DNA of 64,000 nt, taken from the IMG/VR virus record IMGVR_UViG_3300036806_000149, positions 1 through 64,000 of that record; one strand, given 5' to 3'. Of the stretch, positions 1-64,000 are shown piece by piece; within the stretch, counting starts at the first letter, position 1; the number at the start of each line of letters is the position of its first letter. The stretch comes from a virus. The translations under genes and the position numbers were made by a program. Under the pieces are notes generated by a model. It was given only the letters and a program-made list of their open reading frames with translations, was not told the origin of the DNA and ran no database searches.

Positions 1-450
1 CTGGCGAAGAGCCCGTTCTTCCTGTACCTGGGGCGGCTCTCGGGCCTGCCGGTGGCGCTGGAGGGAGCGCTCAAGCTCAAGGAGATCTCCTACATCCCCA
101 CCGACGCCTACGCGGCCGGCGAGATGAAGCACGGGCCGATCGCGCTGCTCTCCCCCCAGACGCCGGTGGTGGCGGTGGCCACCGAGAAGGCGATGCTCCC
201 CAAGCTGCTGTCCAACATGGCCGAGGTCCGGGCGCGGGGCGTGAAGGTGCTGGCGATCGCCACCGAGGGCACCACCCAGCAGGTCTCAGAGCACGCCGAT
301 TGGGTGTTCACCATCCCCCACACCGACCCGATCCTCCAGATCGCGCTGGCGGTGATCCCGCTCCAGCTCTTCGCCTACCACGTGGCTCGGGCCAAGGGCC
401 TCAACGTAGACCAGCCGCGCAACTTGGCGAAAACTGTGACTGTAGAGTAG
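1..450 (+). CDS. glmS: GlmS C-terminal isomerase (SIS) domain, 5' truncated
   Basis: The last ~149 residues of glutamine-fructose-6-phosphate aminotransferase, which makes glucosamine-6-phosphate for cell-wall precursors. Frame 1 is open from the window edge. Family hallmarks are visible: the EGALKLKEISYI helix, then AGEMKHGP (the catalytic Glu and His region of the isomerase domain) and the C-terminal PRNLAKTVTVE, whose Lys contacts the sugar. The end is intact, so the protein is complete on this side. Four bases after its stop comes the first phage-type motif (454-462). No attachment-site-like duplication or integrase is visible nearby, so it may be phage-borne; a host chromosome edge next to a prophage is not excluded. 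Confidence 0.93.
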   Translation: MAKSPFFLYLGRLSGLPVALEGALKLKEISYIPTDAYAAGEMKHGPIALLSPQTPVVAVATEKAMLPKLLSNMAEVRARGVKVLAIATEGTTQQVSEHADWVFTIPHTDPILQIALAVIPLQLFAYHVARAKGLNVDQPRNLAKTVTVE

Positions 451-451
451 A

Positions 452-487
452 TAGAATCTTTCTACAATGTATCTAGAAAGGATCAGG
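452..487 (+). promoter_or_regulatory. Compound regulatory element upstream of first small gene
   Basis: TAGAATCTTTCTA (452-464) is a palindrome with a 3-nt centre containing the dispersed motif GAATCTTTC. It overlaps TCTACAATGTATCTAGA (461-477), a copy of the second dispersed element. The ribosome-binding cassette AGAAAGGATCAGG follows directly, with ATG at 488. Almost the same arrangement recurs at 18042-18064. Confidence 0.55.
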
Positions 488-841
488 ATGGGCTTCCACT
501 ATGAGCACCCACCGTACGCGCAGTTCGGCGATGAAAACCAGCCCTTGTTCTTCCGACGGCGCTACGGAGGCAACCCCCAGCCGCCGGAGATGTACGAGGG
601 CGTGGTCCACTTCGATCTCACCCCCGATGTGCCGATCTGGATCTACGGCTACAGCGTCGCCTCACTCTACGCCGAGGATCGCGAGGCCGAGCGCCACGCC
701 TGGCAGCAGCGGCGCTCGTTTCAGGCGTGGTGCTACAGCGTGATGTGCCCCACCGGCGAGCCCGGCATGGTCCCGCTCGACGCCGTGGAGGAGATCACCC
801 AGGAAGCATTTGAGATCGCCGCCGCCAGGAGCTGGGAATGA
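488..841 (+). CDS. Hypothetical protein, 117 aa
   Basis: Starts MGFHYEHPPYAQFGD at the ATG 3 bases after AGAAAGGATCA; an earlier in-frame ATG (467) lies inside the regulatory palindrome and is unlikely. Rich in Tyr, Trp, Pro and acidic residues, with no membrane segment and no motif I recognise. First gene of a rightward run of tiny genes; its end overlaps the next start by 4 bases (ATGA). Confidence 0.7.
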   Translation: MGFHYEHPPYAQFGDENQPLFFRRRYGGNPQPPEMYEGVVHFDLTPDVPIWIYGYSVASLYAEDREAERHAWQQRRSFQAWCYSVMCPTGEPGMVPLDAVEEITQEAFEIAAARSWE

Positions 842-1062
842 CCATCCAGTTCGCCAACTTTCTCCCGGTGCCGTTTCCCCTCGACAACTGGAAGGATCAC
901 CGCATGCGCATGAGCAGTGACGTAATCGCCGATATCGAACGCGAGGCTTCCGGCTCGTCGCGCGAAACAGCCGAGATGCTGAACGGTCGGCTGCTACGCA
1001 TCATCATCCTGTGTCGCGAGGCGCGGCTTCTGCTTTCACGCGATCAGGACGACCCCAAATGA
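838..1062 (+). CDS. Hypothetical protein, 74 aa, C-terminal LLLSRDQDD tail
   Basis: Starts in an ATGA overlap with the previous gene. The middle (DVIADIEREASGSSRETAEMLN) looks helical. It ends LLLSRDQDDPK, the same tail as the next two genes, encoded by a near-identical DNA repeat (1027-1070). Function unknown. Confidence 0.65.
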   Translation: MTIQFANFLPVPFPLDNWKDHRMRMSSDVIADIEREASGSSRETAEMLNGRLLRIIILCREARLLLSRDQDDPK

Positions 1063-1070
1063 GCCAAAGC
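1027..1070 (+). repeat. Gene-junction direct repeat, copy A
   Basis: 44 bases running from the last codons of one gene (LLLSRDQDD) across the stop and into the next start (ATGAGCCAAAGC). Copy B (1356-1399) differs at one position. The first 18 bases recur at 1598-1615. Confidence 0.9.
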
Positions 1071-1391
1071 GGCAGTCTGTCGGTCTCGCTGGAACAGGTC
1101 GCGCGCCTGCTGGCCGATAAGGGACTCGATCCCCGTCCGGGCGATTCTGGCGGGTACTTCGATCTGAGCGTCGGTCCGACGCGGCTGTGCGTGATCGAGC
1201 GCCCGCCCTACTGTGATCGCGGGCGATTCCAGGTGCAGGCCGACACGGTGGACATTCTCGTGCTTGACCTAGACGGGCACGATGGATTCCCGCGCTACTA
1301 CTTCGACGCGGCGGCGTGCGCCCTGGAAATCGTCCTTTGGCTCGAAGCGCGAGGACTTCTGCTTTCACGCGATCAGGACGACCGCAAATGA
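1059..1391 (+). CDS. Hypothetical protein, 110 aa
   Basis: Starts MSQSGSLSVSLEQVARLL in the ATGA overlap with the preceding stop; a longer in-frame start at 1011 would overlap too far. N-terminal helix, then a beta-type region (YFDLSVGPTRLCVIERPPY) and an acidic VDILVLDLDGHDG stretch. Ends LLLSRDQDDRK. No family recognised. Confidence 0.65.
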   Translation: MSQSGSLSVSLEQVARLLADKGLDPRPGDSGGYFDLSVGPTRLCVIERPPYCDRGRFQVQADTVDILVLDLDGHDGFPRYYFDAAACALEIVLWLEARGLLLSRDQDDRK

Positions 1392-1399
1392 GCCAAAGC
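1356..1399 (+). repeat. Gene-junction direct repeat, copy B
   Basis: Same 44-base unit as 1027-1070 with a single C-to-G change. It again spans the end of one gene and the first four codons of the next. Confidence 0.9.
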
Positions 1400-1627
1400 A
1401 GCAGTGACGCTGAGGGCTTTGATTGGGTGGCGAACTCGTCGCCGGGGCGACTCAACGCGGCCAGACCCGATGACCGGGAAACGATCCGCAGGTGGTTGTG
1501 GGAGCGTTACGGCGAGTATGCGTGGCACAGCCAGAATCCCGTGCTGCCGCGCGATTACGACGATGAGTTTGCGGCTGCCGCTGAGCAGTTGGCAGCGCTT
1601 CTGCTTTCACGCGATAGCGACCGCTGA
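1388..1627 (+). CDS. Hypothetical protein, 79 aa
   Basis: Starts MSQSSSDAEGFDWVA in an ATGA overlap. Middle part is Trp/Arg-rich (ETIRRWLWERYGEYAWH). Ends LLLSRDSDR, the third variant of the shared tail (DNA copy at 1598-1615). Function unknown. Confidence 0.62.
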   Translation: MSQSSSDAEGFDWVANSSPGRLNAARPDDRETIRRWLWERYGEYAWHSQNPVLPRDYDDEFAAAAEQLAALLLSRDSDR

Positions 1628-1942
1628 ATGAGCTTCTTTGACGAGCGGCCCAAGCCCTACGACTGGGCAGCGGAGAAAGCATTGGCTCCCAACGAGCGCA
1701 TCCCCCAGCTCCAAGCCGAGCGCGACGAAGCGGTTGGCCAGATGTGGGAGGCCCGGCATAAGGTCGAGCAGCTCCGGGCCGTGTTGGTCACCAACGAGTT
1801 CGCGACTCTGGTCCGCAACGCCTACTACGTCGCCGCCGGGATACGGACGCGCGACCAGATGACTCTCAGCACCGAGCACGTGCGAGCAGCGCTGGAAGCC
1901 GCCTTGGCACTGACACTCACTCAATCGAAAGGATCACCATGA
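1628..1942 (+). CDS. Hypothetical coiled-coil protein, 104 aa
   Basis: ATG directly follows the upstream stop. Residues ~25-50 (IPQLQAERDEAVGQMWEARHKVEQL) form a probable coiled coil, followed by a second helical region. No membrane segment. Possibly a small oligomeric regulator; inference only. Confidence 0.6.
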   Translation: MSFFDERPKPYDWAAEKALAPNERIPQLQAERDEAVGQMWEARHKVEQLRAVLVTNEFATLVRNAYYVAAGIRTRDQMTLSTEHVRAALEAALALTLTQSKGSP

Positions 1943-2115
1943 AAGTCAACCTCTTGCGCGCCCTGTTTGCGATCACCGCCAGTCTGATCGTCCACGCCCT
2001 CATCGGCGACGGCAACGCCGCGATCGGCCTGGTCCTGTTCTTCGTCTGCTGGTGGGTATCGGGCAGAATCATTTCAAAGGATCTGGACAAGCCGGATCTT
2101 GACAAACATGCTTGA
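1939..2115 (+). CDS. Small membrane protein, 58 aa
   Basis: ATG preceded by CGAAAGGATCACC, overlapping the upstream stop by 4 bases. Two hydrophobic stretches (LLRALFAITASLIVHALI and AAIGLVLFFVCWWV) suggest two membrane helices, with a charged C-terminus (KDLDKPDLDKHA). No family recognised. Confidence 0.6.
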   Translation: MKVNLLRALFAITASLIVHALIGDGNAAIGLVLFFVCWWVSGRIISKDLDKPDLDKHA

Positions 2116-2152
2116 ATACGTGTAGCAGTTCCCCACCTACAGAAAGGATCAC

Positions 2153-2452
2153 ATGGCCACCACCACCATCATCAAGCAGATCCACGGAGGCGAGTTCGAC
2201 GAAGTGCTCGATCAGATCTCGCTCGCCTCTCAGCAGCGACGCCGACGCCTGCGCTCACTCCAGATGTCGCCGGCCACCGAGCGCTTCACCGAGACCGTCA
2301 GGACGCACCCCGGCCTGACCGCGACCGAGCTGGCGGCGCTGCTGGACTGCACCGTGCAGCGGGTCTACCAGCTCGCCGTGCAGGCCCAGGACCATCTCGC
2401 GCTCCCCAACTACGAGGAGTACCCCCGCAAGTTCTACTCCCGCACGGCATGA
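2153..2452 (+). CDS. Putative HTH DNA-binding protein, 99 aa
   Basis: Start set by AGAAAGGATCAC immediately upstream. Residues ~45-80 (HPGLTATELAALLDCTVQRVYQLAVQAQ) read as a helix-turn-helix, after a basic segment QQRRRRLRSLQ. Probable small transcription regulator; target unknown. Overlaps the next gene by 4 bases. Confidence 0.6.
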   Translation: MATTTIIKQIHGGEFDEVLDQISLASQQRRRRLRSLQMSPATERFTETVRTHPGLTATELAALLDCTVQRVYQLAVQAQDHLALPNYEEYPRKFYSRTA

Positions 2453-2613
2453 GCGCGCTGGCCTGGATCGGGATCGGCGTCGGCGCGTTCCTTGTGCTCT
2501 GCGCGATCCTCACCTGGGCGCTGTGCGCGATGGCCGCACCGGCGACGCCCCAGGAGCGCGAGCGCGAGGACCAAGCGCAGATGGCCTATCTGCGGGAATG
2601 GCGAAACCGATGA
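2449..2613 (+). CDS. Single-pass membrane protein, 54 aa
   Basis: ATGA overlap with the upstream gene. N-terminal hydrophobic helix (WIGIGVGAFLVLCAILTWAL) then a charged cytoplasmic-type tail (QEREREDQAQMAYLREWRNR). Similar in build to the proteins at 3496-3651 and 3960-4145. Confidence 0.6.
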   Translation: MSALAWIGIGVGAFLVLCAILTWALCAMAAPATPQEREREDQAQMAYLREWRNR

Positions 2614-2680
2614 TGACCCCTGCCCTTCTACGACCCCGAGTACGCCGACGCTCGATAACGCGCGTTACGGAGACTTGATC

Positions 2681-2920
2681 ATGTACGACATAACGACGCT
2701 CCCGCCAACCGGCCACAAGATCCTGGATGCGCTCAAAGACGACGATCTGTGCGAGCGCGACCTGTTCATCCGCTTGCGCCCCGTTGATCAGCTGGCGCTA
2801 CATCGCTTGCTGAGGGAGATGGACGACGATGGGCTACTTGCGTCCTATGGACGGGGGCGGTTGCCGGGGCCGGTGGTGACGTATTACGCGCTGCATTATG
2901 ACCCCTTTCACGCCCGATAA
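2681..2920 (+). CDS. Putative winged-helix protein, 79 aa
   Basis: Starts MYDITTLPPTGHKILDALKDDDLCERDLFIRL; this and QLALHRLLREMDDDGLLASYGRGRLPG match a small winged helix (helix, turn, recognition helix, wing). Function as a regulator is inferred. The 67 bases upstream hold only a 22-codon reading frame. Confidence 0.55.
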   Translation: MYDITTLPPTGHKILDALKDDDLCERDLFIRLRPVDQLALHRLLREMDDDGLLASYGRGRLPGPVVTYYALHYDPFHAR

Positions 2921-2936
2921 GAGGGATTATGGAGTG

Positions 2937-3170
2937 CTAGGCATCGGCTGACTCGATGGACTCGACGGCCGTCACGCACTCCCGGAAAGCCCGCAGATAC
3001 TCCTTCTGGCTCACGCCCCGGCCTCGATCGCGCAACCGGTGCAGCTTCAGCGACAGCTCCGGAGGCACCATCCTCCAGTGCTCGTTGCACATGTAGCGAT
3101 GACTCTCGACCTGCATTGAGCACCCGTCGATCGGGCACTCGAAGGTCTCGTCGATGTCGAGCTTGGCCAC
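2937..3170 (-). CDS. Small zinc-binding-like protein, 77 aa
   Basis: The only leftward gene in this early block. CPIDGCSMQVESHRYMCNEH gives a C-x4-C-x9-C-x2-H pattern typical of phage zinc fingers; the remainder is helical and Arg-rich. Similar finger spacing is seen in the proteins at 55186-55893 and 56819-57088. DNA binding is inferred. Confidence 0.6.
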   Translation of the reverse strand: MAKLDIDETFECPIDGCSMQVESHRYMCNEHWRMVPPELSLKLHRLRDRGRGVSQKEYLRAFRECVTAVESIESADA

Positions 3171-3203
3171 CGAATCATTCCTACCACGAAAGGATCACCC
3201 CCG

Positions 3204-3515
3204 ATGATCGATCGCCACCGCCTGGCGCGCGCCTGCGCCGACAACGACCGGACCATCGAACGAAGCTCCTCGCGCTCGATCGAACTGGAGCCGCTGGGCA
3301 TCAAGACCGACGACGCCACCTACGTGGCCATGCAACGCGGACTGCGCTTCCTGTCCATCCTGATCGGCACCGACGCTGCGAAGCTGACGCTGTCTGACCT
3401 GAAGACCGCCTCCAAGCAGGAGCAGCAGTACCTGACGGCGATCGCGGCCGGCTTCATGGACGGCCTCGCCGCCGCTGCCAGAATCTTTCGAGAAGATGAG
3501 GAGCCCCTGGGGTGA
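3204..3515 (+). CDS. Hypothetical protein, 103 aa
   Basis: ATG follows CGAAAGGATCACCCCCG. Soluble, helical, no recognised domain. The 3' end carries a dispersed motif (3481-3489) read as R-I-F with codons AGA ATC TTT. Confidence 0.6.
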   Translation: MIDRHRLARACADNDRTIERSSSRSIELEPLGIKTDDATYVAMQRGLRFLSILIGTDAAKLTLSDLKTASKQEQQYLTAIAAGFMDGLAAAARIFREDEEPLG

Positions 3516-3651
3516 GCTGGTGTATCTCGCCGGCGTGGTGCCGGGGACGCTGATCGCCTGCGTGCTCGCCCCCGTGTGGGCGATCGCGCCCATCGCGCTC
3601 GTCGGCCTCGTCGGCGGAGCGGTGGTGTGCATCCGGAATGATTCGGAGTAG
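3496..3651 (+). CDS. Small membrane protein, 51 aa
   Basis: Starts MRSPWGELVYLAG inside the end of the previous gene in another frame. Two hydrophobic helices (LVYLAGVVPGTLIACVLAPV, APIALVGLVGGAVVCI) around a short loop. No recognised family. Confidence 0.55.
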   Translation: MRSPWGELVYLAGVVPGTLIACVLAPVWAIAPIALVGLVGGAVVCIRNDSE

Positions 3652-3660
3652 TTGACACAC

Positions 3661-3677
3661 TGATATAATGTAGCTAC
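3661..3677 (+). promoter_or_regulatory. Extended -10 promoter with TAGCTACA element
   Basis: TGATATAAT is a perfect extended -10 (TGnTATAAT), followed at once by GTAGCTACA, part of the second dispersed element. The gene at 3700 starts 30 bases later behind AGAAAGGATCTAC. Confidence 0.6.
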
Positions 3678-3699
3678 ATCACCAATAGAAAGGATCTAC

Positions 3700-3963
3700 A
3701 TGCCACAGAAAGGTTGGGAACACCAGCGCCTCCAGGAAGTCTCGAAAGCACTGGGGCGCAAGTGCTATCTGCTCGACTCGGCCAAGCTGGCGCACGACGT
3801 CGAGGTCATCGTCTACACGCCCGAAGGCACGGAGCACGACGGCACGCTCTATCTCGACACGCGCACCAGCGTGTTCGTCAAGGGCGAGACGCAGGCTCGC
3901 ATGACCTCAATCGTCGATCAGCGCACCGAGAAAATCCAGGACATCTTGGACCGGCATCGATGA
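3700..3963 (+). CDS. Hypothetical protein, 87 aa
   Basis: Starts MPQKGWEHQRLQEVSKALG at the RBS-selected ATG. Mixed alpha/beta sequence, not membrane-bound; no motif recognised. Ends in an ATGA overlap with the next gene. Confidence 0.62.
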   Translation: MPQKGWEHQRLQEVSKALGRKCYLLDSAKLAHDVEVIVYTPEGTEHDGTLYLDTRTSVFVKGETQARMTSIVDQRTEKIQDILDRHR

Positions 3964-4145
3964 GCGACACGCTGATCGTCCTGGTGGTCGTCGTGGGCAT
4001 CATCGCCTTGGCCTGCCTGATCTCGTGGCTCGGTCGAGTCGAGGAGCGTGCGCGCGACCGCATGGACCAGATCGAGAAGGAGATGTACTACGAGCAGGCC
4101 GAGCGCGACGGCGTCGAGTACCCGCCGCAGTGGAGGGGCCGATGA
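3960..4145 (+). CDS. Single-pass membrane protein with charged tail, 61 aa
   Basis: N-terminal helix LIVLVVVVGIIALACLISWL, then a highly charged helical tail (RVEERARDRMDQIEKEMYYEQAERDG). Layout resembles small phage membrane anchors. ATGA overlaps at both ends place it in a tight transcription unit. Confidence 0.62.
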   Translation: MSDTLIVLVVVVGIIALACLISWLGRVEERARDRMDQIEKEMYYEQAERDGVEYPPQWRGR

Positions 4146-4570
4146 GTCTCAGCGAGAAGGGACCAGCCAAGGCTCCCTGCAAATCTTGCCCATATAGACG
4201 CGACGTCCCCTCCGGCGTGTGGCACGAGAGCGAGTACGACAAGCTGCCCAACTACGACGGCGACATCTCCGAGCAAGCCCAGGCGGGAGCGATCGGCGCG
4301 TTCTACTGCCACTCACGAGACGGCCGGCTGTGCGCCGGATGGGTGGGCTGCCACGACATGGACAACTCCCTCGGCTTGCGCCTGGCGAGCAGCTTCGGCC
4401 AGCTCTCTCCCGAAGACGTGGAAGCGGCCCTGACCTACGAAAGTCCGGTCGAATTATTCAAATCCGGTGCAGCGGCGGCCAAGCACGGCAAGAGATCAAT
4501 CGAGAGCCCCGATGCACGAACTCGGCGCACAATCGACCGACTTTCCAGAAAGCTTCCTCCACGTAGCTAA
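4142..4570 (+). CDS. DUF6283-family cysteine-rich protein
   Basis: 142 aa. The N-terminus (APCKSCPYRRDVPSGVWHES, then YDKLPNYDGD) is characteristic of DUF6283, small cysteine proteins of actinobacteria and their phages. Further Cys/His residues (FYCHSR, LCAGWVGCHD) suggest a metal or Fe-S site. Function unknown. Confidence 0.75.
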   Translation: MSLSEKGPAKAPCKSCPYRRDVPSGVWHESEYDKLPNYDGDISEQAQAGAIGAFYCHSRDGRLCAGWVGCHDMDNSLGLRLASSFGQLSPEDVEAALTYESPVELFKSGAAAAKHGKRSIESPDARTRRTIDRLSRKLPPRS

Positions 4571-4718
4571 TTGGTGCTCGCATCCCGAGTGGAGGCATAC
4601 CGACTATGTGTGCGCTTGGGGTGTTATCTGGTGCGCGGGTGAGATAGTCTCGCGCCACTGTTATCCAATGCGGCCAGGGATGGACGCCGAGCACCAGGAG
4701 GAAAGAGCAACTCAATAG
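4512..4718 (+). CDS. Possible small Cys/Trp/His-rich protein, 68 aa
   Basis: Overlaps the end of the DUF6283 gene in another frame. Starts MHELGAQSTDFPESF; contains NWCSHPEWRH, YVCAWGVIWCAG and SRHCYP, a composition suggesting metal binding. No clear RBS, so less certain than its neighbours. Confidence 0.45.
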   Translation: MHELGAQSTDFPESFLHVANWCSHPEWRHTDYVCAWGVIWCAGEIVSRHCYPMRPGMDAEHQEERATQ

Positions 4719-4729
4719 CTACAACACAT

Positions 4730-4747
4730 GAAAGATTCTGATACAAT
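4730..4747 (+). promoter_or_regulatory. Promoter with dispersed motif at its upstream edge
   Basis: GAAAGATTC (4730-4738) abuts TGATACAAT (4739-4747), an extended -10. TAGCTACA lies just upstream (4716-4723). The AbrB-like gene at 4786 follows behind AGAAAGGAGACC. Confidence 0.58.
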
Positions 4748-4785
4748 ACGAACTGAATACCATCACACACCAGAAAGGAGACCAA

Positions 4786-5229
4786 ATGATAAACCAACGC
4801 ACATATAAGATCCGCAAGTTTGCCAACGGCAAGGCTCGCAGTGGTCAAGCCTTCATCAACTACAGCCTCACCATCCCGTCGCACATCGCCGAGCGGCTCC
4901 CCGAGGACATGCAGTTCTCGTGCGAGCTGACCGACGCCGGCCTATTGTTTCGCCCGGTTCAGCCTCAGATCGAAGTCGAGCTGCCGCCGTGGGCGGCGCA
5001 GGAGGATGGCAAGGAGGAGACCAAGCCCGCGCGCAAGCGCCGGCAGAAGCCGAGCGGGGCTACTCGCAAGAAGCCCCAGGCCAAGCGGCCCCGCAAGAAG
5101 CCCCAGGCCGGGCCGGCTCCTCCTGAAGCCGAGCCCGCCGACACCCCCGAGTCAGACCACGACATCGAGTCAGACAACGGAGTCGGCGAGCCCCAGGCTG
5201 CGGAAGCAACTGCGGAAGTAACTGCATAA
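4786..5229 (+). CDS. AbrB/SpoVT-like protein with Lys/Arg/Pro tail, 147 aa
   Basis: The first ~60 residues resemble a swapped-hairpin AbrB-like fold (FINYSLTIPSHIAERL, then FSCELTDAGLLFRPV). Residues ~75-112 are a repeated basic Pro/Lys region (ARKRRQKPSGATRKKPQAKR) and the last ~35 are acidic. This bipartite build suggests a chromatin- or nucleoid-like DNA binder; inference. Strong RBS AGAAAGGAG and its own promoter indicate high expression. Confidence 0.6.
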   Translation: MINQRTYKIRKFANGKARSGQAFINYSLTIPSHIAERLPEDMQFSCELTDAGLLFRPVQPQIEVELPPWAAQEDGKEETKPARKRRQKPSGATRKKPQAKRPRKKPQAGPAPPEAEPADTPESDHDIESDNGVGEPQAAEATAEVTA

Positions 5230-5275
5230 AGCGTGGGAACGCGAGCCGGCTGGACTCGTTGTTCCTTGCTCCTCT

Positions 5276-5329
5276 TGATAAGATCATAAGATCATTTTAG
5301 CTACGCAGTATCTACAGAAAGGATCAACC
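5276..5329 (+). promoter_or_regulatory. Promoter and start-associated element
   Basis: TGATAAGAT (5276-5284) is an extended -10-like element. TAGCTACGCAGTATCTACA (5298-5316) is the second dispersed element; its reverse complement matches 35261-35279 at 18 of 19 positions. It runs directly into AGAAAGGATCAACC and the ATG at 5330. Confidence 0.58.
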
Positions 5330-5737
5330 ATGAGTTTGAACTGGAACGTGGAGCAGGTCGTCAACCACGAGCAGGTCTGCTTCATCGAGACCGACGAGAA
5401 AGATTCCGAGGGCAAGCCGCTGCGCCGGATGAACCCGGTCACCGACGCGCTGATCTGGGCCACCATCTCGATCAAACTGGGCGAAATCACCGAGGCCAAC
5501 GCCGACGACTTCTACGCCCGCCTAGCGATCATGGAGAAGCTCAGCGGGCCGTTTCTGGTCGATGGCGAGGGCAATTCCCGCTACATCACGCCCGAGGAGG
5601 TCAAGGCCCACATCGGCCTGTACTGCAACGTGGCCAACGAGCAGCCGGTCAAGTTCTTCGCCAGCATCCGCCAGCACGACTACGCGCAGCTCAAGGCCAC
5701 CTACAAGTCGGTGACCCAGAATGCTCCTGCCCGATGA
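5330..5737 (+). CDS. Hypothetical protein, 135 aa
   Basis: Starts MSLNWNVEQVVNHEQVC at the RBS-selected ATG. Soluble alpha/beta sequence of about 15 kDa with TDALIWATISIKLGEIT and YITPEEVKAHIGLYCNV. Carries a dispersed motif (5398-5406) encoding E-K-D-S. Last solid gene of the early rightward block. Confidence 0.65.
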   Translation: MSLNWNVEQVVNHEQVCFIETDEKDSEGKPLRRMNPVTDALIWATISIKLGEITEANADDFYARLAIMEKLSGPFLVDGEGNSRYITPEEVKAHIGLYCNVANEQPVKFFASIRQHDYAQLKATYKSVTQNAPAR

Positions 5738-5755
5738 ACAACGGAGGCGTAGACG

Positions 5756-5869
5756 ATGAGCAGCTTGCACACAGCTCTGACCGGCTGGCAGGAGGCCCAG
5801 AACGACGAAGCCCCGCGCCGTGACGCGGGGACTTCGTTGCGTATAGCTTACCGCCCGCCGCCGCCGTGA
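5756..5869 (+). CDS. Possible 37-aa peptide running through a terminator
   Basis: MSSLHTALTGWQEAQNDE follows ACGGAGGCGTAGACG. Its second half is encoded by the hairpin at 5805-5836 and ends in poly-proline, so it may be fortuitous. Confidence 0.25.
   Translation: MSSLHTALTGWQEAQNDEAPRRDAGTSLRIAYRPPPP
5805..5836. terminator. Bidirectional terminator
   Basis: CGAAGCCCCGCG and CGCGGGGACTTCG pair with one bulge around a short loop. It separates the rightward early genes from the leftward genes ending at 5848. Confidence 0.75.
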
Positions 5870-5982
5870 ATCCAGCGGCCAGCGCGAGTCCGGTAGTGCC
5901 CGCTCGCCTTGTAGTCGAACGTCTCATCCGACGCCGAGCGGTGCAGGAACCGGTCGATCCAGTCGCGGAGCTTGCGGAGCAT
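5848..5982 (-). CDS. Small basic protein, 44 aa
   Basis: MLRKLRDWIDRFLHRSASDE followed by an Arg/Gly-rich end (RAGRWIHGGGGR). The start lies in a TGATG junction with the upstream gene. No recognised family. Confidence 0.5.
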   Translation of the reverse strand: MLRKLRDWIDRFLHRSASDETFDYKASGHYRTRAGRWIHGGGGR

Positions 5983-6140
5983 CAGCTATGCGTCGAGTAG
6001 CCGCCCGAGGCGAGCGCCAGGATGGCGATCCCCACGAGCGTGACGATCACGATCGCCGCGAGCACCTTCACGACCAGCCGCCAGTTGACGTGGATGCGGC
6101 GCATCGGTAGCCCCGGGTCCTGTGTTCGGTCCAGTCTCAT
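5982..6140 (-). CDS. Small single-pass membrane protein, 52 aa
   Basis: Basic N-terminus (RRIHVNWRLVVK) followed by one long helix VLAAIVIVTLVGIAILALAS. Translationally coupled to the 44-aa gene. Upstream AGGAGGCTCG provides a good RBS. Confidence 0.55.
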   Translation of the reverse strand: MRLDRTQDPGLPMRRIHVNWRLVVKVLAAIVIVTLVGIAILALASGGYSTHS

Positions 6141-6149
6141 CGAGCCTCC

Positions 6150-6848
6150 TTAGAAGTCCCAGTAGGCGTCCCAGTGGCCGTTGGCGGCGATCCTGAGCCC
6201 CACGCTAGATCCCGCGTAGGTGAGACAGGTCGTCCACGGCGTGTAGGTCCCCATGTGGGTCGAGAGCCCGCCGTGGGCCCAGGCGTGGTTCGGGGCATCC
6301 CAGCCGTTCACGTTGAACGTGGTCACGGTACAGAATGGGGGGTTGGCTCCGATCTTGTGGTAGTAGCCCCAGTTGGACCCACCCGAGTCGGTGATCGAGG
6401 ACCCGTTGCCGCACCAGTAACCGTGGTCCTTCTCGGCGTAGGCGACCTTGACTCCGGCCTCGGTGTAGTCCCACCGGTGCCAGATGTGGTTGCCTTGATA
6501 CCAGCAAGCCGCCGAGGCGTGAGCGTCCAGCGCGTCGCTGACGACGCCGCTGTCCTCCGATCCCGACGTGTAGGGCTGAAGCGCCGACAGCAGCGCGTAC
6601 TGGGTGGGTGTGGTGGTGGCGGGGGCCGCGAGCGGCATCGCGTCGACCTTGTTGACCAGCGCGGTCAGCGCCGCCGGTCCTGCCGCCGCCGCCGCCTGAA
6701 CCTGCGCCTGGGCGGAAGGCATCACCGCCGCGACCCGGGCCTTGAGATGGCGCACGCGAGCGGCGTGCGCATTGACGTGGGCGTCCGCGACCGCGGGCAC
6801 CGTGAGCGCCAGGATGAATCCCAGCGCGAAAAGCCATCTTGGCCTCAT
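6150..6848 (-). CDS. Exported protein with signal peptide, 232 aa
   Basis: Residues 1-23 form a Sec signal (RPRWLFALGFILALTVPAVADA) with a likely cut after ADA. Residues 25-100 are Ala-rich and helical; the C-terminal ~110 are Trp/Tyr/Gly/Cys-rich (HIWHRWDYTEAG, GYWCGNGSS, WAHGG), like a small beta-rich extracellular domain with disulfides. No family recognised. Exported proteins are unusual in phages and this one sits next to a CRP-type operator; a role at the cell surface is inferred. Confidence 0.7.
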   Translation of the reverse strand: MRPRWLFALGFILALTVPAVADAHVNAHAARVRHLKARVAAVMPSAQAQVQAAAAAGPAALTALVNKVDAMPLAAPATTTPTQYALLSALQPYTSGSEDSGVVSDALDAHASAACWYQGNHIWHRWDYTEAGVKVAYAEKDHGYWCGNGSSITDSGGSNWGYYHKIGANPPFCTVTTFNVNGWDAPNHAWAHGGLSTHMGTYTPWTTCLTYAGSSVGLRIAANGHWDAYWDF

Positions 6849-7004
6849 GCTTCCCCCTAAAGTTGGGGCGGTGTTGGCCGCCCCTTGTCGCTATCGGGCG
6901 GCTGACGCCACCCCTTGTGCTTCCAGCCTATTCGGCCCTATAGGCCCATCATGTGTGACATTTGTCACACTGAGATTGATCTTGAGATCTTATCATAAAA
7001 GCCG
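6849..7004. promoter_or_regulatory. Divergent control region with CRP/GlxR-type palindrome
   Basis: 156 bases between the exported-protein gene and a rightward 41-aa gene. GTGTGACATTTGTCACAC (6953-6970) is a perfect 18-base palindrome containing TGTGA-N6-TCACA, the CRP-family (actinobacterial GlxR) consensus. On the minus strand TGATAAGAT (6987-6995) is an extended -10 for the exported protein. On the plus strand the site would be centred near -41.5 if TATCAT (6991-6996) is the -10 of the 7005 gene. Confidence 0.6.
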
Positions 7005-7130
7005 ATGCTCAAAATTGAGCCCGTAGGCCGGATCGGACCCGATCTCATCGCGATCGCGATCCTGGTGGCGCTGCCCTTCCTGGTCGGCTGGACGGGTGAA
7101 AAGATTCGCCACCGCCGGAGGAAGCGCTAG
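7005..7130 (+). CDS. Small membrane protein, 41 aa
   Basis: MLKIEPVGRIGPDLI, hydrophobic helix IAIAILVALPFLVGW, then a very basic end (RHRRRKR). The basic tail is encoded partly by a GAAAAGATTC motif (7098-7107). Its end overlaps the convergent gene by 4 bases. Confidence 0.5.
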   Translation: MLKIEPVGRIGPDLIAIAILVALPFLVGWTGEKIRHRRRKR

Positions 7131-7585
7131 GGCGCGAGCATCGGCCCCACCACGGCGGCAGCGGTGATGTGATCGCCGCGCTGGGCCGTGGCCTCGGTGG
7201 CAATCCGGTAGGCGTGGCCCAGGAACGCCTCGCGCGCGGAGGAAATCCGCACCGGGTTGGCGGTGGCAACAGCGGCCCGAGTCGAGCCCGCGACGTCGAA
7301 GTAGCGCCCTCGGTTGGCTCCTGACCCCGCCACCTGGACCCACGTCTTGAGAAACTTTTTGGCCGCGTTGCCGCCCTCGCCGCCCTTGCACGAGGTGCCG
7401 GCTCCGTAGCTGAGGTCGATGTGGCCCTTGAAGCCGAAGAAGAAGCGGGGGCCGAACTCGGTGACCGAGCACTGGAGCACCGACACGCGCGGCATCTGCA
7501 CGGTCCGCGAGGGGCTCATCGACTGAGCCTCAGCAGAGCCCACCAGCGCGAGCGTGCTGATGATCGCGGCAATGAGCTTGTGCAT
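7127..7585 (-). CDS. Exported protein with signal peptide, 152 aa
   Basis: The start at 7585 gives a textbook signal MHKLIAAIISTLALVGSAEA; an in-frame ATG at 7603 would add six residues. The mature part begins with a Cys-containing beta segment (VSVLQCSVTEFGPRFFFGF), has a second Cys, then a Gly/Ala-rich helical end. Second exported protein of this block; function unknown. Confidence 0.65.
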   Translation of the reverse strand: MHKLIAAIISTLALVGSAEAQSMSPSRTVQMPRVSVLQCSVTEFGPRFFFGFKGHIDLSYGAGTSCKGGEGGNAAKKFLKTWVQVAGSGANRGRYFDVAGSTRAAVATANPVRISSAREAFLGHAYRIATEATAQRGDHITAAAVVGPMLAP

Positions 7586-7603
7586 GATTACAGAGTAGCT
7601 CAC

Positions 7604-7682
7604 CTGCTTCTACACCATAGCTAGTTCTCAGTAGATATAAATTCGCTCGTCTGAGCGTCAGGCAATATGCTATGCAGCCAGG
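7604..7682. promoter_or_regulatory. Divergent promoter region before the fibre module
   Basis: Holds TCTACACCATAGCTAG (7609-7624), a copy of the second dispersed element, and an AT-rich TAGATATAAA stretch that could be the -10 for the rightward fibre genes starting at 7683. Confidence 0.45.
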
Positions 7683-8051
7683 ATGGCGCGGGTATCGTCA
7701 ATCAGCTTCCTGCCTCAAAGCTTGGATTTGGCCTTGTACGCGGGGGATGGAGCCTCGATCCGCATCACCGTCAAGGACCAGACCACGCAAGAGGTAGTTG
7801 ACGTCTCGGGTTCCCAAGCGGCCCAGATCCGAGTCAACCGTTCGGACTCCGATCCCCTGGAAACATTCGACATCAACGACTTCGACGCGGTCAACGGCGT
7901 GCTGCTGTTGAGCCTCACTGCCGATCAGACCACCAATCTGGGTAGCAACTTCAAGGGCGTCTGGGATCTGCAATGGACTCCGCCCGGCGGCCAGCCGATG
8001 ACGCTGGTCCAGGGAAAGATCACCTGCACGCTCGATGTCACCCGGTCCTGA
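7683..8051 (+). CDS. Baseplate/BppU-type N-domain protein, 122 aa
   Basis: Beta-rich protein (DLALYAGDGASIRITVKDQTT, AAQIRVNRSDSDP, GVWDLQWTPP) resembling the N-terminal immunoglobulin-like domain of BppU-type upper-baseplate proteins. First gene of the rightward receptor-binding module; probably anchors fibres to the tail tip. Assignment rests on fold-like pattern and position. Confidence 0.55.
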   Translation: MARVSSISFLPQSLDLALYAGDGASIRITVKDQTTQEVVDVSGSQAAQIRVNRSDSDPLETFDINDFDAVNGVLLLSLTADQTTNLGSNFKGVWDLQWTPPGGQPMTLVQGKITCTLDVTRS

Positions 8052-10989
8052 GTTCCCGCCTGGCGACGTAACCGTCGTTGACGACTTCAACCGCGCCGAT
8101 GGGGCGGTGGCCGCCGGAGCCGGCGCGGCCACGTGGGGCTCGGGCTTTGTCGGCGGCGACGCCTCCGCGCTGGTGGTCTCGGGCAACGCCATGTCGGTCA
8201 GCGTCAACGACGGCGGCGGGAGCACGGTCGAGAGCCTGGGCGACTTCATCCGGATCTTCACGCTGGCGGCGAGTTCCGGCGGCTACGTGGCCTTCGGCTG
8301 GCGACTGCAAAGCGGCGGCACGTCGAGCTGGACCTCCTACGGGTTCGTCGCCCAGGGCACCACCTGGACGCTGCGCCGGTATGAGACCGACCGCTCGATC
8401 ACCACCCTGGGCTCGGTCGATGTGGGGTCCTCGCCCAGCCCCGCCAACAAGTTCGGGATCTACGCCCACGGGGATACCCACGAGGTCTGGTTCTTCAGCG
8501 GCGGCACCTGGGGATCTGCGCCGCTGATCACCTTCACCGACACCGACGTGCGCAAGATCAGCGCGGCCGGAGCCTGCTGGTTTGAGCTGTCCAACGCCTC
8601 CTGGAAGATCGAGGACTACTCGTCGGGCTCGCTGACCGCGCCCACCACGCCGGTCACGATCTACGTCGATCCCGACAGCGCGGGGGCGACCGACACCAAC
8701 TCGCGCGTCGGAGCTTCCAATCCATCTACGCCGTTCCTGACGCTCAACGCCGCCTGCAACGTGGCCCGTGCGGACACGACGTGGGCCGACACGATCCTGG
8801 TCAAGCGCTCGACCCTGGGCCACGCCTGGCCGGGCGCGACCGACCCCAACATGCAGCCCCAGCTCGACAACCGCTTCACCAACCGGGCCGACGACGCGCC
8901 GGGGTGGCTGTTCCGGCTCAACGGGGGCAATCAGCCGATCACGGTCAAGGGCGAAATTTCGCTGACGTCGCGAGCCGATGTGGTCGCCGCCGGCGGCACG
9001 AGCGCGCTCCCGAAGCTCTACCGGATGATGTGGCGGGGCCTGACCAACTGGTCCTTCGAGGGATTCCAGATCGGCTACGACGTGAGCAGCGACGCCGCGC
9101 GCCTCGCCGGCACCGGCCACGACTTCTCGACGCTGGGCGCGTGGGAGCGCTCGACCGACATCACGATCAAGCGCTGCTACTTCACCGGCGGCGCGGGCAT
9201 CCCGCAGTGGTGGGCGGGGGAGTTTCGCTTCGAGCAGAACGTCGTCCACTCCCCGCTGCCGCCCGATGGGGGCAACCCCGGCTTCCACGACGGCGCGGGG
9301 CTGCGGATGGAGCGCCTGCCGGGCGACAACCTCGGCGGCCAGAGCGTCGGCAATCTGGTCGTGCTCGACAACGAGTTCTCCAACATCCGGGGCGACGACG
9401 GCTGCACGTTCGGGGGCACGCTGCCCGATGATCCTCAGTGGACCACCCAGAGCTTCACGATCGAGGACAACCTGTTCAAGGACGCCACCGAGGGGGCCAA
9501 CCCGAACTTCCACACCGACGCCATCCAGGTATTGAGTTGCAACAACGTAGGCATTCGCCGGAATGTTTTCATCGGGTGCTCGGACGCGATCATCTGCTCC
9601 GACGGCGAGAACGGATTGGTGGAGTTCGAGAACAATCTCGTCGTCGGCGGGGGCTCACAGCTCCAAATCCAAGGCTGCCAGACGCTGAAGATCCGTCACA
9701 ACACGCTGTTTCCGACCTCGCCCGACAAGACGGCGACGATCATGTTCTACACCCGGGCGATCCTGTCCCAGCCGACGCTGCTGACGATGGAGAACAACGT
9801 GCTCGGCGGCGTGTGGTTTCGCGACGGAAGTTGGGCGTCGATGTTTCGCACGGGCAGCGTGGTCAGAAACAACGCGGCCATCACCCAGGCCGGCCAGAGC
9901 ACGCCGTGGGGCTCAAATCTTTCCGGCATTCCGGAGTTCGGTCACAGCGCGCGGCTGGACACGATTCCCAACGACACCGTGCTGCAAGGCGTGCTGCCGC
10001 GCACCTGGGAGCTGGCCAACTCGCCGATCGCGTCTCCGGGCATCGGACAGGGAGTGGCCTCGGACATCATCTCCGACCGCCTGGGTCGGGCATACACCAC
10101 CCCGCCGGACATCGGCTGTCACCAGTCTTCGCCGAGCACGCCGGTCACGCCGATCGACCGGCCGCCCTACCTCTCGTCGCTGTCGCCCGACGACGGCTCA
10201 GTCGAGGTCTCCAGGGACGTCAACGTGGTAGCGGTGCTCTACCCCAAGCCGGGAGAGACGATCGACCCGGCGACCGTCAGCGCCACCTCGTTCTTCGTCG
10301 TCGATCCCCACGGCGTCCACTTGCCCGGCTCGATCACCCTCAACCAAGCCACGGGCACGCTCACCTTGGACGTGGACGGCCCATTGTTCCCCTACGTGGT
10401 CTACACGGGGCATCTGACTCAGGTGATCGCGGACACCCACGGCAGCACCCTGGACCACGAAATCATCTGGACGTTCCGGGTCAGCGGATCTTTCCCGGCC
10501 CCCGGCGTGGGCGAACCGAGCAGCAACGGGGGTTCCGGGCGCTCGGTGGAGTTGGACATCGAGTCCGTCGAACTTCCGATCAACGTGGAAGTGACCCCCG
10601 TGGCCACCACCGTCATCGAGGTCGCTCCGCCGGCCGAGATCGAGATCGAGGCCGTCATGCAACCGAATGTTTCCATCGCTGCCGCTCCTCGCGCCGTGAC
10701 CGACGTCGAGGTGGCCAGAGCCCAGATCGAGATGCAGATCGATACGGCGATGGCCGGGCCGGCCGGGCCTCCGGGGCCGGCGGGACCGTTGGGGCCACTG
10801 GGACACGTCGAGGTCTACGAGCAGCCCGATGACCCCGGCGCGGTCAACGAGGGCTCGCTGTGGATCGAGACCGATGAGTTCCTGACTCCCGGCAGCGGCG
10901 GAGATGGAGGCGGTGGCGGCGACATCGACGGAGGGGCTCCCGACTCGGTATACGGCGGCACACCGCTGATCGACGGGGGTGGCGTCTGA
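8035..10989 (+). CDS. Tail fibre with right-handed beta-helix, 984 aa
   Basis: Starts [23 protein letters not shown], overlapping the upstream gene by 17 bases. Residues 1-200 look like a concanavalin/LamG-type domain. Residues ~205-690 are a pectate-lyase-like beta-helix with repeated N-N-V/F turns (RFEQNVV, IEDNLF, IRRNVF, FENNLV, IRHNTL). Next is a bacterial Ig-like domain ([15 protein letters not shown]), then a short collagen-like [16 protein letters not shown] stretch and a Gly-rich end. Probable glycan-binding or depolymerising spike. Confidence 0.8.
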
Positions 10990-13334
10990 TGTGCGCCCAG
11001 GTCATCCAGATCCGACGCGGTACCGCTGCGCAGTGGACGAGCGCGAACCCGATCCTGGCCACCGGCGAGCTGGGCGTCGAGCTGAGTACTCCAAACAAGT
11101 TCAAGGTCGGCGACGGTACGACCGCCTGGTCATCACTGGCCTACTCGACGGGACCGGCGGGACCCACCGGAATCACCGGAGCCACGGGAGCTACCGGAGC
11201 CACCGGACCCACGGGGTCTGCCGGAGCGACGGGGCCAGCGGGTCCCACGGGTCCTCTGGGTCCGGGCTTCATCTGGCGGGGTGTGTGGGACTTCGCCACC
11301 GCCTATCACGTCAACGACATCGTGGCTTACGGCGGAGCCGCTTGGATCGCGCTCACCAACAACACCAACTCGACCTGCCCCGACCACCCCGCCGACTGGG
11401 CGCTGTTCGTAGACAAGGGCCAGCCCGGCGATACCGGGCCGACTGGCGCAACTGGATCGACGGGCGCGACTGGATCGACGGGCGCGACTGGTCCTACTGG
11501 TCCTGCCGGAACAACCGGCGCAACTGGCCCGACAGGCGCGACTGGCCCCCAAGGCCCAGCAGGCACGGGTGGGGGCACGACGTACTACGTCTCCAACTCG
11601 GGCTCGAACTCCAACGACGGCAAGAGCAGCGGAGCACCGTGGCAGACGGTGGCCAAGGTCAACGGCTCGACGTTCTCACCGGGCGACCAGATCCTGTTCA
11701 ACTCGGGCCAGACGTTCTCCGACGTCGCGCTCGCGCCACCCAGCTCGGGCACCGATGGAGCACCGATCCACTTCGGGACCTACGGCACCGCCGGCAACGC
11801 TGTGCTCAGCAAGGGCATCTTCTATCTCGACCAGCACTGGCTCGCGTTCGAGTCGCTGACCGTCACTGGAGCCGGCGCGGGCGTCAACCCGTTCCAGGCG
11901 GGTAACAACAGCGGCCACTACGGCCACCATGGAACGATCCGCCGCTGCCTGTTTGACAACGGGGCGACATCGACCACCGGCGTGGTCGGGATCGTCGTCT
12001 ACGGCGACGACTGGGAGATCGAGAGCAGCACCATCCAGAACACCGGCGACAACGGGCTCTACCTCGTCGGTGACAGTCACCGGGTGCGCCGCAACCTGAT
12101 CCAGAACACCGGCCTGAACACCACCATCGGGTCCTCGCGCCACGGGGTCTACTCGCTGGCCTCCAACGCCGAGTACGCCGACAACACGATCTACAACTCC
12201 AGCACCGACGGCCTCTCGATCCGCTATCGCAACACCGTCGTGCGCGGCAACACGATCGTCGGCTGCCAGATCGGGATCGCGTGGTTCCAGATCGATACGG
12301 TCGCCGGCACCAGCGACTGGATCGACAACTACATCGCCGCCTACTCGGTCGCCGGGATCTACGTGTCGGCGTCCGACACCGGCGGCAACACGGTCGAAAG
12401 TTTCGTGATCGCCCGCAACTCGATCCCGTTCGTGTTCGGGTCCGTGGCGATGGACCTCAATCCGCTGAGCGGCAACGGGACCTACTACATCAGCGGGCCG
12501 GGTCAGAACCTGGTGACCAATCCGAGCTTCGAGACCGATACGTCTGGCTGGGTGACGACCGGCGGGCCGCTGGCCTCGGGGGCGACGCTGACCCGCGTCG
12601 CGCGCACGGTCGCGTTCCCGGCCACGGCACCGAAGTTCGCCTCAGACGGTGGCGGGTTTGAGGGCAGAGTCGTCACGACTGCGGTCGCCTCCGAAGGCAC
12701 GGCGGTCACGTTCAGCTCGCTGCCGGTGGGCAACTACGTGCTCGTGGCGTGGGTGCGCGGCAACGCCGGCGGCGAGACGGTGACGGCGACCGGCGGCACC
12801 GGGGGGACCGGCAACAAGTCGCGCAACTACACACTGACCACCGGCTACACGCAGGTCGTGCTGCCGTTCTCCGTCCAGGACTCCAGCAGCGTCTACGTCG
12901 GGATCATCACCCAGTCGGCGACGATCCGCACGTTCTTTCTCGATACCGCCCAGATCTATGCGATCGGCGGAACCAAGGGCGACAAGGGCGACACCGGGGC
13001 CACCGGACCTACCGGGCCTGCTCCGACTACGATCGCCACCACCCAGCAGGCGGGGGCGTACACGTTCGCGCTGACCGACGCCGGAACGGCCGTGGAGGGC
13101 ACCAGCGCCACCGCGCAGACGTTCACGGTCCCGCCGAACTCATCGGTCGCGTTTGCGGTCGGCACCTTGATCGAGGTGCTCCAGTACGGCGCGGGTCAGG
13201 TCACGATCGCGCCGGGGTCAGGCGTGACGCTGCGCTCAGACGGGGCGAAGCTCAAGACGGCGGCGCAATACGCGACGATCGGGCTGCGTCAGCGAGCCGC
13301 GAACGAGTGGGTCGTCTCGGGTGACCTCGCGTGA
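10989..13334 (+). CDS. Tail fibre with collagen-like stalk and beta-helix, 781 aa
   Basis: The N-terminus ([23 protein letters not shown], then [14 protein letters not shown]) is the common phage fibre attachment module. Two Gly-X-Y collagen stretches (~55-92 and ~144-192) flank a carbohydrate-module-like segment ([17 protein letters not shown]). Residues ~197-500 form a right-handed beta-helix, followed by a jelly-roll CBM-like domain (~510-660), another short collagen piece and a C-terminal trimerisation-like domain. Likely receptor-binding protein. Confidence 0.82.
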
Positions 13335-13951
13335 CCACAGTCGCTCGTCGCCGCACCTACGCTCCGCACCCCGTCGTCAGCGGCGCTTTCCCCTTCGGCG
13401 CACTGCTCGACGATGCCAACCGCGCCAACGTGAGCCCCGCCGGAGCGCCCTGGACTACCGGCATCAACTCCGCCACGGTCGGCCTCAAGGTCGTCTCTAA
13501 CCAGCTCGCCCAGGTATCGGGCAGCTTCACCAACGCCGCCATCCCCGGCCCCTATGGTCCCGACGTCGATGTATGGGTGCAAGTCCCGGTGCTGCCCACA
13601 TCCGGCTATGTATTCCTCAGCGCTCGAATGCTCACTCCGACCTCCAACTGGAATGGCTACGGCCTCGTATGGATTCCCGGGGCCACTCAGGACCAGTACA
13701 TCCTGCGCCGGTACACGAACGCCACTCCGACGTTGCTCCTAAACGCCGGCATCGGCAAGGTCGCCGCCGGCGGATGGATCGGAATGCGGGTCAAGGGCAG
13801 CACGATCACCGCCTATAGCTCGGCGGACGGCAGCACCTGGGTTCAGCAGAACCTGGTCACCGACTCCACCTATACGGCGGCTGGAGCGATCGGGATGGAG
13901 CTGGGCGATGCCACCGTCCGGGCCGACAACTTCAGCGCCGGTACGACATGA
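13331..13951 (+). CDS. Concanavalin-like fibre accessory protein, 206 aa
   Basis: GTG start in a GTGA overlap with the previous stop. Beta-sandwich pattern ([58 protein letters not shown]) typical of LamG/concanavalin glycan-binding domains, resembling residues 20-200 of the 984-aa fibre. Probable small receptor-binding subunit. Confidence 0.65.
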
Positions 13952-14256
13952 GCGACGTCCATCCGATCAGGCTGCGCACCGCAACCGGTTGGACCGACGT
14001 CACGATCATGGGTCCGCAGGGGCTGCCGGGGCCTCCGGGACCGCCGGGTCCAGCGGGAGGAGATCTCACCTTCGTGTTCACGCAGAACTCGGCGGCCACG
14101 AGCTGGCTGGTGGTCCACAACCTGGGAAAGTTTCCGGCCGTCCAAGTGGTTGACACCGGAAACAACATGATCGTACCCAATGTCCACTACATCGACGTCA
14201 ACAGCCTCCAGATCAACTTTGCAGCCGCGACTTCGGGGAAGGCGTACCTAAACTAA
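13948..14256 (+). CDS. Short collagen-containing fibre protein, 102 aa
   Basis: Residues ~20-37 hold GPQGLPGPPGPPGPAGG; the C-terminal ~60 residues (TSWLVVHNLGKFPAVQVVD) are the small beta-rich cap often found at the end of phage fibres. ATGA overlap with the preceding gene. Confidence 0.68.
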   Translation: MSDVHPIRLRTATGWTDVTIMGPQGLPGPPGPPGPAGGDLTFVFTQNSAATSWLVVHNLGKFPAVQVVDTGNNMIVPNVHYIDVNSLQINFAAATSGKAYLN

Positions 14257-15591
14257 ATGCCCGCACTTGGGATGCACCTCAACTTCGGGCAACTCGAAGC
14301 CCGAAACATGACTGTTCACAACCTGGGGACAGCACCAGCGGCTCCGATCAAGGGCCAGATGTATTTCGACACTGTCTCCAACACGTTGATGTGGTACGAC
14401 GGCACCACCTGGCAGTCAGCCAAGGGTGGAGTCGGCACACCGCCGGATGCGACCGCTGGCGTCAAGGGTGTCGTCCAGCTCGCCGGCGATCTTTCCGGCA
14501 CCGCCGCCGCGCCTACCGTGGCCGCCCTAGCAATCACTGACGCTAAGGTCGCTGCCGCCAACAAGGACGGTGCTAGTGGTACCCCGTCGATGCGTACGCT
14601 CGGGCTCACGGCCGCAAAAGCGATGCCGGGGAACACCACGATCGACCAGATCAATGTGCCGGTTACGCCGCTGTGGATGAACGGCCAGAAGATCCAGTCG
14701 CTGGCCGATCCCGCGACTGCTCAGGAAGCGGCCACCAAGAACTACGTCGATACCGTGGCTCAGGGACTCGATGCCAAAGCGTCGGTCAGGGCAGCTACCA
14801 CCGCCAACATCACGAACCTGGCCGGCGGCGCTCCGAGCACGCTCGACGGGGTGACGTTGGCGGCCAATGATCGAGTGCTGGTCAAGGACCAGACCACCCA
14901 GAGCGCCAACGGCCTCTACACCGTGACCACGCTGGGCACGGGCGCGAACGGGACCTGGACGCGCGCCACCGACGCCGACGCCTGGACCGAGCTGCCGGGG
15001 GCCTACACGTTCGTCGAGCAGGGCACCGCCCAGGCCGACAGCGGCTGGGTCTGCACCGCCGATCAGGGTGGCACGCTGGGCACGACAGCGATCACTTGGA
15101 CGCAGTTCTCCGGAGCGGGCTCAATCACCGCTGGGAACGCGCTGAGCAAGACCGGCAACCGGCTGGACGTCCTCCCCGACAACTCCTCGCTCGACATCGC
15201 GGCCAACAACCTCGAAGTCAAGCTTGGCGGCATCAGTAGCGGGCATCTCGGCTCGGGCTGTGTGGATCTCGGGACCAGCACGGTCACCGGCCAACTACCC
15301 GTCAACCGGGGCGGGACCGGCCAGGCCACCGCCAAGACAGCGCGTGAGACGGGCCTCGGAGCCGCTGGCTACTACTCCAACAGCGCCACCCACGGGGCCG
15401 GGACCACGATCACCATCACCCAGGCCACGCACGGGTTGCGGGCCAGCCGCGCGATCCACGTCCAGGTCCAGGACAACACCACTGGCAACGTCGAGCTGCC
15501 CGATATCTCGGTGGCCGCCAACGGCGACGTGACCGTCACCTACGCCGCCTCCGTCGCTGCCAACTCCCGTCTCGTCACGCTGGTTGGCTGA
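14257..15591 (+). CDS. Tail fibre protein, 444 aa
   Basis: ATG directly follows the upstream stop. The N-terminus (LGTAPAAPIKGQMYFDTVSNTLMWYDGTTW) is a widespread fibre N-module; residues ~145-290 match phage fibre repeats (ATKNYVDTVAQGLDAKASVRAA, LDGVTLAANDRVLVKDQT). The C-terminus (HGLRASRAIHVQVQDN) is beta-rich. Probable long fibre or tail tip protein. Confidence 0.8.
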   Translation: MPALGMHLNFGQLEARNMTVHNLGTAPAAPIKGQMYFDTVSNTLMWYDGTTWQSAKGGVGTPPDATAGVKGVVQLAGDLSGTAAAPTVAALAITDAKVAAANKDGASGTPSMRTLGLTAAKAMPGNTTIDQINVPVTPLWMNGQKIQSLADPATAQEAATKNYVDTVAQGLDAKASVRAATTANITNLAGGAPSTLDGVTLAANDRVLVKDQTTQSANGLYTVTTLGTGANGTWTRATDADAWTELPGAYTFVEQGTAQADSGWVCTADQGGTLGTTAITWTQFSGAGSITAGNALSKTGNRLDVLPDNSSLDIAANNLEVKLGGISSGHLGSGCVDLGTSTVTGQLPVNRGGTGQATAKTARETGLGAAGYYSNSATHGAGTTITITQATHGLRASRAIHVQVQDNTTGNVELPDISVAANGDVTVTYAASVAANSRLVTLVG

Positions 15592-18044
15592 TGCCCGAGA
15601 TCCTCGGCCGACTCCGCCCACCTCGCCTCTCCGCAGCACCCACCTCGCCCGCCGTGGGCGAGATGTACTACGACACGGGCACGAACGTCCTGTACTGGTG
15701 GAACGGGACCGCGTGGACGACCAGCGGCGGCGGTGGCACACCAGCGAGCACGGCGTGCGCAAGGGCGTACCGCAACGCTGCCTTATCGCCTTCGACGGGT
15801 TTTACCAAGATTCCGCTCGACACGGTCAGCTATGACACATCAGGACTGGTGAGCACGGCTAACGGGCGCATCAACATCCCTGTCACCGGCTATTACGATG
15901 TCACCGGCTCAATCGACATAAGCGTCGGGGCTGGAAGTTCGGACATTCTGGTATCGATCTTCGTCAATGGCACTGAGCGCGTGCGCGGCGATCGAGCGAC
16001 GACACCCAGCGCCCAGTATGTGTGCCGTGGCGTCGCTGACAAGTTGTCCCTGAACGCTGGTGACTTTGTCGAGATGCACGCGTATTCCTCGGCGCTCGGG
16101 TACACCCTGGTCGATCTTGGTCCTTCGACTAATTATCTGTCGCTAGCACTGCTCACCTCACTGCCCGGCGCGGTAGGGCCGACAACATCAGCCCGCGCCT
16201 ATCGCAACGCGGCGCTGACTACTGGCACGGCAAGCACCTGGACGAAAATTGCAATAGACGCAATTTCGTTCGACCCGGGCGGGAACATGAGTGTTGCCAG
16301 TAGCCGCTATGTGTGTCCCGCCACCGGCTACTACAAGGCAGAAGCGAACTTCAACGTCATTTCCAGCGTATCCGGGCAGCAGGCGTACGCCGGAGTGATG
16401 AAGAACGGCACGGTCGTCACGCAGTCAGGCGGTGGCATTGCTCAAGCGGCCGGTCAGGCGATTGGCGGTGTTGCCTCCGACACAATCCAGTGCAACGCTG
16501 GCGACTACCTGGAGCTTGCCTATTATTGCACCGCTGCGGGGTTGGGGATAACGACTGGGGCACCAAGTACCAACTGGTTCTCGGTCGTCCAGGTCGGCAA
16601 CCTGTCGGCGACACCAGCGAGTACGGCTACAGCAAAGCTGAACCGACGCGCGGCGTGGACCACTGCGACTGGCATCCAGAAGGTGCCGTTCGACACCGTG
16701 GTTTATGACTCGTCGGGGATGACGCAGGTAGCTAACAACCGGATCGTTGCTCCGGTGGCAGGCTACTACCAAGTCAACGGCCAGTTTGAGACTTCGAGCG
16801 CATACAACGCCCGTGTGATCCTGATGGTTTACAAGAACGGTGCGGAGGCCATTCGCGGCTCCGACATATTACCGCCCACCACTTTTGTTGGAGTCACCGT
16901 TTCGGATGTCATTTATTGCAATGCGGGAGACTACCTGGAACTGACGGTGTACGCGGGCGTTGCGATGGCTGCCGACGTTACAGGCATAGGTACGTACCTT
17001 TCTGCCGCACTGCTCACGCCGCTGTCGGGCACGGCAGGCCCGGTCACGCCAGCGCGGGCGTACCGTAATGCGGCATTCACTGTAGTGAATGCTTGGGCGA
17101 AGATTGTCCTTGATTCCGTTGCTAATGATCCTGGTAGTAACGTCAGCCTTGCGAGTAGCCGGTACGTTTGTCCAGCGACGGGCTTCTATCAGGTTGACGG
17201 TTCGGTCATAGGTAGCGGGATTGCTTCTGGCCAATACGCACAGTGCGCGCTTTACAAGAATGGTGCCCTGGCGACGTACGGCAACGCGGGATTGGGCGGG
17301 GGAGCAACGTGCAGCACTAACGTAAGCGACCTGATCCAGTGCAATGCGGGGGATTATCTGGAGTTATGGTGTGCTGCGTCGGCTGGAACATTGACTGGTA
17401 TTGCCGGGGCTGTCGCTACGTTCTTGTCCGTCGTGCAGGTCGGTAACTCGATGAACTTCACGGCGGCGGGCGGGGACCTGGCGGGGACATATCCTAACCC
17501 AAGCGTTGCCCCCGCCTACGTCACCTCGCTCCCCGGGAGCCCGATCGACGGTCAACAGGTCTACTACCTGGCCGACGCCACCAATGGCGTGGTCTGGCAC
17601 CTGCGTTACCGCGCCGCATCAGCCAGCGCCTACAAGTGGGAATACGTAGGCGGGCCGCCGCTGTTCAAGACGATCGATACCGACGAGGCGTTTACGGCAA
17701 GCGCCAACTTCAACAACCCGACGACTGTCGGACCGGACGTAGTGCCACCGCTCAACGGCGACTTTCTGTACCAGATGAGTGCGGGGCTCTACATCGCCAG
17801 CCAGACGACAGGCGGTTCGATGGCCATCGGCCTGTCGATTGCTGGGGCTGCTCCAGTGGCTGTGCATCAGGCCCTCCAATACGCCGTCACGGGGTCTTCG
17901 GCATCGATCGCGAAGAATGGGCTTGTCACCGGCATGGTCGCGGGCAATGCGTTCCGAATCATGTACTTCTCGCCAACGGCGATGGGCGGCACTCCCCACG
18001 CGCGCTTTCGAGCGTTGCAAGTGACCCCGGTTCGAGTTGGCTAG
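15591..18044 (+). CDS. Tail fibre with four C1q-like tandem domains, 817 aa
   Basis: N-module (TSPAVGEMYYDTGTNVLYWWNGTAW) like the previous gene, then four ~135-residue repeats, each with a jelly-roll C1q/TNF-like pattern: ARAYRNAALSPSTGFTKI, later PVTGYYDVTG, IFVNGTERV, LNAGDFVEMHAYS and a terminal LSLALL/SVVQVGN. The C-terminus is a separate beta-rich domain. The repeat-coding DNA (about 15.75-17.45 kb) is less GC-rich than its flanks, suggesting later acquisition or duplication. Likely receptor-binding trimer. Confidence 0.78.
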   Translation: MPEILGRLRPPRLSAAPTSPAVGEMYYDTGTNVLYWWNGTAWTTSGGGGTPASTACARAYRNAALSPSTGFTKIPLDTVSYDTSGLVSTANGRINIPVTGYYDVTGSIDISVGAGSSDILVSIFVNGTERVRGDRATTPSAQYVCRGVADKLSLNAGDFVEMHAYSSALGYTLVDLGPSTNYLSLALLTSLPGAVGPTTSARAYRNAALTTGTASTWTKIAIDAISFDPGGNMSVASSRYVCPATGYYKAEANFNVISSVSGQQAYAGVMKNGTVVTQSGGGIAQAAGQAIGGVASDTIQCNAGDYLELAYYCTAAGLGITTGAPSTNWFSVVQVGNLSATPASTATAKLNRRAAWTTATGIQKVPFDTVVYDSSGMTQVANNRIVAPVAGYYQVNGQFETSSAYNARVILMVYKNGAEAIRGSDILPPTTFVGVTVSDVIYCNAGDYLELTVYAGVAMAADVTGIGTYLSAALLTPLSGTAGPVTPARAYRNAAFTVVNAWAKIVLDSVANDPGSNVSLASSRYVCPATGFYQVDGSVIGSGIASGQYAQCALYKNGALATYGNAGLGGGATCSTNVSDLIQCNAGDYLELWCAASAGTLTGIAGAVATFLSVVQVGNSMNFTAAGGDLAGTYPNPSVAPAYVTSLPGSPIDGQQVYYLADATNGVVWHLRYRAASASAYKWEYVGGPPLFKTIDTDEAFTASANFNNPTTVGPDVVPPLNGDFLYQMSAGLYIASQTTGGSMAIGLSIAGAAPVAVHQALQYAVTGSSASIAKNGLVTGMVAGNAFRIMYFSPTAMGGTPHARFRALQVTPVRVG

Positions 18045-18064
18045 AATCTTTCTACGCTGTAGCA
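18042..18064 (+). promoter_or_regulatory. Compound element after fibre gene
   Basis: TAGAATCTTTCTACGCTGTAGCA begins inside the fibre stop codon and combines the dispersed motif (18044-18052) with the second element (18051-18064), as at 452-477. AGAAAGGATCACC and the ATG of the next gene follow at 18108-18122. Confidence 0.55.
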
Positions 18065-18121
18065 GGATCGATTTGGTCGTCATGTTACTCTAGTAATCGT
18101 CACTCAACAGAAAGGATCACC

Positions 18122-18466
18122 ATGATCGATATCGACGAGATGACGCCGCACGAGCTGACCGCCGGCTTGATGCGCGGCGACCGCACCGACATGAGGCTTG
18201 GCTACAGCGCCAAGGCGGCGGCTCTGACCACGGCCGAGCGCAAGCAGCTCTCCCCGGAGCAGTACCGAAAGCTGCTCGAATGGGCACAGGGCTTCCACGA
18301 CGGGATGTATGACGCAATCGCCCACAGCGACCCCGAGGTCGAGCGAGGCCCCTATCGGCCGGCGATGGCCGACAGCACCAACTACATGGAAGGCCGGGTC
18401 ATGGGCCGGGCCGAGAACGGCTTCTTCCTCTATCCGAGCAAGCCAGAGACTGAGACTCAGAAGTAG
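18122..18466 (+). CDS. Hypothetical protein, 114 aa
   Basis: Start fixed by AGAAAGGATCACC. Soluble, helical N-terminal half (DEMTPHELTAGLMRGDRTDM, LSPEQYRKLLEWAQGFHDGMY). No recognised domain. The stop codon overlaps a dispersed-motif variant (18466-18474). Confidence 0.6.
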   Translation: MIDIDEMTPHELTAGLMRGDRTDMRLGYSAKAAALTTAERKQLSPEQYRKLLEWAQGFHDGMYDAIAHSDPEVERGPYRPAMADSTNYMEGRVMGRAENGFFLYPSKPETETQK

Positions 18467-18483
18467 AATCTTTTGAGTCTCAG
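18450..18483 (+). terminator. Hairpin at the gene end
   Basis: CTGAGACTC (18450-18458) pairs perfectly with GAGTCTCAG (18475-18483) around a 16-base loop that holds the stop codon and GAATCTTTT. It could act as terminator or operator just before the next promoter. Confidence 0.5.
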
Positions 18484-18493
18484 TTGACGATCG

Positions 18494-18502
18494 TGGTAAT
18501 AT
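18494..18502 (+). promoter_or_regulatory. Extended -10 promoter of the DUF932-type gene
   Basis: TGGTAATAT fits TGnTAnnAT and lies about 55 bases before the ATG at 18557. TTGACG sits only 7 bases upstream of the hexamer, too close for a classic -35. Confidence 0.45.
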
Positions 18503-18556
18503 CTTAGGAAGAGATCGGCCGGATCTCGACTACCTAATCATCATTAGAAGGGAGGC

Positions 18557-19564
18557 ATGATGCCTGCTGGAATCTACGAGTCGGACTCCATGTTCTCCGT
18601 GCGCGAGATGCCGTGGCACGGGCTCGGAGTGGTACTCGACAAGCATCCCAAGACGATCGAGGAGGCGATCACGGCGGCGGGGCTCGACTGGGAAGTGGCC
18701 CAGTGCCCGGTGGCGGCGATCCTGGACCGCGACGAGGACGGGTCCATGACCGTCGATGAGCTGACCGGTTACATGGCCAACATCCGCTCGGACACCGGCA
18801 AGGCGCTAGGGATCGTCAGCAAGCGCTATCAGCCGGTCCAGAACCGCACCGCGTTCTCATTTCTGGCCGGGATCTTCGGCTCCGAGATGCACTTCGAGAC
18901 GGCCGGGAGCCTGATGGGCGGCCGGCGCGTGTGGGTGCTGATGAAGATCCCCTCATGGATCGAGGTCGGAGGCGACCCGATCGGCCAGTACTCGTTCATC
19001 TCCAACTCCCACGACGGCAAATCCTCGGTGCTGGCCGCCGTGACGCCGGTCCGAATCGTGTGCGCCAACACCGAGGCCGCCGCGCTGCGACTGGCCAAGG
19101 GCGTCCACGCTCAGCGCACCTACACGCTGCGCCATCTCGGCGACATGGACCAGAAGATCGCCGACGCGCGCAACGTGATGCAGGTCACCACCCGCTACTA
19201 CGAGTCCTTCAAGACGGTCGGCGACAAGCTGGCCACCGTGAAGCTCTCCGAGCGCCGGGCCAAGACCTACATCGAGAAGCTGCTCCCGATCGGGGAGGGC
19301 ACCGGCGACCGCGCCGCCCGAAACCGCCAGGAAGCCCGAGACACGGTGCTGCGCATCCTCAAGGGCGAGGGCGAAGGCGGCAACACCTCCGGCAACGCTC
19401 CGGGCACGGTGTGGACTTTCTACAATTCCGCCGTCGAATATGCGGATTGGTACCGCAGCGAGAAGAAGGAAGGCGGCCGATTCCAGCGCGCCCTCGACGA
19501 CCCGGACGGCTTCAAGAACCACGCCTGGGAGTTGAGCCTCGACATGGCGGGGATGCTGAACTGA
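18557..19564 (+). CDS. DUF932 / phage-plasmid-like TIGR03299 protein, 335 aa
   Basis: Opens with SDSMFSVREMPWHGLGVVLD and has KRYQPVQNRTAFSFL, SFISNSHDGKSSV and TPVRIVCANTEAAAL, the signature blocks of the DUF932/TIGR03299 phage-plasmid family, at usual length. These proteins are common on plasmids and phages; biochemical role is not established. GAAGGGAGG precedes two adjacent ATGs (18557, 18560). A strong terminator follows. Confidence 0.85.
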   Translation: MMPAGIYESDSMFSVREMPWHGLGVVLDKHPKTIEEAITAAGLDWEVAQCPVAAILDRDEDGSMTVDELTGYMANIRSDTGKALGIVSKRYQPVQNRTAFSFLAGIFGSEMHFETAGSLMGGRRVWVLMKIPSWIEVGGDPIGQYSFISNSHDGKSSVLAAVTPVRIVCANTEAAALRLAKGVHAQRTYTLRHLGDMDQKIADARNVMQVTTRYYESFKTVGDKLATVKLSERRAKTYIEKLLPIGEGTGDRAARNRQEARDTVLRILKGEGEGGNTSGNAPGTVWTFYNSAVEYADWYRSEKKEGGRFQRALDDPDGFKNHAWELSLDMAGMLN

Positions 19565-19576
19565 GGGGCGGATAGT

Positions 19577-19615
19577 GGGGGCCGAGCCAGGGTTAGGGGG
19601 GCATGGCTCGGCCCC
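19577..19615 (+). terminator. Strong hairpin terminator
   Basis: GGGGCCGAGCCA and TGGCTCGGCCCC form a perfect 12-bp stem around a 14-base loop, 13 bases after the DUF932 stop codon. Confidence 0.8.
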
Positions 19616-19650
19616 GCTGTCCATCCTGGACACAATAAGATGATACCAAC

Positions 19651-19839
19651 ATAGGCGAGAACCCATTCATCAAACGAGATCAGAGACGCAAGACCCAGCG
19701 TGCGATCTCCCAGCGCAACTACGACGAGCTAGCCCAGCTCCTGGGGCGCTACACCGACGCCGACGACCCTCAAGTTCGCGAGCGCATCCGCCGGCGTACG
19801 ATCGAGGCTCGAAAGATTCTGGAGGAGGACACCCAGTGA
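19651..19839 (+). CDS. Small basic protein lacking a standard start, ~62 aa
   Basis: An open frame with convincing composition (KRDQRRKTQRAISQRNYDEL, RYTDADDPQVRERIRRR, IEARKILEEDTQ) but no in-frame ATG, GTG or TTG: upstream codons are a stop, GAT, GAT, ACC, AAC, then ATA at 19651. An out-of-frame ATG at 19640 stops after four codons. Either a rare start, a frameshift, or a decayed gene. It carries a dispersed motif at 19811-19819. Confidence 0.4.
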   Translation: MGENPFIKRDQRRKTQRAISQRNYDELAQLLGRYTDADDPQVRERIRRRTIEARKILEEDTQ

Positions 19840-19842
19840 ACA

Positions 19843-19863
19843 GGCCGCCTTGTTCAAGCGGCC
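19843..19863 (+). terminator. Hairpin after the small basic gene
   Basis: GGCCGCcTTG pairs with CAAGCGGCC around two bases. No U-run follows, so terminator activity is uncertain. Confidence 0.5.
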
Positions 19864-19935
19864 CGCTCTGGAGGTCGGAAGTGTGTCTGCGTCCACTCCC
19901 TCCTCGATCCTACCCGATACCTGGCAGAATCCCGA

Positions 19936-20024
19936 AGCGGCGTAGCTCAAGTGGTAGAGCCCTCGGAGGCGTTTCTGATCCTTTCGGCCTGTGAGGAGAT
20001 GCAAGTTCGAGTCTTGCCGCCGCT
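19936..20024 (+). tRNA. tRNA-like element with abnormal anticodon arm
   Basis: AGCGGCG and CGCCGCT form a perfect 7-bp acceptor stem; GCTC/GAGC with loop AAGTGGTA makes a D arm; GCAAG-TTCGAGT-CTTGC is a good T arm. The 40 bases between D and T arms can fold as UCGGA/UCUGA with a 6-base loop plus a TCCT/AGGA arm, giving class II length (89 nt), but no normal 7-base anticodon loop with U33 is present. Identity cannot be assigned; a decayed or specialised tRNA-like RNA is possible. Confidence 0.5.
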
Positions 20025-20249
20025 ATTTTCCTCGCGCGCCTCATACTGAGCGCGTTCCCACATCTCATCCCAGCACACCATCAGCACCTCGCGGATGATG
20101 CAGGTGTTACACCCGTCAAAAAGAGCGAACGCCGGGGATTCGGCCTCTTCCCCGGCGTCGGATGCGTCCAGCGCCTCCAGACAGGCGTTCAGGTGCTGCT
20201 CCGCCTTGGCCTGGACGTGACGCTCGAACTCGACGTCAGTCGCCGGCAC
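19947..20249 (-). CDS. Hypothetical protein, 100 aa, tail antisense to tRNA-like element
   Basis: Starts MPATDVEFERHVQAKAEQH. Helical, acidic, with a Cys pair (DGCNTCIIREVLMVCWDEM). The last ~25 codons are the antisense strand of the tRNA-like element and read like non-selected sequence, so the original gene may have ended earlier. Overlaps the next upstream gene by 14 bases. Confidence 0.5.
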   Translation of the reverse strand: MPATDVEFERHVQAKAEQHLNACLEALDASDAGEEAESPAFALFDGCNTCIIREVLMVCWDEMWERAQYEAREENSGGKTRTCISSQAERIRNASEGSTT

Positions 20250-20586
20250 CGCCCTTGATGCCCACCGTGCGACCGGTCTGGACCTGAGCGTTGACCGCGC
20301 CCATACCGAGACCGCGTGTGCGTCCCCGGCCGCGAGGCCCGGTGAAATCCGGATTGGTCACCCGGACGCTGCCACTGGCGGCGATCGGGTCGGCCTTGAG
20401 GCGGGGGTGCTGATAGACCCGACCGGTGGTGGTGTCGAAGTGACCCAGCGGAGTGGGTGAGAACGTGCCGAGCGTGCCCGGCGCGGACCGCCCGGTTGAG
20501 GTGAACGACTTGATGCTGCTGGCGGGTCCGGTGACCCGCACGGAGCTTCTACGAGACTTCCTGCTGCGGGTGCGTCTACGTGCCAT
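20236..20586 (-). CDS. Basic, Arg/Gly/Pro-rich protein, 116 aa
   Basis: Very basic N-terminus (ARRRTRSRKSRRSSVRV), then a low-complexity Gly/Thr/Pro region. No recognised fold. Last-but-one gene of the long leftward operon that contains several Arg/Lys-rich proteins. Confidence 0.55.
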   Translation of the reverse strand: MARRRTRSRKSRRSSVRVTGPASSIKSFTSTGRSAPGTLGTFSPTPLGHFDTTTGRVYQHPRLKADPIAASGSVRVTNPDFTGPRGRGRTRGLGMGAVNAQVQTGRTVGIKGGAGD

Positions 20587-20645
20587 CAGATGATTCCTCT
20601 CTTAGAGGCAGTATCCATATGGCCTATGTGTTGCCGTAAGAGACA

Positions 20646-20945
20646 CTAGGGGTTGAGTATGTCGTTGTAGTTGATATTTCGCTGAGTCGGTCCGGCCGGC
20701 GTCTGCCCCAGCACCCCGAGGAACTGCGATTCGGGACGGGGGCGGAGTCGGGGAACGTTGGGGATGCCGCTGTCGGTGCTCGGCGCACCAGCTCTCACCA
20801 GCTTGACGTCGCGAAAGCCGGGAGCCGTGGGATGCCCGTGATACGCCTCCTCCGTCGCCAGCCAGCCCTGGTAGACCGGATCGGGCGCGTCGGGATGACG
20901 CGGCATCAGCGGGTCGGTAGAGCTGAAGCGAAACGGGTTGGCCAT
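20646..20945 (-). CDS. Hypothetical protein, 99 aa
   Basis: Pro/Asp-rich and probably extended (STDPLMPRHPDAPDPVYQGW). No membrane segment or recognised motif. Could be a minor structural protein; inference from operon position only. Confidence 0.5.
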   Translation of the reverse strand: MANPFRFSSTDPLMPRHPDAPDPVYQGWLATEEAYHGHPTAPGFRDVKLVRAGAPSTDSGIPNVPRLRPRPESQFLGVLGQTPAGPTQRNINYNDILNP

Positions 20946-20950
20946 CTAGA

Positions 20951-21358
20951 TCACGTCACGTCGTCGCCCGGGGCCGGAGCCTCAGCGGGGGTCTCTGCTC
21001 CCTCAGCCGGATTAGTGTCCGGAGCAGCACCCGTGTCAGGGGCGGCAGCCGGAGCGGTGTCTGGAGCCCCCGCGCCAGGAGCGACGTCGCCACCGCCAGC
21101 GTCTGGAGCAGCGCCACCGGCGTCAGGTGGAGCCGCCTGGCCGCCGCCCGAGGCACTCTGGGTGGCCTCGACCAGCCCGCTGGTCACCGCCTGGAGGTTG
21201 TTGTGCAGCTCTTCGAGCTGGTCGTCGGTCACCGCACTGGCTCCGGCGTCCTTGAGCTGGGCGACCTGATCAGCCAGCGCCTCAAGCTCTGAGACCGCGC
21301 CTGACTCGGCGGCCTGAAGGTCAGCGATGTCCTGCTTGATCTGCTCTACGTCAGCCAT
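20951..21358 (-). CDS. Coiled-coil protein with Ala/Pro/Gly tail, 135 aa
   Basis: The start at 21358 (ADVEQIKQDIADLQAAESGA) follows GGAGCGACTC. Residues 1-65 are a heptad coiled coil; the remaining half is a disordered Ala/Pro/Gly/Asp-rich tail. This build resembles small structural or decoration proteins listed in actinophage genomes. A longer start at 21463 is less likely. Confidence 0.55.
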   Translation of the reverse strand: MADVEQIKQDIADLQAAESGAVSELEALADQVAQLKDAGASAVTDDQLEELHNNLQAVTSGLVEATQSASGGGQAAPPDAGGAAPDAGGGDVAPGAGAPDTAPAAAPDTGAAPDTNPAEGAETPAEAPAPGDDVT

Positions 21359-21475
21359 GAGTCGCTCCAGTGTGTAGGTGAGAAACCATCCATATCGCCT
21401 GCGGAACCGCATCCAGCCCTGAACGCCGCTGGGAACCTGCATCACGCTATCGGGTATCTGCAAGCGAGATCCTCC

Positions 21476-21751
21476 CTATGCCGATGTACCGCCTCCGCCC
21501 TCAGCGGGCGCGGCCGGCGTAGTTGCGGGCGCAGCGGTCTCAGCGCCACCACTGGGGCCTGATCCAGTAGCGGAGGAATCGGCGGCTGTCGCCTGACTCT
21601 CAGCAGTTGCTTCGCCGCTGGGAGCCGTTATCACGCTGGGCGGCTTTCCCTCCGGAGCCTGATTGGGAATCATTCCGGGGCGCGGGGCTCCGGGGTACTT
21701 CTTCTGCTCCTGCTGCTCCTCCTGCTGCTCTTGCTTCTGCTCTTCGGCCAT
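21476..21751 (-). CDS. Low-complexity Gln/Glu then Ala/Gly protein, 91 aa
   Basis: Starts MAEEQKQEQQEEQQEQKK, followed by Pro-rich and Ala/Thr/Gly-rich disordered sequence. ATG overlaps the upstream stop (TGATG). Composition like the 135-aa neighbour suggests a paired disordered structural role; function unknown. Confidence 0.5.
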   Translation of the reverse strand: MAEEQKQEQQEEQQEQKKYPGAPRPGMIPNQAPEGKPPSVITAPSGEATAESQATAADSSATGSGPSGGAETAAPATTPAAPAEGGGGTSA

Positions 21752-21906
21752 CACTTCTTCTTTCGAGTCGTGGATCGTCGCTTGGCGGTGCTCTTCGAGC
21801 CCGTCTTCTTCTTCTTGCGCCCCTTCCCAATCTCACCGCTTCGCATGCGCTCGATGTTCTTCTGAAAAGCAGGAGGCAAGGCCGCCTTCTTGCGCTTGCG
21901 GGCCAT
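21751..21906 (-). CDS. Micro basic protein, 51 aa
   Basis: MARKRKKAALPPAFQKNIERM followed by GRKKKKTGSKSTAKRRSTTRKKK. Nearly half Lys/Arg, protamine- or histone-tail-like. Stop and start codons are fused with its neighbours (TGATG type), indicating translational coupling. DNA or RNA compaction is inferred from composition only. Confidence 0.6.
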   Translation of the reverse strand: MARKRKKAALPPAFQKNIERMRSGEIGKGRKKKKTGSKSTAKRRSTTRKKK

Positions 21907-22055
21907 CAGAACCGGTTGGGCAAATTGGTCGGCCCGTACGAGGCCGGCTTCCCGTAGAAGCTCTTGGGGGCTGACTTGGCGGGCTTCTTCGGAAACTTTC
22001 CGCCCTTGCGCGACGGCTTGAGCTTGGCCAGCGACGCCTTCTTGCGCCGGGCCAT
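21906..22055 (-). CDS. Micro basic protein, 49 aa
   Basis: MARRKKASLAKLKPSRKGGKFPKK then a Ser/Tyr/Pro/Gly end (SFYGKPASYGPTNLPNRF). Lys/Arg-rich, stop-start fused with both neighbours. Contains the GAAACTTTC motif at 21992-22000, encoding G-K-F-P. Confidence 0.6.
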   Translation of the reverse strand: MARRKKASLAKLKPSRKGGKFPKKPAKSAPKSFYGKPASYGPTNLPNRF

Positions 22056-22279
22056 CAGCGCCACCCCTTCTTCCCCGATCGCAGACGATTGGTCCGCAGA
22101 AAGTTTCTCAGGCCCTTGCGACTGCCCGGCCGAGGTCCCATAGAGGGCATGGGCGTGGACCGAGGGGTGCGCGGGCCGCCTTTGGCCCTGACCGGCGTGA
22201 CCTTCTTGTCGATGACGCCGGGCTTGAGTCGAGGGCCGAGACCAGTCGGAGTGACCGGGCTGGGGCGAGATGCGGCCAT
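22055..22279 (-). CDS. Small basic Pro-rich protein, 74 aa
   Basis: MAASRPSPVTPTGLGPRLKPG, then a Pro/Arg-rich middle and a basic end (RKGLRNFLRTNRLRSGKKGWR). Starts in a GTGATG junction. Same low-complexity basic character as the neighbours. Confidence 0.55.
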   Translation of the reverse strand: MAASRPSPVTPTGLGPRLKPGVIDKKVTPVRAKGGPRTPRSTPMPSMGPRPGSRKGLRNFLRTNRLRSGKKGWR

Positions 22280-22440
22280 CACTTTCTCCTTCGCTTAGGG
22301 GGCGTCGTGCCTTTCAGCTTCTTCCCGTGCTTCGCGTAGGCCGCCTTGCGTGTCCCCGCTGCCGATTTCTTGTGGTTGGTCCGGCGATGGCCCCGTTTCG
22401 CCGCGTCGGATTTGCGCTTACCGCGAACGAAGTTGGCCAC
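22279..22440 (-). CDS. Micro basic protein, 53 aa, GTG start
   Basis: GTG start after AGGATCTCATC: VANFVRGKRKSDAAKRGHRRTNHKK, ending PPKRRRK. Lys/Arg/His-rich and probably nucleic-acid-binding. Too short and too basic to assign to a family. Confidence 0.55.
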   Translation of the reverse strand: MANFVRGKRKSDAAKRGHRRTNHKKSAAGTRKAAYAKHGKKLKGTTPPKRRRK

Positions 22441-22460
22441 GATGAGATCCTACCTGAAGA

Positions 22461-22613
22461 TCAGCGCTTCTTTCGGCGTCTGGTGCGCTTGGTCCGGCGC
22501 ACGTGCGCGTTGCTGATCCGGGCCGCTCGCTGCTTGGAATGGCCCTTGCGCCGCAGCGCCATATACATCCGAGGGTGCTTGATTCCCGCCTTGCGAAGTT
22601 TCCGAGCCGGCAT
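22461..22613 (-). CDS. Micro basic protein with helical 'ALRRKGHSKQRAARISNA' core, 50 aa
   Basis: PARKLRKAGIKHPRMYMALRRK is followed by GHSKQRAARISNAHV and a basic end RRTKRTRRRKKR. The core (Y-x-ALR-x-KG-x-SK-x-xAARI-x-N) is a recurrent motif in short actinobacterial DUF7218-type proteins, making this the only member of the basic array with a recognisable element. Stop-start fused with the gene upstream. Confidence 0.65.
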   Translation of the reverse strand: MPARKLRKAGIKHPRMYMALRRKGHSKQRAARISNAHVRRTKRTRRRKKR

Positions 22614-22780
22614 CACTTCCTCCTTTTGGGCCGACGGCGGCGGTGCGCCTTGACCCGAATCTTTCTGCTCCCCCGCCGGCGTGTGTGACGCGAAACGCTC
22701 ACCCCCGCCTCGCGCCGATCACGCGCCGACGCCTTGCCGCTAGCGATCTCCGCTCGATCCCTTGTTGACGCTCGTGCCAT
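22613..22780 (-). CDS. Micro basic protein, 55 aa
   Basis: MARASTRDRAEIASGKASARD, ending HTRRRGSRKIRVKAHRRRRPK with a further RRK. Almost 40% Arg/Lys. Carries a dispersed motif at 22657-22665 encoding R-K-I-R. First of the fused micro-gene chain 22780-21751. Confidence 0.6.
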   Translation of the reverse strand: MARASTRDRAEIASGKASARDRREAGVSVSRHTRRRGSRKIRVKAHRRRRPKRRK

Positions 22781-22792
22781 CACTCTCCCGCC

Positions 22793-23188
22793 TCACTTGT
22801 GAACCTTGAAATCACCACAGTGGATCGCGAACGCCTTGACGAGCATCGGCAGCGTGCGCTGGGTCCAGAAAGACACCTCGGCTCGATCGAAGGCGCGCAC
22901 GGCTTCAGACACCTGCGGATCGGCAGCGCGCGCCCGACGCAACGCGATCTCCTTGCGAATGAAGTCCACGAATACGTTCGCCGTGCCCACCACGATGTTG
23001 CAGTCGCGCTGGATCAGCACCGTCGCAGTCTTGATGATCTGATTCTGGCTGTCCTTGATGTCCTGCTGCTGGGCGTAGTTGACCGCCAATCCGGCCACCA
23101 CCACCGTCGCCAGAATGACGTACCCGATCAGCGCCAGCCGGAACCGACGTCGCACCGTCGTCGGCGGCAGATCGTCGATCTCAGGCAT
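22793..23188 (-). CDS. Membrane-anchored protein, 131 aa
   Basis: One N-terminal helix (LALIGYVILATVVVAGLAV, ~19-37) followed by a helical extracytoplasmic-type region with two Cys (RDCNIVV, IHCGDF). Overlaps the upstream two-TM protein by 8 bases. A spanin-like or lysis-accessory role is possible from operon context but unproven. Confidence 0.55.
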   Translation of the reverse strand: MPEIDDLPPTTVRRRFRLALIGYVILATVVVAGLAVNYAQQQDIKDSQNQIIKTATVLIQRDCNIVVGTANVFVDFIRKEIALRRARAADPQVSEAVRAFDRAEVSFWTQRTLPMLVKAFAIHCGDFKVHK

Positions 23189-23453
23189 CGACCGGGTCGG
23201 CCGCCGCGTGCAGCATGGGATTGAAGCCCACCATCGCGCCCCCCAAGGTCAGCGCGGCCGGATGAATGGGCGGAAAGAGCGAGTAGACGACGAGCCCTAC
23301 GCCGACGGCAATCAGCACGTACGCCCGAACCAACCGGAGCGTCTGCTGGTGATGGCGATACCGAGCCTTGTCGTCCTGAGCCTCAGCAGAAATCTCCTTC
23401 TGAGACTTCACAGCGGTGCGCCGCCGAGCCAAAGGCTTCTCCTTCGCGACCAT
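23181..23453 (-). CDS. Two-TM membrane protein, 90 aa
   Basis: Start at 23453 (MVAKEKPLARRRTAVKSQKE) preferred over 23501. Basic N-terminus, then helices AYVLIAVGVGLVVYSLF and PAALTLGGAMVGFNPML. Size and topology fit a holin or antiholin; the better holin candidate is at 26738-27190. Confidence 0.55.
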   Translation of the reverse strand: MVAKEKPLARRRTAVKSQKEISAEAQDDKARYRHHQQTLRLVRAYVLIAVGVGLVVYSLFPPIHPAALTLGGAMVGFNPMLHAAADPVDA

Positions 23454-23543
23454 CTGACTCTCTTTAGAATGAAATACGGGGCGATGGTCCGCCACGACCA
23501 TCGTCCCGCAGCTTACGGCAAGGAGGCTCTCAGCGGGCCAAAT

Positions 23544-23702
23544 TCAGCGTGGTACACGCCGGCCGCCCCACGGCCTTCCATACCCAACGAGCCACACGAT
23601 CAGCACTGCTGCCACCAGGATGAGCAGGAGCGGACTCCAAAATACTCCACCGAAGATGGCGGCAATGATGATCAGTAGCAAGATGATTGCTAGGAGATCC
23701 AT
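23544..23702 (-). CDS. Small two-TM membrane protein, 52 aa
   Basis: MDLLAIILLLIIIAAIFGG and SPLLLILVAAVLIVWLVGYG are two hydrophobic helices, then a short basic tail. Strongly hydrophobic and AT-richer than neighbours. Resembles small bacterial membrane proteins of unknown role. Confidence 0.6.
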   Translation of the reverse strand: MDLLAIILLLIIIAAIFGGVFWSPLLLILVAAVLIVWLVGYGRPWGGRRVPR

Positions 23703-23727
23703 TTCCTGTATCTACCCCTTCTAATCC

Positions 23728-24075
23728 TCAGCGACCCTTCTTGCGCTTCCGAGAAGCAGGTTTGAGGACATTCAAGTAGAAGCTCGCCTGCCGTTTCGCC
23801 CGCGTCGAGCCATGCCTCATATCGTGTTGGGCTTGAGCGTGGACCGAGCGCTTCTTGCCGCTCTTGGCCCGCCGGGTCAGCGCTCCTGGACGCTTGATCG
23901 CCGAGGCGATGAACTTGCCCGAACCCTTCTTGCGAGTGCTCGTTCGCTTGCCAGCACTGCTCGTACTGCGCCGACGAGTCGATGACGACTTGCGACCGAT
24001 CGGCGACTTTCGGCTGCGTGCGGCGGCCCGTCCACCCTTGCGTTGCGCCGCTTTGGACGGCTTTCTTCGCGCCAT
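23728..24075 (-). CDS. Histone-like Lys/Arg-rich protein, 115 aa
   Basis: Residues 1-60 are almost wholly Lys/Arg/Ser (ARRKPSKAAQRKGGRAAARS, SSTRRRSTSSAGKR), like eukaryotic H1 tails or bacterial Hc-type proteins. Residues 60-115 (IKRPGALTRRAKSGKKRSVHA, HGSTRAKRQASFYLNVLK) match a recurrent C-terminal block seen in small actinobacterial and phage proteins. Largest member of the basic-protein set; nucleic-acid binding inferred. Confidence 0.62.
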   Translation of the reverse strand: MARRKPSKAAQRKGGRAAARSRKSPIGRKSSSTRRRSTSSAGKRTSTRKKGSGKFIASAIKRPGALTRRAKSGKKRSVHAQAQHDMRHGSTRAKRQASFYLNVLKPASRKRKKGR

Positions 24076-24105
24076 GGCTCACCTCCAGATGGGTTGTCCG
24101 AGAGC

Positions 24106-24537
24106 CTACTCGTGATCGTCACGAAGAATCTCCGGAATCTGGGCGCGAGCGCGTTTCTGTTCCGCTCGGGTGGGGGTCACATAGCGAGCATTCGGTGAAC
24201 TGATGAGTCTCAGGAAATCTTCTCCTCTAAGAGTCACGAAAACCTCCTCGTTTTCGATGACTACGGCCAGGGCGGGCACGATATCACCGCCCTTGCCGCC
24301 TGGTCCGTGGATCGCCTGCTCGACCTCGCGCATCAATTGCTTAGAAACGCGGAAAGATTCGGCCGAGGTCTCCTTGAGGGAGAAGAGGAACTGCACGTCG
24401 CCCACGTCCAGCGGAGCGGTCCACTGATTGCCAGAACCGCGAGTAGGCTCGACGCCGAAGAACTTGCTCCAGAACGATTCGAACCGCCGGCCCTCCTGCT
24501 GGGGCGTGCTGCCCGGCCGGGGACGCTTGCGGAGCAC
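24106..24537 (-). CDS. Putative PD-(D/E)XK Holliday-junction resolvase-like nuclease, 143 aa
   Basis: GTG start overlaps the upstream TAG by one base. Early helix FESFWSKFFG, then RGSGNQWTAPLDVGDVQFLFSLKET gives an E...(L)D...SxK arrangement like archaeal Hjc and phage resolvases, with strand VPALAVVIENEEVFVTLRG after it. The usual acidic residue of the E/DxK element is Ser here. RusA at 35258 would make it a second resolvase. Based on motif reading only. Confidence 0.55.
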   Translation of the reverse strand: MLRKRPRPGSTPQQEGRRFESFWSKFFGVEPTRGSGNQWTAPLDVGDVQFLFSLKETSAESFRVSKQLMREVEQAIHGPGGKGGDIVPALAVVIENEEVFVTLRGEDFLRLISSPNARYVTPTRAEQKRARAQIPEILRDDHE

Positions 24538-24902
24538 TAGGACGGCAGCTCTGGCTCGCGGCCCTCTTTGAGCGCCGCCACGACCGCTCCGTGGCCCCGC
24601 AGGGCCTCTTCCTCGCTGGAGTAGCGCCAGCACCACTCGTCATAGGGAGCCGTGTGCGCATCATCGTCCCGAACAAACACCATCGTCTCGAAGATCACCG
24701 GCTCCTCGGATTCGCCAAAGCTGTGATCAACCCCTAGCCATACTGTTGATACTTCATAGCAATCGACCTTCGTCTTGGCTACTTTCCTGTAGTCATAGTC
24801 CTTCAGCAGATCGTTGATACGACCCAAGGGCTCCAGCAGAATGTTTCCTGCGGCATCCCACGTCTCGATCGGCTCTCCGTCGCGGTCGTACCAGTAGGCC
24901 AT
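24537..24902 (-). CDS. Hypothetical protein, 121 aa
   Basis: MAYWYDRDGEPIETWDAAGN, followed by a beta-type region (VSTVWLGVDHSFGES, IFETMVFVRDDD) and WCWRYSSEEEALRGH. The N- and C-terminal patterns resemble small actinophage proteins of unknown function. It has a promoter element ending 6 bases before the ATG, suggesting a leaderless transcript. Confidence 0.62.
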   Translation of the reverse strand: MAYWYDRDGEPIETWDAAGNILLEPLGRINDLLKDYDYRKVAKTKVDCYEVSTVWLGVDHSFGESEEPVIFETMVFVRDDDAHTAPYDEWCWRYSSEEEALRGHGAVVAALKEGREPELPS

Positions 24903-24908
24903 GCAAAG

Positions 24909-24917
24909 ATCTTATCA
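24909..24917 (-). promoter_or_regulatory. Extended -10 abutting the start at 24902
   Basis: On the minus strand TGATAAGAT is followed by CTTTGC and the ATG. Normal -10 to start-site spacing would begin the RNA at or beside the ATG. Confidence 0.5.
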
Positions 24918-25124
24918 ACTACCCGACACCACGTGGACCACCAGCAGCATGATCGCCGCTATGAGACTCAGCAGAAAGATGATGACGATGAACAGATCAT
25001 GCCTGCGCACCGACTGCTTGCACCGCAGAAACAGCTCGGGCTTGAGCGCAGGCGATGACGGAGGCAGCAGCTCGCTCTTGATGGTCTCCGGAGAAGACCA
25101 TTCCGGCAGCTCTTGTATCTCCAT
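24915..25124 (-). CDS. Tail-anchored membrane protein, 69 aa
   Basis: Acidic/Pro N-terminus (MEIQELPEWSSPETIKSELL), then one C-terminal helix FIVIIFLLSLIAAIMLLVVHVV. Overlaps the 82-aa gene by 128 bases in another frame; a stop lies just upstream of its ATG so the two cannot be one protein in frame. Confidence 0.55.
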   Translation of the reverse strand: MEIQELPEWSSPETIKSELLPPSSPALKPELFLRCKQSVRRHDLFIVIIFLLSLIAAIMLLVVHVVSGS

Positions 25125-25245
25125 CGAGAGTTAGCCCGCCCCCAATCAATCCAGTGCGGCCATCATCGTAGGTGATCGGAACCGCAACGGCCAGGCTCCC
25201 TCGCGAAATCGAGGAGTAGAAGCTGCTCGTTGCGGTCAAAGACAT
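24997..25245 (-). CDS. Possible small protein, 82 aa, overlapping the tail-anchored gene
   Basis: The first ~45 residues (SLTATSSFYSSISRGSLAVAV, then TGLIGGGLTLDGDTRA) look like a genuine beta-rich protein. After the point where the 25124 gene begins, the sequence becomes Ala/Val/Arg-rich as in unselected frames. A real, possibly truncated gene with an extended overlap, or a frameshifted one. Confidence 0.45.
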   Translation of the reverse strand: MSLTATSSFYSSISRGSLAVAVPITYDDGRTGLIGGGLTLDGDTRAAGMVFSGDHQERAAASVIACAQARAVSAVQAVGAQA

Positions 25246-25258
25246 GGTCTCTTCTCTC

Positions 25259-26005
25259 TCATGCGGCGCGGCGTTTGCGCGCCTTGGCATCGACGAACTC
25301 ACGCAACGAGGCGTGCTGGCGACGATCGTATTTGCCGAGATCCTCGGCCGACAGCTTGCCGCCGTCGCTGAACACCTGAAACCACTCGCCATCGGCGTTG
25401 GCGAAGCTCACGTAGCCCCCATCGGCGATCTCACGCGGCTGCTGGCAGGCTCCCGCGCGCGAGTAGGGATTGGTCCCGTACACCGCCCAGGTGCGATACC
25501 AGGTCGGCAGCAGGAAGTCAGACAGAGCCACCCCGCCGACCTCATAGCTGGTGTTCTCACACGGATCGCAGACTTCGAGCAGATAGTGGACGCGGCTGGA
25601 GATGCGCTTGAGGCCGAACTGTTTCCAGTCCAGATCGACGCCGTGAGGCAGCGCCGCCGAGTGCATCCGGTTGCCGAACGGGTCGGCCAGCATCTCCAGC
25701 AGCTCGTGGCTGACCGAGACCGGCCAGTCATTGGTGTCCTCGACGTAGGAGACAGGTTGGTTGTGGGCGTCGGTGAGGTGGTAGCCGAGCGCGTCGGGTT
25801 CATCGAGCTTGGCCTGAATCACCACCTGCCAGGTGCCGGCGGGAACCTCGGCGTAGACCCCCACCGTGGCCCGCACGTGCCACACCGGAGCGAAGTCCGC
25901 TTGGACCTGCTCGTTGAGCGCACCGGCGACCTCCTGGAGCTGCGCCCAATCGATCCTCCCGGTCGCGTCCACCAGCGCGACATGTACTGGAATAGCAGAA
26001 GTCAT
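25259..26005 (-). CDS. Zincin-like protein with HELLE motif, 248 aa
   Basis: SVSHELLEMLADPFGNRM (around residues 97-113) carries HExxE, resembling the metal-binding helix of zinc metallopeptidases; the family appears as conserved hypothetical proteins in bacteria and phages. The N-terminal ~70 residues (PVHVALVDATGRIDWAQL, WQVVIQAKLDEP) form an alpha/beta unit, and the C-terminus is basic (ARKRRAA). It directly follows the lysis genes, so cell-envelope or maturation proteolysis is possible; substrate unknown. Confidence 0.55.
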   Translation of the reverse strand: MTSAIPVHVALVDATGRIDWAQLQEVAGALNEQVQADFAPVWHVRATVGVYAEVPAGTWQVVIQAKLDEPDALGYHLTDAHNQPVSYVEDTNDWPVSVSHELLEMLADPFGNRMHSAALPHGVDLDWKQFGLKRISSRVHYLLEVCDPCENTSYEVGGVALSDFLLPTWYRTWAVYGTNPYSRAGACQQPREIADGGYVSFANADGEWFQVFSDGGKLSAEDLGKYDRRQHASLREFVDAKARKRRAA

Positions 26006-26018
26006 AGCTACACTCCCC

Positions 26019-26741
26019 CTACGTCGGCCAGCTAGTCACGTACACGGTGGCGCGCGAAATATAAGAATCCACCCACTCGCGCGGGGTACGCAACCGGCCT
26101 CCCGAAGCGATCATGATCCACTGCTGGGGAAGCGCGTCCTGCGCCGGATCGCGGTAGATCGATCCCCGGAAGGCCAGGTTGTCGGCCGCGTAGGGCCAGT
26201 TGTGGTTGAGCGTGGCGAGCTGCCAGGCCAACTTATCGGTGGAAACTTTCGGGGCCTTGCGAAAGGCGTCCTTCTGCGTCCGCAGCGTCTTGCCGGCCTC
26301 GGTCGCCATCGTCTTGGCGTTATAGGCGTTGGCGTAGTTCTCCTCTGAGCGCAAGCGCGGCGGGAAGGCGTCCTGATAGGGACCGATGTCAAAGCCACTG
26401 GGATCGGTGGGATGCCCCGTGTAGGCCGCCACCGCGTAGCCGGACTCGTTCTCACACAGCCCCTGGAGCAGCCCCTTGGGAAGCCGGGAGAACTTCTCGG
26501 GAGTCTGGGCCAGGAACAGGCACAGGCTCCGCTGGGTCATGATCCCGGCGATCCCATCGGCGACCAGCTTCTGCTTGATCTGAAACGCCTTGACGGCAGC
26601 ATCGGTAGCGGGTCCGAAGCTGCCGTCAGTGGTGATCGAGACGCCGGCCGCGCGCAAATTCAACTGCAACGCCCACACGTCGGTGCCCGCCATCCCCCGC
26701 TTGAAGACGTAGCGATAGCGCGGAACTGGTTCCCAGCTCAT
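26019..26741 (-). CDS. Endolysin: peptidoglycan-binding plus lytic transglycosylase-like domain, 240 aa
   Basis: Residues ~12-75 (KRGMAGTDVWALQLNLRAAG, GSFGPATDAAVKAFQ) are a PG_binding_1 domain. Residues ~85-225 contain LLQGLCENESGYAVAAYTGH and PSGFDIGPYQ, the catalytic-Glu and G-x-YQ signatures of SLT/goose-type enzymes (Glu97 or Glu99). Starts in an ATGA overlap with the holin gene. Acts on glycan strands at lysis; a second endolysin lies upstream. Confidence 0.78.
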   Translation of the reverse strand: MSWEPVPRYRYVFKRGMAGTDVWALQLNLRAAGVSITTDGSFGPATDAAVKAFQIKQKLVADGIAGIMTQRSLCLFLAQTPEKFSRLPKGLLQGLCENESGYAVAAYTGHPTDPSGFDIGPYQDAFPPRLRSEENYANAYNAKTMATEAGKTLRTQKDAFRKAPKVSTDKLAWQLATLNHNWPYAADNLAFRGSIYRDPAQDALPQQWIMIASGGRLRTPREWVDSYISRATVYVTSWPT

Positions 26742-27190
26742 GGCCGCCGAGGCCGCTCTTCGCCGGTGGGCGGCACCGGGACGCCCGGTGGGATCGGCTG
26801 ATCGGGTGGCTGTGAGACGTCGGGAAGCTCCGGCGGGACCTCAGCACCCGGCACCGGAGCAGAATCACCACCGGCCGTGGTCGGGTCATAGTCACCAGCG
26901 GGCAGCTCGTCGGGGTGAACGTCGGGACCGTTGGCCATCTCGCCGGCCACCTGGGTCTCGAACTGCTGCCAGCCGGTCAGCCACTTGTGATGGCCGGCCC
27001 ACACCAGGATCGCGGTGAGCCCGAACACGATGCCCTGGGTGAGCATCGAGGAGATCGAGGACTTAGTGGTGTGAAAGATCCCCAGGAAGTGGACGTGGAC
27101 CAGCAGCCAGTCGGCCAACGCGCCGCTGATAATGGCGATGTAGGGACCGGCGAAGGCCACGACCCGGTTGATGGGGATTTTGTTGCCCAT
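26738..27190 (-). CDS. Holin, 150 aa
   Basis: Two hydrophobic segments (VVAFAGPYIAIISGALADWLL and ISSMLTQGIVFGLTAILVWAG) linked by a short loop, then a Pro/Asp/Glu-rich soluble tail. Topology and position between two endolysin genes are typical of phage holins that release endolysins to the wall. Confidence 0.8.
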   Translation of the reverse strand: MGNKIPINRVVAFAGPYIAIISGALADWLLVHVHFLGIFHTTKSSISSMLTQGIVFGLTAILVWAGHHKWLTGWQQFETQVAGEMANGPDVHPDELPAGDYDPTTAGGDSAPVPGAEVPPELPDVSQPPDQPIPPGVPVPPTGEERPRRP

Positions 27191-27198
27191 GACGTCTC

Positions 27199-27840
27199 CT
27201 ATTTGTGGTACCGACGTTTGAGCGCGGCCATCGTCTGCGGACCGACGACGCCATCGGCTTTGAGCTTGACGTGCTTCTGGAACGCCACCACCGCACCGTG
27301 TGTAGACCGGCCGAAGACTCCGTCGATCGTCGCAGGACGACCCGGCCTGGCCTTGTGCAGGTAGTTACCGCGCAGCAAGTAGATCTGAAGCGTCTTGACG
27401 TCGTCGCCGCGCATTCCGTAGCGCAGCACCGAGCGTGGTCCAGCCGGCGCAACACTGCCATGCCAAATACCGGGGTTGTACTTGATGTGCCACCACTCAC
27501 TCTGAGCGTCTGACCATGCCTTGGCCCAACCGTAACTGCGTCCGATTTGATCGACCGCCCAGCGATCCCACTGACTCGCCAAGTCGATTGCCAGGCCCCA
27601 GCCATGATTTGAACTCCCGGGACGCGCCGCCAGATTGCCACGACCCGAGAGATAAAGATTCCAGAAGTACCACTGTTTGGCGATCGTCCGGTAAGACGAT
27701 ATGACGTGGATAGGACGACCCCACCGACTCTGCGCGGCAGCGGCCATGGCGTTGAAGGCAGCGGCAGCATCGCGCCGCAGGTAGTAGCCACCACCGATCG
27801 ACGCTAGCTCGGAATTTGAGAGCTGACCGTTGGCACTCAC
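27199..27840 (-). CDS. Endolysin: M15 (VanY-type) peptidase plus PG-binding domain, 213 aa
   Basis: SSYRTIAKQWYFW leads into SSNHGWGLAID (His79, Asp86) and EWWHIKY (Glu115, His118), the zinc and catalytic residues of M15 D,D-carboxy/L-endopeptidases. Residues ~138-213 (VLRYGMRGDDVKTLQIYLL, DGVFGRSTHGAVVAFQ) form a PG_binding_1 domain. It cuts stem peptides, complementing the transglycosylase downstream. First gene of the leftward lysis operon. Confidence 0.88.
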   Translation of the reverse strand: MSANGQLSNSELASIGGGYYLRRDAAAAFNAMAAAAQSRWGRPIHVISSYRTIAKQWYFWNLYLSGRGNLAARPGSSNHGWGLAIDLASQWDRWAVDQIGRSYGWAKAWSDAQSEWWHIKYNPGIWHGSVAPAGPRSVLRYGMRGDDVKTLQIYLLRGNYLHKARPGRPATIDGVFGRSTHGAVVAFQKHVKLKADGVVGPQTMAALKRRYHK

Positions 27841-27867
27841 GCAGCTTCCTCCATACCATTAGGGCTC

Positions 27868-28044
27868 ATGAACGAACAACTGCCAATTCCCGAAGGTGAG
27901 CGAGCCGCTGACGATGACTCGCTCGACACCCACGAGGACAACGAGGCTGAGCTAGACGCGGTATTCGGCGAGCCCGACGAGATGGAGGGCGAGGACGAAG
28001 GCGACTCGGGAACCGATGAAGAACCCGCCGGAGAGCAATCGTGA
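27868..28044 (+). CDS. Small highly acidic protein, 58 aa
   Basis: MNEQLPIPEGERAADDDSLD followed by an almost continuous Asp/Glu tract. No hydrophobic segment. Divergent from the lysis operon and coupled by a GTGA overlap to the hydrolase gene. An acidic DNA-mimic or inhibitor is conceivable, unproven. Confidence 0.55.
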   Translation: MNEQLPIPEGERAADDDSLDTHEDNEAELDAVFGEPDEMEGEDEGDSGTDEEPAGEQS

Positions 28045-28538
28045 GCGTCTCGGGTCTGAGCGCCACCGACCAGGCGCGCGCTCGCGACCGTGCCGTCCAG
28101 GCCGCGATGGTCGGCTACGCCCACAAGACGGGCCTGCACTACACCACGGGAGCGCGACGCTGGCAGGGCATTCAACTGCGCCTGAACGCTCGCGCCGGCC
28201 ACTTCCCAGACTGGGCCGACTGCTCCTCGTTTTGCTCGTGGTGTCTGTGGAGCGGGCTCGGGCTGGGCTTCAACCGTCCCGATAGCGTCAACGGCTGTAG
28301 CTGGCGAGCCGGCTTCACCGGCACCATGCTCACACACGGAGTCCCGGTTCGCTTTGCCTCCAATGCGCTTGCGGGCGACTGTGTGATCTACGGATCTGGA
28401 TATCCCGGACGTCATGCCGCAATCGTCGTCAAGTCTGGCAACACGCCAATGGTCATCTCTAACGGCTCCGAAGCCGGGCCGTTTTACCTGCCCTACAACT
28501 ATCGCCGCGATTTGATGGGGATTCGCCGTTACATCTGA
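28041..28538 (+). CDS. NlpC/P60 or CHAP-like peptidoglycan hydrolase, 165 aa
   Basis: GTG start. FPDWADCSSFCSWCLW supplies the D-C-S-S nucleophile (Cys61), and PGRHAAIVVKSG the catalytic His125, as in NlpC/P60 amidases; ASNALAGDCVIYG is the typical D-x-V segment between them. Third free cell-wall hydrolase of the window and the only one transcribed rightward, apart from holin and other endolysins; perhaps used at a different stage. Confidence 0.78.
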   Translation: MSVSGLSATDQARARDRAVQAAMVGYAHKTGLHYTTGARRWQGIQLRLNARAGHFPDWADCSSFCSWCLWSGLGLGFNRPDSVNGCSWRAGFTGTMLTHGVPVRFASNALAGDCVIYGSGYPGRHAAIVVKSGNTPMVISNGSEAGPFYLPYNYRRDLMGIRRYI

Positions 28539-28776
28539 GCACTAAGCGGGATTCCACGACACATCACGTCCCTGGATGTGACGTGGAGATCCCTGGGACG
28601 TCTGGGGCGATTGGGCCGGACTCGCCTCCGGTGTGGGGGTGGGTGAAGACGAGCAGTCGCCCTCTGAACGTCATCGGGTGATCATAGTCCCAATTTCCGC
28701 GTAAATGCCGAGAAATCGGGTATTCCCCGGTAACTGGGACAACTTCCCGAGATGTCTAGGAAGTAGCTACAAAAGA
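28539..28776. other. Convergent intergenic region with hairpins
   Basis: 238 bases between converging genes. GTCCCA (28687-28692) and TGGGAC (28735-28740) enclose a 42-base loop with further complementarity (CCGAGAAATCGGG, TATTCCCCGG), a plausible terminator. CACGTCCctggaTGTGACGTG lies nearer the hydrolase gene. GTAGCTACA (28763-28771) followed by AAAAGATTATG is a partial copy of the dispersed elements. Confidence 0.5.
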
Positions 28777-29451
28777 TTATGAAACTGCTTCTTCCTCTAC
28801 TACCTCTGACAGGAAGGTTAGATCTCCTTCCCATACATCAGATGCAGCAATCATGGCACGGTGTTGGTCAACTGCCGCATGATGCGCAGCAGGAATACGT
28901 GCTTTGAGGAACTTATCGACTTGCTGAGTGTCATGCCCCAGTGACTCTAGGCGATGTGCAACCTCTGCAATCTGTTCCGGCGTGGTGTTGTTGATCAGCT
29001 TGCGAAGGTATCCCCGGGGAGTGACGATTCGCACCCTCCGCCGGCCCGACTGGATCGAACCGCCTTGGCGAAGCTGATGATCGAGGGCATCGACCAGATC
29101 GCTGAGGCGCTGTTCCTGCACGGCGGCCAGGAACTCCTGGGGGTTGACCGACTGAGGATTCTTGGCGTGGGCCTGGATGAAGTCCTGGATGTCTGAGATC
29201 TGGGGGTTGTCGTACTCGCGCGAGGCCGTCCGCACCGCATCCATGAAGCGATGCCACTCCACTGGATCGACATTGGCCGGAGCCTTGGCACCCGTGGCCG
29301 CACGATGGCCGACACCGAACTTGCCCGAGCGGGTGTCATGGAGCGGGTTACCGCTCTTCTGGCCCGGCGCAGCTTGAGAGATCCCAGAGGGAGCGACGTC
29401 GGCCAACAGAACCGGGAAGCCATTGTCATCGACAAGCCTGACCTCAGCCAT
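28777..29451 (-). CDS. Structural-type hypothetical protein, 224 aa
   Basis: Directly downstream of the portal-MuF gene with overlapping stop and start. N-terminal KSGNPLHDTRSGKFGVG then FGVGHRAATGAKAP; the C-terminal half is helical (NNTTPEQIAEVAHRLESL). Position suggests a head-morphogenesis protein, but no protease or scaffold motif is evident. Confidence 0.5.
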   Translation of the reverse strand: MAEVRLVDDNGFPVLLADVAPSGISQAAPGQKSGNPLHDTRSGKFGVGHRAATGAKAPANVDPVEWHRFMDAVRTASREYDNPQISDIQDFIQAHAKNPQSVNPQEFLAAVQEQRLSDLVDALDHQLRQGGSIQSGRRRVRIVTPRGYLRKLINNTTPEQIAEVAHRLESLGHDTQQVDKFLKARIPAAHHAAVDQHRAMIAASDVWEGDLTFLSEVVEEEAVS

Positions 29452-31972
29452 CGGCCACCAGGGCGTCGAGCACGGCTGAGATGTAATCCTTCTGACTGTC
29501 GGCAGGGAGATCGTTGGTCAGGAAGATCGTCTCTGTCAAGGGGTCATAGCGAGCTAACACGCCCTCGCTGATCTCCTCGACGTGCTCGATCGAGAGGTTG
29601 GTGGCCGGAATGATTCTCCAGGCCAGCGTCCCGTTGGGGTGCTCGCGCTCGCGCAGCGCCTCGGGGATCGAGAAGAGCTGGCCGTCGCGGTCCTCGCAGA
29701 ACTTATCGGTCGGCCCGTGGCGGGCGTCGAGCGCCTGGAGCGTGGTCGCGCCGGCCGCCTGGGCGGTGAGCGCGGTGGCGGCGTTGTAGACGTCGCGGAC
29801 CTCGGTCCGGACCAGCCGATCGGCCTTCCAGTCGGGGAAGTTGACGAAGTGCTCGCGCGCCCGCTGGATCAGATCGTCCTGCGAGATATTCGGGTTGTCG
29901 GCCAGCTCGGAGGCGACAAAGTCCCGCAGCTCGGTGCGCGTGGTGGAGGCCACCTCGGCCGCGAACTCGGCGATGTGGTCTGAGACCCAGCCCTCGATGT
30001 CATCAACACCGGGCCGGTCAGAAAGTTTCGCCTTGCCGCCCTCAATCTTCGAGGCCCGGTTGAGAATCTTCTGGAAGATCTCCTTGGTCCGGGTGAGCGT
30101 CGCCGGCCAGCGCTTGGACTGCTGCCAGTCGGCGATCAGCTTGGTGGCCCGGTCCAGGAAATCTTTCGGGCTCGCCAGCTCGACGACGTCATCGGTGATC
30201 TCGCTGAAGTTGACCTGCCCCAGCGCCTTGAGCGCCGACTCGTACTCGTCGGCGTAGAGATCGTGGTAGAGCAGCCAGAGCTGACGGGCGAAGCCCTTGA
30301 TCGTCTTGTCGGTGTAATGCGGCGTGTCGGGCAGGTTCTCGATGAACTGCGTGCCGTTGGTCGAGAAGATCACGATCGGCTCCGGGGGGCCGGCCACGTA
30401 GGAGAAGCCCGTCGAGGAGGGAACCACGCCGACGCCGCCGGGCTGTGGGGTGATCGCCGCCGGCGGGCCTTGCGCGGCCTGCTGCTGGGCGGCGATCTTC
30501 TGCTCGCGGCGATTCTGCTCGGCGAAGTCGGCGATCGGCACACCGGCCTCTTCGAGCACCTCCTGGAGATCGACGAGCTTGAGCAGCTCCTGCACGCCGG
30601 TGTCCTGCTGACCGATGAGCTGGATGACCTGCTGGGTGAAGGTCACATCGACGTCGGCGAACCCCTGCATGACGAACTCGGCCACGCCCGCGTTCTGGAG
30701 GAAGTCGGGGTAGTTGACGGCCAGCCACTGGGGGATCAGCCATCTGTTGATCGACTCCACGATCTGGGCCGAGAGCACCGCCTGGGACTCGGTGAAGCTC
30801 GACTGCATCTCGGCGGCCACGTTGCGCGAGGAGGTGCCGCCCTTGCCCTCGAAGAACGCCTGCTCGGGGATCGCCAGCGCCCGGAGCTTCTGCACGTCGA
30901 GGTACTCGAAGCTCTTGTCGAAGGGATCGAAGTTGGTGGCGTTCTCGGTGAAGCCGATCTCCCACTGGCGGGTCGTGCCCCGGCCGGTGGCGTCCTCGTA
31001 GACCTCGGAGGGCAGCGCCATCACGCCCCCGGAGCGCATCCGCTCGCCCATCGTCAGCGCATAGTCGGCGTAGTTGGTGGTGACCCCGGAGATCTCATCG
31101 ACGAACTCGCCCTCGGGGTGGTAGACGAGCACGGAGGGGTCGGCCTTACGCTCGAACGCGCGGTCGGCGATCGCCCACCGAAACCAGTAGCTCCACCAGT
31201 AGCGATAGGCGTAGCCCAGCCGGGGATAGCCGAAGATCGAGCCGAAGTTCTGCTCGCGCTCGTGGGTGACCCACAGCGAGTGGTAGAGATCGATCTTGTA
31301 CGCGGTGCGGATACCCGACACGTTGGCCGGCGTGTAGGACTGCTTGGAGGGGTCGAAGTCGATCCCGTTGAACTGACCCTGGCCGTCCCACGAGGGCTCG
31401 CACGCCTCGGGCTGCATCCCCACGAACGGCTTCCAGCGAATCGGCTGAATCCCACCCTGTGATCCCCAGATCGGCTGCTCGGACTGTTCGCCAGAATTCT
31501 GATCAGTCTGTATATATGTGCCTGCTGGAATTCCCAGCTCGAATCTTTTCGCCACCGGCTGAAAGCCGAAGTCCAGGGCGTTGCACCACTGGAACACGAA
31601 CGCGGCGTAGATCCGGCGCAGATCGTGATCGAGATGGGCGGAGACCTGGGGATTGGGGCCGTTCTTGTCGCGGGCGCTGATCATCCACTTGGCCCGCACG
31701 TGGGGCGTCTTGATGAACGAGAGCCCGAACGCCAGCATCGGGTCGCGGCGCATCGCCCGCAACCGCGAGAGCGGGATGTGCTCGACCTCGAACGGGGAAC
31801 CGAGCTGGTCGGCGGCCTGTCGCCAGTTGGCGAAGATGGCCTGCTGCTGCTGGGAAGGAGCCTGTTCCTTGCCGGAGACCGACGAGCGGATCTTGGCGGC
31901 TTCTTCGGGCGCGATGTCGCCCGGAACGACCTTGCCGCCGCCGTTGGCTCCTGACGTTCTAGTGATCTTCAC
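29444..31972 (-). CDS. Portal protein fused to MuF-like domain, 842 aa
   Basis: GTG at 31972, after GAGAGG and just past the terL stop, is preferred over an ATG at 32035 that would overlap terL. The N-terminal two thirds resemble portal proteins of the DUF935 type (LRAMRRDPMLAFGLSFIKTP, FEGKGGTSSRNVAAEM). The last ~170 residues (IQRAREHFVNFPDWKADRLV, RTEVRDVYNAATALTAQAAG, DRDGQLFSIPEALRERE) match the Mu F / SPP1 gp7 minor head domain. Forms the dodecameric DNA gate; a fused MuF part is a less common arrangement. Confidence 0.82.
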   Translation of the reverse strand: MKITRTSGANGGGKVVPGDIAPEEAAKIRSSVSGKEQAPSQQQQAIFANWRQAADQLGSPFEVEHIPLSRLRAMRRDPMLAFGLSFIKTPHVRAKWMISARDKNGPNPQVSAHLDHDLRRIYAAFVFQWCNALDFGFQPVAKRFELGIPAGTYIQTDQNSGEQSEQPIWGSQGGIQPIRWKPFVGMQPEACEPSWDGQGQFNGIDFDPSKQSYTPANVSGIRTAYKIDLYHSLWVTHEREQNFGSIFGYPRLGYAYRYWWSYWFRWAIADRAFERKADPSVLVYHPEGEFVDEISGVTTNYADYALTMGERMRSGGVMALPSEVYEDATGRGTTRQWEIGFTENATNFDPFDKSFEYLDVQKLRALAIPEQAFFEGKGGTSSRNVAAEMQSSFTESQAVLSAQIVESINRWLIPQWLAVNYPDFLQNAGVAEFVMQGFADVDVTFTQQVIQLIGQQDTGVQELLKLVDLQEVLEEAGVPIADFAEQNRREQKIAAQQQAAQGPPAAITPQPGGVGVVPSSTGFSYVAGPPEPIVIFSTNGTQFIENLPDTPHYTDKTIKGFARQLWLLYHDLYADEYESALKALGQVNFSEITDDVVELASPKDFLDRATKLIADWQQSKRWPATLTRTKEIFQKILNRASKIEGGKAKLSDRPGVDDIEGWVSDHIAEFAAEVASTTRTELRDFVASELADNPNISQDDLIQRAREHFVNFPDWKADRLVRTEVRDVYNAATALTAQAAGATTLQALDARHGPTDKFCEDRDGQLFSIPEALREREHPNGTLAWRIIPATNLSIEHVEEISEGVLARYDPLTETIFLTNDLPADSQKDYISAVLDALVADG

Positions 31973-31985
31973 CGGGGGAATGGGC

Positions 31986-33833
31986 TTACCTCTCGGGCGT
32001 GATTGGCCCGCCGAGCGACTTGCGCCACTGGTCAAACTCGGTCTCGTCCTTGCTCCGGAAGCCTATCGGCCCCGTGGGCGGTCGCACAATCCTGACACTC
32101 ACTGCGCGATCGATCGGTCGAGCCGAGGGCCGCGCGCCGGTGTTCAGCGCCTTGCGCTTGACCTTGCGGATGTTGGCCACGGCGTAGCGGAAGTTCGACA
32201 TTGCGTGGTTGAACTCGTCGATCTGGTTGAGCGTCTTGGGGTCTCTGCGCCAGGCCACGGCCTCCCGGCAGAACATCGGGCAGCGAATCGCATCGACGTA
32301 GAAAAGATCCTCGGTGACCTGCTCCTTGACCAGTTTGATGTGCTCCTCGAACTCGCGCGTGGTGTGCCACTTGGTGTGCAGGTTGATGTCCTTCCAGTCC
32401 ATCCGGGCCGACTTGCCCTGGGGGTCGGCGAATCGCTCATAGACCCGCCAGCCGGGAAAGATCTTCTTCCACTGCTGCTCGCGCTCCTTGACCAGTTTCC
32501 CCAGCGCGGCATTGCCGATCTCGGCCTTGTAGATCTCGTCGAAGCACACGATCGTGCCCTCGCGCAGCCGGCGCACTTCGCCCAGGAAAGTTTCGGCCTC
32601 GATCTCGTAGCGCAGGAGCTGGTACCAGTTGACCGCGTGGGGGTTGGTCCCGCCCCAGTCCACGGCCAGGAAGATCGGGCCGTTTCGGGGATCGGCCAGG
32701 TAGTTGCGCAAGCCGTGGCGGTTCTCTGAGAACGTCGGCAGGTAGTGATAGCGCGTCTCGGGTTTGGCGCAGAGCTGCTGGCACTCGAATGTTTCGGGGT
32801 CGTTCTCCTTGAACTGCTTGACCAGATCCTCATACGGCTGCCATCCCCGAGAGCGAAAGAAGTCGCCCTTGCAGATGTGAGTGAGCAGACGCGGCGTGTC
32901 GTCGTCCCACTCGCCCTTGCGGATCAGATGGCACTCGCACTTCTCGTTGGGATCGCGGCCCAGCTCCTTGAGACGGGCCTGGCGCATGAACGTGTTGGCC
33001 ATCTGACAGTGAGCCTGCTGAGCAGCAGTCTCCTTGATACACCATATATACAACTTGCGCGGTGGCCGGAAGCCCTCGCGGATGGCCTTCTCGATCTCGT
33101 TGATCATCTCCTGGACACGCCCATTGGGTCCCTTGCGGGTGCTGGTGGCGATGTCCTGGGGCTTGATCAACCGGCCCTCTCGGGAGACCTTGGAGATCGT
33201 CATGTTGCGCGACTCAGACCACGTGCCGGCGTCCATCAGCTCGACCTCGTCGGCGTGCGCCTTCTGGGGGTGGGGGCCGTTGACGGCGGCCGGCGTGCCC
33301 GGGAGCACCTCGACCTTGGAGGTGTTGCGCCACACCGTCTCACGCATCAGCGAGGAGACGATCTCGGGGCGCTTCTCGCCGTCGTCGTCATAGATCCACC
33401 CCTTCAGGTGGGCGTAGCAGCGCAAGCTCTGGGCCTCGGTGGCCCCGAACGTGCAGCTCTCACACCCCGGCTTGAACTTCGAGTTCAGCCAGTGCAGCAG
33501 CGCCACCATCATCGTCTTGGCCCCGCCCCGGTTGGCCACGCCCAGACCGGCGTCGATCCGCTCGAAGTACAGATCGGCCAGGAACTGGAAGGGCGGGTCG
33601 TGACCCTCGCACACGGCCACCCGGGGGATGTTGATCCCCAGCTCGGCCCGAATGCAGTCGTGCAGCTCGTCGTCGTCCTGCGGCCCCTGAATGGACAGGC
33701 GATGCTCCAACTCGGCCTGGGCCTTGAACATCTCCTGAAGCTCTTCGGTGGGGAGCTGCTTGAGCAGCTCCAGCATCGATTCAGGGGTGTCGGGGAGTCT
33801 AGGCGGAGACGTTGCCATCGATGACGTCCTCAT
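31986..33833 (-). CDS. terL: Terminase large subunit
   Basis: 615 aa (614 if the ATG at 33818 is used, about 5 fewer). Walker A-like ANRGGAKTMM (~100-109) in the ATPase half, ADEVELMD as a likely Walker B region, and the nuclease half beginning FLAVDWGGTNPHAVNWY with a further acidic stretch IVCFDEIYKAEIG. Drives DNA packaging through the portal encoded next. Length is typical. Confidence 0.85.
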   Translation of the reverse strand: MRTSSMATSPPRLPDTPESMLELLKQLPTEELQEMFKAQAELEHRLSIQGPQDDDELHDCIRAELGINIPRVAVCEGHDPPFQFLADLYFERIDAGLGVANRGGAKTMMVALLHWLNSKFKPGCESCTFGATEAQSLRCYAHLKGWIYDDDGEKRPEIVSSLMRETVWRNTSKVEVLPGTPAAVNGPHPQKAHADEVELMDAGTWSESRNMTISKVSREGRLIKPQDIATSTRKGPNGRVQEMINEIEKAIREGFRPPRKLYIWCIKETAAQQAHCQMANTFMRQARLKELGRDPNEKCECHLIRKGEWDDDTPRLLTHICKGDFFRSRGWQPYEDLVKQFKENDPETFECQQLCAKPETRYHYLPTFSENRHGLRNYLADPRNGPIFLAVDWGGTNPHAVNWYQLLRYEIEAETFLGEVRRLREGTIVCFDEIYKAEIGNAALGKLVKEREQQWKKIFPGWRVYERFADPQGKSARMDWKDINLHTKWHTTREFEEHIKLVKEQVTEDLFYVDAIRCPMFCREAVAWRRDPKTLNQIDEFNHAMSNFRYAVANIRKVKRKALNTGARPSARPIDRAVSVRIVRPPTGPIGFRSKDETEFDQWRKSLGGPITPER

Positions 33834-34314
33834 CGACCACCTCGACGTCCACCACGGCCTGCGCCTCTAGCTGACGGCGCAGAATCTGGGCGGCGGGTCC
33901 GGCGGTCAACTTGTCCGCGAGGATGGCGATTAGCTCATCGCGCGAGTGCTGCTTGGCCTCGGCCTCTTCTTCCTGGAGCTGAATCTTTCGCTCGGACTGC
34001 TCGACGTCGAGCCACTGCTGAGCCGCCTTGAGCCGAGTCCCCATCGGCTGATTGCGGGCGATCGCCTCCTGGAACACGAGGGCGATCTCGGCGGCGTGAA
34101 GCTGAGCGGCCTCGGCCACGTAGTGCGCGGCGGTCTTCTTGCGCAGCCGGCGGCGCTCCTCGGCGTTGGCTCGCTGCGCGGCGTGCGCGGCGGCGATCTG
34201 CTCGGGCCTTCCCCACGTGCCCTCGGCGTGACGCTGCTTGGCCAGCTCGGACAACTTCTGTCGTCTCTCGGGTGAGAGATTCATCTTCCTCGTCATCCGA
34301 GGCACCTTGGCCAC
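33799..34314 (-). CDS. Probable terminase small subunit, 171 aa
   Basis: Basic N-terminus (KVPRMTRKMNLSPERRQKL, ELAKQRHAEGTWGRPEQ) followed by long helices (EEAEAKQHSRDELIAILADKL). It sits immediately upstream of terL with a 35-base overlap, the normal terS position. No clear family signature, so the call rests on context. Carries a motif at 33981-33989 encoding R-K-I-Q. Confidence 0.55.
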   Translation of the reverse strand: MAKVPRMTRKMNLSPERRQKLSELAKQRHAEGTWGRPEQIAAAHAAQRANAEERRRLRKKTAAHYVAEAAQLHAAEIALVFQEAIARNQPMGTRLKAAQQWLDVEQSERKIQLQEEEAEAKQHSRDELIAILADKLTAGPAAQILRRQLEAQAVVDVEVVDEDVIDGNVSA

Positions 34315-34326
34315 GGACGGAGGATA

Positions 34327-35310
34327 CTATCCAGTGAGTGCCAGCAGGGGCTCTTCCGCTTGTAGCTGAAGCTCAGCTACATCGGCAAACAAGTGTGGGT
34401 ACAGCTCCTGCAAGCTGGTAGAACCTTCGGCCTGCAAGCAGCTATCGACGAAGTCAGATCCCACCTCTGCCTGGGCATCGCCGTCGATCCGGTACCGATA
34501 CAGCGAGCGCTGATCGACGCCGCAGGCGGTAGCTAGGTTGCCCCAGGAACCGTGGTAGTCATCGATCCGATAGTCCAGCCACAGGGCGAACGAGAGCGCC
34601 GAGACCTGGACATCGGGACCGATATTGCGCTTGGCCAGCCGCTCCTCGTCGCGAGGAATTCCGGCCTCCCGGCGCTTGGCCTCGGTGTAGATGCGCTCGT
34701 ACTCGCGCTTTTGCTCCAGCCACTGAGAATCTTTCTTGCGCTCGTGATATAGCTCACGCGCACGTTCGCGTTGTTGTTCGAGCGACAGCTTGGGCTGGCG
34801 TGTGCCGTAGGGCTTGCCCCGCCGTCTGAGCCCCTGGGTGTAGCGGGTGCGAATGCGCTGGCAGGTCTTGCAGATCGACTGCCAGGCGATGACGTTGCCC
34901 TCACGGTCACGCTCGCGGGCGTGGAAGTCGATGATCAACCGCCAGCGGTCACAGACAGAGCAGAATCGTCGCCCGCACACGACCGCTGGCATAGGCGAGG
35001 GATCACGAGGCTTGCGCCGGTCGCGATGACGCTTGCAGGTGCAGTTCGGCTTACAGAAATGAGCGTATCGGTGACGACCACGCTGTCCCTTACGGGCCGT
35101 GAGCACATTCAGACGGGACTGCTGTTCATCGGTGAGTCGCAGATTGTTCCGGCGTAAGTACCTACGGAACGTCGTATATGCCACCTGATGCTTATTTGCT
35201 ATCTGTCCCTGAGTGAGTCTTCCGTGTAGGTACTCACTTGCTGCAATCGCCAGCTTCTTATGTAGATACTCCGTAGCTAGAGATCCTGATGGTTGTCTCT
35301 GGCCATTCAC
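34327..35310 (-). CDS. Zinc-finger/HTH DNA-binding protein, 327 aa
   Basis: Residues ~35-60 (LTQGQIANKHQVAYTTFRRYL) form an HTH. Cys/His clusters follow: HFCKPNCTCKRH and RRFCSVCDRWRLIIDFHARE ... ICKTCQR, the zinc ribbon often seen ahead of phage HNH enzymes, here without an HNH core. A second HTH-like unit is near residue 270 (WGNLATACGVDQRSLYRY). Placed just upstream of terminase genes; may act in packaging or regulation. Confidence 0.6.
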   Translation of the reverse strand: MNGQRQPSGSLATEYLHKKLAIAASEYLHGRLTQGQIANKHQVAYTTFRRYLRRNNLRLTDEQQSRLNVLTARKGQRGRHRYAHFCKPNCTCKRHRDRRKPRDPSPMPAVVCGRRFCSVCDRWRLIIDFHARERDREGNVIAWQSICKTCQRIRTRYTQGLRRRGKPYGTRQPKLSLEQQRERARELYHERKKDSQWLEQKREYERIYTEAKRREAGIPRDEERLAKRNIGPDVQVSALSFALWLDYRIDDYHGSWGNLATACGVDQRSLYRYRIDGDAQAEVGSDFVDSCLQAEGSTSLQELYPHLFADVAELQLQAEEPLLALTG

Positions 35311-35686
35311 CCCAAACTCGCTCTACGGTTGCTTTAGCTATGAGCACGTCATCTCTATAGGCCCTCGTGTTCAGTGCGTCACAAATCAGCTTCAAGGCGT
35401 TGTCCACGTCCGGCTTGCGATTCCGAGGAACAGGATGCCGCAAACCCTCAGCAGATAGCTCCCCGTTCTTACGAAAGTGACCACGGGGGCGCACTACGAC
35501 AATCCTAATCACAATCGCGAGCGCCGTGTCGTCTTGTAGACGCGGCTCACCAGCTTCCCTCCAAACTGCGCGAACCTCGTTCTCCGAGATGATATTGCTG
35601 GGCGGCGTGTAAGCGCGCTTGGTCCGGGGATCGAAGCGCTGACGCTGCTTAGTCTCGGCCTTCCCGGCGACTCGAAGCTCGATCAG
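35258..35686 (-). CDS. rusA: RusA-like Holliday-junction resolvase, non-ATG start
   Basis: Conserved RusA features: IELRVAGKAETKQRQRFDP at the N-terminus and RNRKPDVDNALKLICDALN followed by YRDDVLIAKATVERVWG, carrying the catalytic Asp residues (KPDVDN, RDD). The first in-frame ATG (35512) would remove the N-terminal core. The CTG at 35686 overlaps the upstream TGA as CTGA, copying the ATGA/GTGA coupling used elsewhere, and restores full length (142 aa). Resolves recombination or replication branches. Confidence 0.75.
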   Translation of the reverse strand: MIELRVAGKAETKQRQRFDPRTKRAYTPPSNIISENEVRAVWREAGEPRLQDDTALAIVIRIVVVRPRGHFRKNGELSAEGLRHPVPRNRKPDVDNALKLICDALNTRAYRDDVLIAKATVERVWGEWPETTIRISSYGVST

Positions 35687-35895
35687 AGAATCAGGTTCCA
35701 GCTCCAGAGGATCAGCTTGAGCAGCAGATGCAGCACCGCCGGGCCGAGGGCGCAGATGACGAGAAACTCGATCGCGAGAATGAGGAATTTGGTTCCTCCG
35801 CTGGGCGGCGGCGGGTCACTTGCCACCGGATCGACGCAAGATTCCTGACGGCTTACCGCCCGAGCGTTGCCATTCGTCCATCCGCATTGATTCAT
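35683..35895 (-). CDS. Small membrane protein, 70 aa
   Basis: Starts MNQCGWTNGNARAVSRQE within the end of the upstream gene. C-terminal hydrophobic stretch FLILAIEFLVICALGPAVLH then LLLKLILWSWNLIL. Likely one or two membrane helices; precedes rusA with a CTGA overlap. Function unknown. Confidence 0.5.
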   Translation of the reverse strand: MNQCGWTNGNARAVSRQESCVDPVASDPPPPSGGTKFLILAIEFLVICALGPAVLHLLLKLILWSWNLIL

Positions 35896-37390
35896 GACGG
35901 GAGAGCTGCTCCAGGAGCTTGTAGTAGGAATCGCGCTCAGATCGATGCGCCGAAGCGAAGATCTCGTGCCGGCGCTGGCGCTTGCGCCACGTCTTGACGT
36001 TCTCATCCTGCTCGATCTCGGCCTCCAGGATCGTGACCTTCACGTCCTTGCCGTGCGAAGACCCCACCAGCAGCGCCCGCGCCATCTCGTCGGCGGCGAG
36101 CTTGCACAGCAGGGAGATCCGCTGATCGCGCGCCCAGCGATAGTCCACGTAGTAGGCAAAGCCGGCGAACGTGCTGTAGAGGCGTTGCAGCTCCTGGTCA
36201 GAGAGCTTGGTCCAGTCCCAGGGCAGCTCGGGGGCGGCGTCGGCGGGCGGCTCGGGAGTGTGCATCCGCTGGCCCGCAATCTCCTGCTCGACGTCGAGGA
36301 CCAGCTTTTGATACTCGTCGTCGGAGGGCTCTACCGGCTCTTCAACAGACCGCTCTGGACCAGCTTGCGCCACCGATTCGGTTTCATCGGCTGGTTCTTG
36401 TGATACCGCCTCAGCAGCTTCTCCTCGCTGCTCAGGTTCGGCATCGGGTGCTTCTGGCCCTTGATCGGCATCCGGTACTTCCTCGCCGTCGCCCTCGCCT
36501 CCCTCAGCGCTCGGCGCTGGTTCGGGCTCGGCCGGCTCGGCGGCAGGTGCATCCGCTCCCGCTTGCGCTGACGGTGGCTCTTCTTGGGTCGCACCGGTCT
36601 CCTTGATCTGGTCGTGAACGTCCACCAGGCCGTTGAGGATCGTCTGGCGGTTGCGGTGCGTGGACTCATAGGCCCAGACGTTTCGGAGCAGCTCGTACAG
36701 CTCGCTCAGGTCATAGTCGTCGAGCGCCGCGTTGACGCCCTCGATCACGCCCTGGACCTTCTCGCGGTTATAGCCCTCCCAGGGTTCGAGCTTGGACAGC
36801 TCCTGAAGATCATCGGCGCGGAACGCCTCGGGGGCGTGCTCGACGATGTTGCGAGCGTCCTGGATCTGCTCCTCGGGCGGAATCTTTTCGGGCTCGCTCG
36901 TGGTTTCGGGAGAACTCTGCTCCTCTGGCTCGCTCGATGACGCCGGTGAACTCGTGTCGGTTGACTCGCTGGACTCCGCCCCGTTGCCGTCCTCGAACTG
37001 GGCGGCCATCCGCAGAATCTTTTCCACCTCCGGCCCGCGCACCTGCTGCTCCCAGGCGTCGGTGGCCAGCTCGATCAGGGCGTTGGCCTCGGCGATCAGC
37101 TTGGCGTCCTCGTCGGGGATCGGGCCTTCGAAGCTCCCATCCTGCTTGCCCTGGACGATCAGCTCTCTGGCTTGACTGGGTTTCATCACTTGTCTCCTGT
37201 CACGACCCCAAATGAAATCTCCGATGAACTCCACGCCCGCCGCACCGGCCACGCGATACGCGCTCTCATCGGCCTCTCCCATGCAGATTGCTGAAAGTGC
37301 ATCCTCTACCAGTACCTCTGGATCGCCATCTACACCGTAGCTAGAAGCAACTTCGCTGACCGCAACCTGCTCACGCGGCGAGAGAATCAT
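35816..37390 (-). CDS. Large acidic low-complexity protein, 524 aa
   Basis: Start at 37390 (ILSPREQVAVSEVASSYGVD) follows TAAGATCTCATC by a few bases. N-terminal ~100 residues are ordered, residues ~135-180 and ~250-350 are Glu/Ser/Pro/Ala-rich and disordered, with an ordered block between (AFRADDLQELSKLEPWEGYN) and a C-terminal domain (WDWTKLSDQELQRLYSTFAG). No enzyme motif. Lies in the recombination block after the Cas4-like nuclease. Confidence 0.55.
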   Translation of the reverse strand: MILSPREQVAVSEVASSYGVDGDPEVLVEDALSAICMGEADESAYRVAGAAGVEFIGDFIWGRDRRQVMKPSQARELIVQGKQDGSFEGPIPDEDAKLIAEANALIELATDAWEQQVRGPEVEKILRMAAQFEDGNGAESSESTDTSSPASSSEPEEQSSPETTSEPEKIPPEEQIQDARNIVEHAPEAFRADDLQELSKLEPWEGYNREKVQGVIEGVNAALDDYDLSELYELLRNVWAYESTHRNRQTILNGLVDVHDQIKETGATQEEPPSAQAGADAPAAEPAEPEPAPSAEGGEGDGEEVPDADQGPEAPDAEPEQRGEAAEAVSQEPADETESVAQAGPERSVEEPVEPSDDEYQKLVLDVEQEIAGQRMHTPEPPADAAPELPWDWTKLSDQELQRLYSTFAGFAYYVDYRWARDQRISLLCKLAADEMARALLVGSSHGKDVKVTILEAEIEQDENVKTWRKRQRRHEIFASAHRSERDSYYKLLEQLSRHESMRMDEWQRSGGKPSGILRRSGGK

Positions 37391-38423
37391 CGGCGGTCGA
37401 TGAGATCTTAGCATCCTCCTCCCACTCATCGAGCACGCGCTGACGAGCGGTCTGGTAGTCGTAATCCGGGCGCACCAGCTTGGCCCGCTCGATACCCACG
37501 GAATCCGCGAGCAGCGCCACGCCCTCCTTGAAATCGAGCTGGCACGTCTTCTTGTAGTCACAGAACTGACACGGCGGATAGGACCACCGCCAGCCGAAGG
37601 GGTGACGCTTCGAAGGATTTTCTTCGGGCAAAACACCGTCGATGAAAAACTTCCGCCACTGCTTGAGCCGCTCGACTCCCATCTCGAAAAACTTCTCGTC
37701 GTAATCGACACGGAACTCGGCCGTGTTGGCCGGATTGTCCCGCGACATGTAGAAGATGATGCCGTGCGTGACTGGTTGGAGCCCCGGCCACAGCTCGTCT
37801 TGAAAATGACGCACGAGCGCGATCTGGACCTTGTTCTGCGAGATGTGAGCCGGATCGGGGCCTCTGAGACCGAGCTGCATCTTCTCGATGTCCTTGGACT
37901 CCTTGGTCTTGATCTCGACCGGGAGCGGCTTCTGCCAGTTGGGCGGCTGGATCACCGAATCGACGGAGGAGGTGAGCCAGGCGTCTGACCAGGTGAAGCC
38001 GGTCTGCACCGCCTCCTCGGGCGACGCCGACAGCAAGATGCCCGCTTCGTGCCACGTCCTGACCAGCTCCACCTCAGCGTCCTTGCCGGCCTGCATGACG
38101 ACTCGCGACCGCCGCGAGAAGGGCTCGGCGCTGGGCAGATCCATCATCCGATACAGGGCCTGCCGGCTGCACGCCATCGGGTTGTCGCCGGGGAACTGAG
38201 AGCCGTGGAAGGACACATGCCAAGCTCGCCCGTGGGGGGAGTCGTCGTCCTGGGAGCGCCAGCGCACGTCCTCGACCTGGCGATAGGCACTGCGCGTGAT
38301 CGGGTCCACGGTGCGGATGATCTGGAGCCGGCTGAGAAGTTCCTGGCGCGTGAGCTTGCGCAGTCCGAGCGCCGAGCGCAGCTTCAGACCGGCCAGCGTG
38401 CCCTTGTCGTAGATGTACCTCAT
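37371..38423 (-). CDS. Cas4/RecB-like PD-(D/E)XK nuclease with Fe-S cysteines, 350 aa
   Basis: Start at 38423 (MRYIYDKGTLAGLKLRSALG). Nuclease core: SSVDSVIQPP (Asp) then LPVEIKTKES (E-x-K). Cysteines MACSRQ (~residue 90) and CQFCDYKKTC near the C-terminus match the four-Cys Fe-S layout of Cas4 and AddB-type exonucleases. Next to the RecA-like gene, so it probably processes DNA ends for recombination. Not linked to any CRISPR array. Confidence 0.75.
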   Translation of the reverse strand: MRYIYDKGTLAGLKLRSALGLRKLTRQELLSRLQIIRTVDPITRSAYRQVEDVRWRSQDDDSPHGRAWHVSFHGSQFPGDNPMACSRQALYRMMDLPSAEPFSRRSRVVMQAGKDAEVELVRTWHEAGILLSASPEEAVQTGFTWSDAWLTSSVDSVIQPPNWQKPLPVEIKTKESKDIEKMQLGLRGPDPAHISQNKVQIALVRHFQDELWPGLQPVTHGIIFYMSRDNPANTAEFRVDYDEKFFEMGVERLKQWRKFFIDGVLPEENPSKRHPFGWRWSYPPCQFCDYKKTCQLDFKEGVALLADSVGIERAKLVRPDYDYQTARQRVLDEWEEDAKISSTADDSLAA

Positions 38424-38437
38424 GCCGGGACGACAGC

Positions 38438-38722
38438 CTAGTTCTTCTGTGCCTGCGCGGCCAGGTATAGCTCGGTGCCATCGCGGGCGCGCTTGATGAG
38501 GTCTTGGATCTGCGCGTCCGAGTTGTTCTCCTCGACCCAATAGATTCGTTCATCCAGCTTGCCGTCAACGCGCAACATCTCGTGGATCAGAACGCCGCCG
38601 TGCTCGTTCTTGATGCGCTGGCCCACGGACGAATCCTCCGCGCTCCAGATGTCGCCCAGGTTGGTGCCATACGGGCCACGCTCGGGGTAGCTCATCCAGC
38701 TCCCCTGAAGATACTCGTTCAT
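38438..38722 (-). CDS. Hypothetical protein, 94 aa
   Basis: MNEYLQGSWMSYPERGPYGT after GAAAGGATCGAG. Soluble, mixed secondary structure, helical C-terminus (DAQIQDLIKRARDGTELYLA). No recognised family. Transcribed between the nuclease and a small regulator-like gene. Confidence 0.6.
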   Translation of the reverse strand: MNEYLQGSWMSYPERGPYGTNLGDIWSAEDSSVGQRIKNEHGGVLIHEMLRVDGKLDERIYWVEENNSDAQIQDLIKRARDGTELYLAAQAQKN

Positions 38723-38910
38723 CTCGATCCTTTCATCTTCTTGTAGTGGCCCACGACTTGGTTGGCTTTCATATGGAAGTGATTGATCTGCTTCGAGTGC
38801 GGCATGATTCTCAGCTCTCCCTTGCCGCGCTCCTCAACTGTGGCGAAAAAGCGTATTCCTCTGATGTCGCAGTCCACTATGTCGCCTGCACTGACACTGG
38901 TGAGATTCAT
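38719..38910 (-). CDS. Small beta-rich protein, 63 aa
   Basis: Start at 38910 (MNLTSVSAGDIVDCDIRGIRF) selected because AGAAAGGGTCAT lies directly upstream; the ATG at 38937 lies before that RBS. Sequence resembles a small SH3- or OB-like barrel (FFATVEERGKGELRIMP). Function unknown. Confidence 0.6.
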   Translation of the reverse strand: MNLTSVSAGDIVDCDIRGIRFFATVEERGKGELRIMPHSKQINHFHMKANQVVGHYKKMKGSR

Positions 38911-38935
38911 ATGACCCTTTCTCGCGGAAAGGACC

Positions 38936-38944
38936 ATTGTACCA
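38936..38944 (-). promoter_or_regulatory. Extended -10 upstream of the 38910 gene
   Basis: Minus-strand TGGTACAAT fits TGnTAnnAT, followed by GGTCC and the AGAAAGGG start cassette. TAAGAT(C) also lies further upstream on the same strand. Confidence 0.5.
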
Positions 38945-38956
38945 CAAACTATGATC

Positions 38957-39973
38957 TTACCGTCGCGACGCAGCCAGTGCAGTGTCCTGAATCTTGATCC
39001 TCAGATCGAGATCTTCGACAATCAGATCGCGCAGTGCCTGCTGACCATGCAGCTTGCGCTCACCATAGGCATACCGCCCCTTGGACGTCGTCTCGATGAT
39101 CCCGTAGTGGCGGGCGGCCTTGATCAGCTCGAAGAGGTCATCGAACCGCATCGAGTCCAGATCGAGGCGCAGCGTGGCCGTGCGGAACGGACGGCACACG
39201 CGAGACTTCTCCACCCGGACCTTGATCTCCATCCCGTTGGGCTCGATCTGCCCCGACATCCCCTTGACCTGGTTGGCCTTCTCGTCGAGATCGCCCTCGG
39301 CGTTGCGCCACAGCCAACTGCCCTTCTTGAACACCACGCTCATCGAGGACTGGTGATCGAGGATGCGCCCGCCGGCGGGGTCCTCGCCGCCGGTCCGGAA
39401 GTTGACCCGGACCTGGTCGATCAGGATCACCGTATTGGCGCTCTGATCAAATCTTTCATTGAGGCGACGGAAAACTTTCCCCCAGGCACGAGCGTTGATC
39501 CCCGGCCGCCAGTCGCGCACGTCGGCGTTCAGCTCATCCTCGGAGACGGCGATCGAGCACGAGTCGATGATGTGGAAGTGGACCACGCCGAACAGCGCCT
39601 CCATCTTCTCCCCGATCTCCTCCACCGTGGTCCCCTCGACCAGCGTCAGCTCGTCGGTATCGAGCCCGATCATCTCCTTGGCGAACACCGGGTCATACTG
39701 CTTCTCGACGTTGTAGTAGGCGCACGTGAAGCCGAGCTTCTGAGCCTCACGGGCGCAGATCAGCGAGCGCAGCGTCTTGGTCGATGAGTAGCCCCCGTAG
39801 AAGCGCGTCCAGCGTCCCACCGGGATACCCCCGCCCATGGCCACGTCCAGCTCCAGCGAGCCGGTGGAGATCCGCGAGGGATGCTCCATGTCGTTGCCGC
39901 GCCGGATGCTGTCGGCGTACTTGCGGTTGATCCGGTTGACGATCTCCTGATACTCATCAGGATGCACGGGCAA
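38957..39973 (-). CDS. RecA-like recombinase/ATPase, 338 aa
   Basis: STGSLELDVAMGGGIPVGR precedes Walker A GGYSSTKT (60-67), and FHIIDSCSIAVSEDE is a Walker B-type strand; NTVILIDQVRVNFRTGG then GGRILDHQSSMSV match the RecA core loops. Slightly shorter than bacterial RecA, lacking the long C-terminal domain, as in phage UvsX/RecA homologues. Works with the Cas4-like nuclease and SSB in strand exchange. Overlaps the polymerase gene by 17 bases. Confidence 0.85.
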   Translation of the reverse strand: MPVHPDEYQEIVNRINRKYADSIRRGNDMEHPSRISTGSLELDVAMGGGIPVGRWTRFYGGYSSTKTLRSLICAREAQKLGFTCAYYNVEKQYDPVFAKEMIGLDTDELTLVEGTTVEEIGEKMEALFGVVHFHIIDSCSIAVSEDELNADVRDWRPGINARAWGKVFRRLNERFDQSANTVILIDQVRVNFRTGGEDPAGGRILDHQSSMSVVFKKGSWLWRNAEGDLDEKANQVKGMSGQIEPNGMEIKVRVEKSRVCRPFRTATLRLDLDSMRFDDLFELIKAARHYGIIETTSKGRYAYGERKLHGQQALRDLIVEDLDLRIKIQDTALAASRR

Positions 39974-42900
39974 GCGCTTCCTCCTCTCGGGCCAGCTCTT
40001 CCATCAACGTCTCGATGCCGATCAGATCCGTGACCACGATCTGGACGTAGCCTTTCCACTCATCCTTCTTGCCGGCCACGGAGATGATCTTGCCCACCTG
40101 GATGAGATCCTCGAACATCAGCAGCTCGTGCTCCCAGAGCTTGAGGTTGTACGAGTTGGTCCCGAACACGATCGTCACGTTGGCAAACGGCGTCTTGCGC
40201 TTGGTCTGCTTGCGGACCAGCTTGGTGATCTCGCCGCCCACCGTGACCTCCTCGCCGTTGGCGGCCAGCTCGATCTCCTCGGAGCTGTAGCTATTATGTA
40301 GGATGAACTCCTGCTGTTCATCAGTCATAGACAAGGTGGACACGGGCAGGTTGAGCAGCGCGGCCTGACCTTGCATCAGCGCCAGCGGCGCGGGCTCGCC
40401 GGTGACCTCGGGGATCTCGCGCTGCTTCTTGATCTTCGTGTTGTGCTTGAGGTGCTCCCACACGGTCCACGAGACCGCCCTCTTGGAGCCCACCTTGGGC
40501 ACCGTGGAGAGCATGTAGGCGCGCTCAGCCAGCTCGTCACAGGCTCCGGATTCGATCAGCGGCTTGTGCGGGATCGCCACCGCCATCACCTCCTCGATCG
40601 AGTGAAACGGCCGCAGCTTGAGAATCTTTTCGGCCGCCTGGCCGCCGACGCCCTTGATCGCCATCAGCCCCAGCACGAGCCGGCCCTCATCGTCCACCGT
40701 ATAGCCCGCATCAGAAGCGTTGATGTCGGGCATCACGATCTCGATCCCCAGCAGCTTGGCCTCGCGCAGCGCCGACTTGCACTTCTCGTCGTCGTCCTCG
40801 TAGGTGAGAAACGCGGCGTAGAACTCGGCCGGGTAGTTGGCCTTGAGGTACATGTCCTGGTACGCCTGGAGCGCGTAGCAGGCCGAGTGGGACTTATTGA
40901 AGCCGTACTGCCCGAACCCCAGCAGCTTGTCCCAGATCTCCTGGGCCAGCGGCCGGGGGATGTCTCGCGCGTCGGTGCCGGCGAACCACTTGGCCTCATA
41001 GCGGCGCATGAAGTCCTGGGCCACCGTGCCGCCCCGGATGCGGTACAGCTTGCCCATCGCCTTGCGCATGTCGTCGGCCTCGCCCCCGGAGAAGCCCCCG
41101 AGCTGCTTGGCCACCTCCATCACCTGCTCCTGGTAGGCGATCAGACCGTGAGTCTCAGACAGCACCGGCTCGACCAGCGGGTGCCAGTACTCGAAGTCCT
41201 GATGGCCGTGCTTGCGCTTGGCGTAGTCCCAGGTCACCCCGCCCTTCATCGCGCCGGGGCGATACAGCGCGTTGGCGGCGGTCAGATCGAGCGCGTAGGA
41301 GGGGTGGATCTCGCGGAGGAGGTTGGTGATCCCGCGCGAGCCGAACTGAAAGATTCCGGTCGTGTAGCCGTCACAGAAGCGCTCCATCACGACGGCCTCG
41401 ACGGCCTCGGGGTCGCGCAGGGCATCGAGCTTGTTGAGATCGATCCACTCACCGGTGCGCTCCAGGATGAGCTGGCAGGCGTACTCGTGCTTGGACAGCC
41501 CGGTGATCCCCAGACAGTCGAGCTTGACGAAGCCGTGATCCGAGACGGCGGGGAAGTCGGCGGCGTCAGACCACGAGGTGACCAGATCGCCCTTCTTACC
41601 CCGCTCCAGGGCCATGTACTCGTTGACCGGACCGGGGGTGATGATGATCCCGGCGGCGTGCTTGCCAGCGTTGGCCACGAGCCCTTCGAGCGCCAGGGCG
41701 TGCTTCCACAGCTCGGGATAGGCGTCGCGGAAGGCCGTCAGCGTGTCGTTGATCGGGATCAGCTCCTCCAGCTTGGTGGCCTCGGAGTCCTGGCGAATGT
41801 CGATCGTGTCGGTGACCTCCTTGGCGTCCATCCAAGGAACGTCGAACACCCGGCACAGATCCTGGATCACCTTGCGTGGCTGGAAGGTGGAGTGGGTGAT
41901 GATGTCGGCGACGTGATCCTGCCCATAGCGTTTCGCCAAGTACGCCTTCACCTCGGCTCGGCGCTCGGAATCGAAGTCGAGATCGATATCTGGGAGCCCC
42001 TTACGGGTGGGGTTGAGGAAGCGCTCGAACAACAATCCGTAGCTGATCGGGTCAATGGCGGTGATCCCTATCAAATAGGAGATCAGACAGCCGGCGGCTG
42101 AACCCCGCCCCAAGCCCACACGGATGCCCTGAGACTTGGCCCAGCGGCATACATCGCCTACCATCACGAAGTAGTCGATCACGCCCTTGGCCAGGAGCAT
42201 TTCCCACTCGGAATTGGCGCGCTCGACGTAGAGATCGTACGACCACTTCTCCCAGTGCTCGGGCGGATATTCTTCACGCAGCCGCTTCAGGCCCTCAGAA
42301 ATCCAGGTCTGGAGCGTGGTTGCGCTCTCCTGTGGGGACTCAGAAACTTTCGGCAGCTTGTTCGAGCGATCGAGCAGAAACGGCGACGTGCGCTGGACGA
42401 ACACCGTGGTGTTGGCGATCGCCTCATCGACGACGCCGAGCGAAATTCTCGGATGGTGCTTCTCGAACCACAGGCGCATCTCCTCCTCGTGGGCGAGGTA
42501 GAGCGTCGGCGTCAGCTCGGCTAGATAGCCGGCCTTGCCACACTCGATGTCCTTGGCGACCTGCTTGAGCGAGGAGTTCTCGCCCATGATCTTGGCGATT
42601 CGCTGAGTCTCAGCAAGTTCTCGGATCGGGAAGTGGGCGTCGTTGGTGGCCAGCAGCGGGATCGAGCGCTCCTGCGCGATCGACACCAGCTCGACGTTGA
42701 GCGTGCGCTGGTCATCGAAGTCATGCGGCATCAGCTCGACCCAGAAGTCGTCGCCGAAAAGATTCAGCATCCGCGAGACGTAGTCCTTGACCGCGACGCT
42801 ATCGCCGCCCTTGACCAGATGCGCGAGCCACGAGGAGAAACAGGCCGAGGAAGCCACCAGCCCGTCCCGATGGCGCTCCAGCAGCTCGTCATCGACGCAC

Positions 42901-43262
42901 GGATACTGGTAGAAGCCGCCGCCGTCCTCGACCTCGGCGAAGGCTTCGGAGACGAGCCGAAGCAGGCTGTGCCAGCCCTTCAAGTTCCTGGCGTAGAGAC
43001 ACAGATGCCACGCCCGGCGATCCTTGAAGCGCTTGGCCAGCTTCCGGTTGGGCCTGTAGTAAGCCTCCACACCGACTATAGGAAGGATGTGTACGTCTCT
43101 ACACGCCTTGATGTGGTGAAGCGCACCAGACATGGTGCCATGGTCGGTGAGTGCCAGCGCACCCTGACCAAGCTGGGCGGCCCTGTCGGCGTACTGCTTG
43201 GCTGTACCTATGCCATCCAGGCGACTGTACTCAGAGTGGCGATGCAGATGTACGAAGCTCAT
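39957..43262 (-). CDS. dnaE: DNA polymerase III alpha subunit (DnaE-type), 1101 aa
   Basis: PHP domain: FVHLHRHSEY (His5, His7), LTDHGTMSGA (Asp40, His41), ATNDAHFP (~205). Polymerase core: VGLGRGSAAGC (382-392) and PDIDLDF (424-430) with the catalytic Asp pair, then HAAGIIITPGPV and QFGSRGITNLLREI. OB domain near residue 990 (VTVGGEITKLVRKQTKRKTP). Complete DnaE1-like length. Replicative polymerase, unusual for a phage, where family A or B enzymes are commoner. Confidence 0.95.
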   Translation of the reverse strand: MSFVHLHRHSEYSRLDGIGTAKQYADRAAQLGQGALALTDHGTMSGALHHIKACRDVHILPIVGVEAYYRPNRKLAKRFKDRRAWHLCLYARNLKGWHSLLRLVSEAFAEVEDGGGFYQYPCVDDELLERHRDGLVASSACFSSWLAHLVKGGDSVAVKDYVSRMLNLFGDDFWVELMPHDFDDQRTLNVELVSIAQERSIPLLATNDAHFPIRELAETQRIAKIMGENSSLKQVAKDIECGKAGYLAELTPTLYLAHEEEMRLWFEKHHPRISLGVVDEAIANTTVFVQRTSPFLLDRSNKLPKVSESPQESATTLQTWISEGLKRLREEYPPEHWEKWSYDLYVERANSEWEMLLAKGVIDYFVMVGDVCRWAKSQGIRVGLGRGSAAGCLISYLIGITAIDPISYGLLFERFLNPTRKGLPDIDLDFDSERRAEVKAYLAKRYGQDHVADIITHSTFQPRKVIQDLCRVFDVPWMDAKEVTDTIDIRQDSEATKLEELIPINDTLTAFRDAYPELWKHALALEGLVANAGKHAAGIIITPGPVNEYMALERGKKGDLVTSWSDAADFPAVSDHGFVKLDCLGITGLSKHEYACQLILERTGEWIDLNKLDALRDPEAVEAVVMERFCDGYTTGIFQFGSRGITNLLREIHPSYALDLTAANALYRPGAMKGGVTWDYAKRKHGHQDFEYWHPLVEPVLSETHGLIAYQEQVMEVAKQLGGFSGGEADDMRKAMGKLYRIRGGTVAQDFMRRYEAKWFAGTDARDIPRPLAQEIWDKLLGFGQYGFNKSHSACYALQAYQDMYLKANYPAEFYAAFLTYEDDDEKCKSALREAKLLGIEIVMPDINASDAGYTVDDEGRLVLGLMAIKGVGGQAAEKILKLRPFHSIEEVMAVAIPHKPLIESGACDELAERAYMLSTVPKVGSKRAVSWTVWEHLKHNTKIKKQREIPEVTGEPAPLALMQGQAALLNLPVSTLSMTDEQQEFILHNSYSSEEIELAANGEEVTVGGEITKLVRKQTKRKTPFANVTIVFGTNSYNLKLWEHELLMFEDLIQVGKIISVAGKKDEWKGYVQIVVTDLIGIETLMEELAREEEALARAS

Positions 43263-43447
43263 CTGCCGCGACCACCTCTATCCGCATCGTCATCCAGGAT
43301 CGTCACCATCCGCGCAGCGATCGGCTCCAACACCTTGGCCAGCGCGATCAGCCCGTAGCCCACGGCCTGGCCGGCCTTGACTTCAGCCGACTGCACTGAG
43401 CCGCCGAGCTGGTCGATCTTTTGCTCCATCTCATCGAGCAGGTTCAT
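43259..43447 (-). CDS. Small helical protein, 62 aa
   Basis: MNLLDEMEQKIDQLGGSVQS then AVGYGLIALAKVLEPIAARM; amphipathic, with an acidic/Arg end. Overlaps the polymerase start by 4 bases, so it may be a polymerase-associated factor; inference from coupling only. Confidence 0.55.
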   Translation of the reverse strand: MNLLDEMEQKIDQLGGSVQSAEVKAGQAVGYGLIALAKVLEPIAARMVTILDDDADRGGRGR

Positions 43448-43559
43448 TGCCCGTCCGTCTTCTGAGAGTCAGAAAATGACCGAATGTGGTGAATCATGCC
43501 CGGGCATCATCGCAGACACCGCACCCCAGAGATAGAGCGCGGTGTCATGCGAGATCGGC

Positions 43560-43892
43560 TCAGGCGGCGGAGAGCTTGACCTTGGTCTTGGTCTGGATGT
43601 CCGCCGTGACGCGCGCCAGGTTGCGGTTGGGAACCACGACGAAGGTGATTCCCTGAGCGTCATAAGTTCCGTGCTGCTCGCGCATGTCCTCGATGTACGC
43701 CTCGATCGCCTCGCTGGCGTTACGACCTTCGTACTTGCCCAGAATCTTCAGCGTGCCATCTTCGTCCTCGTTGAAGACGTGGTAGAGCGCCTTGCCTCGC
43801 CCGTTGGTTGCCGGCTGCTGACGAGCCGGCGTACCCCGAGCGTTCTTTCGAGTGGGACGCTTGCGCGTCGAAGCGGTTGCCGTGTTGGCCAT
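43560..43892 (-). CDS. Hypothetical protein with basic N-terminus, 110 aa
   Basis: The start at 43892 (MANTATASTRKRPTRKNARG) is used; an in-frame ATG lies at 43925. Residues 1-45 are basic and disordered; the remainder (ALYHVFNEDEDGTLKILGKY, NASEAIEAYIEDM, ITFVVVPNRN) is an alpha/beta domain. Between SSB and polymerase genes, so DNA-related work is likely but unspecified. Confidence 0.55.
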   Translation of the reverse strand: MANTATASTRKRPTRKNARGTPARQQPATNGRGKALYHVFNEDEDGTLKILGKYEGRNASEAIEAYIEDMREQHGTYDAQGITFVVVPNRNLARVTADIQTKTKVKLSAA

Positions 43893-43921
43893 TGATCTGT
43901 CCTGTTCTAGAGAAGTTGAAC

Positions 43922-44656
43922 TCATGTTCGGTTACGCATGAAGGGATTGACCCGCTGCGTAGGTTGGGAATTTCCACCCTGGCCGTGGCCGGCGTCATTG
44001 CCGCCAACGGCATGACCGAGATCTTTGAGGAAGTCCTCATAGGAACCGGGCGTGACCTGCGGAGTCAGGTCGTTCTTCTCCGCCGCCAGCTTTTCTTCCT
44101 CCTCGGTCATCTCCTGCGCGCCGGAATCAACGTCCTCCGGTGCGATGTGGTACTTGGTGTCCAACTTCTCACCCTTGCGCTTGATCTTGAAGCGCCGCGA
44201 GCGCAGCCCCCGATAGTTGACGTTGATCTCATCCAGCTCCTCGAAGAGCCGAATGCCAGACACCCAGACGGCCACCTGGGGCTTGCGGGAGATGATGACC
44301 GGGTCTCCCACCCGGTCCTTCACGATCCGGTTGTTCGAGTCGCGCTTGAATACCGGGGCGTCGAACCAGATGAGGTTGATGAAGCCCTGGAAGCGACGGG
44401 GTAGATCGCGCTCGCAGCCGGGGCACGGTGTCCCGTCGCGCTCCTGATCGAGACACGGGACGTTGCGGCCGAACTGCCGGCCCTCCACCGGAATCTCGTG
44501 CATCTGAGCCCAGTGAATATCGTCGTCCTGCTCTAAGAAGCGAACGATGGCCTCGTCTCCGGAACGGATCTGAAAGCGGAGATATCCTCCGCCTTGCGCG
44601 CGCCGAGCCTCTACTTCAGCCGACGCTTCGCGTACTCCAGCGAACCCTCTTGGCAT
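43922..44656 (-). CDS. Single-stranded DNA-binding protein (T4 gp32-like), 244 aa
   Basis: OB-fold strands (GYLRFQIRSGDEAIVRFLEQ, VAVWVSGIRLFEELDEINV) with a metal site CLDQ...CPGCERD (Cys68, 78, 81) and His49/His53, as in gp32-type phage SSBs. The C-terminus after residue 200 is acidic, then Gly/Gln-rich, the usual protein-docking tail. RBS AAGGAG. Coats ssDNA at the fork with the primase and helicase encoded upstream. Confidence 0.78.
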   Translation of the reverse strand: MPRGFAGVREASAEVEARRAQGGGYLRFQIRSGDEAIVRFLEQDDDIHWAQMHEIPVEGRQFGRNVPCLDQERDGTPCPGCERDLPRRFQGFINLIWFDAPVFKRDSNNRIVKDRVGDPVIISRKPQVAVWVSGIRLFEELDEINVNYRGLRSRRFKIKRKGEKLDTKYHIAPEDVDSGAQEMTEEEEKLAAEKNDLTPQVTPGSYEDFLKDLGHAVGGNDAGHGQGGNSQPTQRVNPFMRNRT

Positions 44657-44713
44657 CTCGGTCTCCTTGGGTGTTGTTTGGGCTGGGGTTGTTTTGGGTG
44701 ATTTATTGAGATC

Positions 44714-45799
44714 TTAGGATCGCACCCTGATCTTAGCTTCACTCTGCGCCAAAGTCCAGGGCTTTGCACGACCAATGATGTCTTCCAGCTCGAATGTGTC
44801 GAGATCCATGGCGTCGCTCTCATGTTCACCAACGACGTGGACTGAGACAAACGGCTTGAGCTGATCGACCGCACCGCGATGTTTCCGGTTCTGAGCATCG
44901 ATCCATCCCCAAGTCGCCATCTCACCAGCTTTATCTGAGTCCAACATGAGAATCGCCCGCTCGGTCAGCTCCCGAATGATTCTGGCGTGATGTTCGGTGA
45001 AGTTCGAACCGTTGATGGCCACCGCCGGAGATTTGAGCTTGGTGACGACGGCGATCGCGTTCCACTCGCCCTCGACGACGATCAGCTCCTTGATCGACGA
45101 CTCGATGCGATGCGCCCCATAGACCACGCGGCTGTTGAAGTAGCAGGGCCAGCCGTAGCGGTGGCCTCGACCCGGAGAGTCTCCCAGCACGAGGTACTTG
45201 GGCCGCCGGCCATCGACCGACCGCGCCTTGAAGCCCACCAGACGGCCTCGCTCGTCGCGTACGGCGAAGGTAATCCGGTCACTGAGCGAATCCCAACCGA
45301 ACTCCCAGTTCGCCAGCGTCTCGGGCGCAAAGCCGCGCTCGAACACGTAGTCACACGCGGGATCGCTCTCCCACCCCGGCGTCTGCCAGGCCATCCACGC
45401 CTCGGGCCAGTTGACCGCAAACCGTTCGAGCGCCGACTCGTCGAGCAGCGGCTGGGCCGGCACGAAGACCGGCTCTCGCTCCAGAATCTTTCTTACCTCG
45501 GCCACCGTGTTGCGCGCGTCGGGGTTGATGAAGCCCGGCTGATAGCGCTCCTTGAGCATGCGGGTCGCTTCCAGTGGCGAGATCTGAAGCAGATGCGCGG
45601 TGAAATCTGAAGCTGTACCAGCAGCCTTGCACTTATAGCAGAAGAATGCAGTGGTGTCGGTGTTCATCGAGAGCGTGTTGTTGTCGCCATCGTGAAACGG
45701 ACACGGCATGCGAATCTCGTCGCCGCGAGCCATCTCGAAGTCGAGATCCAGGCAGTCGAGCATGTCCTCGACATCTACATGGGAGATCCACTCAGTCAC
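44714..45799 (-). CDS. DnaG-type primase, 361 aa
   Basis: N-terminal CHC2 zinc finger: CPFHDGDN (Cys33, His36) and CYKCKAAG (Cys54, Cys57). Toprim centre: IVVEGEWNAIAV and AILMLDSDKAG with the acidic catalytic residues. Shorter than bacterial DnaG because the C-terminal helicase-binding domain is absent. Stop and start share one base with the DnaB gene. Makes primers for the phage fork. Confidence 0.88.
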   Translation of the reverse strand: MTEWISHVDVEDMLDCLDLDFEMARGDEIRMPCPFHDGDNNTLSMNTDTTAFFCYKCKAAGTASDFTAHLLQISPLEATRMLKERYQPGFINPDARNTVAEVRKILEREPVFVPAQPLLDESALERFAVNWPEAWMAWQTPGWESDPACDYVFERGFAPETLANWEFGWDSLSDRITFAVRDERGRLVGFKARSVDGRRPKYLVLGDSPGRGHRYGWPCYFNSRVVYGAHRIESSIKELIVVEGEWNAIAVVTKLKSPAVAINGSNFTEHHARIIRELTERAILMLDSDKAGEMATWGWIDAQNRKHRGAVDQLKPFVSVHVVGEHESDAMDLDTFELEDIIGRAKPWTLAQSEAKIRVRS

Positions 45800-47040
45800 T
45801 ACTCGCCACTGACGCGCTTGAACCGATCACCCATGATCTCTTCGCGGAAGTGCTGTTTGTCGTGATCCCAGACGGCATAGAACCGACCCAGCTTCCCGTC
45901 GCGATTCTTGTTCAGGCGGATCTCCATCCGCTTGGCCTTGTGCATCTCCTCATCGGCGTGCAACCCGATCACGATGTCGGGGTCCTGAATTGCTGAGATC
46001 GAGTAGGCGATGTTGTCCAGCTCCGCGCCCTCCTTGGACGCGGAGCGGTTGGTCTGAGCGGCGGCGATGATCGGGATCTTCAGAGTGCGAGCGTTCTGCT
46101 TGAGATCCTGGGTGATCTCACCCAGCGTCTGCCACAGCTTGCTGCCTCGGGCCGCCCGGGCAGATCTCATGAGACTTAGATAATCGATGAAGACCACGTC
46201 GGGTTTGTGTCTGATCATCTCGGAGAAGATGTGATCAGCCGTGCAGCCCCGCAGCGAGTCGATCACGGTGATGTCGCAAGGCTTATGAGTGATCTGGTCA
46301 GCCGCCACCCGCCAGTCAGCCAGCGAAACTTCTTCCAGTTCGAGGTGTTTGAGCTTCCAGTAGTCGATCCCGGTGGCCATCGCATCCCAGCGCCGCATAA
46401 TCACCCGACGCTCCATCTCCAAGGAGATGAACAGCGGGTTGAAGCCCCTCATCCACATGTTGTAGGCCATCACCATCAGCAGGGTGCTCTTGCCCAGGCC
46501 CGAGAAGCCGGCCACGGTGGCGAACTCGTGGGGCTGAATGCCGCCGGTCCAGTCGTCCAGCGAGCGAAATCCGAAGGGCACGCCCAACTTGCGGCCCTCC
46601 TGCTTGGTCTGTTCGTACTCGACAATCCGCGAACCCATGTCCTTGAAGCGAGCCACCTCGGACGTCGGCACCTGCATCGCGAGCTGCCGAACCAGTTCGA
46701 ACACCTCTAGAACGATCGTCTCCCCGGAGTCGAGGTCGTCGGCGCGCTCGGCGATCTGCACGGCAAAGTCCTGGGTGTAGCGCCGGTTGACCACGCCCAC
46801 GAACTTGTCGAGCAAGTACTCCAGGGGCTCCTCGGGATACAGGAACTCCCACTGCGGCCGATCGGCCTTGATCACCTCTTTGGTGGGCGGATCGTTGTAG
46901 CGCCGCCAGTAGGTGAGCAGGTAGTCGTACATCTCCCGGCACGACTCGTCAGCGAAGTGCGCGAGGTCGATGCGCGAGACGGCCTCCTCCAGCCTCCCGG
47001 TAGAGATCAGCTTCGAGATCAAGCTGCGCTCAATGTCCAT
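45799..47040 (-). CDS. DnaB-type replicative helicase, 413 aa
   Basis: Walker A GFSGLGKSTL (178-187), Walker B PDVVFIDYLSLM (~275) and AAQTNRSASKEGAELDNIAY matching RecA-fold helicase motifs. An N-terminal ~125-residue helical domain is present. Hexameric 5'-3' helicase, coupled to the primase gene downstream. Confidence 0.9.
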   Translation of the reverse strand: MDIERSLISKLISTGRLEEAVSRIDLAHFADESCREMYDYLLTYWRRYNDPPTKEVIKADRPQWEFLYPEEPLEYLLDKFVGVVNRRYTQDFAVQIAERADDLDSGETIVLEVFELVRQLAMQVPTSEVARFKDMGSRIVEYEQTKQEGRKLGVPFGFRSLDDWTGGIQPHEFATVAGFSGLGKSTLLMVMAYNMWMRGFNPLFISLEMERRVIMRRWDAMATGIDYWKLKHLELEEVSLADWRVAADQITHKPCDITVIDSLRGCTADHIFSEMIRHKPDVVFIDYLSLMRSARAARGSKLWQTLGEITQDLKQNARTLKIPIIAAAQTNRSASKEGAELDNIAYSISAIQDPDIVIGLHADEEMHKAKRMEIRLNKNRDGKLGRFYAVWDHDKQHFREEIMGDRFKRVSGE

Positions 47041-47041
47041 C

Positions 47042-47272
47042 TCAGTCCTCGACGGTCATCGCGTACTGGCGATCGCGGCCCTTGACGGTGAGCCGGTGGC
47101 CCACCAGCAGACGCCGGGGAACATCGAGCCGGTTGCCGCTCTCGGGCAGGTACATCTCGCCGTCGATGATCACCATCCCCAGCACGATCTGCTCGCGGGC
47201 GACGGACTGAGACATGCCGAATTCCTCGGCCAGCAGAGCTGGGAGATAGATGGACTCATCGGGCTCGGGCAT
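47042..47272 (-). CDS. Small S4-like protein, 76 aa
   Basis: LAEEFGMSQSVAREQIVLGM then VIIDGEMYLPES and RLLVGHRLTVKGRDR resemble the alpha-L RNA-binding (S4) fold: helix pair plus glycine hairpin. No enzyme domain. One base from the helicase gene. RNA or DNA binding inferred. Confidence 0.5.
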   Translation of the reverse strand: MPEPDESIYLPALLAEEFGMSQSVAREQIVLGMVIIDGEMYLPESGNRLDVPRRLLVGHRLTVKGRDRQYAMTVED

Positions 47273-47304
47273 ACCTATCTCCTGAATCTCAGAAAGTTTC
47301 TGGT

Positions 47305-47775
47305 CTAGCCTCCGTTGGGGGCGAGCTGATCCTGGATCGACTCCATGACCAGATTCCGCTGCACCGAGACGACGTCGCCTTCGACGATCTCGGCGAGCTG
47401 ATTCAGCGCCGCTGCCATGTTCTCACGTTGGACGTCGGTGAAAGGAGCCGGCGCATCGGGGTCGATGTAGGTGATGATCTGGCAGGGGCCGACGCTCACG
47501 TTGGCGTACTGGCCGGTGGGGATCAGTTCGGACGCCGTCATCGTGATCCGGACCATCGGCCGGCCGTCGCTGGTCCGGGGCCAGCCGTCGCTCACCGTCT
47601 CCTGCTGCTTCTCGGCCTGCTTGGCGGCAGTTTCAGCTTTGCCCCGGCTCTGCGTGTCCTGATTGCCGATGGACTTGGCCTGACGCGGGTTGGCGCGGGC
47701 GGGCTTGCTAGCAGCGGGCTCCTCTGCTGCCTTGGGCTTGGCCTTGGAACCGGGACGCTGTCGGGCTGCTGGCAT
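47305..47775 (-). CDS. Hypothetical protein with disordered basic N-terminus, 156 aa
   Basis: Residues 1-65 are Lys/Ala/Gln-rich and disordered; residues 75-156 form an ordered beta region (RITMTASELIPTGQYANVSV, GPCQIITYIDPDAP) and a helix (MAAALNQLAEIVEGD). The ordered part resembles small phage proteins of unknown role. Upstream of the helicase; a replication link is inferred. Confidence 0.55.
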   Translation of the reverse strand: MPAARQRPGSKAKPKAAEEPAASKPARANPRQAKSIGNQDTQSRGKAETAAKQAEKQQETVSDGWPRTSDGRPMVRITMTASELIPTGQYANVSVGPCQIITYIDPDAPAPFTDVQRENMAAALNQLAEIVEGDVVSVQRNLVMESIQDQLAPNGG

Positions 47776-47792
47776 GGTTGGCTATCTCCCCA

Positions 47793-48263
47793 TCAGAATC
47801 GAGACGACTTCGAGTACTTGGGCTTGACCGGCTTACGCGAGGAACGATCTACGCGCGAGCGCGCGTCATCGGGATTGCGAGGACGAGCGGCAGTGCCACC
47901 ACGCCCGGTGATCGGCTTGGGCGAGTTGTGGCCGGTCTTCTTGTTCTCACGCGGCTTGCGCATGTTCTCAACGGCCTCAATGACCTTGGCATCGGTCGGG
48001 TTGTAGTAGGGAAGCCCCTTACCCGGCCAGCGCTCGGTCTCCTTGAGCCACTCCTTGAGACCCTCTACCTGAGATTCAGTCCAATACCGCCATCCCCGAT
48101 GGCCGCGCTGAGGACGGAGATTCACGGGCAACACGCCGAGCTGCTCCCACTTGCGCAGCGTGGCCATCCGCCGGTCGAGGATCTCGGCGACCTCGCGGAT
48201 GTAGATGTGCTGCTCCTCCTCCGGAGCTTCCTCGGGGGCGGGTTTCGGCCGTTTCGGGGACAT
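47793..48263 (-). CDS. MerR/excisionase-like regulator, 156 aa
   Basis: IYIREVAEILDRRMATLRKW then EQLGVLPVNL and GWRYWTESQVEGLKEWL give a MerR-type winged HTH (residues ~20-75). The C-terminal half is basic and disordered (KPRENKKTGHNSP, SRKPVKPKYSKSSRF). First gene of the leftward replication operon, facing the structured noncoding region, so it may control this divergent junction. Confidence 0.7.
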   Translation of the reverse strand: MSPKRPKPAPEEAPEEEQHIYIREVAEILDRRMATLRKWEQLGVLPVNLRPQRGHRGWRYWTESQVEGLKEWLKETERWPGKGLPYYNPTDAKVIEAVENMRKPRENKKTGHNSPKPITGRGGTAARPRNPDDARSRVDRSSRKPVKPKYSKSSRF

Positions 48264-48269
48264 GATGAG

Positions 48270-48275
48270 ATCTTA
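48270..48275 (-). promoter_or_regulatory. -10-like element at the start of the replication operon
   Basis: Minus-strand TAAGAT is followed by CTCATC and the ATG at 48263. Spacing would put the transcript start at the ATG (leaderless). The same TAAGATCTCATC string precedes the gene at 37390, and TAGGATCTCATC the gene at 22440. Confidence 0.5.
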
Positions 48276-49000
48276 CCTCAAGCGGAAGATCGGAAAGCCC
48301 GACCGCCTCGATATCACCGCCAGGGAAGAACGATGAACCGGCCGCAGACGATCGGGCTTTCGCCGCGCGAGCCCCCGCACCGGAGAGAGTGGCGTGAAGG
48401 AGCCGAGAGTCTACAGCTCCCCAGAAAGACGAAACCCCGACTCGATCAGCAGGTCCGAGACGGGGCTTCGCTATGGGGTGACGTCTTCAAGCCCGACAAC
48501 GCACGCGGGGGCGTGATAGGCTGCCGGTCGTTAGCCAAGAAGACGTGAGGATTGTAGCAAATCCTCGTGCAGATTGGAGTTGCTCTGTAGCAACACAACG
48601 CTCAATCTCTGAACGATCAGCAGGCACCGCATCATGGGACGCGCTGGCGTAGAGGCGGTGACGTGACTCGGAAGCGAATGGGACAGGCGGGCAAGCCGAC
48701 AGCCGCCAGGTCGCGGAGAGAGCGTTGGGGCTTGGGAGGGCGAGAGAGAGCTTATATACGCTGTAGCTACAACCCTCTCCAGGGACAGGCGGGATCTGCC
48801 CGGAAGCGAAGCCTATGGCGAGAGGGCTAAAAGATCTCAAACCCATGAAACTCAGGTGATAAGGTGCCTGCCACTCTAATAATCAGGAGCGGCAGACGCC
48901 ATGGCGACACCGCTCCCAGGCCACAGGAGGCGCTACTCCCATGACCTCCAAGGGATTATACCCTTGCATTTTTGTGCATTGCATCACGTAACTACGTGCA
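48276..49000. other. Hairpin-rich noncoding region (possible ncRNA or origin)
   Basis: 725 bases between divergent genes with no convincing gene. Inverted repeats include GGAAAGCCCG/CGGGCTTTC (48292-48361), CCCCGaCTC/GAGaCGGGG (around 48435-48465), GACGTCTTC/GAAGACGT (48481-48548), GAGGATT/AATCCTC (around 48547-48566) and GTTGCT/AGCAAC (48581-48596). GATCAGCAGG and GGGACAGGCGGG each occur twice. TATACGCTGTAGCTACA (48755-48771) is a second-element copy. Near 48975 CACGTAactACGTG forms a palindrome just ahead of the HNH-helicase ATG. Confidence 0.55.
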
Positions 49001-51070
49001 ATGTCTGCTCGCATCTTTGCTCTACGTGAGCATAACTCTCTGTTTCTCCGCTCCGGTGGCCGATGTCAATCATGTGGATCTGAGCTGATTCGTGGTTGGC
49101 ACGCCGACCACGTAATCCCCTGGTCGGCTGGAGGAAGAACGGTACTTTCAAATGGGCAAGCGCTTTGCGCTGTCTGCAATCTTCAGAAGGGTAACTCGAT
49201 GTCTTCGACCAAAACTCGTAATGCACCAGAACTTCGTCCATTTCGCGCACGTGACTTTCAGCGGCGGTTGGATGAGACTGTCCACCAGCGTTGGGATGAA
49301 CCAGACAAGAGGACGATCGCGTGGGTAGAGACCGGCAGCGGTAAAACCAAGGCGTGGATCGCCTTGGCTGATCATCTGATCATAAAGGGACTAATCGACT
49401 ACGTTATGGTTTATACGCCTCGGTTGAACCTATGCGAACAGGCCGATCTCGACAGCCAGGAGTTCAAGCGCGAGCACGGAGCAGCTTTTAGAGTGATTGG
49501 CCACAAGGCCAATAAAATGCCTCTGCGCTCCTCCGAGGAAGACGGCTTTATCTCAACCTTCCAGGCTGCGGTGATGGCGGAGAATACCGCCATTGCCAAA
49601 AGTGAAGAGAACATTCACGTCGTTCAAGCGCGAAAGGATCAGAGCCGCTTCTTGTTGGTCATCGACGAGGCGCAGTTCTGTGGCCTAGACAAAGATGGAG
49701 GTGGCACTAAAGCAGCACAAGTCATGCAGCGTTTGATGGAGCTTGCAGCTCATACGTTGATCATGACAGGCACACCTTACCGCGCTGATGGTCAGCGCGT
49801 GATCGGATGCGAGTACAGCATCAATCACGATAATCCCAAGTTCGAGCGGCTGATCTGGCACGTTCGCGCGACGCTCAAGGAAGGTCTAGCCAACGATTAT
49901 CTCCGGCCACCTGAGTTCTACCTTCACCCCGGTCTTGCCAAGTGGGAGTCATCCGATGGATTGATCAAACGCAACATCGACATCACCCAGGCTGAAGACA
50001 AGCTAAAGCCCATTCTGGCGAGTGAAGACGTGTTTAGCCCCCTTGTTGATGACACCATCGAGAAGTACCGCGAGCGCGTCAAGCTCGATCGACGTTATTG
50101 CGGCCTGATCACGTGCGGGACTCAGTCTCAGGCGCGGGCCGTTCTCCGGTATGCCAAGGCCAACTACCCAGATATCGATTACGTCTGCGTGTTATCGGAC
50201 CCGTCCGAAGATGATGGCGTTCACGCGGGGGCTCAAGCACACAGCATGTTGCGTGCTTTCCGGAAGCGGAAAGACGGTGGCATTCTCATCACAGTCCGTA
50301 TGGTGTTTATCGGGTTTGACCATAAGCCGATTACAGTCATCTGTGTGTTGACGCACTACCGTCATGAAGGACACTTACGTCAGATTCTTGGTCGCGGTCT
50401 GCGTATGTGGATCGCAAAAGAGGGTGAACTACCAGCACCACCTATCGACGAACAATGGTGTTTCATAATCGGTCCAGATGATCCCAGATTCGCAAAGTTC
50501 GCCGAAAAGATTCGCAAGGAACGCGATGACGGACTTCACATCCGTAATACGCGCATTAGCAATGGAGGTAGTGGAAGTGGCACCATAGATGAGGGAGTCG
50601 TCACCGATGCGGACATGGGCGATCCGCGCGCAGCAAGCATCGATACTGACCTCGATGCTGACGACTTGAAGTTGATCGAGGACTTCCGACAAGAGCATAG
50701 TTTGCATACGCCTCCTACAGAGATCCGTAAAATCATCGACAATTTCTCAGACTGGAAGCGGAATCGAGGAGATACGTATCAGTCTTCTCGCGAACACACC
50801 AATCATCGGACTCGCAAAGAGGATCTCGAAGCACAGCGAGCGACTTGTCAAGATTGGGCCAAGAAGATCGCCGGCTTGCGATTGAATCGTCAGCCTGGTC
50901 GGAACTGGTCGGAACTCATGCGTGAAATCATCGGCGAGGCTCACAACGGACCCTTCGGAGATCAGCTCGGGTTTATCAAGAATGGAGATCTCTCCACGAT
51001 GGAGGATCTCAAGACTCGCGAGGATACTTTGAGGAAGATGTATTCCAATGAGCGCAAATCACAACATTAG
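49001..51070 (+). CDS. HNH nuclease fused to SF2 helicase, 689 aa
   Basis: Residues ~15-65 form an HNH/McrA-type domain: CQSCGSELIRGWHADHVIPW (Cys22, Cys25, Asp36-His37), SNGQALCAVCNLQKG (Asn51, Cys56, Cys59, Asn60). From ~75 an SF2 helicase: VETGSGKTK (110-117), VIDEAQF (motif II, DEAQ), LIMTGTPYRADG (motif III-like), and GHLRQILGRGLRMW (motif VI). The last ~200 residues are unassigned. Base composition is clearly lower in GC than the flanks, and transcription opposes the surrounding replication genes, indicating an acquired cassette. Architecture suits restriction or exclusion of other DNA; activity not known. Confidence 0.82.
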   Translation: MSARIFALREHNSLFLRSGGRCQSCGSELIRGWHADHVIPWSAGGRTVLSNGQALCAVCNLQKGNSMSSTKTRNAPELRPFRARDFQRRLDETVHQRWDEPDKRTIAWVETGSGKTKAWIALADHLIIKGLIDYVMVYTPRLNLCEQADLDSQEFKREHGAAFRVIGHKANKMPLRSSEEDGFISTFQAAVMAENTAIAKSEENIHVVQARKDQSRFLLVIDEAQFCGLDKDGGGTKAAQVMQRLMELAAHTLIMTGTPYRADGQRVIGCEYSINHDNPKFERLIWHVRATLKEGLANDYLRPPEFYLHPGLAKWESSDGLIKRNIDITQAEDKLKPILASEDVFSPLVDDTIEKYRERVKLDRRYCGLITCGTQSQARAVLRYAKANYPDIDYVCVLSDPSEDDGVHAGAQAHSMLRAFRKRKDGGILITVRMVFIGFDHKPITVICVLTHYRHEGHLRQILGRGLRMWIAKEGELPAPPIDEQWCFIIGPDDPRFAKFAEKIRKERDDGLHIRNTRISNGGSGSGTIDEGVVTDADMGDPRAASIDTDLDADDLKLIEDFRQEHSLHTPPTEIRKIIDNFSDWKRNRGDTYQSSREHTNHRTRKEDLEAQRATCQDWAKKIAGLRLNRQPGRNWSELMREIIGEAHNGPFGDQLGFIKNGDLSTMEDLKTREDTLRKMYSNERKSQH

Positions 51071-51710
51071 TCACCGGACCGTAACAGTACGTCTCTCTGA
51101 CGAAGAACGCCACCTCGAACTGCTACGTGAAGCTGCCACGAGTAGTGGTGTGAATCCGCGTGGTTTCATCCTGGTGCTCTCGCGTGTGATCGAGCGAAGG
51201 ATGTGGGAGACCTTTCCAGGTGGCTCGATCACATTTCATGAGTTCATTGAGCGCGTCGGGCTGACTCCTGATGCGCTCGAATCGATCTTGGAGATACCGG
51301 CGGAGCTTGAGGACCGCTCTGGAGAGCATGAGCGCTTTGAGGAAACTCGCGAAGAAGCCCGGAAACTGCTCGGCATCCAGAGGAAGGTTCGAGAACTGCT
51401 CACTCCGGAGGTCAATCAGCATGGCACGAATCAGCATGCCGAAGGAGGTTCTATTAGAACCTCCTCTCGCGGCACGACGGAGAACTACACCATGCGAGTC
51501 CTCCACCGAGATCACCCTAAGCTCTATCGGCGCGTGCTTGACGGCGAGCTATCAGCTCATGCCGCAGCGATCGAAGCTCGTATTCGTAAACCCACTGCCA
51601 CGGTCCCAGTGGACTCCGCAGAGAAGGCCATCAAAGCTCTCTCTCGCCGCTTCACAATTGAAGAGCTTCGAGAAGCCCTGGATCACTTGTCAACCTCGCG
51701 GCAGAGTTGA
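51048..51710 (+). CDS. Partner of HNH-helicase, 220 aa
   Basis: Overlaps the helicase gene by 23 bases, so the two are coupled. N-terminal TVTVRLSDEERHLELLREAA resembles a ribbon-helix-helix or small regulator helix; the middle holds NQHGTNQHAEGGS, and the C-terminus (GTTENYTMRVLHRDHPKLYR, VLDGELSAHAAAIEARIRK) matches a block often found in actinobacterial plasmid and phage proteins. Same lower GC as the helicase. May be specificity or control subunit; inference. Confidence 0.62.
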   Translation: MSANHNISHRTVTVRLSDEERHLELLREAATSSGVNPRGFILVLSRVIERRMWETFPGGSITFHEFIERVGLTPDALESILEIPAELEDRSGEHERFEETREEARKLLGIQRKVRELLTPEVNQHGTNQHAEGGSIRTSSRGTTENYTMRVLHRDHPKLYRRVLDGELSAHAAAIEARIRKPTATVPVDSAEKAIKALSRRFTIEELREALDHLSTSRQS

Positions 51711-52066
51711 TCCGGCCGTTTCGTCTGCTCTCTAGGTACCCATTGTATAGATACTGTAGCTAGACGAGTCCCCAGCTCTATCGTCTGAGCCACGATCGGG
51801 ATCAGATGCTCAGCCGAGACCTGGTAGACGCCCAGCAGGTGGTTCACCGGCGTCTGGGAGTCGTTGACGATCTCCAGATCGGTCACGCCGTGCTTCAGCG
51901 CCAGCTCGATCGCGAGCTGGATCGAGAGATGCTCGGCGACGATGTTGGTACAGGGAGAAAGTTTCTCGGCCCGCTCGACGACCCGGCCGTCCTCCAGCGT
52001 TAGCACCACGGCGCGGGCTCCGGTGCCGGCGTTGCCGCGCCCGTCAGTGATCGCCGTGGCTCTCAT
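51683..52066 (-). CDS. RNase H-like protein, 127 aa
   Basis: Start at 52066 (MRATAITDGRGNAGTG) gives the classic layout: Asp8 in TDGRGN, Glu45 in NIVAEHLSIQLAIEL, Asp69 in EIVNDSQ, and a C-terminal WVPREQTKRPDQLC in place of the usual NxxAD. Removes RNA primers or Okazaki RNA. Converges with, and overlaps by 28 bases, the HNH cassette. Contains both dispersed elements (51748-51764 and 51957-51965). Confidence 0.75.
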   Translation of the reverse strand: MRATAITDGRGNAGTGARAVVLTLEDGRVVERAEKLSPCTNIVAEHLSIQLAIELALKHGVTDLEIVNDSQTPVNHLLGVYQVSAEHLIPIVAQTIELGTRLATVSIQWVPREQTKRPDQLCREVDK

Positions 52067-52467
52067 CCAGGGAACCGGTATGCCTTCTGCCGACGGTTGG
52101 ACTTGGGATTGCGCTTCCAGCCCACGTGCTCGATGCGCCCCATATTGCATAGCTCCGAGAGCCGCTGATGGCCGCCGTTGCCCTCTCCCCCACGTCGGCT
52201 GCGGATCTCATCAACCTCGAAGCCAGCCATGATGCCTCCGAACTCATCCTGGTGATCTCGTACGCAGATCTCCACTTCCTGCTGAGATTCATTGAGGTTC
52301 TCGAAGGTCTTGATCGCCGACTCGTGAGCAGTAGACGGATGCCCTGAGCGTGCGAGCTGTTTCGGATGACTCACCGGCTGCTTGGTCTTCGTCTTCTCAA
52401 CTCTTCCTGTTCGCCTCTTGACTCGCGCGAGCACGTCCGACATCGGCGCTTCATTCCAATCAGTCAT
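52063..52467 (-). CDS. Putative winged-helix protein, 134 aa
   Basis: N-terminus basic and disordered (RVKRRTGRVEKTKTKQPVSH). Residues ~65-134 (GIMAGFEVDEIRSRRGGEGN, QRLSELCNMGRIEHVGWKRN) look like a winged helix of the kind found in phage regulators. ATGA overlaps at both ends. Confidence 0.5.
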   Translation of the reverse strand: MTDWNEAPMSDVLARVKRRTGRVEKTKTKQPVSHPKQLARSGHPSTAHESAIKTFENLNESQQEVEICVRDHQDEFGGIMAGFEVDEIRSRRGGEGNGGHQRLSELCNMGRIEHVGWKRNPKSNRRQKAYRFPG

Positions 52468-52619
52468 CGCTTCTTGCGGCGCTTCTTCTTGCGGGTCGCC
52501 GGTGGCACCTTAGAGCCTCGCTTGCGGCCTTCCTCGCTCTCGGTCCAGTAGGAGCGCGTGAACGGGTTGTAGCCATCGGCCTGGTTGACTCCGGTGCGCT
52601 TCTGGGCCTTGCGGGTCAT
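52464..52619 (-). CDS. Small basic protein, 51 aa
   Basis: MTRKAQKRTGVNQADGYNPF, WTESEEGRKRG and a terminal RKKKRRKKR. Resembles the micro basic proteins at 21.8-22.8 kb. Preceded by three GTGAAAC repeats (52632-52658). Confidence 0.55.
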   Translation of the reverse strand: MTRKAQKRTGVNQADGYNPFTRSYWTESEEGRKRGSKVPPATRKKKRRKKR

Positions 52620-52631
52620 CGCTTCATGCTT

Positions 52632-52658
52632 GTTTCACCGGGGTGTTTCACGTTTCAC
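52632..52658 (-). promoter_or_regulatory. Three GTGAAAC repeats upstream of the 51-aa gene
   Basis: On the minus strand GTGAAACGTGAAAC, a 6-base gap, then GTGAAAC, ending 13 bases before the ATG at 52619. Operator-like direct repeats; binder unknown. Confidence 0.45.
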
Positions 52659-52867
52659 AGCTCCACCGGCAGCTTGTCGCCGATCTCCTCCACGCGGCGC
52701 TCGCGCATCAGCTCGGGCTCGCGGATGTAGATCACCATCGGCAGCTCGCACTCCGGGCAGAGCGTACGCTCGCCGGCCTCCAGCGGCATGTAGAACTCGT
52801 GGAGATGATCGCCGGCGCACAGCCCGATGAAGGGTGGAGGGTGCTCGCGCGGTTTCCTCCAGCCCAT
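52655..52867 (-). CDS. Small zinc-ribbon-like protein, 70 aa
   Basis: Start at 52867 overlaps the upstream stop (TGATG). GLCAGDHLHEFYMPLEAGER and LCPECELPMVIYI provide Cys/His residues for a zinc site. ELMRERRVEEIGDKLPVEL is helical. Function unknown. Confidence 0.5.
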   Translation of the reverse strand: MGWRKPREHPPPFIGLCAGDHLHEFYMPLEAGERTLCPECELPMVIYIREPELMRERRVEEIGDKLPVEL

Positions 52868-53289
52868 CAGCGCCCGTTGACTCTCGCCAGGTACGTAGCT
52901 CGGTGCCATTCGCGCCGGAACATGTGCTGAGCCCCTTCCGGAGCCAGCCGCTGGTGGTTGGCCATCTCGCGGAGCATCAACAGCATCTCCTCGGGCTTGG
53001 AGTTCTCCACGGCGCGCATCTGCGACGTCTTAGCCGAGCCGAAGGCCATCACCTGGCCCAGCTCGGTGAGAAACCATTCGGCCGGCGAGCGCTCGGGATC
53101 TCTCTGCACCAAGCCACGCATCTGCGGCCGGCCCAGGCGAGCGCCTACCGACTGGGCGCGGCTCTTCTCGCGCATGCCCAGCGCGTTGGCGATCTCCAGG
53201 CTGGGAGCCTGGCCCCCGTGTTCCTGGGCGATCTCGTGAACTCGGATCAGCAGTTCGCGATCCGAGAAGTCAAGCAACCGCAAGGGCAT
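52867..53289 (-). CDS. Putative HTH protein, 140 aa
   Basis: LLIRVHEIAQEHGGQAPSLE then IANALGMREKSRAQSVGARL resembles a helix-turn-helix that senses operator DNA; the C-terminal half is helical (PEEMLLMLREMANHQ). Overlaps the upstream gene by 20 bases. Regulator call is inferred. Confidence 0.5.
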   Translation of the reverse strand: MPLRLLDFSDRELLIRVHEIAQEHGGQAPSLEIANALGMREKSRAQSVGARLGRPQMRGLVQRDPERSPAEWFLTELGQVMAFGSAKTSQMRAVENSKPEEMLLMLREMANHQRLAPEGAQHMFRREWHRATYLARVNGR

Positions 53290-53719
53290 CGTCCGTCTCC
53301 TTGAGTCCGGTGGTGGGCATTGAGGTGTAAATGCTCGCTACGCCGCGCTTGCCGTAGAGGCGAATCAGCTCGTGTTGCTTTAGGTAGCGCACCACGGAAT
53401 CGATGTGCGAGTGCGAGCGCCCCGTGGCCGCCTCGATCTCCTTGAGCGTCATCGGCTCGCTCGACTCCGAAAGCGTCGTCATGACCGCCTGAATGGATTC
53501 CGGCGAGGGACTCCAGCCGTCGGAGCTGGCGGGTCGTCCCCGTCGCTTCCTCGATGTCGTTGGCTTCTCCCCACTCAGATTCTGCTTGGCTTGCGTCAGG
53601 CGCTTGACGCGCTCGCGCGAGAGGGCCAAGCGCTCTTCGATCCCGTCGAGGATCTGCTGCTCATCGGTGAGCTGCTGTTCGATGTCGGCCAGAATCTTTT
53701 CAAAGCCCGTGTCACTCAT
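53270..53719 (-). CDS. Coiled-coil plus winged-helix regulator, 149 aa
   Basis: Start at 53719 (MSDTGFEKILADIEQQLTDE). Residues 5-50 are a coiled coil, residues 52-65 a basic AT-hook-like stretch (SRKRRGRPASS), and residues 70-135 a winged helix (MTLKEIEAATGRSHSHIDSV, VRYLKQHELIRLYGKRG). ATGA overlap with the helicase stop. Likely DNA-binding oligomer. Confidence 0.6.
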   Translation of the reverse strand: MSDTGFEKILADIEQQLTDEQQILDGIEERLALSRERVKRLTQAKQNLSGEKPTTSRKRRGRPASSDGWSPSPESIQAVMTTLSESSEPMTLKEIEAATGRSHSHIDSVVRYLKQHELIRLYGKRGVASIYTSMPTTGLKETDDALAVA

Positions 53720-55152
53720 ACCGGTTGTGCCCTCCTTGTCGTGACTCGGTAGCCACGACGCTTGTAGACCTCCAGATGCCGCACCCTCCATTGCGCTTCG
53801 AGCGGTCCCACGTTGTCTGTGTAGTCGAAGATGACCGCCGCCGCAGCCTCGCCGTCGCATTTCTTGTCGGGATGTTTTCTCTCTATCCGGCCGACCTGCT
53901 GCGTGACAAGCCCTGCGTTGCGCTGAGGGAAGGGCAGATGCAGACGGTCGAGCCGAGGAATGTCCATCGCTTCGTCAGCCAGCGTCGAGAGCAACACACA
54001 AGGCGATGTCTCCGCCAGCGCCTTGGCCTCTTGGCGTGCCTCGTTGCTGTCCTGGCCGGTGATCGTGACGATCGGGTCGGCGAAGCCCTCATCGATCAGC
54101 ATGCTGTGCAGGATGTCCAGATGCTCCAGGCGCTTTGAGACCACGAGTTGGTGATGGCCCGCGTTCTCGACGATCGTATTGACGATGATCTGGTTGCGCT
54201 CTTGGTTGGAAACCAGAGCCTGGATTAGCTGGGGCCAGTTGGAGGGCGTGTAGCGCCCACGCCGACCCTGGAAGCCAAACCGGAACTTGGTGGGAATCCG
54301 GACGACCTCGGGCTTCTGGAGCGTGTCCACCGCGTCGGACTTGGTCTCGTGGATGATCGGGCCGAGCACATTGACGGCCAGGGCAAACGCGCCTGTCTTC
54401 TCGGGCGTGGCAGAAACACCCAGCCGGTAGCGAGCCGAGAAACGATCGAGTAGCCGGCGGTAGGTATCCGCCTGGGCGTGGTGGCACTCGTCCAGGCAGA
54501 CCAAAGAAAACTGATCGAAGAAGCCTTCGGCTTCCAGCGCATCAAACCTGCTACTCAATGTCTGTGCTGTAGCTACAGTCAAGTATGAAGAGACGTCGAA
54601 GATTTGATCACCAATCTGACTGACTGGGTAATGCTCACCGAGATGCTCGATTGCCCGTGCGCGCCACTGCCACGCCACATCGAGTGCGGATATGATGATC
54701 AGACTCTTACAGGCTAGCTGCTGTATGAGTGCTAGAACGGCAACGGTCTTTCCACTCCCGGCTGGTGCTTTGTAGATACCCTGTTGCAATTCTTTCATGA
54801 CCTGCACGGCGGAGATCTGCCACGGGTGGAGGTTGGGCTTCTGGCCGATCCGGAACTTGGCTTCGAACTGCCGGCGATCGGTCCAGGTGATCTCCAGCCC
54901 CATGTCGCGCATGCCCTGCGCGTAGTCCGCAGCGAAGCCCCGGGGCATGACCAGATACTCGCCCTCGATCTCGTATAGCTCGATCGTATCTGGCATCCGC
55001 TCCGCGCCCCAGACGAACTGGTCGAGAGCTTTCTGCTTGGCCAGGTTGGGGATCGAGAGCGCTTCCATGATGTGCTCGGCCACGCCCGGGGGCAGTTCGC
55101 TAAGCCTCACGCGCAAGCGGTAATCGATGATGGTTGTGATTTGTTCCGGCAT
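53716..55152 (-). CDS. SF2 DNA helicase, 478 aa
   Basis: Walker A APAGSGKT (129-136), motif II DECHH (221-225), motif III-type GVSATPEKTG, and motif VI QQVGRIERK. Similar to phage UvsW and ComFA/SSL2-like DEAD/DEAH enzymes. Precedes regulatory genes. A role in fork remodelling or recombination with RecA-like and RusA is inferred. Contains CTGTAGCTACAG (54567-54578). Confidence 0.82.
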   Translation of the reverse strand: MPEQITTIIDYRLRVRLSELPPGVAEHIMEALSIPNLAKQKALDQFVWGAERMPDTIELYEIEGEYLVMPRGFAADYAQGMRDMGLEITWTDRRQFEAKFRIGQKPNLHPWQISAVQVMKELQQGIYKAPAGSGKTVAVLALIQQLACKSLIIISALDVAWQWRARAIEHLGEHYPVSQIGDQIFDVSSYLTVATAQTLSSRFDALEAEGFFDQFSLVCLDECHHAQADTYRRLLDRFSARYRLGVSATPEKTGAFALAVNVLGPIIHETKSDAVDTLQKPEVVRIPTKFRFGFQGRRGRYTPSNWPQLIQALVSNQERNQIIVNTIVENAGHHQLVVSKRLEHLDILHSMLIDEGFADPIVTITGQDSNEARQEAKALAETSPCVLLSTLADEAMDIPRLDRLHLPFPQRNAGLVTQQVGRIERKHPDKKCDGEAAAAVIFDYTDNVGPLEAQWRVRHLEVYKRRGYRVTTRRAQPV

Positions 55153-55185
55153 ATCGATAAGATCATACTACCGCGCAAGGCGGAT

Positions 55186-55893
55186 CTATAAGAGCCTTGC
55201 ATCTTGGCATTGACTCAGAAGTTCTTCCTTGTATCGAGACCAGGAGCCAAATCGTCTCGTTACGGTCGATGGTGCAGGAATTAGCTTATTGCCATAACTT
55301 TCGTGAAGAAATTCTCGCCGAGTGGGTAAGTGACTATTTATGCTGACAAAGTTCTTACCAGCGGCCAAACAACTTCCTTGATCCCAATAAACCAATCTCG
55401 TTTGAAAGCCTCCACGTCCGCTGCATCTGTACCGACACTTGTAACACATCCCATATCCAGCAGAAGTTCTGTATGAACGTTCAGTACATACAGTACATTT
55501 CCTAAATCCAGATCCTCCTGGTTCCCACTCCTCTTTTTGGCGAAGATGATGATAATGAGAATGACATAGCCCTCGACTTTTTGTTTTCCTTCCACAACCA
55601 TCAGCTACACAAGTTTTGGGCATTTGACCTAAAGGAAATGTTAGTGATGATTTCCGCAGATGATATGTATTCGGATCTCCGTTGACGAGCCAGCGACGAT
55701 AGTGTTTATCACACCATCCACGTGCAGACGCAGGTTGCGAGCAATTTTCAACCGAACAAATAGATCCGTTGTGATGCGGATGCAAGACTGTATTTGGATC
55801 ACCATACGTGCGCCATCTCCAATAGTGGTTCGCGCACCAACCACGAGCATTCACTGGCTTCAGACATCTCTCGATAGAGCACTTCTTTTCCAT
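55186..55893 (-). CDS. Multi-zinc-finger DNA-binding protein, low GC, 235 aa
   Basis: Three tandem fingers of the pattern C-x4-C...G-x-C-x2-H-Y/H: CSIERCLKPVNARGWCANHY, CSVENCSQPASARGWCDKHY, CVADGCGRKTKSRGLCHSHY, then CTVCTERS...CYKCRYRC. The C-terminus (LPTRREFLHESYGNKLIPAP, TVTRRFGSWSRYKEELL) is a homing-endonuclease-type DNA-binding repeat. Such modules usually accompany HNH enzymes, but no HNH core is seen. Markedly AT-richer than its surroundings; recent transfer likely. Strong AGAAAGGATCAC start cassette. Confidence 0.7.
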   Translation of the reverse strand: MEKKCSIERCLKPVNARGWCANHYWRWRTYGDPNTVLHPHHNGSICSVENCSQPASARGWCDKHYRRWLVNGDPNTYHLRKSSLTFPLGQMPKTCVADGCGRKTKSRGLCHSHYHHLRQKEEWEPGGSGFRKCTVCTERSYRTSAGYGMCYKCRYRCSGRGGFQTRLVYWDQGSCLAAGKNFVSINSHLPTRREFLHESYGNKLIPAPSTVTRRFGSWSRYKEELLSQCQDARLL

Positions 55894-55961
55894 GAGTGAT
55901 CCTTTCTGTTCTGACTGATCGAGCCGGGGCCTGAAATAGCCCCGGCCTCAAATCAGTTGTC

Positions 55962-56648
55962 CTACGCGGCCTCGCTCAAACGAGGAGTAATGACTTCCAG
56001 AGCGCTCACCAGCATCCGAGCCTCCTGCATGGCCACTACCAGATCGCCGGAGTCCCACTCCGCACCCTCGGAGTCCAGACGAGCAACCGCCTTCCGGTAT
56101 GCAGCCGCCTCCTCGGCGAGCAGGGCTAGAAGATCCTCGGCCTTGCTGAGCGGCCAGCCGGCGATCTTCTCGGCGTGCTGACGCCGCTTGCTGCGCTCGC
56201 GTCCATCCACGCGGTGACGCTTCTGCTCAGCCTGGATCTCTTCGACCGAGCGCGAGTCCTGGGTGTTGCGCTTGAAGACGATCGCCTTCATACGCCCCAC
56301 GGTCATCCCCGGCTTGACGACATCGAGCAGATCGGAAAGATTCCGCCCCTCGATGAGTACCGAAGTAGTGACGCCGCGATCGAAGTCGCCCTTGACCGCC
56401 TGGTAGGTCTCCGCCAGTTGGACGAGGTAGGTGAGCTGATACGGGCACGGACGACCGCTCTCCCAGCAACGCTCACGCAGGTCGGCGAGCAGCCAGCGCC
56501 AATCGGCGTGTTGATCGCCATTGACGGCCTCAGCCGCAATCTCGGCCCAGCCTTGGATGGCCGTCTCGGTGCTGACCGCAACGGCATCGATTTTCGGAAC
56601 CAGCGCTTCCCAGCGCTGATCCCCCAGCTTTGGCTTGTTGGGGTTCAT
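55962..56648 (-). CDS. Hypothetical helical protein, 228 aa
   Basis: RBS AGAAAGGGGG before the ATG at 56648. Mostly helical (TAIQGWAEIAAEAVNGDQH, AEDLLALLAEEAAAYRKAVA) with a Trp/Arg-rich region (ADWRWLLADLRERCWES). No recognised domain. Opposite a divergent gene across an operator-rich spacer. Confidence 0.6.
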   Translation of the reverse strand: MNPNKPKLGDQRWEALVPKIDAVAVSTETAIQGWAEIAAEAVNGDQHADWRWLLADLRERCWESGRPCPYQLTYLVQLAETYQAVKGDFDRGVTTSVLIEGRNLSDLLDVVKPGMTVGRMKAIVFKRNTQDSRSVEEIQAEQKRHRVDGRERSKRRQHAEKIAGWPLSKAEDLLALLAEEAAAYRKAVARLDSEGAEWDSGDLVVAMQEARMLVSALEVITPRLSEAA

Positions 56649-56818
56649 TGTTGCCCCCTTTCTGCGGCGGGTTTCCTTGCCGCCACTTGATTACGTTCAG
56701 GAACTTACAGGAACACATTCAGAACGTCAATAGCGTTCCATAATAGTTTCATAAGATCTTATCATCTTACGGCCGATTGGCATTTGGTAAGATCCTAGTA
56801 CGACTGAGGAACAGCTCG
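56649..56818. promoter_or_regulatory. Divergent operator/promoter region
   Basis: Contains GTTCAGGAAC, then GAACG-N7-CGTTC (56722-56738), and ATAAGATCTTAT (56751-56762), a 12-base palindrome offering TAAGAT on both strands. TGGTAAGAT (56785-56793) is the extended -10 of the gene at 56819. CGGCAAGGAAACCCGCCG near 56670 can fold as a hairpin in the leftward leader. Confidence 0.55.
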
Positions 56819-57088
56819 ATGACGCTCGCACACAGCTACTACCACCATGCTCCGCCCGACCAGTGCGGCACGCCTGACTGCGACAAGCCGCGCGTCGAAG
56901 GCCGGTACGTGTGCGCCGAGCACGCCCCGCGCATGGATCGCATTCGTACTGAGTTTCAGGAGGCCGCTCACAAGAAGATCCACTACTCCAAGCGTCCGCC
57001 CACGTGCTGCTTTCCCGGCTGCTACGAGCTGCGTCCGCGCAACTCGGCGTTCTGCTTCAAGCACTCCGATCAAGTCGAGGAGACGTGA
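56819..57088 (+). CDS. Small two-finger zinc protein, 89 aa
   Basis: Start at 56819 (MTLAHSYYHHAPPDQCGTPD). Two C-x4-C...C-x2-H fingers: CGTPDCDKPRVEGRYVCAEH and CCFPGCYELRPRNSAFCFKH. Matches the finger type of the protein at 55186. Rightward and isolated between leftward modules; probable regulator. Confidence 0.62.
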   Translation: MTLAHSYYHHAPPDQCGTPDCDKPRVEGRYVCAEHAPRMDRIRTEFQEAAHKKIHYSKRPPTCCFPGCYELRPRNSAFCFKHSDQVEET

Positions 57089-57091
57089 GGA

Positions 57092-57109
57092 CTCGCTTCA
57101 GGAAGCGAG
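57092..57109. terminator. Bidirectional terminator hairpin
   Basis: CTCGCTTC-AG-GAAGCGAG is a perfect 8-bp stem at the junction of two converging genes; the right arm lies within the last codons of the leftward tail gene. Confidence 0.65.
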
Positions 57110-57448
57110 GATCGAGCCCTGGATGTTGAACGTCACAGTCGGCGCTCCCGCCGGCAGGTTGACCACGAACTCGGTCGAGTTGGCGCTCATCGCGCGCACC
57201 GCCCACGTCGGCACGGCGGTCCCACTGGCGATCTGGAGAAAGGCCGAGATCGTGTAGCCGTTGACCGGCAGGTTGAGGTTGTGGGTCCAGGTGAAGGCGA
57301 GCTGCTGGCCGGCGGCGATTGACTGACTGCCAGTCGTATACGGCCCGTAGCGGCGCTGGGAGGAGGAACGAGCCTCCAGCTTGCTCAACCGCTTGCTGTG
57401 GCTGCGGTGCTCGCGCATCAGGTCGGGAAGGAAGACGGGCTTGGTCAC
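57098..57448 (-). CDS. Tail-associated protein, 116 aa
   Basis: GTG start overlapping the upstream stop (GTGA). A basic helical N-terminus (LMREHRSHSKRLSKLEARSS) precedes a beta-sandwich region (SIAAGQQLAFTWTHNLNLPV, FVVNLPAGAPTVTFNIQGS). Last gene of the leftward tail module; probably a small tail-tip or adhesin component. Confidence 0.55.
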   Translation of the reverse strand: MTKPVFLPDLMREHRSHSKRLSKLEARSSSQRRYGPYTTGSQSIAAGQQLAFTWTHNLNLPVNGYTISAFLQIASGTAVPTWAVRAMSANSTEFVVNLPAGAPTVTFNIQGSILAS

Positions 57449-58536
57449 GGGGCCACCTGCAAGGGACCGAGAGTCTCGTTGCCGTTGTCGTCGATCGTGA
57501 TGTCCATCCCGAACACGCGCACGGCCTGATTCTGGATCGAGACGCGCGGTGGGTAGTACGCGGTCAGGTAGATCTGATCGCCGATCCCATAGTCGAACAG
57601 GGGGTCCGGAGCGCGCCTGGACGACGTCGCCGGAAAGGGCGTGATCGAGTAGATCACCCGAGGGGTTCGGCGCAGCGTGATCTCGGCCGCTCCGAAGGCC
57701 GTCAGCACGTTGACATCGGCGATGTCCGACAGCGCCACCTGCTCCTCGAAGATTCCGTAGGCGGTGATCGAGGCGGAGTCGATCCCCGGCCCGTAGGTGG
57801 CGTTCTTGCCCGACACGAAGATCGTGTTCATGATCTGCGAGGCGTCGATGTTGCGCCCGAATGAGGCGACGTTGTCCGGCCCCCAGCGATAGCCGAAGAC
57901 CACGTCGGTGCGGTCGTGCCATAGCGGCGTGGGGCTGTTCGGGCCACCCAGCGTGGGGCTCGGCCAGAACGACATGACCCGCGTGATCGGATCGATCGTG
58001 AAGTCAAAGCCGTTCTCGATCTCCGTCAGCTCGGTGATCGCTGCGCCCAGGTTCTGCCAGCGCGTGTAGTCGCGCGAGCGCGTCTGGGTGTCGTGAACCT
58101 GGGTGGCGTCGGAGGTGACCCGGGTGGCTCCGATTCCGTTGATGATGTTCAAAAGATTCAGAGCTATCGTTCCACCTACAGTGTTGCTATAGCTGACGGC
58201 GTCGCGGAGGATGCGATTGTTGAGCAGTTCAAACCAGCCCACCGCGTTGACGCTCATCGACCCTTCCGGGAGCTTCTCGTCGATCGTCCACACCGGCCCC
58301 GACCACACCGGCTGGGCGTGCTTGTAGGCGATGATGCACGTGGTGATCGGCGCGATCACCGCCGCCATCCGCCGGCGCATCGACATATCGAAGGAGAAGC
58401 TCCCGGATTTGTTGAGCGCCAGCGTCAGATGCTTGTTATGCGCCCCGAACAGCTCGCCGAGCAGCGTCGGCGGCGAGGTGGTGGCGTCGGCCAGGATGAA
58501 CTTCCAGGGCGGGATGCGCGGTTGAACGAACGACAC
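57445..58536 (-). CDS. Minor tail protein, Gp37-like, 363 aa
   Basis: Matches the pattern of siphovirus ReqiPepy6 Gp37-like tail proteins: FGAHNKHLTLALNKSGSFSF near the N-terminus, TRWQNLGAAITELTEIENGF, FDFTIDPITRVMSF, then DVVFGYRWGPDNVASFG. These follow the Dit gene in actinophages and form the tail tip. Dispersed-motif variant at 58151-58159. Confidence 0.72.
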   Translation of the reverse strand: MSFVQPRIPPWKFILADATTSPPTLLGELFGAHNKHLTLALNKSGSFSFDMSMRRRMAAVIAPITTCIIAYKHAQPVWSGPVWTIDEKLPEGSMSVNAVGWFELLNNRILRDAVSYSNTVGGTIALNLLNIINGIGATRVTSDATQVHDTQTRSRDYTRWQNLGAAITELTEIENGFDFTIDPITRVMSFWPSPTLGGPNSPTPLWHDRTDVVFGYRWGPDNVASFGRNIDASQIMNTIFVSGKNATYGPGIDSASITAYGIFEEQVALSDIADVNVLTAFGAAEITLRRTPRVIYSITPFPATSSRRAPDPLFDYGIGDQIYLTAYYPPRVSIQNQAVRVFGMDITIDDNGNETLGPLQVAP

Positions 58537-59469
58537 TCAAATCCACGTATCGCTGTAGGTGAAGATCACCTGAGAGGTGCCCGACGTCATTCCGGTGGCC
58601 GTCAGATGGATGTCGTTCTGCCCCGGATAGATCTGGAACAGACTGGAGTCCACCGAGAGCATGCTGAATCGATTCGTGCCACTTTGGTCGAGAAATGTTT
58701 TCGCGGCGGTATCCATGATGTATGTACTTCCACCGGGGATAGTCCCCACCAGCTTGATGAACTCTCCAGAGCGCGTGTTAGTGAGAGTTGGATTGGTTAT
58801 TGGCCCGATGAACTTCATCTGCGGCTGGGCTCCGTAATTGCCGGCATTGGGGGACGAGAAGACCGAAACATCAGTGATTGATGCCCCCGTAGCTGTGAAC
58901 TGCGTGATGTGTGGCAAGTACGCGAGGAAGCGCGGATTCGATGCCCGCAGCGTGATCAGGAAATCGCGGAAGAAGCGGAAATCATTCTGCTCCTCGGTCA
59001 TCGTGATCGGTTGGTTCTTGCGGCAGTTGATCAGCGACGTGCGCGCCAAGCTCGGAGCCTTGATTCCCGATACGGGGTCATACCCGGCCCCGTGGAAGAT
59101 CAGCGGGTACTCCGTCTGCACGGTGGCGAACGCCTGGCGGAGCTGCTGCTGCATGTCTCTGAGCTTCTCCAGCCCGTACGCCTCGATCCGGCCGGTGATG
59201 GCGATGGTGCGCCCGCCGTAGTAGGCGTCGAGCGGCGTCTCGCCGTCGGAGGAGGGATTTTCCTCCCGAACATCGCGGATGTCGGCGTCGCCGAGCCCGT
59301 CGAGCTTGGTCACCCGGATCTTGTCGATCAGATGGCGCAGATTGAAGACGAAGCCGTTGTATTCCATGGGAGCTTCGATCCCGATCGGAACGGCCGTCCC
59401 CGAACCGGGCAGCGCCTCGGTCGAGCTGCCGTACTGCGCTATCGAGGGAAGTTCGAGGATCGGCGACAT
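58537..59469 (-). CDS. Distal tail (Dit-like) protein, 310 aa
   Basis: YYGGRTIAITGRIEAYGLEK then LRQAFATVQTEYPLIFHGAG resembles the N-terminal beta-barrel of Dit/TIGR01725-type phage tail proteins; a galectin-like C-terminal part (KLVGTIPGGSTYIMDTAAKT) follows. Located after tape measure and collar genes in normal tail order. Forms the hub joining tube and tip. Confidence 0.68.
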   Translation of the reverse strand: MSPILELPSIAQYGSSTEALPGSGTAVPIGIEAPMEYNGFVFNLRHLIDKIRVTKLDGLGDADIRDVREENPSSDGETPLDAYYGGRTIAITGRIEAYGLEKLRDMQQQLRQAFATVQTEYPLIFHGAGYDPVSGIKAPSLARTSLINCRKNQPITMTEEQNDFRFFRDFLITLRASNPRFLAYLPHITQFTATGASITDVSVFSSPNAGNYGAQPQMKFIGPITNPTLTNTRSGEFIKLVGTIPGGSTYIMDTAAKTFLDQSGTNRFSMLSVDSSLFQIYPGQNDIHLTATGMTSGTSQVIFTYSDTWI

Positions 59470-59472
59470 CGG

Positions 59473-60411
59473 CTAGGTCCCGTCGCGGATGATGTAGTTG
59501 AGCGTCAGGTAGGGCTGCATGTTGTTGTGCCCACCGCTTCCGCCCTGCGCGCCGATGCCGAGCGCGGGAACCGCGTGCGCGTGACGAGCGGTGGCCCCGC
59601 CGGTCGCACCGAAGTTCTTCAAGGTTCCGCCTGTCACGCTTGGAACGCTCACGTTCGTGACTCCGCCGCCCGCAATCAGATAGATTGTGGACCCAGCGGG
59701 TGGTGCGTGCGTGTGGTCGGGAGAGTCAGTGCCGGTAGTGCCGCCCCCGGTAGCGCCGCCGTGATTGTGCGAGGGCATCTCGGCCACGCTGATGCTGTGC
59801 AACTCCTCCCCTCCAGCGGTGGCCATAGCGTGGCCTCCTCCCACGCCGAGCGGAATCTTTCCTCCCAGGTTGGGCAGGCTGAAGTTGGTGGCGTCTTCCC
59901 CGAAGGGATAAGCGCCAGCGCCCTTGAGCCGGTTGTAGAGCGCGGTAAAGCTGGCCTTTACGAGCGACTGGCCATTGGCGAACTTGAAGCCCACCGGCTC
60001 GGTGGGACCGGCGTAGGGGAATACCGAACCCACCGGGATCAGGAAGTTGACGATCGAGGCGTCGAGCTTGGCCAGATTGAGCGTTCCGTCGGCGATGATC
60101 GACGCCGGATTAGCCCCCGGTGAGGCTCCCAGTGCGTTCCAGGAAATCGTCTGATCGGCGATCCGCTTGGGCACCTGAGAGTCGCTGTAGGCCACGTCAT
60201 AGGGGCCGGGATCGACCCAAAAGCGAGCAATCCCGTTGACCGCCTCAAACGGGTTGGCGATTTGGGTGGTGCCGGTGCGTCCGCTGTAAAGCGTCGCCTT
60301 GGTGGTGGTCCCCGCCAGATAGACGGTCACGAGTACACCCGCCATCAGCACCGTGGGTGCGCCACCTGCCGTAGCGGAGATGATCGTTTCGTTGTAGGCA
60401 TCTCTATCCAT
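59473..60411 (-). CDS. Tail collar / microcystin-dependent-type protein, 312 aa
   Basis: Residues ~125-180 (GSVFPYAGPTEPVGFKFANG, FGEDATNFSLPNLGGKIPLG) are the phage tail collar domain, ending SHNHGGATGG ... NNMQPYLTLNYIIR, the classic C-terminal signature. The N-terminal ~100 residues (MAGVLVTVYLAGTTTKATLY) look like a small beta-domain for attachment. Placed between tape measure and Dit, an uncommon position for a collar/fibre protein. Carries motif 59853-59861 encoding G-K-I-P. Confidence 0.8.
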   Translation of the reverse strand: MDRDAYNETIISATAGGAPTVLMAGVLVTVYLAGTTTKATLYSGRTGTTQIANPFEAVNGIARFWVDPGPYDVAYSDSQVPKRIADQTISWNALGASPGANPASIIADGTLNLAKLDASIVNFLIPVGSVFPYAGPTEPVGFKFANGQSLVKASFTALYNRLKGAGAYPFGEDATNFSLPNLGGKIPLGVGGGHAMATAGGEELHSISVAEMPSHNHGGATGGGTTGTDSPDHTHAPPAGSTIYLIAGGGVTNVSVPSVTGGTLKNFGATGGATARHAHAVPALGIGAQGGSGGHNNMQPYLTLNYIIRDGT

Positions 60412-60427
60412 TATCTATACACACCTC

Positions 60428-63400
60428 CTATGTGCTCGGTACTCGCGAAGCAAACGCGATTCGATTGGCTAGATACGTGTAGTCGGTCTCCGGACCAGAC
60501 TCATGCACGGTGATGTGGTTGGTGATTCCGCCGGGGCTCTGACCGCGCGCCGGATTGACCACGAACTCGCCTGCCTCCAGGTTGAAGATCCCGCTCTTGC
60601 GCACGAAGCCGCCGGTCTGCATCGAGGGGATCTGGTACTGGGGCAGCAGTCCGCCGGCACCGGTGAACACGGCCATCCGATACCACTGCCAGGCCGTCGA
60701 GGAGAAGCTCTGGGCCTTGCCCAGGTTGCCGTTTAGCTCGTTGATCTGGCTGGTGTTGGACTCGATCGCGTTCTGAGAATCGATCAGAGCCTGGATGAGC
60801 GACTCAAACTGGCCCTTCTGAGCCTGAGTCATCCCAGCTTCGATCCGGTCGAAGTTCAGCCCGGAGACCGTGCGGGCGAAGCCCAATCCGCTGAGACCCG
60901 TCAGGTTGACGCCGTAGCCTCCGAGGAGCTGCTGAGCGAGCCCGGAAGCCTGCTGCTGGAGCGCAGCGGCGTTCTGAGCCAGGAACTGGAGCTGTTGCTG
61001 GGAGGTATCAGTGGTGAGGTTGGTGGCGATCGTCTGGGCGAGCTGGCCGAGCCCGCCGAAGATGCCCGTCTGGAACTGGGCGCGGCTCTGAATCAGGTCG
61101 ATCGAGGATTGCCGGATGGCCACGATCTGATCGGAGATCGCCGCCGTGTTCTCGGCGATCTGGACCCCGAGATCGGCGATTTGATCGTGGAGGGCTTCCA
61201 TCTGGCCGGTGTTCTTCTGGAGCGTGGCCGTCTGAAGTGCCCGTGCGAGGGCGTCGCGCTGTTGGACGAGACTGGCTCCGGTACCGCGCAGCACCGCCAG
61301 CCGCGTCTGCCCGGCCGCTACCGCGCCGCCCGCTCGCTCCTGAAGGTCAGCGATGCGGTTGAACAGGTCCAGCCCAGTCTGCCGGCGCTGTGCGCGCTGG
61401 TTGATCTGATCGACGGTGTTCTGGAGCTGCTGGGCCTGGGTCTCGACGATCGTGGCGACGGTGTCCTGGAGCTGGGTGTTGAGGTCATCGACGGTCTGCT
61501 GCCAGCGGGGATCGTGCTTGGCCTTGGCCTGGGCCTCCTTGAGCTTTCGCTCGATGACTTTGCGCCGGGCCTTGAGATCTTCGAGCTGCCCGGTGGTGGC
61601 GGCGTTGATCAAATCGGTGCGCCCCAGCGCCTGTCCGATGCGGCTGACCGTGTCAGGCGACAGCGCCTTGCCGATCATGTTCGTCGCCACTTTGCCGAGA
61701 ACCCCAGCGACCTTGCCCCGAATATTGCTGGGGAACCGCACGTTGATGTCGGCTTGGCGAAGCTGGGCGTTCAGTTGATCGGTGAACTTCGTCTGAGTCT
61801 TCTCGAAGCGGTCCTGACGGGCGGCGGCGATCTTTGCGTCGGTGTCATCCATGTCTTGCAACAGCTTGTTGCGCGCGGCCAGCAACCGTTCGTAGATCTT
61901 CTTCTCATCCGAGGTGATCCCGCCCTTGCGTAACCCAGCCAGTTGCCGGTTGGTGGCGATCAAGTCGGTGCGCAGACGGTTTCGCTCTTTACCCAACTCG
62001 TTGATCAGCACGTTGGTGTCTCGGATGTCCTGAGTGATGTCCTGGATCTCGGTGAGCGGCCGGCGTCTCACCAGACGGGTAGCGTCTCTGGCTCCTCGGG
62101 GGCCTCTGCGCTCTCTCAATCCGGTCTGGGCCAACTGCAACCGGGTCTGAAGCTGGGTGGTGCGCTCGTCGATGACCTGAGCTAGCCGCGCGAAGTAGCC
62201 GTCGTCACCGGTCAGCGTCTCGATCCCCTTGGTGAACCGCTCGACCTGAGTGATTGCGTTCTCGGTCTTGGTCGCGTTGCGATCGAAGCCCTGGCCGATG
62301 AATTTGAACGCCGTATTGACGCGACGGATCAGTCTGAGGGTGGCATTGACGCCCCCGGGCACGATCTGACCCACCAGATCAACGTTGACACTGAGCATCG
62401 CGTCGAGCAGATCCTCATGCTGCTTTTGCAGTTCGTCGTAGCGCTTCTTCTCGTCCTTGGTATCGAGACCAGTTCTGGCGAGCGCTCGTAGTTGCCGCTC
62501 AAGCCCTCTCAGTGCAACAGATACGCGATGAGTGCTGGCAATCGAGATGTTGAAATCGACCGACTTGACGAATCTTTCTAGAGCGTCATGTAGCTCTTTC
62601 TCGCCCTCTTTGACCCCGCCCTTTTCGAGCTTCTTGATCTCGTCTTCGAAAGATTTCTGAATGCCAAACAGAGACAGGATCGGAATCCGACCGAGTCCCT
62701 TTATGTCCGCTTCTACCTCGCGCAGCGAGATCTCGCCCCCGCCAGCGAAGCTCGTCGGCCCGCCGGTGAACCCCAGCGCGCCCTTCAAGCGATTGCGAGA
62801 TGTCCCGATCCAGTTGGCAACCTTCTGCTGCTGGGTCTGGTTGAGCACCCACTCACGAGCGTGGGCCAGGATCGGGATGGGCTGGCCCGCGCTCCCAGGG
62901 ATCTCTCCGCCCACGGCGTACTCACCACCGGAAGGTGTCGGAGGCTTATCGCCGACCCAACCGCCCTGAGCGTATCCGGCCCGGAACGCCGTTGCTGCTC
63001 CGCCGCGACGCACGTCCTCGCGCGGGACCCCGGGGCGCTCGAACGTGTTCATGAAGTAGGACGCGGCGTCGCCCGGGTCCTTCATGGCGTTCATCGTGCC
63101 CTTCAGGCTCGGATAGTCCCGAGCCAGAATTGAGACGAGAAATGCGGTCTGTACGCCGGGATCATTCCAAGGTTTTTTCATTCGGGCAGCGAACGCCCGC
63201 ACGTCAGACAGCGCCACCGGGTGCGCGGTGAAGCCCCACAGACCGCCGTTATCGGTGCCGGGCTCCATCGCCGATGGATTCAGCCCCGATTCGGCGTAAG
63301 CGTTGCCGATGATCCCCGCCGCTGCGATCTTGTTGTACCCGGCTCTGGTCAATACCTGGAAGATCTGGTGACCGGTCGGCCCGCTTAGATTCCCGATCCC

Positions 63401-64000
63401 AACCGTTCCATCAGTAGACGTGCCAGCTTTATCCTCACCATATTTGTTGGCAGCTTCGGTGACCTTCTTGATCGCTGCCTCAGCCAGATCCTTGAGTGCG
63501 CCAGTGCCATGGACCACGAGATCCTTGATCTTGTCCCAGGTGGCGACGCTAATGGCACCACCGAATTGTCCTCCACCAGTTAGCTTTCCGTGCGCAAGAC
63601 CGAAGATGAAGTTGGTGAAATCCTTTCCGGCTGCCGTCTGCTCCCCCTCGGTGTATCCAGTCGTTGCCGAGGCGAGTGTCGTACCGCGAGCGTCCGCTGC
63701 CCATCCCATTTCGAGAAATGCGAACTGGTTATGACCTTGAGCAAATACCTCGCCAGCCTTGAGCTTTGCACCAGCGCTCAAACCTGTCTTCGGCGTAACG
63801 TTCTCGGCGAGATAGATATATTTGCCTTTGAACGGTCCGCTTTCTAGCCGATAGACGATCATCGCACCCACTCCGTCACCAGCGGAGTGAAGAGGCCAAC
63901 CAGTATGGCTACCCGGTGGATCGACACGAGTGAAGGTTGCATCGCCGACGACTGCAATCGGACCCTGACCAGTCATGTCGAGACCCATATCCGTACGGCC
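60428..64000 (-). CDS. Tape measure protein with embedded cell-wall hydrolases, 5' truncated
   Basis: At least 1190 residues; the frame stays open to the window edge upstream of an internal Met at 63988. First a LytM/M23-like piece (HSAGDGVGAMIVYRLESGPF, KYIYLAENVTPK, HNQFAFLEMGW), then a tail-lysozyme domain around residues 200-330 (GYNKIAAAGIIGNAYAESGL, GGLWGFTAHPV) with a catalytic Glu. The remaining ~850 residues are long coiled coils and Gln/Arg-rich helices, setting tail length. The C-terminal region (FVRKSGIFNLEAGEFVVNPA) is typical of tape measures. Punctures the wall during injection. Confidence 0.88.
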   Translation of the reverse strand, partial: GRTDMGLDMTGQGPIAVVGDATFTRVDPPGSHTGWPLHSAGDGVGAMIVYRLESGPFKGKYIYLAENVTPKTGLSAGAKLKAGEVFAQGHNQFAFLEMGWAADARGTTLASATTGYTEGEQTAAGKDFTNFIFGLAHGKLTGGGQFGGAISVATWDKIKDLVVHGTGALKDLAEAAIKKVTEAANKYGEDKAGTSTDGTVGIGNLSGPTGHQIFQVLTRAGYNKIAAAGIIGNAYAESGLNPSAMEPGTDNGGLWGFTAHPVALSDVRAFAARMKKPWNDPGVQTAFLVSILARDYPSLKGTMNAMKDPGDAASYFMNTFERPGVPREDVRRGGAATAFRAGYAQGGWVGDKPPTPSGGEYAVGGEIPGSAGQPIPILAHAREWVLNQTQQQKVANWIGTSRNRLKGALGFTGGPTSFAGGGEISLREVEADIKGLGRIPILSLFGIQKSFEDEIKKLEKGGVKEGEKELHDALERFVKSVDFNISIASTHRVSVALRGLERQLRALARTGLDTKDEKKRYDELQKQHEDLLDAMLSVNVDLVGQIVPGGVNATLRLIRRVNTAFKFIGQGFDRNATKTENAITQVERFTKGIETLTGDDGYFARLAQVIDERTTQLQTRLQLAQTGLRERRGPRGARDATRLVRRRPLTEIQDITQDIRDTNVLINELGKERNRLRTDLIATNRQLAGLRKGGITSDEKKIYERLLAARNKLLQDMDDTDAKIAAARQDRFEKTQTKFTDQLNAQLRQADINVRFPSNIRGKVAGVLGKVATNMIGKALSPDTVSRIGQALGRTDLINAATTGQLEDLKARRKVIERKLKEAQAKAKHDPRWQQTVDDLNTQLQDTVATIVETQAQQLQNTVDQINQRAQRRQTGLDLFNRIADLQERAGGAVAAGQTRLAVLRGTGASLVQQRDALARALQTATLQKNTGQMEALHDQIADLGVQIAENTAAISDQIVAIRQSSIDLIQSRAQFQTGIFGGLGQLAQTIATNLTTDTSQQQLQFLAQNAAALQQQASGLAQQLLGGYGVNLTGLSGLGFARTVSGLNFDRIEAGMTQAQKGQFESLIQALIDSQNAIESNTSQINELNGNLGKAQSFSSTAWQWYRMAVFTGAGGLLPQYQIPSMQTGGFVRKSGIFNLEAGEFVVNPARGQSPGGITNHITVHESGPETDYTYLANRIAFASRVPST

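What the first reader, a model, noticed from the sequence alone, without database searches (positions are those of the whole stretch)
48276..51710. Acquired HNH-SF2 helicase plus partner gene beside a structured noncoding region: candidate exclusion or defence system
A 689-aa protein joins an intact HNH nuclease (His, Asn and zinc Cys present) to an SF2 helicase with intact ATPase motifs, and overlaps a 220-aa partner gene. The pair runs against the replication genes, has lower GC and is preceded by 725 bases of hairpins without a gene. Nuclease-helicase pairs with small partners are a recurring theme in anti-phage systems (restriction-like enzymes, Zorya, Gabija-type pairs), but I do not recognise this exact pairing. 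The structured DNA could be an origin, an ncRNA or the cassette's own target/guide.
Basis: partly seen in the sequence, partly recalled or inferred. Interest (0 to 1): 0.78.

Follow-up and report, generated by a model that had tools for sequence, protein, structure and literature searches.

The report
Mobile HNH-helicase and partner gene pair
This phage carries a compact two-gene unit, a DNA-cutting motor enzyme plus a small DNA-binding-like partner, that recurs as a near-inseparable pair in dozens of unrelated actinobacterial phages and plasmids and has no entry in the family and defence databases searched; it probably processes replicating or recombining DNA, although a role in blocking rival elements is not excluded.

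Summary
A 689-aa HNH-SF2 helicase (49001-51070, +) overlaps a 220-aa partner gene by 23 nt, in a low-GC stretch of an 84.8-kb tailed-phage record.

The pair is a real, undescribed, conserved unit. Among 105 distinct HNH-SF2 loci, 83 carry a homologous partner directly downstream on the same strand; 74 of the 81 measured junctions overlap. Flanking genes differ from locus to locus. HNH, zinc and ATPase residues are (nearly) invariant across 43 diverse sequences; both genes are under purifying selection; helicase and partner distances correlate (r = 0.85). In Proteobacteria the same HNH is often a separate gene overlapping the helicase, with HTH genes upstream, so the fusion is not coincidental. 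No Pfam, PHROG, NCBIfam or PADLOC family covers the partner.

The motor is closest to RadD and HsdR, and shares ancestry with an HNH-less helicase found in 292 of 296 Streptomyces genomes.

Function is unproven. Some phages have the pair in replication operons, including a closest relative. I favour an element-borne replication/recombination DNA-processing module (0.45) over a restriction-like exclusion system (0.33). The 737-nt upstream region is more structured than background on the minus strand, but shows no sign of being a guide.

The parts
49001..51070 (+). HNH-SF2 helicase, 689 aa
   Evidence: AlphaFold2 pLDDT 83.6, pTM 0.70; best PDB folds RadD 7r7j/8h5y E 1e-13, HsdR E 1e-12
49064..49195 (+). 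HNH nuclease domain (residues 22-65): Zn Cys 22, 25, 56, 59; D36-H37; N51; N60
   Evidence: Pfam HNH E 1.9e-12; residues invariant or 42/43; separate small gene in many proteobacterial relatives
49247..50500 (+). SF2 motor (residues about 83-500), Walker A GSGKT 112-116, DEAQ 222-225, motif VI QILGRGLR 461-468
   Evidence: Pfam ResIII E 8.7e-11; PHROG phrog_16 DNA helicase E 2e-20; invariant residues
50657..51067 (+). helical C-terminal region of the helicase (residues 553-689), shared with the HNH-less core Streptomyces helicase
   Evidence: AlphaFold2; core homologues align over model positions 71-635
51048..51710 (+). partner gene, 220 aa, all-helical
   Evidence: AlphaFold2 pLDDT 84.8; homologue directly downstream in 83 of 105 distinct loci; no Pfam, PHROG, NCBIfam or PADLOC family
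51048..51407 (+). partner N-terminal domain (residues about 1-120), probable helicase-coupled module
   Evidence: distance matrix correlates with helicase r = 0.847, versus 0.631 for the C-terminal domain; shared by short and long partner types
51471..51704 (+). partner C-terminal HTH-like domain (residues about 142-219), replaced by a longer domain in many plasmid homologues
   Evidence: alignments; weak Foldseek resemblance to ParB/Spo0J 1vz0, E 4.3, not significant
48985..48998 (.). 14-bp perfect palindrome CACGTA-AC-TACGTG ending 2 nt before the helicase ATG; possible operator of this phage only
   Evidence: palindromes are not enriched upstream of other cassettes
48949..48966 (+). terminator-like hairpin CAAGGGATTATACCCTTG with a T-rich tail, perhaps isolating the cassette from upstream plus-strand transcription (inferred)
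48264..49000 (-). gene-free structured divergent intergenic region; probably leader/control region of the minus-strand MerR-DnaB operon, not part of the conserved cassette

Best explanation
A mobile two-protein DNA-processing module. Shown by sequence: a RadD/HsdR-like SF2 ATPase with an N-terminal HNH nuclease whose catalytic residues are intact, encoded in overlap with and co-inherited with an all-helical partner ending in an HTH-like domain, found as a unit in unrelated actinophages, Streptomyces plasmids and chromosomes. Inferred mechanism: the partner binds the motor through its N-terminal domain and helps place it on DNA through its C-terminal domain; the motor translocates on or remodels branched DNA (forks, D-loops, recombination intermediates) and the HNH domain incises it. 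I think the most likely benefit is to the element's own replication or recombination, as an accessory to a complete phage replisome.
For: Catalytic residues of both activities (nearly) invariant in 43 diverse sequences. Partner adjacent in 83/105 distinct loci and 5/7 HNH-fused Streptomyces loci. dN/dS 0.06-0.14 for the helicase and 0.11-0.24 for the partner. Closest fold RadD, E 1e-13; RadD is a recombination and replication-intermediate accessory factor (PMC8887467, PMC7470958; abstracts). Replication genes lie within about 6 kb at 14 of 58 viral loci and at the window; in L155 (a closest relative), L134, L080, L087 and L017 an initiator-like or DnaB gene is adjacent or overlapping. The motor is related to an HNH-less helicase in 292/296 Streptomyces genomes, as expected of a DNA-maintenance enzyme. 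Divergent HNH-SF2 or SF2 proteins sit beside the same partner family in other phage-like loci.
Against: Only about a quarter of viral loci have a recognised replication gene nearby, and no control frequency was available. The window phage already has DnaB, primase, polymerase and a second SF2 helicase (53716-55152). The cassette is patchy (HNH-fused form in 7 of 296 Streptomyces), has lower GC and variable positions, and in the window is transcribed away from the replication operon. DNA binding by the partner is inferred only; its best PDB match is not significant.
Confidence: 0.45

Rival explanations
1. A restriction-like interference or superinfection-exclusion system: the partner recognises a site or structure on incoming phage or plasmid DNA, the SF2 motor translocates and the HNH domain cuts, as in Type I/III or Zorya/Druantia-like helicase-nucleases.
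For: Two-gene mobile cassette of lower GC in unrelated contexts, patchy in hosts. HsdR-like fold. Partner evolves faster than the helicase and its C-terminal module differs between types. HNH-bearing proteobacterial relatives have neighbours matching LmuB, retron RT and RtcR-CARF models; HNH-less cousins sit beside CBASS and PLD anti-phage genes.
Against: No methylase or recognised immunity gene in the unit. No clear defence enrichment around actinobacterial cassettes (no single defence family beyond 2 of 124 neighbours at E<=1e-10; aggregate table only). HTH region strongly conserved between close partners, unlike a variable specificity subunit. Replication-operon location in some phages. PADLOC matches cover helicase or HNH similarity only.
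Confidence: 0.33
2. Host takeover or competition nuclease: degrades host or competitor chromosomes to feed the phage, the partner protecting phage DNA.
For: HNH nuclease with motor in a phage; coupled gene that could act as specificity or immunity factor.
Against: Also carried on Streptomyces plasmids and chromosomes, where host killing would be self-defeating.
Confidence: 0.1
3. The HNH is a homing or self-mobility nuclease that spreads the cassette itself.
For: HNH domain and mobile behaviour across contexts.
Against: HNH fixed to the helicase, or split but overlapping, with catalytic residues of both conserved; no shared insertion site noticed; flanks differ.
Confidence: 0.06
4. Ordinary phage recombination helicase with a coincidental upstream HNH, and an unrelated downstream gene.
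For: Helicase similarity to PHROG phrog_16.
Against: HNH conserved at the N-terminus across actinobacterial and proteobacterial relatives; partner co-inherited in 83/105 loci.
Confidence: 0.02

Closest known systems
RadD (YejH) DNA repair helicase
   Same: Closest solved fold (7r7j, 8h5y; E 1e-13) and NCBIfam similarity (NF053632 E 7.6e-7): SF2 motor core
   Different: 17-18% identity, 27.8 bits against a cut-off of 720; the match covers only the motor; here an N-terminal HNH, a different C-terminus and a coupled partner
Type I restriction motor HsdR
   Same: SF2 translocase with attached nuclease, similar fold (E 1e-12)
   Different: HsdR nuclease is PD-(D/E)xK (established knowledge); here HNH; no HsdM or HsdS beside it
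PbeA (phosphorothioate-linked defence) helicase
   Same: Best PADLOC match of the helicase region (E 5e-7 window; 1.6e-23 for L093)
   Different: Only the helicase stretch matches; no modification genes noted in the annotated neighbourhoods
ZRANB3 (eukaryotic SNF2 annealing helicase with HNH)
   Same: ATP motor joined to an HNH nuclease, acting at replication forks (PMC12841045, abstract; HNH detail from general knowledge)
   Different: Not homologous as a whole; HNH match weak (5mkw E 0.22)
Zorya and Druantia helicase-nuclease systems
   Same: Helicase-nuclease effectors with partner proteins; ZorD among structural matches (8qy7 E 1.9e-10)
   Different: No ZorA/ZorB or Dru match in the pair; different partner and domain order
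HNH-less core actinobacterial helicase
   Same: Same motor and C-terminal region, present in 292/296 Streptomyces genomes; 42-44% identity between a group II cassette (L093) and mycobacterial or Tsukamurella copies
   Different: Lacks HNH; no partner next to any of 23 Streptomyces copies checked

Membership tests
RadD equivalog (NCBIfam NF053632) | score above curated cut-off (720 bits) | tested here: not met
   27.8 bits
Type I restriction enzyme | HsdM and HsdS beside HsdR | tested here: not met
   window neighbours and 105 loci: the only recurrent direct neighbour of the actinobacterial/phage form is the partner
Type I restriction enzyme | SF2 translocase fused to nuclease | tested here: inconclusive
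   SF2 yes, HsdR-like fold; nuclease is HNH, not PD-(D/E)xK
Known anti-phage system (PADLOC 2.0) | whole-protein match to a system's models and presence of its other genes | tested here: not met
   only partial helicase or HNH similarity for the large protein, none for the partner
Anti-phage defence (function) | reduces plating of phages | not testable with these tools
   needs plaque assay
Gabija / Zorya / Druantia | signature partners (GajA, ZorAB, Dru proteins) | tested here: not met
   partner has no match in PADLOC and none significant in Pfam, PHROGs or NCBIfam
New HNH-SF2 + partner pair (this report) | HNH-SF2 protein followed within -60..+40 nt, same strand, by a partner homologue | tested here: met
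   window overlap 23 nt; 83/105 loci
New HNH-SF2 + partner pair (this report) | conserved HNH/zinc and SF2 residues | tested here: met
ParB family DNA-binding protein | ParB-type HTH or CTPase domain | tested here: inconclusive
   sequence resemblance of the HTH region by eye only; 1vz0 Foldseek E 4.3; no Pfam ParB match for the window partner

The most novel reading that the evidence does not exclude
An undescribed, widespread two-gene inter-element interference or replication-control system of actinobacterial phages and plasmids, whose HNH-bearing motor lineage also gave rise, by loss of the HNH and the partner, to a helicase that nearly every Streptomyces now carries.
Probability: 0.25. Interest if true: 0.75.

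Novelty: new variant of a known kind. Interest (0 to 1): 0.55.

Why it matters
It defines a conserved, testable two-gene nuclease-motor unit shared by actinophages, Streptomyces plasmids and chromosomes, with a partner absent from the protein-family and defence databases searched here, and links it to a near-universal Streptomyces helicase whose role I did not find described. Either outcome is useful: a new accessory replication/recombination machine of phages, or a new mobile exclusion system for a host group in which few defences have been tested.

Tried and rejected
Close relatives of the window phage (with or without the cassette) were sought with its DnaB and polymerase: none in IMG/VR, and no DNA match in the phage records, so an empty-site comparison was not possible. 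The 737-nt structured region was tested against Rfam, 18 related phage records (no positive control) and, as part of a longer query, the phage records: no match; not treated as a guide RNA. Palindromic operators upstream of cassettes: no enrichment over other genes. Long N-terminal extensions in L113 and L116: open upstream frames, not taken as fusions. Hypervariable specificity domain in the partner: not supported, the HTH region is strongly conserved between close pairs. The two frames of HNH and helicase in Proteobacteria were read as separate overlapping genes, not as a frameshift, because start and stop codons overlap or abut in many loci. Whether the core Streptomyces helicase nests inside the HNH group or is its sister is unresolved: nested in the FastTree tree (0.957), open in the IQ-TREE tree. 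Literature searches found no description of this pair.
Full report
WHAT IS THERE. The window is part of an 84,777-base virus record with tailed-phage genes: DnaB, primase, a DnaE-like polymerase, portal, tape-measure and head proteins. At 49001-51070 (+) lies a 689-aa ORF and at 51048-51710 (+) a 220-aa ORF, overlapping by 23 nt. The larger matches Pfam HNH (E 1.9e-12, residues 22-65) and ResIII (E 8.7e-11, residues 83-260). The smaller has no significant match in Pfam, PHROGs, NCBIfam, PADLOC or the PDB sequences. The stretch has lower GC than its surroundings and opposes the minus-strand replication genes.

THE PAIR IS A CONSERVED UNIT. Distant homologues of the large protein (36% identity over 84%) sit on Streptomyces plasmids, and in each one inspected a hypothetical gene follows directly. 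A profile scan keyed on HNH motifs, and so blind to the partner, gave 57 genome loci and 80 viral loci. After removing near-duplicates and weak matches, 105 loci remain. A partner homologue lies directly downstream on the same strand in 81 by profile match and in two more by weak match. One of the 81 (L155) was brought in by a partner-keyed scan. Of 81 junctions, 74 overlap and 7 have a gap of up to 9 nt. The 22 without a detected partner are 16 proteobacterial-type loci, two actinobacterial MAG loci (L047, L052), a truncated copy (L019), two Streptomyces loci (L041, L051) and one virus (L122). No other neighbour recurs around the actinobacterial/phage form: the next most frequent gene families there appear in 7 loci or fewer. 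In a sample of 199 Streptomyces genomes all four strong partner matches lie beside an HNH-SF2 gene; in 296 genomes 7 carry the HNH-fused form and 5 of these have the partner.

BOTH PROTEINS LOOK FUNCTIONAL AND CO-INHERITED. Zinc cysteines, the D-H pair, N60 and K63 of the HNH domain, and Walker A, motif II, T258, G438, Q461, R465 and R468 of the motor are invariant in 43 diverse sequences, apart from C59 and N51, kept in 42. dN/dS for close pairs is 0.06-0.14 (helicase) and 0.11-0.24 (partner). Helicase distances correlate with the partner N-terminal domain (Mantel r 0.847) more than with its C-terminal domain (0.631). The C-terminal part exists in two forms: a short HTH-like domain as in the window, or a long domain in SAP1-type plasmids. 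I infer that the N-terminal domain touches the helicase and the C-terminal domain touches DNA; neither contact was tested. Cassette GC is below flank GC in 10 of 11 loci tested, consistent with mobility.

THE HNH IS NOT A COINCIDENCE. In Proteobacteria the same HNH motif is either fused or encoded as a separate gene of about 65-75 aa whose stop overlaps or abuts the helicase start. There the upstream genes include a winged-HTH protein (HTH_39, E 4.8e-6 for L022) in 10 loci and a roughly 120-aa protein in 7. Nuclease, motor and an HTH protein thus recur together in two arrangements. A different HNH-SF2 protein (842 aa, L157) and an SF2 protein (931 aa, L159) also have a partner-like gene directly downstream.

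STRUCTURE AND ANCESTRY. AlphaFold2 models are confident (helicase pLDDT 83.6; partner 84.8). The motor's closest solved folds are RadD (E 1e-13), HsdR (E 1e-12) and, further down, ZorD (E 1.9e-10). The partner has no significant PDB match and resembles only uncharacterised phage proteins in BFVD (best E 1.4e-6). Nearly every Streptomyces genome (292/296) has an HNH-less helicase matching the motor and C-terminal region at E about 1e-120 to 1e-137, with no partner beside 23 copies checked. On the trees this core helicase falls among HNH-bearing sequences when rooted on the window group, but nested versus sister placement is not settled. Loss of HNH and partner in the core lineage is a plausible, unproven reading.

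HOW IT PROBABLY WORKS. The best-supported reading is an accessory DNA-processing machine: an ATP-driven SF2 motor that remodels branched or replicating DNA and an HNH domain that incises it, placed by the partner. Support: RadD-like fold, RadD's reported roles in strand exchange and in resolving replication-cycle intermediates (PMC8887467, PMC7470958; abstracts only), relation to a near-universal core helicase, and position. Replication genes lie within about 6 kb at 14 of 58 viral loci, two of 24 genome/plasmid loci and the window. In L155, one of the two closest relatives in the tree, the partner overlaps a putative initiator gene; L134, L080, L087 and L017 have an initiator-like or DnaB gene adjacent. 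Caveats: no control frequency was available, most loci show no recognised replication gene, and the window phage already has a full replication set with another SF2 helicase at 53716-55152.

THE MAIN RIVAL. A restriction-like exclusion system remains credible (0.33): patchy mobile two-gene units, HsdR-like fold, faster-evolving partner, and relatives near defence genes (LmuB, retron RT, RtcR-CARF; PLD and CBASS neighbours). Against it: no modification gene, conserved rather than variable HTH region, weak defence signal around actinobacterial cassettes (an aggregate table only), and replication-operon locations.

THE UPSTREAM REGION. The 737 nt from 48264 to 49000 are gene-free and, on the minus strand, more structured than 36 random windows (z -4.7 to -6.6 against -0.54 +/- 1.32). 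That strand leads into the MerR-like gene and the replication operon, so a leader or control region is more likely than a guide for the plus-strand cassette. It has no Rfam match and no match in 18 related phage records. A terminator-like hairpin (48949-48966) and a 14-bp palindrome (48985-48998) precede the helicase start in this phage; such palindromes are not a family feature.

NOVELTY. The component domains are known; this pairing and the partner family are not in the databases searched, and the literature searches found no description of them. I file it as a new variant of a known kind (helicase-nuclease with a DNA-binding-like partner), with function open.

Noticed in passing
L022:3419-4921, L055:3027-4226, L058:3347-4855, L065:2555-4084 (minus strand): A sigma-54 activator recurs upstream, on the opposite strand, at four proteobacterial HNH-SF2 operons from alpha-, beta- and gammaproteobacteria; four neighbour proteins match PADLOC RtcR-CARF models (best E 4e-193). 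Possibly the operon is induced by RNA damage or a CARF ligand.
   Followed up: partly
L160:4327-6386 (E. coli IncHI2 plasmid), L163:4402-6389, L010:4318-6305: HNH-less cousins of the helicase in gammaproteobacterial plasmids have a 195-225 aa gene directly upstream, overlapping or abutting, plus a divergent HTH gene; L160 lies beside CBASS and L010 beside PLD anti-phage genes. PADLOC has no model for the small gene. Candidate defence pair.
   Followed up: partly
Streptomyces genomes, e.g. L187-L209: An HNH-less homologue of the phage helicase is present in 292 of 296 Streptomyces genomes sampled.
   Followed up: partly
window 48264-49000, minus strand: Strongly structured gene-free leader ahead of the MerR/DnaB operon; possible regulatory RNA or origin.
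   Followed up: partly
window 55186-55893: Gene with a weak HNH_repeat (homing-endonuclease-associated) match in the lowest-GC stretch of the window (0.488 at 55-56 kb); probable homing or selfish gene.
   Followed up: no
window 19936-20025: Single tRNA-Pro (cgg) gene in the phage.
   Followed up: no
L005, L008, L120: TnpB/IS605-type genes lie within a few kb of several cassettes.
   Followed up: no
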